Assembly (NCBI GenBank): GCA_007692425.1
Contig: RECG01000023.1
Coordinates: forward strand, 1 to 40,725
Source: Acholeplasmataceae bacterium
Lineage (GTDB): Bacteria > Bacillota_I > Bacilli_A > Acholeplasmatales > Acholeplasmataceae
Length of the DNA: 40,725 bases
Reading direction: 5' to 3'
Below, piece by piece: positions 1 to 40,725 of the stretch. The notes below the pieces were generated by a model. It worked only from the letters and a program-made list of their open reading frames with translations, was not told the DNA's origin and did not search any database. Each line of letters begins with the position of its first letter. Within the stretch, counting starts at the first letter, position 1. The position numbers and the translations under genes were made by a program.

Positions 1-48
1 CCTCCTAAAACTCCAATTCATTCTAACAAATTTGACCGGATTTGTCAA
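1..48 (-). promoter_or_regulatory. Promoter and ribosome binding site of a leftward gene starting outside the window
   Basis: On the minus strand there is TTGACA (43-48), a 17-base spacer and TAGAAT (20-25), followed by TTAGGAGG at positions 1-8. This is a near-consensus sigma-A promoter and a strong Shine-Dalgarno sequence. The start codon must lie just left of base 1, so a minus-strand gene diverges from the hydrolase at 129. Its identity cannot be seen. Confidence 0.75.
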
Positions 49-104
49 CGAGATTAACGTGGAGTTTCCAATATTGTAAATGTTTCGAATCCCAACCATG
101 ATTA

Positions 105-124
105 TGCTATACTGATGAGGGTGA
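105..124 (+). promoter_or_regulatory. Extended -10 promoter and ribosome binding site for the hydrolase
   Basis: TGC-TATACT (105-113) is an extended -10 element; no good -35 is seen at the right distance. GAGGGTGA (117-124) lies 4 bases before the ATG at 129, so the transcript leader would be very short. Confidence 0.5.
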
Positions 125-128
125 TAAC

Positions 129-728
129 ATGCAAATTCAAACATTTGTCCTTGGCGATATTAAAAGCAACTGCTATGTGGTTTATGAAGACCGTCGGGCG
201 TTCATGGTCGATCCAGGCTTTGACAGTGATCAGGTCATCAACTTCATTGAGCATCATCATTTGAGTCTTGAGGCCATTTACATCACGCATGGTCACTATG
301 ATCATTGCGGGGGCGTGAGATTGCTTAAAGAACGCTATCTGCCCGTGGTGTATGCGCCGGCCGATGATACCGTCTGGTTTGAGGAAACACCTTATAATCG
401 TCTGGGCCATGTCGTACCCATCGATCACAAGGTCAACGATGGTGACGAGATCAAACTGATCGGCAAGACTTTCAAGGTGATTGCCACACCCGGTCATTCT
501 GCAGGCGGGACTTGTCTTTATCGTGGTGATCTGCTCTTTGCCGGTGATACGTTGTTTTATCAAAGCATCGGCAGGACCGATTTGCCCTTCGCCGACATGC
601 ATACGCTATACGGTAGCATCAAACGGCTGTATCAGCTTCTGCCCGATGAGACCAAGGTGTTGCCGGGACACGGCCGACCGACAACCATCGGTCATGAGAA
701 ACAATACAATCCCTTTGTCAAAGGTTAA
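129..728 (+). CDS. Metallo-beta-lactamase-fold hydrolase (glyoxalase II-like)
   Basis: The 199-residue protein is a soluble cytoplasmic hydrolase of the metallo-beta-lactamase superfamily, of the small glyoxalase II-like subgroup common in Bacillota. The metal-binding signature THGHYDHCGG (HxHxDH) is near residues 53-62. A second metal histidine lies in TPGHSAGG (about 120-127), the bridging aspartate in FAGDTLF (about 136-142), and the last histidine in LPGHGRPT (about 178-185). All expected metal ligands are therefore present and the enzyme should be active. The substrate cannot be told from sequence: S-lactoylglutathione-type thioesters, bacillithiol conjugates or persulfides are all handled by relatives. 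It is a single-gene unit between its own promoter and a terminator at 731-762. Start choice: ATG after GAGGGTGA. The family call is firm and the precise reaction is open. Confidence 0.9.
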   Translation: MQIQTFVLGDIKSNCYVVYEDRRAFMVDPGFDSDQVINFIEHHHLSLEAIYITHGHYDHCGGVRLLKERYLPVVYAPADDTVWFEETPYNRLGHVVPIDHKVNDGDEIKLIGKTFKVIATPGHSAGGTCLYRGDLLFAGDTLFYQSIGRTDLPFADMHTLYGSIKRLYQLLPDETKVLPGHGRPTTIGHEKQYNPFVKG

Positions 729-730
729 GT

Positions 731-762
731 AAAACGCCTCCCTAAACGGAAGGCGTTTTTTG
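731..762. terminator. Bidirectional terminator between convergent genes
   Basis: AAAACGCCT (731-739) and AGGCGTTTT (751-759) form a 9-bp stem with T-runs on both strands. It follows the hydrolase stop, and the stop codon of the minus-strand membrane protein (742-744) lies inside the loop, so one hairpin serves both genes. Confidence 0.9.
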
Positions 763-1686
763 TTTGAAGAGAGAACGCTGGGCATTTGCCAACACCCATG
801 TGACGATGACCGATAAGACCGCGATGGTCCCCAGCTTTCCGCCGGCACCGTTCATGACGATGAACGTCCCATAGAACAGCAGACCGCATACCAGTCCGGC
901 GATGCCTGCCCAGAAAAGATTGGGAAGACGGTCGATGGATGCCATACCGGCGAAACTGGCGGCAAAGAACACGGTCGCATAGATATCACCGTGTGTCAAC
1001 AAGGGTATGAACAACAAGGCCACCAGCAAGCTCGGTGCAGCCGAGGCGAAAACGGCCGACGGGCGGATCCGATGTTGGATGTACCACGGCAGGATGGCAC
1101 CGATGACCGCGACGAGTATGAATATCACCAGATTGAATCTTAGCAAGATGATTGTTGCGAAATCCTTGCCCAGCATGACATACGTCGTCACGGAACCGAT
1201 GAAGGCGATGGTGCCTAGTTTACCACCAAACCCTTGATACACCGGTTTGAGCAACACAAACACCAAGCCGGTTAATAATGCCACCAGCACAAACTCTAAA
1301 GGTCGGATCAGTATCACGCTCGTCATGCCGGCAAACGAACCGCAATAGATGGCAACCTCGTGGCGCTTGAGAAAGACATGGGCCAGCAAGCCGACCAGGG
1401 CCGAAGCGGTGACGGCATGAATGCCGAACAACAAGGAAAGTGCATAAGTCATGATGGCACCCATGACAACATAAAATCCGTCGAGGACATGGTTCCGTAA
1501 TGAATCTTGAAAGGGTGTCTTGTTTGTGATTTCACGGGCATGCAAGCACACGCCGACGACAAGGACAACTGTCAATGTCACCATGGCGATTTGCATCCAT
1601 AAGGTATCTTGAACGATGATCGTCTTGACCATGAAAAGGACGAGCACGATAGACATCATGACATGGGCGATCCATTTGGTCGGCAT
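742..1686 (-). CDS. Polytopic membrane protein with an internal duplication, function unknown
   Basis: The 314-residue protein is almost entirely hydrophobic with roughly nine or ten membrane segments. I do not recognise a named family. It contains two copies of one unit: SFAGMTS (117-123) followed 37 residues later by GGKLGTIA (154-161), and SFAGMAS (244-250) followed 38 residues later by GGKLGTIA (282-289). The offset is about 128 residues. Such inverted or parallel duplication is typical of transporters and channels, and the Gly-rich GGKLGT loops are candidates for a re-entrant substrate-binding segment. That role is inference. The gene starts 4 bases after the stop of the rRNA methyltransferase, with AAGGAT as ribosome binding site inside that gene's end, so the two are translated from one message. 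Charged tail at the C-terminus (RSLFKQK). Confidence 0.8.
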   Translation of the reverse strand: MPTKWIAHVMMSIVLVLFMVKTIIVQDTLWMQIAMVTLTVVLVVGVCLHAREITNKTPFQDSLRNHVLDGFYVVMGAIMTYALSLLFGIHAVTASALVGLLAHVFLKRHEVAIYCGSFAGMTSVILIRPLEFVLVALLTGLVFVLLKPVYQGFGGKLGTIAFIGSVTTYVMLGKDFATIILLRFNLVIFILVAVIGAILPWYIQHRIRPSAVFASAAPSLLVALLFIPLLTHGDIYATVFFAASFAGMASIDRLPNLFWAGIAGLVCGLLFYGTFIVMNGAGGKLGTIAVLSVIVTWVLANAQRSLFKQKTPSV

Positions 1687-1690
1687 GATT

Positions 1691-2971
1691 TCACATCCTT
1701 TTCGGTTTGAGATGAACCAAGGTCTCTATTGATGTGGTCTGGGGAAACAAGCGGATTGGAATGACTGCCTGGATCTCATAACATCCCATCATGTTCGCCA
1801 GATCACGGGCCAATGTCTTGACATCGCAGGACAAATAAAACACGTCTTGGAAACCGCGGGCATTGATGATGTCAACCACGCGTGGCATCAAACCGTTTCG
1901 TGGTGGATCGACCACCAGCGTGTTTCCCTCGATTGAGTCAAGCCTGTCTTCGGTCTTGGCATGATGGATGTCAATATGCTTCATTTGGAAATCCTGACAC
2001 ATGTGCCTGGCCATCTTGATGTTCGTTGACTGGCTTTCAATCAACGTGACATGGTCGACCTTGTCGGCCAGATAAAGGCCGATGACACCGACCCCACTGT
2101 AGGCATCAATCAATGTCGCACCTTCCGTCAAGCGATGCTTGATCCAGTCATACACCTTCTGGATGACTGGCAGATTGATTTGATAAAAGGTGCGGTCATC
2201 AATCTCGATAGAACCATCATGAAAGGGCTCTTTCAGGCGATTTTCCCCATAAATGATTTTGGATTTTGATCCTAAGATGCGTTTAGGATTGTCAGAGAGA
2301 TTGAGTGTGATCCCCACCACGCCGGTTTGCTTTTTCAAACAATCCGTCAAAGGTTCCATCCCTTTGAAAGACCATGAACGTGCGGCGAAAGTGACCAGCG
2401 CCTGACCTTGCGGGTTGGTTCTGATGACGATGTGTTTCAATGTCTTCGGATCGACGTTGATGGCCGCTTTGGTGATACAGGCAAGCAAGTCGTTCGTGGT
2501 CTCGTCCGCCAACGCCCATGTCTCAACCGGACACAAGCCTTGGTTGTCATACGTATAGAGTCCCAAGGTCAACACATCATGATCCATGACATGAAAGACT
2601 GACTTGTTACGGTAATGAAAATGTCTGTCATCATGAATCACATCATTGATGTCAACGTCAAGACCGGCGATGCTTCGCATGGTCTCGCGTGTGGTCTTGA
2701 TTTGCCAATCAAGCTGTTGTTCAGAAGATAGATGAATCAAATCTGCAGCGCCGTGGACCAAAGGGTAAGGACTTCGAGAAGGACTTGTGGTCGACCGTTC
2801 GATCACGCGTCCGGTCATGAACCGTGCTTTTCGGGCCATGATCCGCACTTGCGCTTCTTCACCCGGCAAAAGGTCATACACAAAAACAACCATGCCGTCA
2901 TGGCGGGCGACACCCCGTCCTGCATAATCAAGATCAATGGCTTTGATCCGGATGACATCGTCCACCATCAA
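1691..2971 (-). CDS. rlmD: 23S rRNA (uracil-5-)-methyltransferase, RlmD/RlmCD family, lacking Fe-S cysteines
   Basis: SAM-dependent enzyme that makes 5-methyluridine in 23S rRNA. The 426 residues hold an N-terminal TRAM domain (about 1-58), a central domain, and a C-terminal Rossmann methyltransferase domain with DAYSGVGVIGLYLAD (289-303), the VVDPPRNG motif (353-360) and the catalytic-cysteine motif YLSCDVKTLARDL (Cys382). Family enzymes usually carry a [4Fe-4S] cluster held by C-x5-C-G-G-C plus a later cysteine. Here the CGGC position reads HGAA (73-76) and the first cysteine is also gone, while a cysteine at 147 (LCPVE) remains, so the cluster is probably absent. The catalytic motif has SCD where SCN is usual. 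Start: a TTG at 2971 or the ATG directly after it (2968); no strong Shine-Dalgarno decides. It sits downstream of the M32 peptidase and upstream of the membrane protein. Confidence 0.88.
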   Translation of the reverse strand: MMVDDVIRIKAIDLDYAGRGVARHDGMVVFVYDLLPGEEAQVRIMARKARFMTGRVIERSTTSPSRSPYPLVHGAADLIHLSSEQQLDWQIKTTRETMRSIAGLDVDINDVIHDDRHFHYRNKSVFHVMDHDVLTLGLYTYDNQGLCPVETWALADETTNDLLACITKAAINVDPKTLKHIVIRTNPQGQALVTFAARSWSFKGMEPLTDCLKKQTGVVGITLNLSDNPKRILGSKSKIIYGENRLKEPFHDGSIEIDDRTFYQINLPVIQKVYDWIKHRLTEGATLIDAYSGVGVIGLYLADKVDHVTLIESQSTNIKMARHMCQDFQMKHIDIHHAKTEDRLDSIEGNTLVVDPPRNGLMPRVVDIINARGFQDVFYLSCDVKTLARDLANMMGCYEIQAVIPIRLFPQTTSIETLVHLKPKRM

Positions 2972-3022
2972 ACATCATCTTCTTTCCGCTTATGATTGGT
3001 GCTGCTCGACACCAGTGTCATT

Positions 3023-4510
3023 TTAAACACTGAACTTTTGTTTCAAATAGTCAACATAGTAATTCGGATTAAACGGCTCCTTTGTCGCAATCAACATCAA
3101 TTCCTTGGGTGTCTTGGAACCGCCATAGACATGAATATGGTCTTTCAGCCATGCATTGATGGCTTTGATGTTATTTTCAGCGATGGCCTGCTCGATGTCG
3201 ACTTCCTTGTTCATGGCCTGATAAATCTGGGCGGCATAGGCGGAGCCGAGCGCGTAGGTTGGAAAATAACCGATTGCCCCGAACGACCAATGGATATCCT
3301 GCAAGACCCCCTCGCGATCATTGGTGGGACGTTTACCAACGTATTGTGACATCAGCTGCTTCCATTTCCGCGGGAGGTCAGCCACTTTCAAGCGACCGTT
3401 GATCATCGCTTTTTCCAATTCATATCGGACCATGACATGCAAGCCATACGTCAGTTCATCCGCTTCAATGCGGATCAAGGATCGTTTGGCCTGATTGATA
3501 AACCGATAAAATTCATCGACTGTAATCCCTTTGAGTTGTTTGGGAAACAGTTCAACCAGTTTCGGGTAATGTAATTGCCAAAACGCGTATGACCGGCCAA
3601 TCATATTCTCATATAGACGGGATTGTGATTCATGCATGCCAAGACTTGATCCGCCGTGGATGTTGGTGTCGTCAAACTTGGGATCGTTTTGCATTTCATA
3701 TAAGGCGTGCCCCATCTCATGAATGGTTGAAAAAATGCTTGACGCCAGATTGTCTTCGTGATAATGCGTGGTGATCCGGGTATCGATGCTCGCGACGCCG
3801 GACGTGAACGGATGCTCGCTTTCTTTGAGAACACCATGATTAAGATCATAACCGAAGACATCCAGAAGATAGCGTGAGAAAGCCTTTTGCTGGTCTTTTG
3901 GAAAAATGCCCTTGGTCAGTTTCCGGCTGAAACGTTCTTTCTTCTCGGTGGCTTCTTTGACAAACGAGACGAGTTCTTCCTTGAGGGTGTTGAAGAAATG
4001 GTCATACTCCTTGATGCCAAAGCCGTCTTCATACATGTCTAACAAGATGTCGTACCCTTTCAGTTCTGGTGTTTCAAGGTATTTGACCAGTTTGCGATTA
4101 AACTCGACGACTTTTTCAAGCGTTGGCAAAAACAGGTTGAAATCGTCTTTGTGTTTCGCTTCTGCCCAGACATGTGTCGATTGTGACACGAGCACCTGGA
4201 AAGCGATATACTCTTCTTTCGGCACCTTCTTGATGATACGCAAGTCTTTGAACATTTGACGGATTTCCGCTTTGAAATCGGCATCAAGTTGATCTTGATT
4301 TTCATAAAGCTTTTCAATCGCTTCAATGTAATCAGGATCGGATTGGAGCTTATAGACCTCTTCTGCCATGACACCGACTTGCTTGGTGCGGTATTCGATG
4401 GATCCTTTCGGCGCTTCGGTCTCCTGGTCCCAACCGACCAACCAGGCATAATAACCATATGCCTTCAAACGACGGCGCATGTCTTCATACGTGTTGATAT
4501 AAGCTTGCAT
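3023..4510 (-). CDS. Carboxypeptidase Taq, M32 family zinc metallopeptidase
   Basis: Cytoplasmic zinc carboxypeptidase that removes C-terminal residues from peptides. The 495-residue length matches the family (about 500). Visible signatures are HPFT (233-236), DTRITTHY (243-250), the zinc site HEMGH (264-268), HESQSR with the third zinc ligand, and the RIEADELTY segment; together they are diagnostic of M32. I chose ATG 4510 (MQAYINTYED) because GAAGGA lies 7 bases upstream; the longer frame to 4525 would begin with GTG inside that ribosome binding site. A weak promoter (TTCACG-N17-TATAGA) lies between this gene and mgtE. No terminator is visible before the methyltransferase, so M32, rlmD and the membrane protein probably form one operon. 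It likely works with PepT and the M20 enzyme in peptide breakdown. Confidence 0.95.
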   Translation of the reverse strand: MQAYINTYEDMRRRLKAYGYYAWLVGWDQETEAPKGSIEYRTKQVGVMAEEVYKLQSDPDYIEAIEKLYENQDQLDADFKAEIRQMFKDLRIIKKVPKEEYIAFQVLVSQSTHVWAEAKHKDDFNLFLPTLEKVVEFNRKLVKYLETPELKGYDILLDMYEDGFGIKEYDHFFNTLKEELVSFVKEATEKKERFSRKLTKGIFPKDQQKAFSRYLLDVFGYDLNHGVLKESEHPFTSGVASIDTRITTHYHEDNLASSIFSTIHEMGHALYEMQNDPKFDDTNIHGGSSLGMHESQSRLYENMIGRSYAFWQLHYPKLVELFPKQLKGITVDEFYRFINQAKRSLIRIEADELTYGLHVMVRYELEKAMINGRLKVADLPRKWKQLMSQYVGKRPTNDREGVLQDIHWSFGAIGYFPTYALGSAYAAQIYQAMNKEVDIEQAIAENNIKAINAWLKDHIHVYGGSKTPKELMLIATKEPFNPNYYVDYLKQKFSV

Positions 4511-4565
4511 CTTGTTTTCCTTCACTTTCTATATTTTCTTATTCTTATCGCGTGAACATGAATGA

Positions 4566-5906
4566 TTACAACATGAATGCGAGGGTGGCGATACCGAAAT
4601 AAATGAGCAACGCCACCAAGTCGTTGATGGTGGTGATGATCGGACCGGAGGCGGTGGCGGGATCGATATCCAGACGATCAAGCGTCAATGGTATGAGCAC
4701 ACCCATGATGGCCGAAATAAACATCGATGCGAAGACAGCTAAGAACACCACCATACCCATATCGAAAGCACTTTGCTGGCCAATCGGTATCAAAAAGAGA
4801 AAGGCAAAAACGACGACAAATGATGACAATCCCAATGCCAGACTGTTGAATAATCCGACAATGACTTCTTTCAAGACATATTTTTTCGGCATTTGCCTGT
4901 TATCGATTTCTTCCAGATGAAGACCCAAAATGGTCACCGCCAACGCCTGGGTGCCGATGTTACCGGCCATGCCTAAAATCAGCGGTTGAAACAAGACAAT
5001 GGCAGCGACTTCCGCCAACGTGGCTTCAAACATGGAAAGAAAACTGGCAATTAACAAGTTCAGTACGACGGCAATCATCAGCCAAGGTAAACGTTGCGAC
5101 GAACGCTTCAGTGCGGTCGAGTCGCTCATGTGGCCTTGAAGCAAGGCCATCTTTTGATAGTCGAATTCACTGCTTTCAATGATTTCATCATAGATGTCAT
5201 CAGCCGTCACAATGCCGATGACATGATCATTGCGGTCAAGAACCGGAATGACATTGCGGTCATAGTCCCTGACGGTCTGGATGGCCTTTTCAATCGGGTC
5301 ATCTTCATAGACGGAATGATCCGGATCCATCATGATATCCTCAAGATGGTCACTGCCTCTGGCAATGATCAGTTGCTTGAGATCGACCACGCCAATCAGT
5401 TTCTTGTCATTATCAACGACAAAAATCGTATCGATATAATCGTGATCCTTCGACTGGGTGACAAGTTTATTCGTGACTTCCTTGATTGTCTCATGCATCG
5501 AAACCGTAATGAAATCAGTGGTCATGATCGACGCGGCCAGATCTTCATCATACGTCAACAACAAACGGATGGTTTTGGCCTTGACGGCAGGAAGTTCGGC
5601 AATGATGGTTTCTTGTTGTTCCTCATCGAGTTCTTCGATAAAAGCTTTCAACTCATCGATTTCCAACGACTTGAATAAATCCTTTTTGCGTGTCTTGGAC
5701 AAATCATCAAGCACATCCAGCTGATCGTGTTGATTCAACTCATTGAACATATCCGCCAATTTCTTGATATCAAGAATGTTGACCAAGCGCTTTTTCTTTT
5801 CTTCATTCAACGCGGGATAAAAAACGGCAAGGTCGTACGGCAGCACGTGTTTAAGTACTCTTTTAAGATGATCGTCACTATATTTGAAGTTAATCTTCCG
5901 TTTCAT
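4566..5906 (-). CDS. mgtE: Magnesium channel MgtE, second copy
   Basis: Mg2+-selective channel of the cytoplasmic membrane. The 446 residues hold an N-terminal acidic superhelical domain with DELDEEQ-type repeats (about 1-125), two CBS domains (about 130-255; VVDNDKKLIGVVDL and VLDRNDHVIGIVTADD), a connecting helix and five membrane segments. Pore signatures are MAGNIGTQALAV and the final LDIDPATASGPIITTINDL stretch, whose aspartates bind Mg2+ in characterised relatives. In that family the cytosolic N and CBS domains close the pore when intracellular Mg2+ is high. The gene starts 2 bases after the stop of the upstream mgtE, with GGGAGGGTT as ribosome binding site, so the pair is co-transcribed. 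Confidence 0.96.
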   Translation of the reverse strand: MKRKINFKYSDDHLKRVLKHVLPYDLAVFYPALNEEKKKRLVNILDIKKLADMFNELNQHDQLDVLDDLSKTRKKDLFKSLEIDELKAFIEELDEEQQETIIAELPAVKAKTIRLLLTYDEDLAASIMTTDFITVSMHETIKEVTNKLVTQSKDHDYIDTIFVVDNDKKLIGVVDLKQLIIARGSDHLEDIMMDPDHSVYEDDPIEKAIQTVRDYDRNVIPVLDRNDHVIGIVTADDIYDEIIESSEFDYQKMALLQGHMSDSTALKRSSQRLPWLMIAVVLNLLIASFLSMFEATLAEVAAIVLFQPLILGMAGNIGTQALAVTILGLHLEEIDNRQMPKKYVLKEVIVGLFNSLALGLSSFVVVFAFLFLIPIGQQSAFDMGMVVFLAVFASMFISAIMGVLIPLTLDRLDIDPATASGPIITTINDLVALLIYFGIATLAFML

Positions 5907-5908
5907 GC

Positions 5909-7234
5909 TTACAACCCTCCCAACATCAGGGTCGCGAGACCAAAATAGATGAATAGGGCTGCAATATCAACCAATGTCGTGATAAAGGGGCCTGACGCAA
6001 CTGCTGGATCAAACCGCAACAAACGGATCGTTATGGGAATCAAGATGGCGACGACGGGTGACACCAACACGGTCATCCACAAAGAAAATCCGACGACAAA
6101 GGAAATGGTGATTGCGTCGGTGGTCATCGCCAACGACGTGTTCAAGGTCGCGAAAACATAAGTCATGCCAAAAGCGATGGCACCGATGACCAATCCGTTA
6201 ATCATGCCTGTGATGATTTCTCGATAGGAGTTTTTGATCAACCCTTTTTCGTTGGTGGCCATCATCTTGAGCGTGACAGCGAGCGTCTGAGTTGCCACGT
6301 TGCCGGCCGAGTCAAGAATCAGCGGTTGAAAGACTATCAGGATGACCACGGCAGCCAACACTTCCTCAAACAAAGAGGTGACAAGGGCAATCGGGATCGA
6401 GAGAGCGAGCAAAGTGATCAGCCAGGGCAAGCGGTGCAACGCCGTCTTGACAGCCGGTCCTTCGATGGTTTCGGGAAGACCGGCCAATCGTTCAAAGTCT
6501 TCCTGGGCTTCTTCTTGATAAATGTCGAGGGCGTCGTCCATGGTAATCATGCCGACAAGTTGATTGTCTTCGTTACAGACAGGCATCTCATAGATGTTGT
6601 AGTTTCTGATGGCTTCCAAAGACTGGGTGATCAAATCCGTGTCATACACGAACGGATGTTGTTGGATGAGTGTTTCGATTTGACACGGTGTTTTGGCCTT
6701 GAGCAAGTCCTTGAGCTGGACCACACCTAAAAAACGATGCGCGGCATCGGTGACAAACAAGGTATTGATCGTTTCGACATCAGGCGCTTCCTTGATGACT
6801 TTCTTGGTTGCCTGCTTGACATCCATTTCGGGATGGAGCACCACGACCAGGTTGGTCATGGCCGAGCCGGTCTCATCCTCGTCATAACTAATCAACTGTA
6901 CCACATCAGCTGTTTCGCCAAGGATGGCAATCAGACTTTCCTGTTCATCGTCTTCCAGCTCTTGTATGATATCAGCGGCATCATCCGGCTCCATCATTTC
7001 AACCAAGGTTTTTTGTTTCTCCAGGTCAAATTCAGCCAAGATGTCCGCAGCCTCTTCGGCTTCAAGATAAGAAACGAGTTCTGCTAGCTTTTGATTGCTG
7101 ATCAGACGATAGACTTTTTCCCGTTCAGACGGATCCAACCCGATGAACTCATCTGCGAGATCGTGGGCATGGGCGTCTTCCAGATATGCTTTGATCATCC
7201 GGTTGCTAGCGCTGTGAAGCATGTCTTTGAGCAT
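5909..7234 (-). CDS. mgtE: Magnesium channel MgtE, first copy
   Basis: Paralogue of the following gene with the same architecture in 441 residues: N domain (about 1-130), CBS pair (about 135-255), connecting helix and five membrane segments. Pore motifs are SAGNVATQTLAV, where the usual glycine after GN-x is alanine, and FDPAVASGPFITTLVDI. The two copies are clearly diverged, so this is an old duplication. ATG 7234 follows AAAGGAG at a 9-base spacing. The leader between the terminators at 7304-7372 and the start is about 70 bases, too short for the M-box magnesium riboswitch found before many mgtE genes; control is therefore probably at the protein level or by an unseen promoter element. The two subunits could form homodimers or a mixed channel; sequence cannot tell. 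Confidence 0.95.
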   Translation of the reverse strand: MLKDMLHSASNRMIKAYLEDAHAHDLADEFIGLDPSEREKVYRLISNQKLAELVSYLEAEEAADILAEFDLEKQKTLVEMMEPDDAADIIQELEDDEQESLIAILGETADVVQLISYDEDETGSAMTNLVVVLHPEMDVKQATKKVIKEAPDVETINTLFVTDAAHRFLGVVQLKDLLKAKTPCQIETLIQQHPFVYDTDLITQSLEAIRNYNIYEMPVCNEDNQLVGMITMDDALDIYQEEAQEDFERLAGLPETIEGPAVKTALHRLPWLITLLALSIPIALVTSLFEEVLAAVVILIVFQPLILDSAGNVATQTLAVTLKMMATNEKGLIKNSYREIITGMINGLVIGAIAFGMTYVFATLNTSLAMTTDAITISFVVGFSLWMTVLVSPVVAILIPITIRLLRFDPAVASGPFITTLVDIAALFIYFGLATLMLGGL

Positions 7235-7303
7235 GACATCAACTCCTTTCTAAACTCTATATTAACACGAAAACCGACCTTTATCATGTGAAAAAGAGAA
7301 AAA

Positions 7304-7321
7304 AACACCATAAATGGTGTT
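7304..7321 (-). terminator. Second of two tandem terminators
   Basis: Read on the minus strand, AACACCAT and ATGGTGTT form an 8-bp stem with a 2-base loop followed by a run of seven T. It lies 30 bases beyond the terminator at 7351-7372 and would give a double stop between the tetR-pump operon and the mgtE pair. Confidence 0.65.
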
Positions 7322-7350
7322 GACTGATGGTATCATGTCAAAGTCAGAAA

Positions 7351-7372
7351 AAAACGGACCGGAGTCCGTTTT
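7351..7372 (-). terminator. Terminator of the RND pump-tetR operon
   Basis: AAAACGGAC and GTCCGTTTT (7351-7359 and 7364-7372) form a 9-bp stem with a 4-base loop. On the minus strand it is followed by TTTTTTT. It begins 2 bases after the tetR stop. Confidence 0.9.
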
Positions 7373-7374
7373 GT

Positions 7375-7965
7375 TCAAGGTGCGTTGATAATGAGCAGGC
7401 ATTGGGTTTCAATCAAATCAACCAAAGCGTTCTCGGTGATGTCCATTTCTTGATTGACATACTGGTAGAGCAACCCTGAAACGATGGCTGCTAGCACGTG
7501 CCTTCGATAGGGTCGTTCGTCTTTGATATGGACGATGCCCTCATTGATACCTAACAGAAAGATGTCCTTGAAGCGCTCGTTCACGCGTTCTTGAAATGCT
7601 TTCATGCTCGTTTGCATACACATCGAGTTCACGGCTGGCATGGCTTCCTGAGGATGATTGAAGATGGCATTGGTGATGTTTTTGGCATCTTTCATGATGG
7701 TGAGCAATCGCCGGATCTGGATATTGAATGCCTCTTTGAAGACATTTGTGCCAAGCGGTTGAAAGACTGTTTCCTCATATTGTCTCAACAGATGCATGAA
7801 TGTTTCTTCAATCAAGGCTTCCTTGCTGGCGAAATGCTCATAGACCGTGCTCTTGCCGATGTCTGCGGCATAGGCGATTTTTGATAAGGTGATCTGTTCA
7901 TAGCTGGCCTGTTCCTTGAGAAAGGCCACTGCGGCATCTAAAATCTTAAGCTTGGTCGTCTGCAT
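7375..7965 (-). CDS. TetR-family repressor of the RND pump
   Basis: The 196-residue DNA-binding repressor has the standard N-terminal three-helix domain (about 1-60; TLSKIAYAADIGKSTVYEHFASKEALI is the helix-turn-helix plus tail region) and a variable ligand-binding C-terminal domain. ATG 7965 is preferred: GGAAGGTGA lies 5 bases upstream, whereas the longer frame begins at a GTG inside that site. It overlaps the end of the pump gene by 20 bases and is therefore translated from the pump message. The perfect inverted repeat at the pump promoter (11373-11388) is the likely operator, so the protein would repress its own operon. The inducing ligand is unknown, probably a pump substrate. Confidence 0.93.
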   Translation of the reverse strand: MQTTKLKILDAAVAFLKEQASYEQITLSKIAYAADIGKSTVYEHFASKEALIEETFMHLLRQYEETVFQPLGTNVFKEAFNIQIRRLLTIMKDAKNITNAIFNHPQEAMPAVNSMCMQTSMKAFQERVNERFKDIFLLGINEGIVHIKDERPYRRHVLAAIVSGLLYQYVNQEMDITENALVDLIETQCLLIINAP

Positions 7966-10900
7966 CTGATTCACCTTCCTTGATGATTTGACGGCGGTTA
8001 ATCAACGCATAGACCGTAGGCACGACCAACAACGTCAGTACGGTGCCGTAGATCAGGCCGCCAATGGCAGTGATGGCCATTGGTTGTAGCAGTTCGGAAC
8101 CTTCGCCATAACCGAATGCCATGGCGATAAGTGCCAGAATGGTGGTCAAAGCCGTCATGAAGATAGGACGCAGACGGGTCTTGCCGGCTTCGACAATGGC
8201 TTCGATCACGGTTTTACCTTGTTCACGGAGCTTGTTGATGTAGTCAATCAGAACAATGCCATTGTTGACGACGATGCCAATCAAGATGATCATGCCCATG
8301 ATAGAGACCAGGCTCAGGAATGAATTGGTGACAAGCAACGCCATCAGTCCTCCGGTAAACGCCAAGGGAATCGTGCCAAGAATGATAAACGGATAGACAA
8401 GCGACTGGAACTGGATGGCCATGACCATGTAGACCAACAGGATGGCGACAAGGGCGGCAAGGACCATTTCTTGGATTGCCGTCATGATTTCTTCGTTTTC
8501 ACCGGTGAATTCAACCAGATAACCCCCACCATGCCGGGTGAAGGACTCGCTGTCAAGATAGGCTTCGACATTGCGGATGACTTCCTGGCTGACCAATGTG
8601 ACGTTTTTGTCTTGGGCAATCTGCCCCGTCACCGTCACATAGCGGTTTGAGCCATCGGTATTGATGGTTGCAAACCCGGTCACACGCGCGACCGAGGTCA
8701 CGCCGGCTTCGGGATTTTCTTTGTCAAACAATGGTGCGAGGCCTGCCAGATAGAGCGCATCAGGACCCACAGGTCCCAACTCCATGACAATCTGGTCATC
8801 AACGATTTTCAAGAAAGGATTGACAATCAACTGGACGGGGTCACCAAAGTTCCAGAACGGTGCGCCTAGCAGGATATTCGGTACATAAATGCTTTCACCG
8901 GTCAATGCCATGTAGTCGTCAATCATCGCCCTGGTTTCAGCATCAAACAGCACGATGCCACCCAGGAAGGTCAGATAATCGCCAAAAATATTAAATTCAA
9001 ATCCGCCACCGAATGTGTCTTGCGGCAAATCGAGACGATAGGTGTTGCCTTCAATCGTGACATCCACACTGCGGACCACGCCAATGGCTTCAAGGTTTTG
9101 ATAAAGCAGACCAAGATTGTTCAAAACATCTTGGCTGGTCAACCCATATGTGATGGCGACATCGCGATTGACCGTGATCTTGACGTTGTCAGGACCTTGG
9201 TTGATACCGTTGTCAGGACGGACGACACCATCGGTCGTCGTCAAAATGTCGGTAAGATCGTTGGCAATGATTTCAAGCGTCTCCAAATCATAACCGCTGA
9301 CTTTGATGGCAATGCCTTGGCTGCCGAACATCGGACCCGTGCTTTGCTGGGTATTCAACCTGACATCAACAATCTGATCGTGGGTCAAGCCAGCAATAAA
9401 CGTCAGGTCAAAACCACGGATCATCCCTTCAATCAGGTCTGCGTTTGCTTGTGTCGAAAGACGTCGATTGCTGACGAGATTGACATTGAAACGAATGTTG
9501 TCTCCGCCCGTCTGAACCATCAGCAAAGCACCAAACATGCCACTTCCGCCAATGCTGGCAGAGACGGTTTCAACATCATCCAAGGCCATCATGGCAACAG
9601 TCAGCGCATCGGTAAATTCCGCCTTGGCACCAAAACTGACATCGTTGGTGGTTTCAATGGTGATGCTGATGGTCCCTTCGTCAGAAGTTGGAATCAAGAT
9701 AAACCCTTTGATATAAACAAGACTGAAAGCGCCGAGCAACAACACCAACACGACTGACAAGGTCAAGGCCTTATGTTTGATGGCAAACAAGACTGATGAT
9801 TCATACCATTTTTTAGCAGTCGTTAGCATGTTGCCATCTGCTTTTCGACTTGATTCGTTCAGATAACGTGATGACATGCTTGGAACAACCGTCAATGCAA
9901 TAATCAAACTGGCGCCAAGCGAATAGGCGATGGTCAATGCCATGCTGATGAACACATCAGCCACCAGACCTTCGATGAACAGGATGGGAACGAAGACGGC
10001 CAAAGTTGTCAATGTCGAGGCCGTGATGGCACCGGCGACTTGTTTGGCGCCGTCAATCGCCGCTTCTATCCTGGTTTTGCCTTCATTGATCATTCTAAAG
10101 ATATTTTCGATGACCACGACCGAATTATCGACAAGCATACCGATCGCCAGCGCTAATCCGCCCATGGAGACCAGATTAAGGCTGACATTGGTGAAATACA
10201 TCAACATGAACGCCGCAATCACCGAAACAGGAATGGCGATGCCGACAATGAGCGTCGGTTTGATATCGCGTAGGAAAACAAAAAGAATGATGATGGCCAA
10301 AAGACCACCGATGATCAGATTGGTCAACACCGAATTGATTGAATCCACGATGAACTCGCCTTGATCCAACAAGACGATATATTCCGCATCGATTTCACTT
10401 TCTTGCGTCACGCGGTCCAAACGGTTCATGATGGCCCTGGTCACTTCCGTGATGGCGACATCCGACTGTTTGGTGAATGAGACTTGAATGCCTTGAATGC
10501 CGTTGATTTTTGAATAAACATTGGTGCTGGCATTGACAAAACGAATCCCGTCATCGACAACCAGGTCCTCCAATGTGATGATGTTGCCGCCTGAAAAGAG
10601 AATCGGCAATGAAGCAATCTCTGAAAGACGACTTGGACGATCACCGAAATATAAGACGCGAATGTCTCCCTCATCAAGGACAACGCCGGCCAAAGCACTG
10701 ACATTTTGTTGTTCAATGATGTCCAAAACGTCTTGATGTGTCAATCCGTGAAGCGCGATTTTCGCATCATCAAGTTTGACTTCAAGTACGATGTCAGCCG
10801 CACCGCCGATGCTGACATCGGCGATACCGGGGATGCTGAGCAGGTCGGTTGTCATGATCTGGTTGATCCACTCAGTGTTTCGAATCAATGCTTCATCATC

Positions 10901-11344
10901 ACTGAGTTCCTCATCATAACTGCGAAACATGGTGACGGTCATGACCGGCAACAAATCTGGTGTGATCCTCAATATGCGGGTGTTTTGCACCCCTGAAGCA
11001 AATGTCGTGTTATTAAGCAGTTCCCGTAATTCGATAATCACGCTATCCATATTGGCGGATTCGGCGAAAGTAATGATTGAAATGGCAAAATTCTCGTTGG
11101 ACATCGAAGTGACCTCGCGGAAATTACCAATCGTCGACACCGCTGATTCAATCTTGCGTGACACTTCGACTTCCAGTTCTTCCGGGCTGGCACCCGGATA
11201 AGGTGTGACCGTGACGACAAAAGGCAGATTGATATCAGGAAACAAGGTCAAAGGAAGTCTGGACACGGAAAAAATGCCCAAGACGATGATGATCAACACA
11301 CCCATCAACACGGTAATGGGTCTTCTAACACTATATTTGCTCAT
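7946..11344 (-). CDS. RND-family efflux transporter (HAE/SwrC-like)
   Basis: Proton-driven exporter of the resistance-nodulation-division superfamily, 1132 residues, with the usual two-fold design: TM1, a large extracellular domain, TM2-6, then TM7, a second large domain and TM8-12. The N-terminus YSVRRPITVLM and the motif GGLALAIGMLVDNSVVVIE in the TM4 region with its conserved aspartate are diagnostic; the second half has IGIVVNNGIVLIDYIN. In Gram-negative bacteria such pumps need a membrane-fusion protein and an outer-membrane channel. Neither is encoded here, as for Bacillus SwrC, which suggests a single-membrane organism. ATG 11344 follows AAGGAG at 6 bases; the longer frame starts with TTG and has no such site. 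It is the first gene of an operon with tetR. Substrate unknown: drugs, detergents or lipopeptides are candidates. Confidence 0.95.
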   Translation of the reverse strand: MSKYSVRRPITVLMGVLIIIVLGIFSVSRLPLTLFPDINLPFVVTVTPYPGASPEELEVEVSRKIESAVSTIGNFREVTSMSNENFAISIITFAESANMDSVIIELRELLNNTTFASGVQNTRILRITPDLLPVMTVTMFRSYDEELSDDEALIRNTEWINQIMTTDLLSIPGIADVSIGGAADIVLEVKLDDAKIALHGLTHQDVLDIIEQQNVSALAGVVLDEGDIRVLYFGDRPSRLSEIASLPILFSGGNIITLEDLVVDDGIRFVNASTNVYSKINGIQGIQVSFTKQSDVAITEVTRAIMNRLDRVTQESEIDAEYIVLLDQGEFIVDSINSVLTNLIIGGLLAIIILFVFLRDIKPTLIVGIAIPVSVIAAFMLMYFTNVSLNLVSMGGLALAIGMLVDNSVVVIENIFRMINEGKTRIEAAIDGAKQVAGAITASTLTTLAVFVPILFIEGLVADVFISMALTIAYSLGASLIIALTVVPSMSSRYLNESSRKADGNMLTTAKKWYESSVLFAIKHKALTLSVVLVLLLGAFSLVYIKGFILIPTSDEGTISITIETTNDVSFGAKAEFTDALTVAMMALDDVETVSASIGGSGMFGALLMVQTGGDNIRFNVNLVSNRRLSTQANADLIEGMIRGFDLTFIAGLTHDQIVDVRLNTQQSTGPMFGSQGIAIKVSGYDLETLEIIANDLTDILTTTDGVVRPDNGINQGPDNVKITVNRDVAITYGLTSQDVLNNLGLLYQNLEAIGVVRSVDVTIEGNTYRLDLPQDTFGGGFEFNIFGDYLTFLGGIVLFDAETRAMIDDYMALTGESIYVPNILLGAPFWNFGDPVQLIVNPFLKIVDDQIVMELGPVGPDALYLAGLAPLFDKENPEAGVTSVARVTGFATINTDGSNRYVTVTGQIAQDKNVTLVSQEVIRNVEAYLDSESFTRHGGGYLVEFTGENEEIMTAIQEMVLAALVAILLVYMVMAIQFQSLVYPFIILGTIPLAFTGGLMALLVTNSFLSLVSIMGMIILIGIVVNNGIVLIDYINKLREQGKTVIEAIVEAGKTRLRPIFMTALTTILALIAMAFGYGEGSELLQPMAITAIGGLIYGTVLTLLVVPTVYALINRRQIIKEGESDADDQA

Positions 11345-11372
11345 AAGATACTCCTTCAATGTAACATAGATC

Positions 11373-11388
11373 CCGACCGAACGGTCGG
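11373..11388. promoter_or_regulatory. TetR operator (perfect 7-bp inverted repeat)
   Basis: CCGACCG-AA-CGGTCGG is a perfect palindrome of two 7-base arms with a 2-base centre, followed by one more CGGT direct repeat (to 11393). GACCGxxCGGTC cores are typical for TetR-family repressors. It sits just downstream of the -10 box, over the expected transcription start, where binding would block initiation. Confidence 0.88.
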
Positions 11389-11401
11389 TCGGTGCAGATT
11401 C

Positions 11402-11430
11402 ATTATAACAAGATGATATCAGCAGGTCAA
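11402..11430 (-). promoter_or_regulatory. Promoter of the RND pump-tetR operon
   Basis: Minus strand: TTGACC (11425-11430), 17-base spacer, TATAAT (11402-11407). The transcription start is expected near 11395, next to the operator. Confidence 0.88.
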
Positions 11431-11440
11431 AGGTTTAGCA

Positions 11441-11470
11441 AAAAAAAAGGAGAAGCAATCAAGCTTCTCC
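11441..11470 (-). terminator. Terminator of tldD-tldE
   Basis: Minus strand: GGAGAAGC (11463-11470), loop of 6, GCTTCTCC (11449-11456), then eight T. The tldE stop codon (11459-11461) is in the loop, so the terminator is built into the end of the gene. Confidence 0.93.
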
Positions 11471-12772
11471 ACCAATCATGAGTGAGCCGACATGAACACT
11501 TGGACTGCCCACGCCGTTCAATGAGAATTTCAGATCCGATCCGATGCCCTGAATATTATTCAACATCTTGAAGAAATTACCTGAGACAACAATCATCTTG
11601 ACCGGGTGGTCGACCTTGCCGTTCTTGATTTTGAATCCACCGGCTTGAAGGCTGAATTCGCCTGAGACGGTTTTGACACCCGCATGCAAGCCCACCAGAT
11701 CAGTAATGTAGAGACCATCTTTGATGTCTTTGATCAAGGTGTTGAAATCCTGATCCATCGGTTCAAGAATGAAATTGGTCGGACGGATGCCGCCACCAAA
11801 ACCGTTACCCGTGGGCTCGGTTTTGAAGATGGAGGCTGTTTTCAAGTTATGCATGAAACCTTTGAAGACACCTTTGTCGACGATGCGGTGTTGGCTGCAA
11901 GCGACACCTTCGTCATCGAAAGGCATTTGGAAATAGGCATCTTCATGCAAGGGGTCATCCACGAAATTGACGATGGGCAGGGCAATCTGTTCACCGACCT
12001 TTTCCTTGAGCGGTGTCAAATTCCGATAGGCGGATTCACCGGAGAAAATCGTGGTGAAGACCATGATGACATCGGCGAACATCTCGTTTGAGAATACGAC
12101 CGGATAAGCGCCGGACGATAATGACTTGCCACCCAGTTTGGAGACGCCTTTGCGAATCGTTTCCGCTGCCATCTCGCGGGCATCGAAATCATCAAAACGT
12201 TTGACCAGCTTGATGTCATAAGAGGTTTTGATGTCTTCATCTTTTTCGAATACGCCGACTGCGTAGGCATATGCAAAGGTATTGGTGCGGGACAGGTTCA
12301 ATCCTTTCGAATTGACGAGCGTCGTGGTCGATGCGGTTTCCTGATAAATCGTGGTCTGTACCTGCTTGCACAATGGATCGTCTAAAATCCCTTGTTCAAG
12401 TGTTTTGAGCAAATCGATTTTATCAGTGACAGGCACGACAGAGAAATCAAATGTTTCAACTTTGACTTCGGGATAAGATGCTGACCCTTCATAAATAATG
12501 GCTGGCTCGACAACCGTCAGCGCTTGCGCATTTTCAATTAGCTGGTCCAATAATCCAGCGACATTGGTGTCTGCCATGTTTTCAAAACGGATCGTCGACA
12601 ATTTGTCTTGGTAAATACCACGGATGGTGACGACTTCGACATCGCTTTGGACATGTTGATCGAGTTTTCCTTGATAGACCGAAAGTTTGAGACTCTGGTC
12701 TCTGACAGCAAATATTTCAAGTGCGGAAATGCCTTTTGCAAGGCCAATTTCCAACCATTTTTCATACATCAT
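11459..12772 (-). CDS. tldE: TldE/PmbA, non-catalytic partner of the TldD metalloprotease
   Basis: The 437-residue protein is the PmbA-type subunit of the TldD/TldE heterodimer, a cytoplasmic protease that in characterised species degrades unfolded peptides and trims leader peptides (microcin B17, CcdA in E. coli). It lacks the HExxxH motif, as expected of TldE, and has the family fold with GGEA at the very end after SPSVHVGSLMIGG. ATG 12772 follows GGAGG at 6 bases. Its start overlaps the tldD stop (ATGA), so the two are coupled in translation and made in equal amounts. No precursor peptide gene is visible next to it. Confidence 0.93.
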   Translation of the reverse strand: MMYEKWLEIGLAKGISALEIFAVRDQSLKLSVYQGKLDQHVQSDVEVVTIRGIYQDKLSTIRFENMADTNVAGLLDQLIENAQALTVVEPAIIYEGSASYPEVKVETFDFSVVPVTDKIDLLKTLEQGILDDPLCKQVQTTIYQETASTTTLVNSKGLNLSRTNTFAYAYAVGVFEKDEDIKTSYDIKLVKRFDDFDAREMAAETIRKGVSKLGGKSLSSGAYPVVFSNEMFADVIMVFTTIFSGESAYRNLTPLKEKVGEQIALPIVNFVDDPLHEDAYFQMPFDDEGVACSQHRIVDKGVFKGFMHNLKTASIFKTEPTGNGFGGGIRPTNFILEPMDQDFNTLIKDIKDGLYITDLVGLHAGVKTVSGEFSLQAGGFKIKNGKVDHPVKMIVVSGNFFKMLNNIQGIGSDLKFSLNGVGSPSVHVGSLMIGGEA

Positions 12773-14154
12773 TTTTGTCCTCCTGACCCACCGACAGTCA
12801 TGCTCGAAACACGAATAGTCGGTTGTCCGACATCGACCGGAACATTACCGGAAAGTGATCCGCACATGCCTTGTCCGAGTTCAAGATTATCGGCGACACG
12901 ATCGATTTTGAACAAGACATCCTTGCCGTGTCCGATCAACATCGCGCCTCGTACGGGCCTGGTCAATTTGCCATCTTCGATCATGTATCCTTCCTGAACG
13001 GCGAAATTGAATTCACCGGTGGCCGGATTGACGGTACCGCCCCCCATCTTCTTGGCGAACAGTCCGTATGATGTCTCCTTGATGATGTCTTCAAAGCGGT
13101 CGTCACCAGCAGCGATGTAGGTTGAATTCATCCGTGATGTCGGTGAGTATTTATAAGACTGGCGACGTCCCGAACCGGTGGGTTCCATCTTCATTTTACG
13201 GGCGTTCCGATAATCAATCAGGTACCCCTTGAGAATGCCGTTCTCAATGAGCAGATTCTTTTGTGTCTGACGACCCTCGTCATCAAAACTCAAACGTCCC
13301 CAGGCTCCCTCGATATCGCCGTCATCATAAGCGGTGACGACATCAGAACCGATCTTCTCACCGAGCTTGCCGACAAAGGGTGACAACCCCTTGGCAACCG
13401 AGGTTGCTTCAAGCGGATGACCACAGGCTTCATGGAAAATGACACCACCGAAGGCGTTATGCAAGACCACCGGCATGACTTGTGAAACCATGTCATCCGC
13501 GTCAAGCAAGGTGATGGCGCTCTCTGCCGTTTCACGGGCGAGTGCTTCAGTATCGATTTCATCAAAAATTTCAAAGCCCATATAACGGCCCGGTCCCTCA
13601 AAGGCTTGTTGCATGTTGCCATTCTCCTGGGCGACCGCCATGAGGACGACGCGGGTATACGTACGGACATCATCCTGATAGACACCGTCGGAATTCGCCA
13701 CCAGGATCTTTTGTTCGTTTTCGATTAATTGGGCGATGGCCTGGACAATTCGTTTGTCGTATTGCTTCATGATATTCGACAACTGTTGCAATGTGGCGGT
13801 CTTCTCAGCGACAGGAACGTCATTCATAGGTTTCTTGACGTTGTAGGCATACGGTTTTGCCTGACCCAGCGGTACTGCTTTTGTTTGCGGGCCGTGGAAC
13901 GAGGCGCGCAAGTTGCTGATCATCTCGTGGAGGTGATCGACATCAATGTTGTTGGTATAGCCATAAACTTCGTCAAGGCCTAACAACAGGCGGATGCCGA
14001 CACCATGGAGATTGTTTCGGTCGATGCTCGTGACTTCGCCGGACAGCACCCTGATGACAGATGCGTTGTTATCTTCTAAAAAGATTTCGGCAAAGTCAGC
14101 ACCTGTTTCCAAAGCATGGTTCAACAGGTTTTGCAATTGTTCTTTTTTTAACAT
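12769..14154 (-). CDS. tldD: TldD, catalytic metalloprotease subunit
   Basis: Zinc protease subunit of the TldD/TldE complex, 461 residues. The active-site motif HEACGH (HExxxH; His241, Glu242, His246) is intact and the C-terminal region has the usual GTVNPATGEFNFAV-type stretch and GGSGGQ tail. I chose ATG 14154 (MLKKEQLQNLL) because AAAGGAGT lies 7 bases upstream and a promoter at 14180-14208 lies just before it; the longer frame to 14208 would begin within that promoter. Operon: tldD then tldE with a 4-base overlap. Targets in this organism are unknown. Confidence 0.95.
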   Translation of the reverse strand: MLKKEQLQNLLNHALETGADFAEIFLEDNNASVIRVLSGEVTSIDRNNLHGVGIRLLLGLDEVYGYTNNIDVDHLHEMISNLRASFHGPQTKAVPLGQAKPYAYNVKKPMNDVPVAEKTATLQQLSNIMKQYDKRIVQAIAQLIENEQKILVANSDGVYQDDVRTYTRVVLMAVAQENGNMQQAFEGPGRYMGFEIFDEIDTEALARETAESAITLLDADDMVSQVMPVVLHNAFGGVIFHEACGHPLEATSVAKGLSPFVGKLGEKIGSDVVTAYDDGDIEGAWGRLSFDDEGRQTQKNLLIENGILKGYLIDYRNARKMKMEPTGSGRRQSYKYSPTSRMNSTYIAAGDDRFEDIIKETSYGLFAKKMGGGTVNPATGEFNFAVQEGYMIEDGKLTRPVRGAMLIGHGKDVLFKIDRVADNLELGQGMCGSLSGNVPVDVGQPTIRVSSMTVGGSGGQK

Positions 14155-14179
14155 GGACAGACTCCTTTCAATTACTTTC

Positions 14180-14208
14180 ATTGTAGTCAAGTATGTCTTC
14201 ATTGTCAA
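14180..14208 (-). promoter_or_regulatory. Promoter of tldD-tldE
   Basis: Minus strand: TTGACA (14203-14208), 17-base spacer, TACAAT (14180-14185), about 25 bases before the tldD start. Confidence 0.85.
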
Positions 14209-14236
14209 CCATTGTCGTTTGGCGGCAAGAAGACAC

Positions 14237-14257
14237 GGAGATGGCTAAGCCATCTCC
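14237..14257 (-). terminator. Hairpin at the end of the ABC exporter operon
   Basis: GGAGATGGC and GCCATCTCC form a perfect 9-bp stem with loop TAA, overlapping the stop codon of the ABC gene. On the minus strand it is followed by GTGTCTTCTTG, not a clean T-run, so it may be a weak terminator or an RNA-end stabiliser. Confidence 0.5.
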
Positions 14258-16056
14258 AGTATTTCCGGTTGTTCTTTTTCTTCGTATTGAAGTTGATATA
14301 AATTGTAATACAAACCCTTCAGTTTGAGCAGTTCCTGATGACTGCCTTGTTCTTTGATTTCGCCTTGTTGCATCAAAATGATCTTGTCACAATGTTGAAT
14401 GGTGGAAAGACGATGGGCGACAATGATCATGGTTGAAATGTTCATCAACTTAGTCAAAGACTCCTGAATGAGTGCTTCGGTTTCACTGTCGATATTGGCA
14501 GTCGCCTCATCGAGAATCATCAACGAGGGTTTATAGACCAACGCCCTGGCAAAGGAAATGAGCTGTCTTTGACCGCTTGAAAAATTGTTGCCACGTTCAA
14601 GGACGACGTGATCATAATTGTCTGACAGGTGATCAATAAAGGTGTTGGCACCGACATATTCGGAAGCGGACTTGACTTCTTCCGGCGTGATGTCTTCGTC
14701 ACGCAGGGTGATGTTTTCACGAATCGTTCCTGAAAACAGGAAGACATCTTGAAGCATCTGACCGATGTGACGGCGGAGTGATGAGCGTTTGATACGGCGG
14801 ATATCAATGCCGTCAATCAGGATTTGTCCCTTCTGAATATCATAATTACGGACAATCAAGGCCAAAATGGTCGTTTTTCCGGATCCGGTGGCACCCACAA
14901 ACGCGACCGTATCGCCGGGTTTGACTTTGAAACTGACACCGCGCAAGACCCATTGATCCGGCAGATAGGCAAACCAGACATCCTTGAATTCGATGGCGCC
15001 CGTGAAAGACTCGAGTTCCATGGCATCATCCTCATCAACGATATCAGGCTTGGTGTCAAGCACATCAAAAATCTTTTCTGCACTGGCAAAGGCGTTTTGC
15101 AGCATGTTAAACTGTTCCGCCAGCTGCTGGATGGGTTCAAAGAAGTTTTCAACATAAAGATAGAAACTGAATAACAACCCGGCCGTAAACGGAATGGCCG
15201 GATTGATGACATCCGCGACACCGACAAACAGGACGATGATCATGCCAAGCATGCCAAACGCGTAAATCGCGGGACGATAAACGCCAAAGACGAGAATTTC
15301 CTGAAGATAACTGTTTCTCAGTTTTTCGCTGCGCTCTCGGAATTCGCCGCGTTTCTTCTCTTCCTGGTTGAAGATTTGTGTAACTTTCATACCGGAAAGA
15401 TTTTCTGATAAGAAAGCGTTCACTTCAGCCACATTCGAGCGCACACGACGATAGGCCATTCTGGAAAACTTGCGAAAAATAATGGTGGCGATCACGACCA
15501 AGGGGAGGGTCGTCATGACGATCAAGGTGATTTTCCAGTTGATGAAGAAGAGAATGATCAAGATGGCCAACATGTAAAAGACATTTCTGATCAGGTTGAC
15601 CGCCACGGATGTGTACATTTCTGACAAGGTGTTCGTATCATTGGTGACGCGGGTGACCAGTTTCCCGACCGGCACTTGGTTGATCTGGCCGATTGACAGG
15701 TTCTGAATGTGGGCAAACACATCTTCCCGCATGGTCACGACAATTTGTTGACCGATCCGTTGAAGCCAGAAAGTCTGGACATACGCGACGAAGTTGGTGA
15801 CAATCAACAAACCCAGGAAAATACCGCCGATGATCAAGATGCGGTCAAGTTTCTCACCGTATTCAAGCGTATCGGTTGTCAAAATGTCAATAATCATCCC
15901 GATCAAAAACGGCGGAAGCAATTGCACAATCAAGGTAATGGCCATTAGAAACAAGGTGAAGAAAAACAGCACCTTGTGCGGTTTTAAATACGCGATTAGA
16001 CGCCTGATGACATCCTTGTCGCTCCGTTCACGGGTGAAATCCTTAAAGTCCTTCAT
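14245..16056 (-). CDS. ABC exporter half-transporter with consensus ATPase site (subunit 2)
   Basis: 603-residue fusion of a six-helix membrane domain (about 25-310) and an ATP-binding domain. Visible motifs: Walker A GATGSGKTT, Q-loop MLQDVFLFSG, signature FSSGQRQLISFARAL, Walker B LMILDEATANID with the catalytic glutamate, and the H-loop IVAHRLST. With the upstream gene it makes a heterodimeric type IV exporter (LmrCD, BmrCD, TM287/288 type) for drugs, lipids or peptides. ATG 16056 (MKDFKDF) follows GGGGTGAAC at 8 bases; the extended frame to 16089 has no such site. It overlaps the partner gene by 14 bases. Confidence 0.93.
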   Translation of the reverse strand: MKDFKDFTRERSDKDVIRRLIAYLKPHKVLFFFTLFLMAITLIVQLLPPFLIGMIIDILTTDTLEYGEKLDRILIIGGIFLGLLIVTNFVAYVQTFWLQRIGQQIVVTMREDVFAHIQNLSIGQINQVPVGKLVTRVTNDTNTLSEMYTSVAVNLIRNVFYMLAILIILFFINWKITLIVMTTLPLVVIATIIFRKFSRMAYRRVRSNVAEVNAFLSENLSGMKVTQIFNQEEKKRGEFRERSEKLRNSYLQEILVFGVYRPAIYAFGMLGMIIVLFVGVADVINPAIPFTAGLLFSFYLYVENFFEPIQQLAEQFNMLQNAFASAEKIFDVLDTKPDIVDEDDAMELESFTGAIEFKDVWFAYLPDQWVLRGVSFKVKPGDTVAFVGATGSGKTTILALIVRNYDIQKGQILIDGIDIRRIKRSSLRRHIGQMLQDVFLFSGTIRENITLRDEDITPEEVKSASEYVGANTFIDHLSDNYDHVVLERGNNFSSGQRQLISFARALVYKPSLMILDEATANIDSETEALIQESLTKLMNISTMIIVAHRLSTIQHCDKIILMQQGEIKEQGSHQELLKLKGLYYNLYQLQYEEKEQPEILEMA

Positions 16057-17818
16057 GCTGCAGTTCACCCCCTTGAATGATATTCTCAAGTTCTTGACGT
16101 TTCACCATGTCCTGGTAAAGCGGTGATGTCTTGAGAAGTTCCTTGTGGTTGCCGATGGCGACAACCTCACCGCGCTCAAGCAAGATGATTTTGTCCATCC
16201 GTTTGACGGTGGAAATGCGGTGTGCGATAAAAATCGTGGTCTTGCCCTTACGAACCCGGTGAAGATTGTTGATGATGGCTTCTTCCGTCTTGGTGTCGAC
16301 AGCCGAGACCGAATCATCAAGAATCAAGATATCCGGATCTTTAGCGAGTGCCCTGGCGATGCTGATGCGTTGCTTTTGTCCGCCCGAAACGGTCACGCCC
16401 CGCTCACCCAGCACCGTTTCAAATTGATCTTTGAAATCGATGACATTATCATAAACATCAGCGAGTTTCGCCGATGATTCGACAACCTCGGGATCAGGTT
16501 CATCAAACGCAAAACCTATGTTGTGCGTGATGGTGTCACTAAACAAGAAATTGTCCTGTGGTACATAGCCCATGAGACTTCTGACTTGGGCAATCGGCAA
16601 CTTCATGATGTCATGACCGTCAATGAAGATTTGGTTTTCATCAAGGTTATAGGTTCTTAGTAAAAGGTCGACCAAACTGCTCTTGCCGCTGCCTGTGCGG
16701 CCGAGAACACCGACCATTTCACCTTTTTTGATTTCAAAAGAAACGTCTTTCAAGACAGGCTCTTCGCCGTCCGGATATTGAAAAGTAAGATTGCGGATCT
16801 CAATTTGTCCTTCCAGATGATCGACATCGGTCACATCTTTGCCATCTTTGACAATCGGCTCTTCATCGAGAAATGTCGCGATGCGGTCGCCACTGGCTCT
16901 TGCCTGACCATGAATGTTCATGAACATGGCAATCGCCATGACCGGCCAGACCAAGGTAAAGAAGTAAGCGATATATTCGGTCAGCTGACCTGGTGTCAAC
17001 CCGGTTGCTCCTGGATTCAACACCAAATAACTGCCGTAGACGATGACCAGCAAAATGACCATGTTCAAGGCAATCGAGATGGATAAGTTGATGATGATGA
17101 TATAGCGGATGAAATTCATGTGCTTGTCATAGAGCTCAAAACTTTTTTTCTGGAAAAACATGGCCTCTTTGATTTCGCGCACAAACGCTTTGATGACCGT
17201 GATGCCCGAATAGCTTTCCTGAGTGAAATCGCTAAGATCTTCAAACGCTTTCTGGCGCAGTTTGAAGCGCAGTCTGATCCGTTTGAAAACCATGATCATG
17301 ACAAACATCATCAAAAGCATCGGGATGCCTGCAAAAAGTGTCATGGTTCCGCTCAGATTGGCCATGCGATAAACAGCAAAACTGCCAAGCACCAAACCAT
17401 CGATCAAGGTTAAAATACCTGGCCCATATGCCATGCGCATGGCTTCAAGATCGTTGGTGAAATAGGCCATCAGTCCGCCGACTTTTTCTTTGTTGTAATA
17501 TTGCTGGGGGAGGGTGGTGGCATGAATAAACATGACTTTTCGCAACTCATGTTCGATTTTCCTGGAAGCGCCGAAAATGGTGAACCGCCATATGAAACGG
17601 CCGATGGCGACACCAAGTGCAAGCAAGGCAATCGTGCCAATCGACCGGTAGATCAAAGGCAGGTCGGGCGCTTCCTGGCCAAGAATATCGATGATTGAAC
17701 CGACCAGTTTGGGGATATCCAATTGGAACCAGTCCACAAACACCAGAATGACGATGCCAGAAAGGAAATATAAACCAAACTTGATGTAATACTTAAAAAA
17801 GTGTTTTCCAAACAGCAT
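16043..17818 (-). CDS. ABC exporter half-transporter with degenerate ATPase site (subunit 1)
   Basis: 591 residues: membrane domain (about 15-300), then an ATP-binding domain with Walker A GRTGSGKSS, Q-loop VPQDNFLFSD, signature VSGGQKQRISIARAL, Walker B ILILDDSVSAVD and H-loop FIAHRIST. The residue after the Walker B aspartate is Asp, not Glu, so this ATPase site should be hydrolysis-poor. That is the hallmark of the first subunit of asymmetric heterodimers such as TM287 or BmrC, with the downstream gene supplying the active site. The start ATG 17818 has only a weak Shine-Dalgarno (AAAGCGAG). A -10 box TATAAT lies at 17881-17886, next to a long inverted repeat. Confidence 0.93.
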   Translation of the reverse strand: MLFGKHFFKYYIKFGLYFLSGIVILVFVDWFQLDIPKLVGSIIDILGQEAPDLPLIYRSIGTIALLALGVAIGRFIWRFTIFGASRKIEHELRKVMFIHATTLPQQYYNKEKVGGLMAYFTNDLEAMRMAYGPGILTLIDGLVLGSFAVYRMANLSGTMTLFAGIPMLLMMFVMIMVFKRIRLRFKLRQKAFEDLSDFTQESYSGITVIKAFVREIKEAMFFQKKSFELYDKHMNFIRYIIIINLSISIALNMVILLVIVYGSYLVLNPGATGLTPGQLTEYIAYFFTLVWPVMAIAMFMNIHGQARASGDRIATFLDEEPIVKDGKDVTDVDHLEGQIEIRNLTFQYPDGEEPVLKDVSFEIKKGEMVGVLGRTGSGKSSLVDLLLRTYNLDENQIFIDGHDIMKLPIAQVRSLMGYVPQDNFLFSDTITHNIGFAFDEPDPEVVESSAKLADVYDNVIDFKDQFETVLGERGVTVSGGQKQRISIARALAKDPDILILDDSVSAVDTKTEEAIINNLHRVRKGKTTIFIAHRISTVKRMDKIILLERGEVVAIGNHKELLKTSPLYQDMVKRQELENIIQGGELQHEGL

Positions 17819-17880
17819 GATGTATGCTCGCTTTCGATGTGATGTGTTGAATCATGATGACATGACGTCTCACATGTTTC

Positions 17881-17922
17881 ATTATACAATAAAGGCGTTT
17901 GTCTTAACCCGCCTTTATTGTA
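17881..17922 (-). promoter_or_regulatory. -10 box of the ABC exporter next to a 13-bp inverted repeat
   Basis: TACAATAAAGGCG (17885-17897) and CGCCTTTATTGTA (17910-17922) are exact inverse copies with a 12-base centre. TATAAT on the minus strand (17881-17886) overlaps the left arm by two bases. The repeat is either the terminator of the upstream SHOCT-like cassette (it lies 20 bases past its last stop, but has no T-run) or an operator covering the exporter promoter. I see no clear -35. Confidence 0.6.
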
Positions 17923-17941
17923 GAAGTGCTGAATATGTCAA

Positions 17942-18325
17942 TTATTCGACAACGATGCGAACCGTGTCGCCATCTGAAGAGACGACATTAACGATTTCGC
18001 CCATGACTCCCGAATTGACCATTTCAATGATTGAATCGATGTCGATGTCATTATCAGTGAAATTGACGTTGAACTTGCTGGATTTCAAGAGTTTGGCAAA
18101 TTCAATTGGCACTTGGATCTTGACAACATCACCATCATTCGAATCGACAAAGATCTTAAGCATGCGGAAGGGTGGTTTCTTGGTAGGAACGATGGACTCC
18201 GCAAAGCTCGTTTCCGCGCGATCAAGTGCTGTCAGCAGTTTTTCAGCTTCATCTGAGCTGATGACGCCCTTGGAAAGCAATTCAAGGATTTTCATTCTTT
18301 CTTCTTTCATGACATTTTTTGACAT
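17942..18325 (-). CDS. SHOCT-like domain protein (YvlB N-terminal type), last gene of the cassette
   Basis: 127-residue, probably cytoplasmic protein. The N-terminal part, KILELLSKGVISSDEAEKLL (about 11-30), is the SHOCT-like helical hairpin seen at the start of YvlB-type proteins of Bacillota. A second domain follows (about 55-127), starting MLKIFVDSNDGDVVKIQVP and ending SSDGDTVRIVVE. That C-terminal part resembles the end of the first gene in the cassette (NDGTKVRIKTI). ATG 18325 follows AGGTAGGTG at 6 bases and overlaps nothing; the upstream GTG at 18334 is less likely. It lies 9 bases after the DUF2089 gene. Role unknown: relatives sit in envelope-stress-type operons, and the context of HTH protein plus membrane protein would fit such signalling. 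Confidence 0.75.
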   Translation of the reverse strand: MSKNVMKEERMKILELLSKGVISSDEAEKLLTALDRAETSFAESIVPTKKPPFRMLKIFVDSNDGDVVKIQVPIEFAKLLKSSKFNVNFTDNDIDIDSIIEMVNSGVMGEIVNVVSSDGDTVRIVVE

Positions 18326-18334
18326 GTTGATCAC

Positions 18335-18745
18335 CTACCTTTTTCCTTTCTTGAGGGCTTCCAGCGCATCAGCAACCGAAAGTTCACCTCTTTCTATTTT
18401 TCCCAAAATGTCTGTCTTGGGTGCTTTTGATTCTTCTTGAGCGGCATCATCGTCATCCGTATCAGGCGTGTAGCCCAGACCAAGGATGACTTCATCCAAC
18501 ATCTTTTTGACAGTCGGATAACTGACATTCAATTCTTTCTCAATGGCTTTGATGCTGCCCCTGTTCTTCATGAATACTTCAATAAAGTACAGCTTTTCCA
18601 TTTCCAGGTAATTGAACTTGGATAGTGTGAACGTCCCCTCAAGGGCTGCATCACAATGGCTGCACTCGAGTCTGACGACATGGAGGTCATGCTTGCAGAC
18701 CGGGCAAATCGATATGACGGGATACTTTTTTAGCTTGTCTTTCAT
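18335..18745 (-). CDS. DUF2089-family protein: zinc ribbon plus helix-turn-helix
   Basis: 136-residue likely transcription regulator. The N-terminal zinc ribbon CPVCKHDLHVVRLECSHC (14-31) has two CxxC pairs. The middle part contains KNRGSIKAIEKELNVSYPTVKKMLDEV (about 61-87), a helix-turn-helix of the type found in DUF2089 proteins. A linker rich in acidic residues follows and the C-terminus ILGKIERGELSVADALEAL repeats the SHOCT-like hairpin of its neighbours. AAGGAG lies 9 bases before ATG 18745. It is the best candidate to bind the ATTAAG repeats at the cassette promoter (19361-19408) and control its own operon; that is inference. Confidence 0.85.
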   Translation of the reverse strand: MKDKLKKYPVISICPVCKHDLHVVRLECSHCDAALEGTFTLSKFNYLEMEKLYFIEVFMKNRGSIKAIEKELNVSYPTVKKMLDEVILGLGYTPDTDDDDAAQEESKAPKTDILGKIERGELSVADALEALKKGKR

Positions 18746-18984
18746 AATCGGATTCTCCTTTTGATTATTGGTATGTATGGGTGTATCATTAATGGTGTGA
18801 GGGTCATAAGCGATGATCTGAGACGATGGTGTGATTGGTGAGCAGGTGTCCGCCCTGGTAAGACACCATTGGATTTGACGGGTTCATGTCCGCACATTGG
18901 ACACGCAGGGACTGAATGATGTTGATGTGATGTGCGGTGCTCATGTCGAGGGGGGACCGGTTCGTTTTTTTCATGTTCATACAT
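18742..18984 (-). CDS. Possible small histidine-rich CxxC protein (reading frame uncertain)
   Basis: An 80-codon frame opens at ATG 18984 and ends with TGA overlapping the DUF2089 start (ATGA), a usual operon junction. It encodes a His-rich stretch (HEHRTSHQHHSV, 15-26) and CPMCGHEPVKSNG (29-41), which resembles half of a zinc ribbon. The rest looks low in information. Against it, the GGAGG is only 2 bases before this ATG. A second frame, ATG 18980 to TGA 18804 (58 codons), has the same GGAGG at the ideal 6 bases and a plausible end (SYQGGHLLTNHTIVSDHRL). Either only one is real, or this is one gene with a frameshift near 18855-18865, or a decayed gene. I cannot decide. Confidence 0.35.
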   Translation of the reverse strand: MYEHEKNEPVPPRHEHRTSHQHHSVPACPMCGHEPVKSNGVLPGRTPAHQSHHRLRSSLMTLTPLMIHPYIPIIKRRIRL

Positions 18985-18991
18985 AGCCTCC

Positions 18992-19345
18992 TTAAATGGT
19001 TTTAATGCGTACCTTGGTACCATCATTGGCGTTGACATGAATGCTGACACCTTTCATTGAGACCAGTTCGATCATTTCTGCCGGTGTCATGTCAATTTGT
19101 CCTTTGAATGACATGTTCTTTGAACGTTTGATAAAGAACCGGATCAAGAAGATCGGAATCGGAAGGATGAAAAGCAAAGCTAGAAAGATGTTGACACCCT
19201 TGCTTTCGGCTGTGATGATGCGAAGTTTGACAAAATGTGCGCGGCGTGGTTGGCGTTCCACCGGTTGAGCATAAAGAAGTTGATAAGCTTTTTTGGGTGA
19301 AAGTTTCTTTTGATGCAATTGAACCAGAACTTCACTTTTCGTCAT
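18992..19345 (-). CDS. Small membrane protein with SHOCT-like N-terminus, first gene of the cassette
   Basis: 117 residues. The N-terminus SEVLVQLHQKKLSPKKAYQLL (4-24) is a SHOCT-like hairpin. One hydrophobic segment (about 52-72, NIFLALLFILPIPIFLIRFF) probably spans the membrane, and the C-terminal domain (about 83-117) ends NDGTKVRIKTI, similar to the end of the gene at 17942-18325. The two are probably diverged paralogues, one membrane-bound and one soluble. ATG 19345 follows GAAGGCGG; the promoter at 19387-19415 is directly upstream. Function not known. Confidence 0.75.
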   Translation of the reverse strand: MTKSEVLVQLHQKKLSPKKAYQLLYAQPVERQPRRAHFVKLRIITAESKGVNIFLALLFILPIPIFLIRFFIKRSKNMSFKGQIDMTPAEMIELVSMKGVSIHVNANDGTKVRIKTI

Positions 19346-19360
19346 TATTCGTCCGCCTTC

Positions 19361-19415
19361 ACTTAATTTTTTTAAGTTATGTCTTAATTATATTGAAGTT
19401 TGCTTAATTTGTCAA
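19361..19415 (-). promoter_or_regulatory. Promoter of the DUF2089/SHOCT cassette with phased ATTAAG repeats
   Basis: Minus strand: TTGACA (19410-19415), 17-base spacer, TATAAT (19387-19392). ATTAAG occurs three times, at 19403-19408, 19383-19388 (overlapping the -10 box) and 19362-19367, spaced 20 and 21 bases, two turns of the helix. An inverted copy lies at 19372-19377, forming ACTTAA-N5-TTAAGT with the last one. The arrangement suggests an autoregulatory site. Confidence 0.8.
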
Positions 19416-19473
19416 CCCTTTTTGTAAGAAAAAATTAAAAAAATTGATTTTGTGCTTGATTTTGTTGATTTGT

Positions 19474-19502
19474 TTGTCTGTTTTTTTAGTTTTTGTTATA
19501 AT
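19474..19502 (+). promoter_or_regulatory. Promoter of pepT
   Basis: TTGTCT (19474-19479), 17-base spacer, TATAAT (19497-19502). The start codon of pepT is 27 bases on; AGAGGT is the ribosome binding site. The promoter is divergent from the DUF2089/SHOCT cassette promoter about 60 bases away. Confidence 0.8.
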
Positions 19503-19529
19503 AAGTAGTAAAGAAAAGAGGTTGACAAG

Positions 19530-20747
19530 ATGCAAAATCTTATTGAGCGCTTCATTCGTTACGTCAAGATTGACACCCAGTCCGATTATCACGCAACCGC
19601 CTTTCCATCCACGGCAAAACAACAAGATTTGAGCCGTCTTCTGGTCAAGGAACTACAGGCCATGGGTATTGACGCCGTCTTGGATCGATATGGTTATGTT
19701 TACGCCAAGATCAAGGGCAATGTCAAAGAGGCCCCTGCCATCGGCTTGATCGCCCATGTCGATACGTCACCGGATGCCCCTGGTGCGGATGTCAATCCGC
19801 GCATCATCAAACATTATGATGGTGGCACGATTCATCTCAATGACCGGCTCTCCATGCATCCGGACCAATATCCGAGCTTGGCGCGGGTCATCGGTGATGA
19901 CTTGATTGTGACTGACGGCAACACCTTGCTGGGCGCGGATGACAAATGTGGTGTGGCGGAAATCATGGAAGTGGCCGCCTACTTTCAGGCACATCCCGAT
20001 GTGCCACATGGTGATATCCACATCTGTTTCACCCCGGATGAGGAAATCGGCAAAGGCACCCTTCATTTTGATTTTGAGACTTTCAAGGCCGATTTTGCCT
20101 ATACGGCGGATGGCAGCGAAGTCGGTGGTATCGAGTATGAGAACTTTAATGCCGCATCGGCAACTTTGACTTTCACAGGCAAAAGCATTCATCCCGGTAC
20201 CGCGAAAAACAAGTTGGTCAACGCCTTGCATCTGGCGATGGCGTTTCACGATCAACTCCCCGTCTTCCTTAATCCGGCTTACACCGAAGGGTACGAGGGC
20301 TTTAATCATTTGACGAGCCTGACCGGTGAAGTCGAGAAGGCCACCAGTCGTTACATCATCAGAAATCATGACCGTGCCTTGTTCAAGAAACAAAAAGACG
20401 AATTCTTGGCCATCGTCGCTTACATGAATGCCCGCTATGGTGATGGCGCGGTCACACTCGAGCTGAAAGACAGTTATTACAACATGGCCGAGGTGCTCAA
20501 AGATCACATGCACGTCATCGAATTGGCGAGATCAGCCATCGAACGGGCCGGTTTAAAGCCGTTTGCCGAGCCAATCAGAGGTGGAACCGATGGCGCACGC
20601 CTGACCTATGATGGTCTGCCTTGTCCGAATCTTGGCACTGGTGGCTATCAGTATCACGGCCGGATGGAATTCGCATCAATCCAGCAAATGCACAAAGCGG
20701 TCGAGATTATGATTAATCTCGTCAAAATAGCCGCCGAACGGGTTTGA
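19530..20747 (+). CDS. pepT: Peptidase T (tripeptide aminopeptidase, M20B)
   Basis: Cytoplasmic di-zinc aminopeptidase that releases the N-terminal residue of tripeptides. The 405-residue length is typical. Metal and catalytic residues are in place: IAHVDTSPD (His76, catalytic Asp78), GADDKCGVAE (bridging Asp137), TPDEEIGKG (catalytic Glu171 and metal Glu172), the ADGSEVGGIEYENFNAA stretch of PepT, and the last metal histidine in the GGYQYHGRMEF segment near the C-terminus. It is a single-gene unit with its own promoter and terminator. It completes breakdown of peptides produced by the M32 and other peptidases. Confidence 0.97.
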   Translation: MQNLIERFIRYVKIDTQSDYHATAFPSTAKQQDLSRLLVKELQAMGIDAVLDRYGYVYAKIKGNVKEAPAIGLIAHVDTSPDAPGADVNPRIIKHYDGGTIHLNDRLSMHPDQYPSLARVIGDDLIVTDGNTLLGADDKCGVAEIMEVAAYFQAHPDVPHGDIHICFTPDEEIGKGTLHFDFETFKADFAYTADGSEVGGIEYENFNAASATLTFTGKSIHPGTAKNKLVNALHLAMAFHDQLPVFLNPAYTEGYEGFNHLTSLTGEVEKATSRYIIRNHDRALFKKQKDEFLAIVAYMNARYGDGAVTLELKDSYYNMAEVLKDHMHVIELARSAIERAGLKPFAEPIRGGTDGARLTYDGLPCPNLGTGGYQYHGRMEFASIQQMHKAVEIMINLVKIAAERV

Positions 20748-20787
20748 TCAACAACATGTTGACGTGATTCCAATACGATCATATGAA

Positions 20788-20818
20788 AAGATGGAACCGT
20801 TTGGTTCCATCTTATTTT
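20788..20818. terminator. Bidirectional terminator between pepT and the ABC permease
   Basis: AAGATGGAACC (20788-20798) and GGTTCCATCTT (20803-20813) give a perfect 11-bp stem with loop GTTT. The plus strand continues ATTTTTA; the minus strand continues TTCATATG. It is strongest for pepT and also lies 5 bases past the permease stop. Confidence 0.9.
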
Positions 20819-23157
20819 TAGTGTTGATAAATTTGGAGTGCTTGTTGTAATGATAATGCAGATATCTTTCGTTTTGAAATCGGAATGGCCACATAAAAGA
20901 TCAGGACGGTCAACGCGAGTGACATGACGATCTGGATCCACGACAAGGTCATCGGGAATATCATGCCATATTGTGAAGCAAGATACCAAACCACTATTTC
21001 AAAAGAAAGTAATGCAATCGGCAAGGTAATGACAAACAAAAGCACCACATAAAGTCGATAGCTGTTTAAAAAGATGTTCTGGATTTCCGCTTGGTCATAG
21101 CCGATGACTTTGAACAGGCTGATGTCATAGAAATACGCTTCAATGGATAACATGCCGACCAGCAGGATGACCACGGCGCCGACCAACATGGACACCACGA
21201 TCAAGATGAAGCTGGCGACCTCGGCAATGACTTGCAGGTCGCGTGTTTGTGCCAGAAGATCAGGAACAAGAATCACCATCGCATAATCGCCTGACAACGG
21301 ATCCTTGGCATAGACTGTCGTGTAGAGATCGGTTTGTTGTCCGCCTGTCAAGTATAGCGACAAAGCCGTTCTGTTCATGTAGGCCTTGGCACCGCCATAT
21401 TCATCCTGAATGGCCAACACGTCAAGGATCATCGTTTCCTGGCCATAGCTCAATGTCACCTTGTCACCTGTTTTGATGCCTGCCTCCAAGGCGATTGCCT
21501 TGGTGATGATAATGCCGTTCTCATCAAGCAGATGGGTGATTTCCCGACCGTTTTGATAAAGGGGATGGAATTGGTTGTCGGCATCCAGGCCGACAACCGT
21601 CACGCTTTTGCCATTCAGCAAAACATGTGGCACTTCAATCACACGATCGATGGTCGTCTCTTCAAGCGGGCATGCTTCAAACGGTTCGCAATAACCGATG
21701 TAATTGACATCAATCTTGTTGTAATAATCTGCAAACACCTTGTCAAACATGTTCATCATCGACATCGACATCAAAATCAGATAGACCGCGACGAAAACAC
21801 CCGTGGCGAAAACAAGCAAACGTCCGGGGTGACGCCAGATATAGGCATGACGCAAACGCGTCAACAACGAAAACCGTTTGAACAGCCCTGGCATGACATG
21901 ACGTACACGACCTGGTCGTAGCTGAGGCGGATTCATCAACGCGACAGGATGTTCACGCAACAATCTGATGATGACAACATACCCCAGGACCATCAACACC
22001 AGCAATGGCAGGGTGATGCTTGTCAAAAAGACCTGCCAAGTGTGATGAATGGGTGCCTCAGGCAATAAGTAAAACGCCTGATACGCGCGTTTCATGGGTT
22101 CTGCCGCCATGAATCCCAACACATAACCGATAACCAGTCCGGGTAAAGACAACATGATGACAAGCAAGATGTAAGGGATGGCAATCTCTCTGTTACGATA
22201 GCCGAGCGCTTTCAAAATCCCAATTGCACCTCGTTGTTCGTGCAACATGCGGGAAACCATGATGGCCACAGTCAAAACAGCCATTGACGCGATAATCAAT
22301 CCCAACAACAGCCCCATCGCCTCTCCGCCGGCAAGCTCATCATAAATGGCACCGCTACGCATGGTGTTTTCCGTCAATGCGATCTGGAGCACGAAAGGCA
22401 GTCCTTCATGACTGGAAAAATACGTGTTTCGGTTGACATCTTCGATAAACATCCCACCCAGGCGCACTTGGACATCGGACCCAAGATCATGAAAAGCCTC
22501 ATCGCTGACCAGCGCGAGGGTGCGGGTGCTGTTATTTAAAACAAACCCGTCATCAAACAACGCCAAGGAATAATCCGGAAATAAGACATAGCCTGTCACG
22601 GTATATGTCTTACCCTCTAGTTGAAAGTCATCACCGATCCCGATGCCATGCGATGTGGCATACGCTTCAGTCAAGGCGATGTCGTTGGCGGTGACAGGCT
22701 TATCGCCGGCGGTGATATAAGAAAGGTTGATCCGGTTCCCGTCCTTGATAAGCCGGATGATCTGCTGCATGTCACTGGGTTGATGACGGATGTCCTTGTA
22801 AAGACGCGCTTCTGTCTCGACCAAAGGATAAGCGTCTTCAAACAGGCGTATGCGTTCATCAATCACCGCATCAAACGATTCAAGGTCCAGACGATAGAGT
22901 TCGGACAAGGTTCTGGCTTGTCCGTAGGCGGGATCAATCATGACAAAATCGTCCGGTGTCAACTGACCTGCCATGGTGACATGAAAATGCTCTTGCCGGT
23001 AGTCTTCGAAAAACTGCTCGGTCGGTCCCCGCAACGCGCTGACAGAGTAAGCCATGACAACATAGACAAACGCGCTCAAGATGATGATCACGCTGAGCAG
23101 GATGACTTGCAATCTTCTTCGTTTAAAATGACGAAAGACACTCTTATATAGCATCAT
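20818..23157 (-). CDS. ABC transporter permease with two FtsX domains (MacB-like)
   Basis: 779-residue membrane protein of the FtsX/MacB (type VII ABC) group. Layout: TM1 (about 17-38), a large extracellular domain (about 40-285), three TMs (about 288-405), a fourth-unit TM (about 445-470), a second extracellular domain and three final TMs (about 645-765) with the typical LLVGMLSIEAYFYDISLFKVIG and GILKALGYRNREIAI coupling loops. Members couple ATP use in the cytoplasm to extracellular work, moving lipids, lipoproteins or antimicrobial peptides across or out of the membrane. The gene overlaps the ATPase stop by one base (TGATG), so it is translationally coupled. The repressor upstream suggests an inducible detoxification role; substrate unknown. 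Confidence 0.92.
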   Translation of the reverse strand: MMLYKSVFRHFKRRRLQVILLSVIIILSAFVYVVMAYSVSALRGPTEQFFEDYRQEHFHVTMAGQLTPDDFVMIDPAYGQARTLSELYRLDLESFDAVIDERIRLFEDAYPLVETEARLYKDIRHQPSDMQQIIRLIKDGNRINLSYITAGDKPVTANDIALTEAYATSHGIGIGDDFQLEGKTYTVTGYVLFPDYSLALFDDGFVLNNSTRTLALVSDEAFHDLGSDVQVRLGGMFIEDVNRNTYFSSHEGLPFVLQIALTENTMRSGAIYDELAGGEAMGLLLGLIIASMAVLTVAIMVSRMLHEQRGAIGILKALGYRNREIAIPYILLVIMLSLPGLVIGYVLGFMAAEPMKRAYQAFYLLPEAPIHHTWQVFLTSITLPLLVLMVLGYVVIIRLLREHPVALMNPPQLRPGRVRHVMPGLFKRFSLLTRLRHAYIWRHPGRLLVFATGVFVAVYLILMSMSMMNMFDKVFADYYNKIDVNYIGYCEPFEACPLEETTIDRVIEVPHVLLNGKSVTVVGLDADNQFHPLYQNGREITHLLDENGIIITKAIALEAGIKTGDKVTLSYGQETMILDVLAIQDEYGGAKAYMNRTALSLYLTGGQQTDLYTTVYAKDPLSGDYAMVILVPDLLAQTRDLQVIAEVASFILIVVSMLVGAVVILLVGMLSIEAYFYDISLFKVIGYDQAEIQNIFLNSYRLYVVLLFVITLPIALLSFEIVVWYLASQYGMIFPMTLSWIQIVMSLALTVLIFYVAIPISKRKISALSLQQALQIYQH

Positions 23158-23858
23158 CAGCTCCAGGAAATATCTTTGACTTCTTTTTGATCTGTATTCA
23201 CCTTGATTTCGACAATCGCGCCTGAATTCATTTTGACGACCTTGTCAGCCAGCAACGCAATGGCAGGATTATGTGTAATGAGCATAATCGTGGTCTGGTA
23301 AGTCCGATTCAAGTGTTTCAAAAGGGTCAGGATGTCTTTGCCGGACTTCTCATCCAATGCACCGGTCGGCTCATCACAAAACAGAATCCATGGTTTCTTC
23401 ACGAGTGCACGTGCGATGGAGACGCGTTGTTGTTGACCGCCCGACAGTTGATAGGGGAACTTGTCCGCCTGATCGGCAATCCCGACCTGTTCAAGCAAGG
23501 CATCAATGTCGAAAGGATCGTCACTGATGGCATGTCCCAGTTCAACATTTTCCCGTACTGTCAACGTTGAGAGCAGGTTGTACTGCTGAAAGATGAAACC
23601 CAGATAACGTCGTCTGAAAAGGGTGAGGGCTTGCTGGTTCATGGCGCTGATGACATCCTGACCAATGGTGATACTGCCAGAATCGGGCACATCCAATCCG
23701 CTCAAGACATTCAACAGGGTTGATTTCCCTGATCCCGAAGGTCCGTAAACCACAATGAAATCACCTTTGTCGATTTGTAAATCGACATCGTTCAGGGCTT
23801 GTGTTTCAATCTCACCATTAAGATATGTCTTATTGACCTTGTTCAGTTGAATCAACAT
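23157..23858 (-). CDS. ABC transporter ATP-binding protein (MacB/LolD type)
   Basis: 233-residue ATPase for the adjacent permease. Walker A GPSGSGKST (39-47), Q-loop FIFQQYNLL, signature LSGGQQQRVSIARAL, Walker B ILFCDEPTGALD and H-loop LITHNPA are all intact. The FQQYNLL and DEPTGALD forms are typical of the MacB/LolD subfamily. ATG 23858 follows AAGGAGG at 6 bases and overlaps the end of the upstream tetR by 29 bases. Confidence 0.95.
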   Translation of the reverse strand: MLIQLNKVNKTYLNGEIETQALNDVDLQIDKGDFIVVYGPSGSGKSTLLNVLSGLDVPDSGSITIGQDVISAMNQQALTLFRRRYLGFIFQQYNLLSTLTVRENVELGHAISDDPFDIDALLEQVGIADQADKFPYQLSGGQQQRVSIARALVKKPWILFCDEPTGALDEKSGKDILTLLKHLNRTYQTTIMLITHNPAIALLADKVVKMNSGAIVEIKVNTDQKEVKDISWS

Positions 23859-24459
23859 GTTTGACCTCCTTGAAATAGGTTGAGATGAGAAAGTTCAGTT
23901 TTCGCTTGACTTGATTGGCAAAATCTTGATAATTTGTGTCTTGATGATAAAGATAAAAGAGAAAATCGGCGGCAACGACACCGTAAATCATATGTGACAA
24001 TTCTTTGGCTGACAAAGGATCATCATGGGTGCCGGTGCATCGCTCGATGGTTTGTGTCAGGGCTTCAATATAATTCAAGTCCAGCGCGGCAAGCCTGTGA
24101 AACAGGGTTGGCTTTTTTCGGGCAAGTTTCAAAGAAGCGATAAACAAATCGAACAGCATGCCTCTTGGCAAGTTGTTCATCCGTTTGATTGGATGAAGGG
24201 CTTGGATCATGATCATCTCGATGGGCGAAGGCAGATCCGACGTCTCAACTTCATCAACGCCGATTGCTTCGAAAATGGTGATCAAGATCTCATCCTTCGA
24301 AGCAAAATAATTAAAAAGGGTACCTTCGGCGATCCCGCAGGCCTTGGCGATGGTTTTGGTCTTGGTCTGTTCATAGCCGTGTTTCGTGAACAATTCCCGG
24401 GCCGTCTCAATGATATGTTGGCGGGTTTCTTCTTTCAGTGCCTTTGTGATGCGTCCCAT
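23830..24459 (-). CDS. TetR-family repressor of the FtsX-type ABC transporter
   Basis: 209-residue repressor with the N-terminal helix-turn-helix domain (about 12-58; TIAKACGIAEGTLFNYFASKDEIL) and a ligand-binding C-terminal part. ATG 24459 follows GAGGTG at 5 bases. It is the first gene of a three-gene operon (tetR, ATPase, permease) joined by overlaps. A palindrome between the -10 box and the start codon (24476-24491) is its likely operator, so it should repress itself and the transporter until an inducer binds. Confidence 0.93.
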   Translation of the reverse strand: MGRITKALKEETRQHIIETARELFTKHGYEQTKTKTIAKACGIAEGTLFNYFASKDEILITIFEAIGVDEVETSDLPSPIEMIMIQALHPIKRMNNLPRGMLFDLFIASLKLARKKPTLFHRLAALDLNYIEALTQTIERCTGTHDDPLSAKELSHMIYGVVAADFLFYLYHQDTNYQDFANQVKRKLNFLISTYFKEVKHVDSTEQGQ

Positions 24460-24475
24460 CTCATCACCTCTTTAT

Positions 24476-24491
24476 TATGAGTACACTCATA
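24476..24491. promoter_or_regulatory. Operator palindrome of the tetR-ABC operon
   Basis: TATGAGT-AC-ACTCATA is a perfect inverted repeat with 7-base arms and a 2-base centre, placed directly downstream of the -10 box. Size, symmetry and position are like the operator at 11373-11388, but the sequence differs, consistent with two separate TetR proteins. Confidence 0.82.
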
Positions 24492-24520
24492 TTATAACGT
24501 GACCGGTTTGATCTTGTCAA
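24491..24520 (-). promoter_or_regulatory. Promoter of the tetR-ABC operon
   Basis: Minus strand: TTGACA (24515-24520), 18-base spacer, TATAAT (24491-24496). The operator overlaps its downstream edge. Confidence 0.85.
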
Positions 24521-24521
24521 T

Positions 24522-24546
24522 AAAAAAAGGGGCTTGATATCCCCTT
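24522..24546 (-). terminator. Terminator of the Na/Pi-uvrB-Sel1 gene run
   Basis: Minus strand: AAGGGG (24541-24546), 8-base loop, CCCCTT (24527-24532), then TTTTTTTA. It starts at the stop of the small membrane protein and separates that run from the tetR promoter 2 bases further on. Confidence 0.85.
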
Positions 24547-24821
24547 CATGTGTAATACAAACTGATCATGGGTGCTACCACGACACCGATATAGAGCATG
24601 ATCCTAAGATGAAGACCCAGGTCGCAAAACGGTTTCTTAAAAATCCTTTCGGGCTTGAGGATCATCAGGTATATCATCGCCGTCAAAAGCAACGAGATGA
24701 TGCTGAACAAGATCTTCAAACCAAGTTCACCGGCATAACCGGGATGGGTGTAGGACAAGATGTTCATGTAGACATACAGGCCGGCGCCGCCGGCCAGATA
24801 GGCATATTTCAAGATGACCAT
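24546..24821 (-). CDS. Small membrane protein, function unknown
   Basis: 91 residues with three predicted membrane helices (about 2-22, 33-52, 70-88) separated by short loops, including RIFKKPFCDLG. No family recognised. The start overlaps the end of the Sel1-repeat gene by 13 bases and has only a poor ribosome binding site (AAAAAAG), so it probably depends on translation of the upstream gene. A terminator follows at once, making it the last gene of the run. Confidence 0.6.
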   Translation of the reverse strand: MVILKYAYLAGGAGLYVYMNILSYTHPGYAGELGLKILFSIISLLLTAMIYLMILKPERIFKKPFCDLGLHLRIMLYIGVVVAPMISLYYT

Positions 24822-26077
24822 GGACTTTTTTGCAGTTTGGCATAATTGCCGATGGATTGCATCAGCTTGACTGCGACCTCCAATCCTTGATCAGCGGCTT
24901 TTTGCCACCAAAAACGGGCTTGTTCTTCATCTTTTTCAACGACAACACCTTCAAAATGGAGCATCCCGAGATTATATTGGGCAATGGCAAGTCCGGCCTT
25001 TGCAGCCTTTTCATACCAGTAGAAAGCCTGTTCGCCGTTGATGGCGACACCGTCTCCCTTTTGATACATGACGGCAAGATTGTACTGGGCGTTAGGGTGA
25101 TCGAGATGTGCGGCTTCCTGCAACAATCCGAACACGATACTGTAATCTTTTTCCTCTTCTTGCATCAAAATCATGGCAAGATGATACAACGCATCACGGT
25201 CTTTTTGGGCCGCGGCCCGCTCATACCAATAAACGGCTTTCTCAATACTTTGGGGCACACCTTTGCCATGTTGATGATAGAGGCCGACATGATATTCGGC
25301 ACGAACGTGTTGGTGTTTGGCGGCAGCCAAAAACCACTCATACGCTTTCAAGGGGTTTTGACTGTTCCGTTCATGATGATACATGCCAAGGGTGTACATG
25401 GCAAGCGGGTATTGCTGCCGGGCGGCTTTCTCAAGATAGACGATCGCCTTTGGCCAAATCTTTTCTTCAAGATAAATCACACCGAGGGCATACAAGGCAT
25501 AAGGGTGGTCTTGCTCTGCGGCCTTTTCATAATAGATCTTGGCCTTTTCTTGTTGGCTTTCAACTTCGTCCGAACTGATGGTCTCATAAATCATGCCCAG
25601 CATGTATTGGCTGTCGGCATATCCCATATCAGCAGCTTTCATGAACCATTCGATGGCGGAAAACAAGTAACGTTGGACGGCAAAACCATAATAGAAAAAG
25701 GTCCCTAGAAGGTGAATGCTGACGGGGTCGCCTTCTTCGGCTTCTTGGCGGAGGGATTGAAAACTGTCGCGAAACAACCTGAGTGCAGTGGTTTCATCCT
25801 TATCCACACCATAACCATGATGGTACATGAGCGCCATGGCGTAATGGCATTTGTAGCTGCCCAAGGCAGCCCCTTTCCGATAAAGGTCCAAGGCTTTGCC
25901 AAAATCGACGGAGACGTTGTCGCCAAGGCCGTGGAAACGACCGAGGAAAAAATAGGCGTCTGCGTGACCAGAGGCGGCCGCTTGATTGAAATGCTCTAAG
26001 GCGGCCATGATATTTTTTTGCTTGGTATTAAGGATGTAATTGGACAAACCGGCTTGATAATGGGTGTTGGCGTTCAT
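24809..26077 (-). CDS. Sel1-like repeat (SLR/TPR) protein
   Basis: The 422-residue protein is built almost wholly of about ten Sel1-type repeats of 34-40 residues, each a helix pair with the pattern A-x-Y-x-L-G-x-x-Y-x-x-G-x-x-x-x-K-A-x-x-W-Y-x-x-A-A. Clear copies include AQYNLAVMYQKGDGV and AQYNLGMLHFEGVVV. Such proteins are scaffolds for protein-protein contact. No signal peptide or membrane segment is visible, so it should be cytoplasmic. GGAG precedes ATG 26077. It lies 21 bases past the SGNH hydrolase and overlaps the small membrane protein, which might be its partner; that is a guess from context. Confidence 0.93.
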   Translation of the reverse strand: MNANTHYQAGLSNYILNTKQKNIMAALEHFNQAAASGHADAYFFLGRFHGLGDNVSVDFGKALDLYRKGAALGSYKCHYAMALMYHHGYGVDKDETTALRLFRDSFQSLRQEAEEGDPVSIHLLGTFFYYGFAVQRYLFSAIEWFMKAADMGYADSQYMLGMIYETISSDEVESQQEKAKIYYEKAAEQDHPYALYALGVIYLEEKIWPKAIVYLEKAARQQYPLAMYTLGMYHHERNSQNPLKAYEWFLAAAKHQHVRAEYHVGLYHQHGKGVPQSIEKAVYWYERAAAQKDRDALYHLAMILMQEEEKDYSIVFGLLQEAAHLDHPNAQYNLAVMYQKGDGVAINGEQAFYWYEKAAKAGLAIAQYNLGMLHFEGVVVEKDEEQARFWWQKAADQGLEVAVKLMQSIGNYAKLQKSPWSS

Positions 26078-26098
26078 GTCATCATCTCCGCTACCATC

Positions 26099-26713
26099 TT
26101 ACCATAAGCGTGCTGTCAAATGCCTGTGATAGACCGCATAGCCTTGATCATTCAGGTGAAGGCCGTCTGTGGTCAGATCGGGGTCGAGTGCCCCTTCCCT
26201 GATGACGTGCTTCGACAAGTCCACGTACTGTTTCGGGGGAAGGTGTGATTCGAGCCATTGGTTAAGTCCGGTCAGTTTGGCGTTGTCACGGACGAACAAG
26301 GCCGTTTTGAGTTTGCCTGGATGAATCGGCAACGCCGACACCACCAGCACCCGCACTTTGGGAATAGCCTTCTCCAGTGCGTCCTTGATGGTGATCAGCC
26401 GCTCACAAATGGCCATGGCATCATCTTCAAGCAAGACAAAATCGTTGGTTCCGGCATGAAGCACGACTTGTTTCGGCATCAGCCGGACAACATGTTCCAG
26501 ACGATTCAGCACACCCTCGGTCGTGTCTCCGGGGATGCCTTGGTTGATCACGTGACGTCCTCTGAAAAGACGCTTGACAGGATAATAGGCAAGCATCGAG
26601 TCACCCAGCAACACCAGTTCGGTGTCACGGGCTTCCAATAATGCAAATTTGTTGATGTGGCGCTCATAGTCGGCCTTCAGGACGGCCTTGAGCATGACAA
26701 GGTCGCGTTCCAT
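26099..26713 (-). CDS. SGNH/GDSL-family hydrolase
   Basis: The 204-residue esterase/lipase-type enzyme has all SGNH blocks: LLGDSML (Ser39), INQGIPG (Gly59), HAGTND (Asn90) and TTDGLHLN (Asp183, His186). There is no signal peptide, so it is likely cytoplasmic. The substrate is unknown; small acyl esters, acetylated sugars or lysophospholipids are possible. ATG 26713 follows GGGGTG at 6 bases; the upstream GTG at 26722 lies within that site. It lies 19 bases downstream of uvrB in the same run. Confidence 0.9.
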   Translation of the reverse strand: MERDLVMLKAVLKADYERHINKFALLEARDTELVLLGDSMLAYYPVKRLFRGRHVINQGIPGDTTEGVLNRLEHVVRLMPKQVVLHAGTNDFVLLEDDAMAICERLITIKDALEKAIPKVRVLVVSALPIHPGKLKTALFVRDNAKLTGLNQWLESHLPPKQYVDLSKHVIREGALDPDLTTDGLHLNDQGYAVYHRHLTARLW

Positions 26714-26732
26714 CGTGTTCACCCCGGTTTAA

Positions 26733-28700
26733 TCAGACTGATGACTCGTGTTCGGTTTTCAGTTCGAAAATCAGATCACGTAATTCTGCCGCCCGTTCGA
26801 ATTCAAGGTTTTTCGCGGCATCACGCATCTCGTTTTCCAATCGTTTGATTGTCTTATCCCGTTCTTTTCGGCTCATCTTGGTATAATCCTTCTCTTCGGC
26901 AATCACGTCGCTCTTGATGCTGATTTTATCTCTGATTGCCTTTTGGATGGAGACGGGTTCGACCTGGTTGTCGATATTGAATTGCAGTTGCAGGGAGCGG
27001 CGACGCTCGGTTTCCTTGATGGCATAGGCCATCGCGTCACTGATCTTATCGGCATACATGATGACCATACCGTTCACATTGCGGGCAGCCCGACCGCTGG
27101 TCTGGATCAGACTTCGTTCACTTCGTAAAAACCCTTGTTTGTCGGCATCCAGGATGGCCACCAAGGAGACTTCGGGCAAATCGAGACCTTCACGAAGCAA
27201 ATTGATGCCAATCAGGCAGTCATACTTGCCCAGTCGAAGATCACGCAGGATGGTGATGCGCTCAAGTGATTTGATTTCATTATGCAAATAGGCGACTTTT
27301 AATCCGAGTTTTTTGAAATAGGCGGTCAGGTCTTCGCTCATTCTGATGGTCAGGGTGGTGACCAGGACACGTTCATTTTTGGCCATCCTGGCCTTGATTT
27401 CAAAATAGAGGTCGTCAATTTGTCCTTCGGTCGGTCTGATTTCAATTTTCGGATCCAGCAAATACGTCGGTCTGATGATCTGCTCGATGACCGGCAACCC
27501 TTTCTCAATCTCATAAGCGCCAGGGGTGGCCGACAAATAGATGACTTTATTCATCTTGTCTTCGAATTCGGAAAATTGCAAAGGTCTGTTATCAAGCGCG
27601 CTCGGTAGTCTGAAACCGTGTCCAACCAATGTTTCTTTGCGGGAGCGGTCACCATGATACATCCCTCGCACCTGGGGGATGGTCACATGCGACTCATCGA
27701 CGATCAACAAGTAATCATCACCAAAAAAGTCCATGAGCGTGGCGGGTGTCTCACCTTCATCACGCAACGCCAGATGGCGTGCGTAATTCTCAATCCCGCT
27801 GCAAATGCCGATTTCTTCAAGCATTTCGATATCATAACGGGTGCGTTGTTCGATACGTTGGGCTTCAAGCAACATGTCATGTGTCTTGAAGTAAGTGATG
27901 CGCGCTTCCAGTTCTTGCTTGATCCGTTCTATCGAGGTTTGTAACTTGTCTTTGTTGGTCATGAAGTGGGTTGCTGGAAAGATCGTGACGTGTTGCAGGT
28001 TCTCAAGCGCTTGTCCGGTGACGACATCAAAACGTTTGATGTCATCGACCTCGTCACCAAAAAAGGAGATACGGATGCCTTGGGCCCGTTCATATGCGGG
28101 GATGACTTCAATGACGTCGCCTCTGACGCGAAAGGTGCCGCGCTGAAAATCGATGTCGTTGCGTGCATAGGTCAATTCGACCAGTTTGTTGATCAGCACG
28201 TCATGCCCATAGGCTTCTTTGGTACGAACGACAATCATGGCGTTTTGATAATCACCGGGATCGCCGATGCCATAAATGCACGAAACAGAGGCCACGACAA
28301 TCACATCGTCTTGTTCTAACAGTGAGGCGGTGGCGCTATGTCGCATTTCATCAATCTCATCATTGATCGATGAATCCTTTTCGATATAGGTATCGGTTGA
28401 GACCACGTATGCTTCCGGTTGGTAATAATCATAATACGAAATGAAGTATTCAACCCTGTTATCAGGGAAAAATGCCTTCAATTCACCATAGAGCTGTCCG
28501 GCCAGTGTTTTGTTAGGGGCTAAAATCAAAGTCTTTTTTTGCATGTTCTGGATGATGTTGGCAATCGTGAAGGTCTTGCCGGTGCCGGTCGCACCTAAAA
28601 GGACCTGCTGCCTGATGCCGCGGTCCATATTGGTTTTCAAGGTTTCAATGGCTTTGATCTGATCGCCTTTCGGTGTGAAAGGTGCCGTGAGTTTAAACAT
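26733..28700 (-). CDS. uvrB: Excinuclease ABC subunit B
   Basis: DNA-damage recognition helicase of nucleotide excision repair, acting with UvrA and UvrC, neither of which is in the window. The 655 residues show Walker [10 protein letters not shown], the beta-hairpin region with [10 protein letters not shown], the DESH box, helicase motifs (LSATPG; RAARN) and the C-terminal UVR domain (about 615-650) for UvrC contact. ATG 28700 (MFKLTAPF) follows AAAGGTGG at 8 bases; the longer frame would begin with GTG 28712. Unusually, it is placed downstream of a phosphate transporter and upstream of an SGNH hydrolase. Confidence 0.98.
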
Positions 28701-28725
28701 GGTGTCATCCACCTTTCATGGATGG

Positions 28726-30402
28726 TCAATCCTCTTCGTCTGATTTGGGCATCAACATGCTTTGCGGGATGTAAAGCGGTTCGATCACGCTGCCGGCGAT
28801 ATTCATGAGATGGTCACCGATCCGTTCGAGGTTGGACAGGATGTCCGCATAGTTGGCAGCGAGCACAAACGTCACATCACCTTGTTTGAGTTGTTCGATG
28901 TAGCGATAGCGGGCCAGTTCCTCGATTTCATCGACGACCTCTTCACGCTCAATCGCTTTGTGGGCGAGTTCGATATTGTTGTCAGTAAAAGCCTCTAGCG
29001 TTTCATCAAGCATATTGCCGAGAACGTCATAAAGTTCGTTAAGATCACGTGCGCTTTCTTCGGATAAGAATTGTGATTCCAGATAGCGCTCTTCAAAAAA
29101 TTCCATGATGTTGGTCAAGTGGTCGCCAATCCGTTCAAAATCACGAATGGTATCAAGGTTGCGCGACAGTTTTTTGGAATTGTCAGCACCCAGTCCGCCC
29201 TGTGCGATCTTGATCAGATAGTCATGAAGTTTTTCATCATAAGTGTCGATGATCATTTCCAACGTCTGGGCTTCATCGACCAGTTTTGAGTTTTCTTTGA
29301 AACTATATACTTTTGTAATGTCAAAGTATTCCTTGACAATCGATCCCATATAGATGATGCCTTTTTTGACCAGTTCAAGCGCCAAGACCGGTGATGTCGC
29401 GATCAGTGTTTCATCAAACACTTCCTCAGGGACATGATGGTCCTTGTCATCTTTGATGCTCCAGATGACAAAGCGCATCAGATAGCGGATGAAGAAAAAC
29501 AACAGCAAAGCGGTCAAAATGTTTTGGACGGCATGGGCGAACGCGATGGTCAACATCGAGTAAGGTTTTAAAAACTGATCTTCAATCAATTGAATCAAGG
29601 CGGTGTAAGGGATCAGCAACGGCAAAAATACGAGCGCGGTCACCAAGTTGAACATGACATGGATCAAGGCGCCTCGCTTACTGTCTTTGTTGCCACCGAT
29701 GGACGCAATCATGGCGGTGATGGTGGTGCCGATATTGGCCCCGATCAAAATCGGAACAGCGCCGGTCAATTGAATCGATTGCACGCCGGTCGCGTTGATT
29801 TCATATAGTTTTTGCAAGACACCGATTGATGCCGATGACGACTGGACGATGGTCGTGAAAACCGTACCGAATATCGTGCCTAGAAACCAGTTTTTAGCGA
29901 AACTTTGGAACATGGTTTCCGCGAACTCCGTCGCGGCCAGCGGACGAAGTCCGCCTTCCATGGTCTTCAAACCGTAAAACAGCATGCCGAGACCGACGAT
30001 GGCGCCCCCGATATAGCGGATCTTCTTGCGTTTGAAAAAGGTCATGAACACACCAACAGCCAAAAACACAGGTCCGTAATTGGCAATCGGCAAGCCGATG
30101 ATGAAGGCTGTGAAGGTCGTGCCGATGTTGGCACCCATGATGATGCCGACGCTTTGGGGAAACGTCATCAATCCAGCCCTGAGAAGACCGATGGTCAAGA
30201 CCGTCGCCCCTGACGATGATTGGATGGAAATCGTCAAGATAATTCCGACAATCACACCTTTAAGCGGTGTGTTGGTTGATTTCTCGATGATTGATTTAAG
30301 TCTGCTTCCGGCAACGGCTTTCAGGGAATCACTCATGAGGTTGATGCCAAATAAAAAGAGTGCCAGTCCGCCTAAGACAAGAATGATTGCATCACTATAC
30401 AT
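28726..30402 (-). CDS. Na+/phosphate cotransporter with C-terminal PhoU-like domain (NptA family)
   Basis: 558-residue membrane protein. The N-terminal membrane part (about 1-310) has two inverted repeats, each with the QSSS signature of Na/Pi-cotransporters (IQSSSGAT and VQSSSASIG) and the GANIGTT motif repeated twice. The C-terminal part (about 340-545) is a helical PhoU-like domain with ERIGDHLTNI and ERIGDHLMNI, metal-binding motifs of PhoU. It should import phosphate with sodium and sense or limit flux through the PhoU part. GGAG lies 8 bases before ATG 30402. It leads the run to uvrB and beyond; the only clear upstream promoter is before the small gene at 30468-30590. Confidence 0.95.
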   Translation of the reverse strand: MYSDAIILVLGGLALFLFGINLMSDSLKAVAGSRLKSIIEKSTNTPLKGVIVGIILTISIQSSSGATVLTIGLLRAGLMTFPQSVGIIMGANIGTTFTAFIIGLPIANYGPVFLAVGVFMTFFKRKKIRYIGGAIVGLGMLFYGLKTMEGGLRPLAATEFAETMFQSFAKNWFLGTIFGTVFTTIVQSSSASIGVLQKLYEINATGVQSIQLTGAVPILIGANIGTTITAMIASIGGNKDSKRGALIHVMFNLVTALVFLPLLIPYTALIQLIEDQFLKPYSMLTIAFAHAVQNILTALLLFFFIRYLMRFVIWSIKDDKDHHVPEEVFDETLIATSPVLALELVKKGIIYMGSIVKEYFDITKVYSFKENSKLVDEAQTLEMIIDTYDEKLHDYLIKIAQGGLGADNSKKLSRNLDTIRDFERIGDHLTNIMEFFEERYLESQFLSEESARDLNELYDVLGNMLDETLEAFTDNNIELAHKAIEREEVVDEIEELARYRYIEQLKQGDVTFVLAANYADILSNLERIGDHLMNIAGSVIEPLYIPQSMLMPKSDEED

Positions 30403-30444
30403 ATAAAACTCCTGTCATGATGATTGGAAAGTGTCTCCATTGAA

Positions 30445-30468
30445 AAGAGCATCAAAAACGATGCTCTT
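30445..30468 (-). terminator. Terminator or attenuator between the small gene and the Na/Pi gene
   Basis: AAGAGCATC (30445-30453) and GATGCTCTT (30460-30468) form a perfect 9-bp stem with a 6-base loop. On the minus strand it ends in TTTTC, a short T-run, so read-through to the Na/Pi gene is possible. Confidence 0.7.
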
Positions 30469-30590
30469 CAATCAATCGCGATGTGTTGAAAATGAAAAAC
30501 AAGGCCAGCTTCTTTTGTCTCGAAACCAATTGACAAGACATGATTGCATAAATGGTCATCATCATCGAAGATCATGTTGATTGGATGCAT
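30468..30590 (-). CDS. Possible 40-residue protein in a 335-base gap
   Basis: Between the Na/Pi gene and ppdK is a 335-base stretch without a large gene. It has an extended -10 box (30627-30635), GAGG 10 bases before ATG 30590, a 40-codon frame (begins MHPINMIFDDDDHLC, ends FHFQHIAID) and a terminator that begins exactly at its stop. These four signals in order are hard to explain by chance, but the protein has no known family, no membrane segment, and codon evidence is too short to judge. A slightly longer form could start at 30599. It could instead be a non-coding RNA of about 150 bases. Confidence 0.4.
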   Translation of the reverse strand: MHPINMIFDDDDHLCNHVLSIGFETKEAGLVFHFQHIAID

Positions 30591-30626
30591 GCTTGACATT
30601 CCTCGTTTCAATCTTATTCCATAGTC

Positions 30627-30635
30627 ATTATAACA
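30627..30635 (-). promoter_or_regulatory. Extended -10 promoter in the gap before the Na/Pi gene
   Basis: Minus strand TGT-TATAAT. No good -35 is seen at 17 bases (TGTCAA is the nearest). It may drive the possible small gene and, by read-through, the Na/Pi-uvrB run. Confidence 0.6.
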
Positions 30636-30705
30636 CATCCAAAAGACATTTGACATGGCCTACTGATTTGAAAGCGTTTTTTTGTTTTTGTTTTAAAAAA
30701 ACAAA

Positions 30706-30728
30706 AGCCGGTGCATGATGCACCGGCT
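30706..30728 (-). terminator. Terminator of pfkA-ppdK
   Basis: AGCCGGTGCA and TGCACCGGCT form a perfect 10-bp stem with a 3-base loop, followed on the minus strand by TTTGTTTTTTT. It lies 9 bases past the ppdK stop. Confidence 0.95.
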
Positions 30729-30737
30729 GATGATTGG

Positions 30738-33362
30738 TTAACGGGGGTTCTTGATGTTGGCGTGAGCGGCCGCCAAACGGGCGATCGGGACACGGAAAGG
30801 TGAACAGGAAACATAAGACAAACCGACATTGTGGCAGAACTCAACCGACATCGGATCGCCGCCATGTTCGCCGCAGATACCCAGTTTGAGATCAGGACGG
30901 GTCTGCTTGCCGAGTTTCACAGCCATATCCATGAGTTTGCCGACACCTTTGATGTCCACATGGGCAAAAGGATCGTTCGGGAAAATCTTCTTCTCATAAT
31001 AGTCTGCCAGGAACTTGCCGGCATCATCACGGCTGAAGCCGAAGGTCATCTGGGTCAGGTCATTCGTGCCAAAACTGAAGAATTCAGCTTCGACAGCCAC
31101 TTCATCGGCCAACAAGGCTGCACGTGGTACTTCAATCATCGTGCCGACGAGATAGTTGAGGTCGACGCCGGCTTCCTTGATGATTGTATCGGCGGTTTCA
31201 ACGACGATGTCCTTGATGTACTTCAGTTCCCTGACTTCACCGACCAACGGAATCATGATTTCCGGAACCACTTTCATGCCATCCTTGGTCACGGCGATGG
31301 CCGCCTCGATGACGGCTCTTGTTTGCATTTTGGCAATTTCCGGATACGTGATGGTCAAACGGACACCACGATGTCCAAGCATCGGATTGGTTTCATGGAG
31401 ATCATCGATGGTCGCTTTCAAGGCTTCATAGCTGAGTTCCATTTCCTTGGCCAAGGCTTCGATATCGGCTGTGGCGGTCGGCAGGAATTCGTGCAATGGC
31501 GGGTCAAGATAACGAATCGTGACAGGAAAACCTTTCATCGCCTTGTAAAGCTTGATAAAGTCTTCTCTTTGCATCGGCAAGAGTTTGGCAAGCGCCTTTT
31601 CTCTTTCTTTCAATGTTTTGGCCACGATCATTTCACGGACTGCAGGAATGCGGTCCGCTTCAAAGAACATATGTTCGGTACGGCACAAACCAATGCCTTG
31701 CGCCCCAAATTCATAAGCGGTGGTGGCATCACGTTCGTTATCTGCGTTGGTGCGGACATCCATGGCGCGATATTTGTCAGCCCAACCCATCAGAACAGCA
31801 AAATCACCGGAAACCGTGGCATCAACCGTCGGAATCCGTTCTCCATAAATCACTCCGGTGGACCCGTCGAGTGAAATCCAGTCGCCTTCTTTGAAGACTT
31901 CGCCATTGACTTCGAACTGTTTCTTGGCTTCCATGACGCGGACACTGCCTGCGCCAGCCACACAGCATGTCCCCATGCCACGTGCGACGACGGCGGCGTG
32001 TGAAGTCATCCCGCCACGTGAGGTGAGAATGCCTGAAGCCACGACCATGCCTTCGATATCTTCCGGGGATGTTTCCTGGCGAACCAGGACGACCGGTTGT
32101 TTATCAGCGGCTTTCATTTCCTTGGCACGTTCAGCTGTAAACGCAATGCGTCCGGTCGCCGCACCTGGTGAGGCGTTAAGACCAGTCGCGATAACGCGCG
32201 CCTTTTTAAGTGCCTGCTTGTCAAACTGGGGATGAAGCAAGGCATCGAGCTGACCCGGTTCGACTTTGAGAATGGCTTCTTTTTCTGTCAAGAGCCCTTC
32301 GCTGACAAGATCGATGGCGATTTTAAGCGCAGCTTGTGCGGTGCGCTTGCCATTACGGGTTTGAAGCATGTAGAGTTTGCCTTTTTCAATGGTGAATTCC
32401 ATGTCTTGCATATCACGATAATGTGCTTCCAATTTTTTGGATAGCGCATCGAATTCTTCATAAAGCGCAAGGTTGTCTTTCTTCAGTTCGGCAATTGGTT
32501 TGGGTGTGCGGATACCGGCGACAACATCTTCACCTTGGGCGTTGAAGAGATATTCGCCATACAGTTCATTGGTACCGTCTGAAGGATTCCGGCTGAATGC
32601 GACACCCGTTCCTGAGTCTTCGCCCATGTTGCCGAACACCATGCCTTGCACATTGACCGCTGTTCCCCATTCATAAGGAATGTGATTCAAGCGACGGTAG
32701 GTGTTGGCGCGTGGGTTGTCCCATGATCTGAAGACGGCGGTAATCGCGCCGATCAATTGTTCTCTGGGATCTTGCGGGAAAGGTTCGCCTTTGAGTTCTT
32801 CGTACTTGACGAGAAACTGTCCGACCAGTTCAATCAAATCATCAGACGTCAAATCGGTATCGGCCGTGATGTTTTTCTTTTCTTTCATGTCTTCAAGCAA
32901 ATGTTCGAAATTCTCCTTGTCGACTTCCATGACGACATCAGCGAACATCTGGATGAATCGACGATAAGAGTCGTAAGCAAAACGCGGATTACCCGTCAGT
33001 TTGGCCAATCCTTTGACAGACTCATTCGTCAAACCAAGGTTCAGGATGGTATCCATCATGCCTGGCATGGAGGCTCTTGAGCCCGAGCGTACCGATACAA
33101 GGAAGGGGTTGCCGGCATCACCAAAGGCTTTGCCTGCCTCCTTTTCAATAACTGCCAAAGCTGTGAAAACCTGCTCGATGATTTCGGGCGCGATTTTCTT
33201 TCCTCGTTTGTAATAGTCGTTGCATGCTTCAGTCGTGACGGTGAAGCCTTGCGGCACCGGCATACCAAGCGAAGTCATTTCCGCCAAGTTTGCACCTTTG
33301 CCGCCAAGAAGGTTCTTCATGGTGGCATTGCCTTCTTTAAACAAATAAACGTACTTTGTCAT
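30738..33362 (-). CDS. ppdK: Pyruvate, phosphate dikinase
   Basis: Cytoplasmic enzyme that interconverts PEP + AMP + PPi and pyruvate + ATP + Pi. The 874-residue length matches bacterial PPDK. Order: N-terminal ATP-grasp domain (KNLLGGKGANLAEM at 16-29), central swivelling phosphohistidine domain with SRGGMTSHAAVV (catalytic His455, with the regulatory-type Thr453 two residues before) and C-terminal PEP-binding barrel with FFSFGTNDLTQM and GICGEHGGDP (catalytic cysteine). It follows pfkA by 44 bases with no terminator between, AAGGAACAGAAG before the ATG, so the two glycolytic enzymes share a message. In a fermenter it probably works in the pyruvate-forming direction, gaining ATP from PPi. 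Confidence 0.98.
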   Translation of the reverse strand: MTKYVYLFKEGNATMKNLLGGKGANLAEMTSLGMPVPQGFTVTTEACNDYYKRGKKIAPEIIEQVFTALAVIEKEAGKAFGDAGNPFLVSVRSGSRASMPGMMDTILNLGLTNESVKGLAKLTGNPRFAYDSYRRFIQMFADVVMEVDKENFEHLLEDMKEKKNITADTDLTSDDLIELVGQFLVKYEELKGEPFPQDPREQLIGAITAVFRSWDNPRANTYRRLNHIPYEWGTAVNVQGMVFGNMGEDSGTGVAFSRNPSDGTNELYGEYLFNAQGEDVVAGIRTPKPIAELKKDNLALYEEFDALSKKLEAHYRDMQDMEFTIEKGKLYMLQTRNGKRTAQAALKIAIDLVSEGLLTEKEAILKVEPGQLDALLHPQFDKQALKKARVIATGLNASPGAATGRIAFTAERAKEMKAADKQPVVLVRQETSPEDIEGMVVASGILTSRGGMTSHAAVVARGMGTCCVAGAGSVRVMEAKKQFEVNGEVFKEGDWISLDGSTGVIYGERIPTVDATVSGDFAVLMGWADKYRAMDVRTNADNERDATTAYEFGAQGIGLCRTEHMFFEADRIPAVREMIVAKTLKEREKALAKLLPMQREDFIKLYKAMKGFPVTIRYLDPPLHEFLPTATADIEALAKEMELSYEALKATIDDLHETNPMLGHRGVRLTITYPEIAKMQTRAVIEAAIAVTKDGMKVVPEIMIPLVGEVRELKYIKDIVVETADTIIKEAGVDLNYLVGTMIEVPRAALLADEVAVEAEFFSFGTNDLTQMTFGFSRDDAGKFLADYYEKKIFPNDPFAHVDIKGVGKLMDMAVKLGKQTRPDLKLGICGEHGGDPMSVEFCHNVGLSYVSCSPFRVPIARLAAAHANIKNPR

Positions 33363-33406
33363 CTTCTGTTCCTTTCTTTATCTATATCAATTTTTTAATA
33401 ACCAGT

Positions 33407-34357
33407 TTAAGAGATTTTCTTGACCAATTTGTCTAACTCGTTACGTGGACGTTTTTGTCCGATCACATTGACAAATGGCAGGTGGATCATCCGTGAATCA
33501 CGCACGCCGACACAGACGCCGTGGATATCGTCGTTGAGAAGTTCCACCGCGTAAGCCCCCATCCTTGAACCCAGGATGCGGTCTTCCGGACAGGGCGATC
33601 CGCCCCTTTGAATATAGCCCAGAACGGTCGCACGTGAGGCGAATCCTGATTTCTCAGTGATTTCCTCGGCCAATTCATAAACATTCAAAATCCGTTCGGT
33701 AATGACGATGATGGAATGTCTTCTTCCTTCCCGGCGATGACGCTTGAGTCTTTCGATGATTTGTTCTTTGTCGATTGGATTCTCAGGTGTGATGATAAAC
33801 TCGGCTCCGCCGCAAATACCGGCATGAAGGGCCAGGTCGCCACAATATCGTCCCATCGTTTCAATGATGCTGCAACGACGGTGTGATTGAGAGGTATCGC
33901 GTAATTTGTCAATGGCATCGACAATCGTTTCAACTGCGGTCTGGAACCCGATGGTGAAATCCGTTCCTGCGATGTCGTTGTCGATGGTGCCTGGGACACC
34001 AATGCATTTGAGACCCAGTCTTGCCAGTTCGGCGGCCCCTTTGTAGGTGCCGTCGCCACCGATGACAATCAAGCCTTCTATCTCGCGTTTTCGTAAGTGT
34101 TTGATGGCCTTTTTACGAACATCTTCATCTAAGAATTCAGGGACGCGCGCAGTGCCAATGAATGTGCCACCTCTGGAGAGCATGCCAGAAACACTTTGAT
34201 GATTGAGCGGAATCATGACATCGTCAATCATGCCGCGAAAACCATCCTTGATCCCAAAAACCTCATGTCCATAAACATTGGCGGTTCTTACAACAGCACG
34301 GATGGCGGCATTCATGCCGGGCGCATCGCCACCGGATGTCAAAACAGCAATTTTCAT
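33407..34357 (-). CDS. pfkA: 6-phosphofructokinase, ATP-dependent type
   Basis: Catalyses fructose 6-phosphate to fructose 1,6-bisphosphate. The 316-residue length is that of bacterial PfkA. The N-terminus TSGGDAPGMN, the GGDGTYKGA block (100-108, Gly103 typical of ATP users) and PGTIDND (122-128, Gly where PPi enzymes have Lys) mark it as the ATP-type. Allosteric-site residues typical of PfkA (for example RRGGSP-like RGGSPCPEDRILGSRMG) are present. The ATG at 34357 is preferred over the preceding TTG (34360), with GGAGA about 8 bases upstream. Divergent from the PPi-type enzyme across 180 bases. Confidence 0.96.
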   Translation of the reverse strand: MKIAVLTSGGDAPGMNAAIRAVVRTANVYGHEVFGIKDGFRGMIDDVMIPLNHQSVSGMLSRGGTFIGTARVPEFLDEDVRKKAIKHLRKREIEGLIVIGGDGTYKGAAELARLGLKCIGVPGTIDNDIAGTDFTIGFQTAVETIVDAIDKLRDTSQSHRRCSIIETMGRYCGDLALHAGICGGAEFIITPENPIDKEQIIERLKRHRREGRRHSIIVITERILNVYELAEEITEKSGFASRATVLGYIQRGGSPCPEDRILGSRMGAYAVELLNDDIHGVCVGVRDSRMIHLPFVNVIGQKRPRNELDKLVKKIS

Positions 34358-34400
34358 CAACTGATTCTCCCTCGCATCAATAAAAAATCACAACATCATT

Positions 34401-34409
34401 ATTATAACA
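34401..34409 (-). promoter_or_regulatory. Extended -10 promoter of pfkA-ppdK
   Basis: Minus strand TGT-TATAAT, about 45 bases before the pfkA start. The -35 is weak. Confidence 0.65.
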
Positions 34410-34455
34410 CAAGCCGGGTTCAAAATATAGATTTTTGATGTGGTTTTTCACGATG

Positions 34456-34484
34456 ATGAAAACGGTTTTTCGCATGGTTTTCAT
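34456..34484. promoter_or_regulatory. Inverted repeat between divergent phosphofructokinase genes
   Basis: ATGAAAAC (34456-34463) and GTTTTCAT (34477-34484) are exact inverse copies with 13 bases between. The repeat lies upstream of both promoters and could be a shared operator, for example for a sugar-responsive regulator. No family-specific consensus is recognised. Confidence 0.4.
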
Positions 34485-34503
34485 ATCATTTACACCGCTT
34501 TTG

Positions 34504-34512
34504 TGTTAAAAT
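34504..34512 (+). promoter_or_regulatory. Extended -10 promoter of the PPi-type phosphofructokinase
   Basis: TGT-TAAAAT, 30 bases before the start codon. No clear -35. Confidence 0.5.
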
Positions 34513-34542
34513 GATATCAAATCGCAAGAAAATGGTGAGAGT

Positions 34543-35799
34543 ATGAAAGATTTAATAGGCGTCGCACTACTAGGACAATCTGGTGGTCCGACCAGCGTCA
34601 TCAATGCCAGTGCGGCAGGTGTCTTCATCGAAGCGCTCAAACAGGAAAACATCACAGCCGTCTATGGTGCCGTCCATGGCATCAAAGGTATTTTAAACGA
34701 GGATTTTTATGATATCGGACAAGAAGATTTGGAAGAGCTCAAACTACTGCGTAACACCCCTTCTTCGGCCATCGGCAGCGTCCGTTACAAACTCAAGGAT
34801 CCCAAACAAGACCCAAGCGAATATGAACGTTTGCTGGAAGTGTTTAAAAAATATAATATCCGTTATTTCTTCTATAACGGCGGGAACGACTCGATGGATA
34901 CCTGCAACAAGATCAGCAAGTTCTTCAAGAAGGCCGGTTATGACTGCAATGTCATCGGTGTGCCCAAGACAATCGACAACGACCTTTATGGCACCGATCA
35001 TTCGCCGGGCTATGGCAGTGCCGCCAAATATGTCGCCACCACTTTCATGGAACTTTATCATGACGCGACTGTTTATGACACACCGATGGTCACGATTATT
35101 GAAGTCATGGGTAGAAACGCCGGCTGGCTGACGGCCGCTTCCGCGCTTGCCCAGGTCAAAGGACAAGGTCCTGATTTGATTTTTTTACCGGAAATCCCCT
35201 TTGACATCGACAAGTTCTTTGAGCAAGTCAAAACCATGCTGGCCGAAAAGGGCAAGGTGATTGTCGCTGTCAGCGAAGGCATCAAGACCACAGAGGGCAA
35301 GTATATCGCCACCGCTTTTTTGGATTTGTACCGGGATGTCCGGAAAGATGCCTTCGGTCATGTCCAATTGGGTGGAACCGCCCAGGTGCTGGCCGATGAG
35401 GTTGCCAAGCGCACCAAGGCCAAAGTCAGGGCGATCGAATTCAGTTTGTTACAACGTTGTGCGGCGCATCTGGCATCGAAAGTGGATGTCAACGAGGCTT
35501 ACAATGCCGGCCGCAAGGCCGTGCTTGCCGCGGTCAAGGGATCAACTGACAAGATGGTCGGCTTCAAACGCGTCTCAAACGATCCCTACAAGATCAAGTA
35601 TGCGCTTTTGCCGCTCAAGCTGACTGCCAATACCGAGCAAAAGGTGCCAATCGAATGGATTTTACCGGATGGAAAAGGCATGACCCAGGACTTTATCGAT
35701 TATGCATTGCCTTTGATCCAAGGTGATGACAAGGCAAAGCTGGAAGACGGACTACCACGCTTCGCACGTCTCAAGAAAATCCGCGTTCCGAAAAAATAA
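34543..35799 (+). CDS. pfp: Pyrophosphate-dependent 6-phosphofructokinase
   Basis: Reversible phosphorylation of fructose 6-phosphate with PPi instead of ATP. The 418-residue protein has the N-terminal LLGQSGGPTSVINAS, a YNGGNDSMDT block (111-120), where GGND replaces the GGDG of ATP enzymes, and PKTIDND (141-147), where Lys142 replaces Gly; both changes are the known switches to PPi use. It is of the long PPi-type clade found in clostridia, Mollicutes and spirochaetes. It stands alone with its own promoter and terminator. With PPDK nearby, PPi is spent or gained at two steps of glycolysis. Confidence 0.93.
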   Translation: MKDLIGVALLGQSGGPTSVINASAAGVFIEALKQENITAVYGAVHGIKGILNEDFYDIGQEDLEELKLLRNTPSSAIGSVRYKLKDPKQDPSEYERLLEVFKKYNIRYFFYNGGNDSMDTCNKISKFFKKAGYDCNVIGVPKTIDNDLYGTDHSPGYGSAAKYVATTFMELYHDATVYDTPMVTIIEVMGRNAGWLTAASALAQVKGQGPDLIFLPEIPFDIDKFFEQVKTMLAEKGKVIVAVSEGIKTTEGKYIATAFLDLYRDVRKDAFGHVQLGGTAQVLADEVAKRTKAKVRAIEFSLLQRCAAHLASKVDVNEAYNAGRKAVLAAVKGSTDKMVGFKRVSNDPYKIKYALLPLKLTANTEQKVPIEWILPDGKGMTQDFIDYALPLIQGDDKAKLEDGLPRFARLKKIRVPKK

Positions 35800-35820
35800 G
35801 ATGCTCCGGCATCTTTTTTT
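35798..35820 (+). terminator. Terminator of the PPi-type phosphofructokinase
   Basis: AAGATGC (35798-35804), loop TCCG, GCATCTT (35809-35815), then T-run. It begins inside the stop codon. Confidence 0.9.
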
Positions 35821-35833
35821 CTGCCCTGTCATG

Positions 35834-35863
35834 TTGTGTTTTATGGGTCAAGCATTATATAAT
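35834..35863 (+). promoter_or_regulatory. Promoter of the DUF5058-M20 operon
   Basis: TTGTGT (35834-35839), 18-base spacer, TATAAT (35858-35863). AGAGGTG lies 6 bases before the ATG at 35905. Confidence 0.7.
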
Positions 35864-35904
35864 GAATAATAAGCGAGACAAAACATGATAAAGAGGTGCA
35901 TCAT

Positions 35905-36651
35905 ATGGGTTATGTGAATGCTTGGTGGCTGTATCTGATCGTGGGTGTGGTTTTTGCCTACGTGTTGCTTCAGTCCACCGTCTTTTTAATCAAGGCGCGT
36001 CAAAAAGCGCTGGCCTTGGATTTTACCAAAGAACAGATCAACAAGACCATGATCGCGTCAGCGGTTTTCAGCATCGCACCTTCTTTGGCGATATTGATTG
36101 GCTTGATCACGCTGGCCAGGGTTTTCGGACCGATGCTGGCAGGCATGCGTCTGGCGACACTGGGCGCGGTGACTTACGAGTTGCCTGCCGCGATCAATGT
36201 CATCACGGCGTTTGGACAGCAGATCGGTGATCTGCTGGCGATTGATGTCATCATCACGGCTTTGTGGGTCATGACGCTCGGGTGTATCCCGCCTTTGTTG
36301 ATCATTCCTTTGTTTTTCAAACGGATGAGCATGGGTTTGGATAAAATCAAGGAAAAGGATTCAACGTGGAAAAACATCATGATGGATGCCCTGTTTCTGG
36401 GCATGATTTCTGCTTTTGTCGGTTATGTGCTGGCCCGGAAACCCATCAGGGATGTCGACGGGGTTGTCATCGACACCTATTTTTCATGGTTGTCTGTACT
36501 GGTGCTCTTGACATCTGCCGCGTTGATTGTCGTGTTTGGCATCATCATCAAAAAATACAAACAGGAATGGCTGCGTAATTACGCCTTGCCGCTCAGTATG
36601 GTCATCGCCATGTCCCTGGCCATCCTGTTTGCTTCAATGGGGGTGCGCTAA
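35905..36651 (+). CDS. DUF5058-family membrane protein
   Basis: 248-residue membrane protein with about six or seven helices, starting MGYVNAWWLYL. I recognise it as DUF5058, a family of unstudied proteins in clostridia and relatives. A pair of long hydrophobic segments flanks TYELPAAINVITAFGQQIG, a conserved-looking re-entrant or loop region. ATG 35905 has AGAGGTG at 6 bases; the earlier GTG (35896) is inside this site. It is followed after one base by a second membrane protein and then by an M20 peptidase, which suggests a two-part importer for a peptide or N-acyl amino acid hydrolysed by the peptidase. Function is inference. Confidence 0.85.
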   Translation: MGYVNAWWLYLIVGVVFAYVLLQSTVFLIKARQKALALDFTKEQINKTMIASAVFSIAPSLAILIGLITLARVFGPMLAGMRLATLGAVTYELPAAINVITAFGQQIGDLLAIDVIITALWVMTLGCIPPLLIIPLFFKRMSMGLDKIKEKDSTWKNIMMDALFLGMISAFVGYVLARKPIRDVDGVVIDTYFSWLSVLVLLTSAALIVVFGIIIKKYKQEWLRNYALPLSMVIAMSLAILFASMGVR

Positions 36652-36652
36652 G

Positions 36653-37318
36653 ATGGAACATCGTCGTTCTGAATTCGATCAATTGCATCTCGAAGGACGC
36701 ATCTGGATGCTTGGTGCGCTTGGCCTGTTTTTATCCGTTCCTTTGCTTTCCAGCTTGATCACAGGTGTCTGGCCTGTGCCGGCGATGTTTCTGGCCGGTT
36801 TTGTCGCCACGGCGGTCATCTTCTGGCCGGTCACGACGATTGAAGTGTTCACCTTTACGCCGATGCTTGGGGTCGGTGGCAGTTATCTAGGCTTTGTCAC
36901 AGGCAATCTGACAAGTTTGAAGGTGCCTGCGGCACTTAATGCCCAGGATGCACTGAAAGTCGAGAAGGGTACACCTGAAGGCGATGTGATCGCCACCATC
37001 GCGATTGCGGCAAGCAGCATCGTCACCTCTTTAATCATTTTGGTGGGTGCGCTCTTGATTATTCCCTTGACGCCTTTGTTGGAATCCGAAGCGCTCAAGC
37101 CTGCGTTTGACAACATCATTCCCGCCTTATTCGGCGCGCTTGGTATTGTCTATATTTCCAAACGTTTCATGGTGGCCCTCGTGCCCCTGATCTTCATGTC
37201 GGTGTTCTTCATTGTCGTGCCTGGCAGCGGTGACCTGGTTGGCATCATGGTGCCGGTCGGCGTCGTCATTTCACTGTCAATGGCACGGATTCTTTACAAG
37301 AAGGGGATGATCCAATAA
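36653..37318 (+). CDS. Membrane partner of DUF5058 protein, function unknown
   Basis: 221-residue protein with a short charged N-terminus (MEHRRSEFDQLHLEGR) and about six membrane helices. Features: FTPMLGVGGSYLGFVTGNLTSLKVPAA (about 70-97), a Gly-rich loop that looks functional, and a cytoplasmic KVEKGTPEGD segment. ATG 36653 follows the DUF5058 stop by one base with GGGGGTG upstream; the open frame extends further left but overlaps the DUF5058 gene without a start site. Its TAA overlaps the ATG of the M20 gene (TAATG), so the three genes are coupled. No characterised homologue recognised. Confidence 0.8.
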   Translation: MEHRRSEFDQLHLEGRIWMLGALGLFLSVPLLSSLITGVWPVPAMFLAGFVATAVIFWPVTTIEVFTFTPMLGVGGSYLGFVTGNLTSLKVPAALNAQDALKVEKGTPEGDVIATIAIAASSIVTSLIILVGALLIIPLTPLLESEALKPAFDNIIPALFGALGIVYISKRFMVALVPLIFMSVFFIVVPGSGDLVGIMVPVGVVISLSMARILYKKGMIQ

Positions 37319-38748
37319 TGTGGTGGCCATATGTACTGGCTGGCTTTGTTGGTCTGATGATTCTCATCATCATCATTCGAACCTTGACATTCAAAGCCAA
37401 AGACTTTCCGGAAATGCGGAAGAAACATGAATTTGACAAGGTGCGAGCGATTGAATCGTTGTCCCAGATGATTCAATTCAAGACGGTGTCCAATATCGAT
37501 GAAAGCAAAGTTGATAAAAAAGCGTTTAAGGCGTTCAGACAATATTTGCGTGAGCGTTATCCGAAAATCAACGAGGTGGCGACTTATAGCGAGCATGAGG
37601 CTGGTGTCTTGTTCCATATCAAGGGCATGTCTGATGAACAGCCGTCCGTGTTGATGTCGCATTATGATGTCGTGCCTGTGACCGAAGGTTGGCAGGAAGA
37701 TCCCTTCAGCGGCCGGGTTGATGAGCAAACCATTTATGGACGTGGCACATTGGATACCAAGAACAGTCTTTGTGTCATCATGGAAGCCGTCGAATATGCC
37801 TTGAACCAAGGCAAGACGTTTAAAAATGACCTCTATCTGGCTTTTGGTGGCGACGAAGAAATCAGCGGTCCTTCGGCACCTGCTATCCGTGATCATTTGC
37901 ACAAACAAGGCATCAAGCCCGCCTTTGTCTTAGACGAGGGTGGCGCCATCATCAGCAAAATGTTTCCTGGTGTCAAACAAAAAGCGGCTGTCATCGGCAT
38001 CTCGGAAAAAGGGTATATGGATGTCAGTCTGACCGCCCGGTCCAGAGGTGGACACGCCTCAAGCCCGCCTAAGGAAACCGCTATTACCGAACTCGCGAAA
38101 GCGGTCAGGCGCTTGAATAATCATCGCGCCTTCAAGATGAAACTCACCGCACCGGTCAAGGCATTGTTCAAGACCTTGCCGCCTCATTCGAAATCATTTG
38201 GTGTGAAGATGTTGTTTGCCAACTTGTGGTTGTTCATGCCGGTGGTGAAGATGATGGCGAAAAAGAGCGGGGGCGAATTCGCATCGATGTTCAAGACGAC
38301 CCAGGCTTTCACGGTCGCCAGTGGCAGCGATGCCTATAATGTGCTTCCTTCCGAAGCTTCGCTTGGTGTCAATTACCGGTTGCGTCCATTCGAATCTTCA
38401 GATACTGTCCTTAAGCGTATCCGCAAGATTATCAAGAATCCGAATATCGAAGTCAAGCCCTTGAAGATTTCAGAAGCGACATCTGTCAGTTTGATTGATG
38501 AGCAATTTGGTATTCTGGCAAAAGCCATCAAGCAGACCTGGCCGGATGTGCTGACGACACCTTATCTGATGGTGGCGACGACGGACTCGAGACATTATCA
38601 TGCTATTTCTGATCATGTCTACAAGTTCTCACCAATGGATGTGTCAAGGGACGACTTGCGTAAGATTCATGGTTTCGATGAAGACATTACCATTGACAAC
38701 GTCATCAATGGTGTCAACTTCTACTTGAATCTGATTGAGCAGTTGTAA
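37318..38748 (+). CDS. Membrane-anchored M20 family dipeptidase/carboxypeptidase
   Basis: 476-residue zinc peptidase of the M20A/carboxypeptidase S-like group. One N-terminal membrane helix (about 3-23, YVLAGFVGLMILIIIIRTL) anchors it. Active-site blocks are complete: SHYDVVPV (metal His, catalytic Asp), GRGTLDTKNS (bridging Asp), FGGDEEISG (catalytic Glu pair), HASSPP in the dimer domain and TTDSRHYHAIS with the last metal His. Such enzymes cleave dipeptides or N-acyl amino acids. The membrane anchor plus two upstream membrane proteins suggest hydrolysis coupled to uptake. Last gene of the operon; strong terminator follows. Confidence 0.93.
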   Translation: MWWPYVLAGFVGLMILIIIIRTLTFKAKDFPEMRKKHEFDKVRAIESLSQMIQFKTVSNIDESKVDKKAFKAFRQYLRERYPKINEVATYSEHEAGVLFHIKGMSDEQPSVLMSHYDVVPVTEGWQEDPFSGRVDEQTIYGRGTLDTKNSLCVIMEAVEYALNQGKTFKNDLYLAFGGDEEISGPSAPAIRDHLHKQGIKPAFVLDEGGAIISKMFPGVKQKAAVIGISEKGYMDVSLTARSRGGHASSPPKETAITELAKAVRRLNNHRAFKMKLTAPVKALFKTLPPHSKSFGVKMLFANLWLFMPVVKMMAKKSGGEFASMFKTTQAFTVASGSDAYNVLPSEASLGVNYRLRPFESSDTVLKRIRKIIKNPNIEVKPLKISEATSVSLIDEQFGILAKAIKQTWPDVLTTPYLMVATTDSRHYHAISDHVYKFSPMDVSRDDLRKIHGFDEDITIDNVINGVNFYLNLIEQL

Positions 38749-38766
38749 CACACGAGTAACCTGAAT

Positions 38767-38802
38767 AAAAACAACCAACCGCTTATCGGTTGGTTGTTTT
38801 TT
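38767..38802 (+). terminator. Terminator of the DUF5058-M20 operon
   Basis: AAAAACAACCAACCG (38767-38781), loop CTTAT, CGGTTGGTTGTTTTT (38787-38801), then further T. 15-bp stem if A-T ends are counted. Confidence 0.95.
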
Positions 38803-38814
38803 GATTTGGGCCAA

Positions 38815-38841
38815 GAAAAAAGGCCACCCGAAGGTGACCTT
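38815..38841 (-). terminator. Terminator of the repeat-protein gene
   Basis: Minus strand: AAGGTCACC (38833-38841), tetraloop TTCG, GGTGGCCTT (38820-38828) with one G-T wobble, then TTTT. The C-TTCG-G loop is an especially stable tetraloop. It lies about 20 bases past the stop at 38863. Confidence 0.92.
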
Positions 38842-38862
38842 GATTCACTTGTTGTGCTAATG

Positions 38863-40725
38863 CTAGTTGATTGTCTTCAAGAAGTCAATCAGTGCCTGAC
38901 GCTTGATGTGGTTGTCGCGATCATCATCAACAAAGTCTGAATTGGCAAGCAGAGGTTCAAGTAATGGTTCGCCCTTGATAATGTCACTGATGATGTAGTA
39001 CATAATGGTGTTGTCATTGTCGAGAAGATCGTCGATTTGCTGATCTGTCAGCGCTTCAATATCTTCAATTGCAATGTCATCAAGATCATCAATCGTGTTG
39101 ACGTTAAATACAACCATCGCATCGACCAAGCCATTCATTTCAGTAATCTTAATGTCTGAGATAAGTGCTGGTTCAGGCAAGCCGGCATCGTAGTTGACTG
39201 CGGCCACATCAGTGACAACAGCATCTTCAAATGGTAGTCCGGCGTCATTGATGCCGATTGAAATCATGCGGTAAATGATGAGTGACTCGGTGTCAAGCAG
39301 ATCGCTTAACAGAGTAGGACCAAATTCGGTCGGATCCAAACCAGCGACGGCATCTGCAATCGTTGTTGTATCCGGATCATTAATACCGGGTACATCACCA
39401 AGAACCTTGAGTGCTTCAACCAAATTCACGATTTCTTCATGTTCAAGATCGTAGTCGTTGCGATAGGCAGTGGTTGGAATACCATAATCATGTCCATCGC
39501 CACGTGCATCATCACTGACGGCTGCGGTAAGCGGCACGGACAGGACGTGAACAATGATTGGTGAATAGCCTTCCGGTTCAGTGTTGCCAAGTGCGACGAT
39601 CTGGTCAAGCTTCGCAAAGGTGATGGCATTGGTGGCGACTGAGCCGGCGCCATCTGGTTCGATGCCGAGAATCTCAAGTGCATCGAGCAGATAATCGATT
39701 TCAGAACGCTTCAGATCTTTCTTCTCGACCAGTTCGGTGAAGCTTTCATCCGGAATGTTGTCGAGGTTTTCAATGATGGCGGTTGAAATCATGCGGTTCA
39801 AGATGATGGAGTCATCCGGGAAGGCCTGAAGTGTTGCTACACTGAAGGTGCTTTCGTCGAACTCGATGATGGCGATTGGAACATCCTCGACATCTGTAAT
39901 CGGTGCGATGACAAACGGTGCAGCAAGTATCTCAAGCACACTGATCATCTTCGTGATTTCTGATGGCAGCAGGTTGTTTTCATCATCTTCATCAATATAA
40001 GCTGTCAACGGAATACGTTCGACGTCTTCATCGGAAAGCATCTTGACAATCTCATCAGAAATGAGTTTGGTGATAATGAGTGAATCAACATCCGAATCAA
40101 GCGATTGAACCTGGCCGACTGTGACTTCCAGACTGATTTCGGACACTACCTCATCAGGATCGTTGTTCGCAAGGATGTAGAGTGCCTTGACCATTTCGCC
40201 AAGTTCGGTGTCGCTCAGTTGCTCGTTGGCCGGGTCGCCGTCCACATAGGCTGCGGCGGGCACCACGTTGCCGGCTTCAAGGATGACATCAATGATGGCG
40301 TCGGATACCACGCGGCGGATAATCAGCGACGCAGTGTCTGTCAACAACTCATCGACCTGGCCGACTGTGATGGCATCAAGTTCGATGGTGCTGATTTCCT
40401 GGTTGGCGTTGCCACCTGCCAGGATGTATAGCGCCTTGATCATTTCTTCAACTTCGGCTGCGGTCAATTGACCGGTAATCGGATCCTTGGCGGCAACCGG
40501 AACAACACCATCATTGTCTTCAATGGCTTCAATAATCGCATCGGAGATCAGTTTCTGGATGATGAATGAATCCGGATAGACATCTGTAAACAGGTCATCG
40601 ACCTGACCAACGGTGACCGCTTCGACATCAATATCGGAAACGGGATCCGTTGGAGCGGCGGATAGGATGACGATCGCATCAATCATGGCGTCGAATTCGG
40701 TATCCGTCAGACGTTCTGTTCCAAG
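38863..40725 (-). CDS. Large acidic tandem-repeat protein, C-terminal part (runs off the window)
   Basis: The frame is open from its stop at 38863 to the window edge, at least 620 residues, and its start lies outside. No known family. It consists of repeats of about 80-93 residues, each with two conserved parts. The first is a short hydrophobic core of the form SLIIxKLISDAII, often preceded by ITVGQVDxLLxD. The second is a helix of the form SExxEMxKALYILA. Counting from the methionine at 40686, first cores lie at 39, 119, 201, 292, 374, 467 and 559; second cores at 76, 160, 242, 328, 417 and 515. Between them are variable linkers rich in Asp and Glu with VPxxAY. The total charge is strongly negative. 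The three N-most complete units are very alike; the last three have diverged and the protein ends in a shortened copy (ALIDFLKTIN). No LPxTG or membrane anchor is at the C-terminus. A secreted or surface role fits the acidity and repeats but is not shown. Confidence 0.88.
   Translation of the reverse strand, partial: LGTERLTDTEFDAMIDAIVILSAAPTDPVSDIDVEAVTVGQVDDLFTDVYPDSFIIQKLISDAIIEAIEDNDGVVPVAAKDPITGQLTAAEVEEMIKALYILAGGNANQEISTIELDAITVGQVDELLTDTASLIIRRVVSDAIIDVILEAGNVVPAAAYVDGDPANEQLSDTELGEMVKALYILANNDPDEVVSEISLEVTVGQVQSLDSDVDSLIITKLISDEIVKMLSDEDVERIPLTAYIDEDDENNLLPSEITKMISVLEILAAPFVIAPITDVEDVPIAIIEFDESTFSVATLQAFPDDSIILNRMISTAIIENLDNIPDESFTELVEKKDLKRSEIDYLLDALEILGIEPDGAGSVATNAITFAKLDQIVALGNTEPEGYSPIIVHVLSVPLTAAVSDDARGDGHDYGIPTTAYRNDYDLEHEEIVNLVEALKVLGDVPGINDPDTTTIADAVAGLDPTEFGPTLLSDLLDTESLIIYRMISIGINDAGLPFEDAVVTDVAAVNYDAGLPEPALISDIKITEMNGLVDAMVVFNVNTIDDLDDIAIEDIEALTDQQIDDLLDNDNTIMYYIISDIIKGEPLLEPLLANSDFVDDDRDNHIKRQALIDFLKTIN
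38950..40725 (-). repeat. Tandem coding repeats of about 240-280 bases
   Basis: The repeats of the acidic protein are visible in DNA as recurring stretches such as the ones around 40520-40572, 40290-40332 and 40040-40086 (SLIIxKLISD-coding) and 40420-40465, 40165-40210 (EMxKALYILA-coding). Period about 240, 246, 273, 246, 279 and 276 bases. The units are diverged enough to be protein repeats under selection, not a recent slippage array. Confidence 0.85.

Follow-up and report, generated by a model that had tools for sequence, protein, structure and literature searches.

Organization of the locus

The DNA analysed here, called the window, comprises all of contig C29 (40,725 bases) of an Acholeplasmataceae genome of 1.45 Mb that was assembled in 29 contigs and is 97.8% complete. 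At one end of the window the minus strand carries the last 620 codons of an open reading frame that is still open where the contig ends, no stop codon lying upstream (Table 1). As the first-pass annotation of the sequence had remarked, the encoded protein segment is acidic (D+E 21%, K+R 4.4%, pI 4.05); it is also free of cysteine. A profile HMM locates seven units in it, at residues 32-106, 114-189, 200-268, 292-355, 364-444, 465-542 and 555-612. The two-motif tandem units described earlier, seven or more in number, are therefore real, and a partial one precedes them, but the length first given, 80-93 residues, was a little too narrow, as the start-to-start spacings are 82, 86, 92, 72, 101 and 90 residues. 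The units nearest the contig edge are indeed the more alike: units 1-3 are about 0.5 identical among themselves, versus 0.28-0.36 for units 4-7 compared with the other units of the window. A profile made from units 1-3 by themselves picks up unit 4 (5e-5), but units 5-7 only weakly (0.008-0.05). The terminator of the gene is a strong one, the stretch that contains it folds at z = -3.0, and a relative of the putative M20-type peptidase occupies the equivalent place in related genomes.

Table 1. Features at the end of the window (residues are numbered in the 620-residue segment; G028 is a genome of the same family)
Feature	Position	Strand	Remarks
Convergent neighbour, 476 aa, read as M20-type peptidase	37318..38748	+	name by inspection
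Intrinsic terminator of giant gene: 9-bp stem, UUCG loop, T run	38820..38841	-	soon after stop codon
Giant gene, C-terminal 620 codons + stop	38863..40725	-	ORF, open at contig end
Unit 7 + C-terminal cap half-unit (...DFVDDDRDNHIKRQALIDFLKTIN)	38866..39090	-	relatives end similarly; HMM
Unit 6, ~residues 451-545	39091..39375	-	nearest is G028 unit 2984-3064 (54%)
Unit 5, ~residues 361-450	39376..39645	-	nearest is G028 unit 2886-2970 (55%)
Unit 4, ~residues 274-360	39646..39906	-	nearest is G028 unit 2808-2875 (58%)
Unit 3, residues 195-273	39907..40143	-	helices 203-210, 216-230, 254-267; central variable array
Unit 2, residues 112-194	40144..40392	-	helices 121-130, 134-150, 172-185; central variable array
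Unit 1, residues 30-111	40393..40638	-	helices 39-48, 54-70, 89-102; central variable array
Partial unit 0, last helix LTDTEFDAMIDAIVIL	40639..40725	-	cut by contig end; HMM match residues 4-22; model helix 8-21

The rest of the gene

Where is the remainder of this gene? A relative's first 1,900 residues, used as query against the source genome (G000), located contig C20, the last 13.3 kb of which is a 4,446-codon open frame that extends from an ATG to the contig end (L058:949-14286:+). A ribosome-binding site, AGAAAGGTGG, lies directly upstream of the ATG, and a dnaE-like gene precedes the frame. On C29, the giant is followed by the peptidase gene, by genes for two membrane proteins and two phosphofructokinases, and by one that resembles pyruvate phosphate dikinase (these names, like dnaE, were given by inspection). 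In G036 and similar relatives a single intact giant lies between these same flanking genes, in identical order. Because gene order is conserved on both sides, and because of the homology, we joined C20 and C29 as one gene, across a gap that no overlap of the contig ends spans. By homology, C20 stops upstream of a tandem array and C29 starts inside it, and we infer that similar central repeats broke the assembly between them, so that the combined length is a minimum. These comparisons support a single gene that would encode at least 5,066 amino acids, about 1% of the genome. G001, which belongs to the same genus, has an N-terminal part of 4,167 aa together with a separate internal fragment, and relatives with intact genes range from about 1,600 to about 3,900 residues. 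We note that the pyruvate-phosphate-dikinase-like gene stands beside two different phosphofructokinase-like genes that are divergently oriented (window positions 30738-35799), and that relatives keep this block close to their giant.

A predicted CvpA-like membrane anchor

A signal peptide had been expected at the start of the protein; the neighbouring sequence reveals instead a four-helix, CvpA-like membrane domain. Four hydrophobic segments lie within the first 210 residues. In the five sequences examined by hydropathy and charge, loops 1-2 and 3-4 are positive (in loop 3-4 of the source genome's protein, 13 K+R versus 4 D+E), and the flank that follows TM4 is acidic, being rich in D+E. Under the positive-inside rule, these loop charges would put everything past residue 210 outside the cell. 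The extracellular position of the acidic repeat region, which the first-pass annotation had also proposed, is thus predicted from that one rule, as applied to full-length relatives. It also fits the absence of cysteine from all 4,226 + 620 (4,846) residues, as against a cysteine content of 0.46% in the 25 other genes of the window (P about e^-22).

How closely is the anchor related to CvpA, the Colicin V production protein (PF02674)? Four of nine N-termini from the family match the Pfam Colicin_V model, the best at 1.7e-4, and near full-span matches are found in G046 (2.8e-5) and L087 (1.3e-3). In profile-profile comparison with hhalign, bona fide CvpA is matched over the first motif with 84% probability, and controls with 0.3%. 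Four transmembrane helices with loops 1-2 and 3-4 in the cytoplasm are predicted, as in PF02674, and the alignments show conservation of the motifs G-F-x-R-G, between TM1 and TM2, and R-x-x-G-G-x-x-G-x-x-R-G, before TM4, both of which are shared with CvpA. All of these Pfam scores, including 19.2 bits in the source genome and 24.6 in the best relative, lie, however, below the curated cut-off of 29.3 bits, and for this reason we call the anchor CvpA-like rather than file it as a member. The giant further differs from CvpA in being 10-30 times longer, owing to the repeat region.

Two other proteins invite comparison. The transmembrane part of MarP (Rv3671c) of Mycobacterium is CvpA-like. The plan of four N-terminal transmembrane helices that carry a large, extracytoplasmic C-terminal domain, as predicted for the giant, is common to both. 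The passengers differ, that of MarP being a chymotrypsin-fold protease with a disulphide, and that of the giant, thousands of residues of helical repeat without cysteine or a recognisable enzyme domain. In MarP the C-terminal domain that follows the four helices is periplasmic (PMC4992679). CvpA family protein 0669 of Mycoplasma bovis, the product of a 1,398-bp gene listed as non-essential (PMC4045577), is likewise encoded by a mollicute CvpA-family gene that is longer than usual, but it has only about 466 residues. Two further sets of CvpA-related genes were seen. A second, weakly CvpA-like family of about 595-622 residues lies beside the giant in several genomes of the family (e.g. G012:C1:687061, G028:C36:60148 and G017:C4:36452), and in genomes of f16, another family of the class (L099-L101), CvpA domains that score above the Pfam cut-off are found on ORFs of about 780-820 codons, possible intermediates between a classic CvpA and a giant.

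Predicted fold of the repeat

The first-pass annotation had suggested a stack of helical units. AlphaFold2, given residues 1-285 of the window protein and 22 homologous three-unit stretches, predicts such an array, in which each of the three units has three helices and these occupy corresponding positions (mean pLDDT 83.5, pTM 0.79). For the anchor plus the first 500 residues of the ectodomain, modelled from only five sequences, pLDDT is 42, and continuity of the solenoid near the membrane is unsupported. The stacking of all-helical units in register in the model recalls the alpha-solenoids (HEAT, ARM, TPR). The giant differs from these in having three helices per ~82 residues plus an extended acidic loop, and no solved HEAT, ARM or TPR protein was significantly matched by Foldseek in the PDB, nor did any Pfam repeat model match.

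Searches for other relatives of the fold were also negative. Foldseek against the PDB returned 28 matches, none at E<=0.001 (best E 0.81, TM 0.14), and against viral models it gave no significant match to the repeat fold. A profile search of PDB sequences produced a single match, with E 0.48; in full-length searches of Pfam and NCBIfam the repeat region gave no more than chance-level matches; plasmids yielded no match. The earlier statement that the repeat belongs to no known domain family therefore holds for Pfam, NCBIfam, PDB sequences, PDB folds and viral folds. The open-access literature on CvpA, giant proteins and Acholeplasma/Mollicutes contained no description of the protein that we could find. 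Neither Pfam nor NCBIfam nor the PDB has a name for the giant, and no open-access paper on it was found.

It had been proposed that the many aspartates of the repeats bind metal. The loop before the third helix has an EF-hand-like spacing, with a nearly invariant Glu at position 12, and one might imagine a calcium-loaded protein in which loops of EF-hand or dockerin type stiffen the rod. The exact calcium signature PS00018 does occur seven times in G028 and three times in L061, and L082 has weak, sub-threshold EF-hand matches. Ligand positions 1, 3 and 5 are unconserved, however, and PS00018 is missing from the window and from almost every relative; the seven matches in G028 derive mostly from the copying of a single loop and are not independent. 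No EF-hand Pfam match at E<=1 is present in the window, and the best relative reaches 16 of 25 bits. Since only two relatives, and not the window, carry the signature, we rejected metal binding as a general property of the repeats, and a calcium-loaded rod appears to us very unlikely.

Distribution among related genomes

The anchor is present in 41 of the 79 genomes of the family (Acholeplasmataceae, Peloplasma aerotolerans included), mostly as a single copy, and wherever the contig is long enough the ORF that carries it is nearly always very long. It occurs in none of the 26 genomes of genus g8, whose size (0.5-0.9 Mb) leads us to take them for phytoplasmas. At the level of the order 70 of 113 genomes have it, and at that of the class 92 of 296, in 86 of which it lies on an ORF of at least 1,000 residues. 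A unit profile, built from Acholeplasmataceae and its order only, finds 9-26 units in most long anchored proteins of f3, f12, f16, f23 and f24, and nothing in 90 shuffled control sequences. Anchor and repeat thus recur together in other families of the class.

The giants of f9 and f19 share the anchor and have extensions that are just as long, but the unit profile matches nothing in these, and we therefore do not claim the same repeat for them. The proteins concerned (L085 and L086 in f9, L077-L080 in f19) carry extensions of 2,400-4,800 residues on CvpA-like anchors, and MurG is present in many of these genomes; possibly they constitute a second, diverged family of anchored giants. In G018 and G034, fragments of the giant gene adjoin genes for predicted lipoproteins of about 2,450 and 1,620 aa with lipobox-like starts (L046:581-7945:- and L043:4665-9530:+).

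Growth of the gene and sequence constraint

The similarity of the near-edge units had been taken to mean that the gene grows from its 5' side. This reading does not survive comparison with relatives, since the near-edge units lie mid-gene and the C-terminal units are conserved. Units 4-6 of the window are each nearest to a distinct C-terminal unit of G028, with order kept (Table 1), and units 1-3 belong to a tandem array of varying number in the middle of a gene of more than 5,000 aa; growth is therefore internal. The central array of G028 displays duplication steps of about 80 and about 162 residues. In the source genome, duplicated blocks of about 103 residues lie between residues 600 and 1000, and a block of 746-769 residues is present in three copies at about residues 1500-4040.

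Between the source genome and G001, dN is 0.50 and dS 2.7, the latter saturated, over 3,988 codons. The comparison of dN with a saturated dS suggests that the giant gene is under constraint. Three interrupted giants were encountered. In the complete MO-XQ genome (L060, ~10969) codon 326 is an in-frame stop, beyond which the frame goes on for 2,324 codons; in G035 (L039, N-terminal region) an in-frame TAG falls inside the membrane anchor; and in G019 (L036, ~10042-10079) the frame changes near the last quarter of the gene. These could be sequencing errors, losses in culture or real null alleles. If real, they argue against essentiality.

What might the giant do?

The reading that we favour, and hold to be reasonably probable, is that of a giant, single-copy, membrane-anchored surface protein with a helical-repeat solenoid and a structural or contact role. 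The four N-terminal CvpA-like helices would insert in the membrane with their lysine- and arginine-rich loops inside, and insertion would thread the remaining chain outward, more than 4,800 acidic, cysteine-free residues. The ectodomain would consist of three-helix units of about 80 residues, degenerate near the membrane and nearly regular in mid-chain, that may stack as a long alpha-solenoid closed by the conserved C-terminal cap. Tandem duplication in the interior, by blocks of 80, 160, 100 and 760 residues, would change the length of the rod while anchor and tip are retained, so that length could evolve between fixed ends. The resulting anionic rod or brush may scaffold or space the surface of a wall-less cell, or mediate contact. 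Sequence, repeats, orthology, synteny and distribution are thus shown by the analysis, and topology and fold are predicted. The rod shape of the whole chain and its function we infer: a role as surface scaffold, spacer or contact protein is suggested by a gene that is single-copy, fixed in position, conserved at both ends and absent from host-bound, phytoplasma-like genomes, and by the predicted exposure of an acidic solenoid, and a mechanical and interfacial role is the most likely.

These genomes are small, yet about 1% of one of them is spent on one gene, which relatives keep, usually in single copy and in the same place. A gene of this size, kept so well where genomes are streamlined, should have an important function, and the giant makes possible a concrete test of how wall-less bacteria organise their surface. 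Assemblies of the group can break inside one giant gene, and such proteins have therefore probably often escaped notice or been annotated wrongly, as fragments.

Might the rod instead be an adhesin, whose main task is to attach the cell to the surfaces of minerals, polymers or partner cells, with a length that varies so as to tune reach or evade phage? A giant, repetitive protein with predicted surface exposure, whose units vary in copy number by lineage, would suit such a role, as would its absence from the 26 phytoplasma-sized genomes, which are presumably not free-living. Variable adhesins, however, usually form multi-gene families, and a protein that is mostly single copy, with position and C-terminal units conserved across genera, looks more like housekeeping; Pfam and NCBIfam reveal no known binding domain, and we regard adhesion as rather unlikely. 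A cytoplasmic repeat region, which would make the giant an internal scaffold, would accord with the lack of a classical signal peptide, and alpha-solenoids are common in the cytoplasm. The charges of loops 1-2 and 3-4 and of the flank after TM4 in the five sequences, together with the cysteine-free region, speak against this inverted topology, which seems to us quite improbable.

A further thought is that the giant forms a protein coat, a proteinaceous exoskeleton in place of the missing cell wall. MurG is absent from 62 of 86 carriers of the giant versus 104 of 210 non-carriers among the 296 genomes of the class (Fisher p 5e-4, a test that ignores kinship), and every carrier in f1, f5, f11, f16, f23 and f24 is without it. 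But the other 24 carriers do have MurG, among them all eight in f9 and both in f12, and the 104 non-carriers just mentioned lack giant and MurG alike. The giant is therefore neither needed for wall-less life nor restricted to it, and a simple rule of wall replacement, by which it would be confined to peptidoglycan-free organisms, was rejected on account of those 24. A pure wall substitute is unlikely, and we consider a coat of this kind doubtful. The proposal of an undescribed superfamily of giant anchored helical-repeat proteins, acting as an extracellular scaffold that aids surface integrity in wall-less bacteria of the class and partly replaces the wall, likewise receives little weight from us. 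We prefer, then, the anchored surface protein with a structural or contact role.

The source genome itself has no MurG match, and its window carries, at 7946-11359 on the minus strand, a gene of 1,137 aa that by inspection resembles an RND-type efflux transporter.
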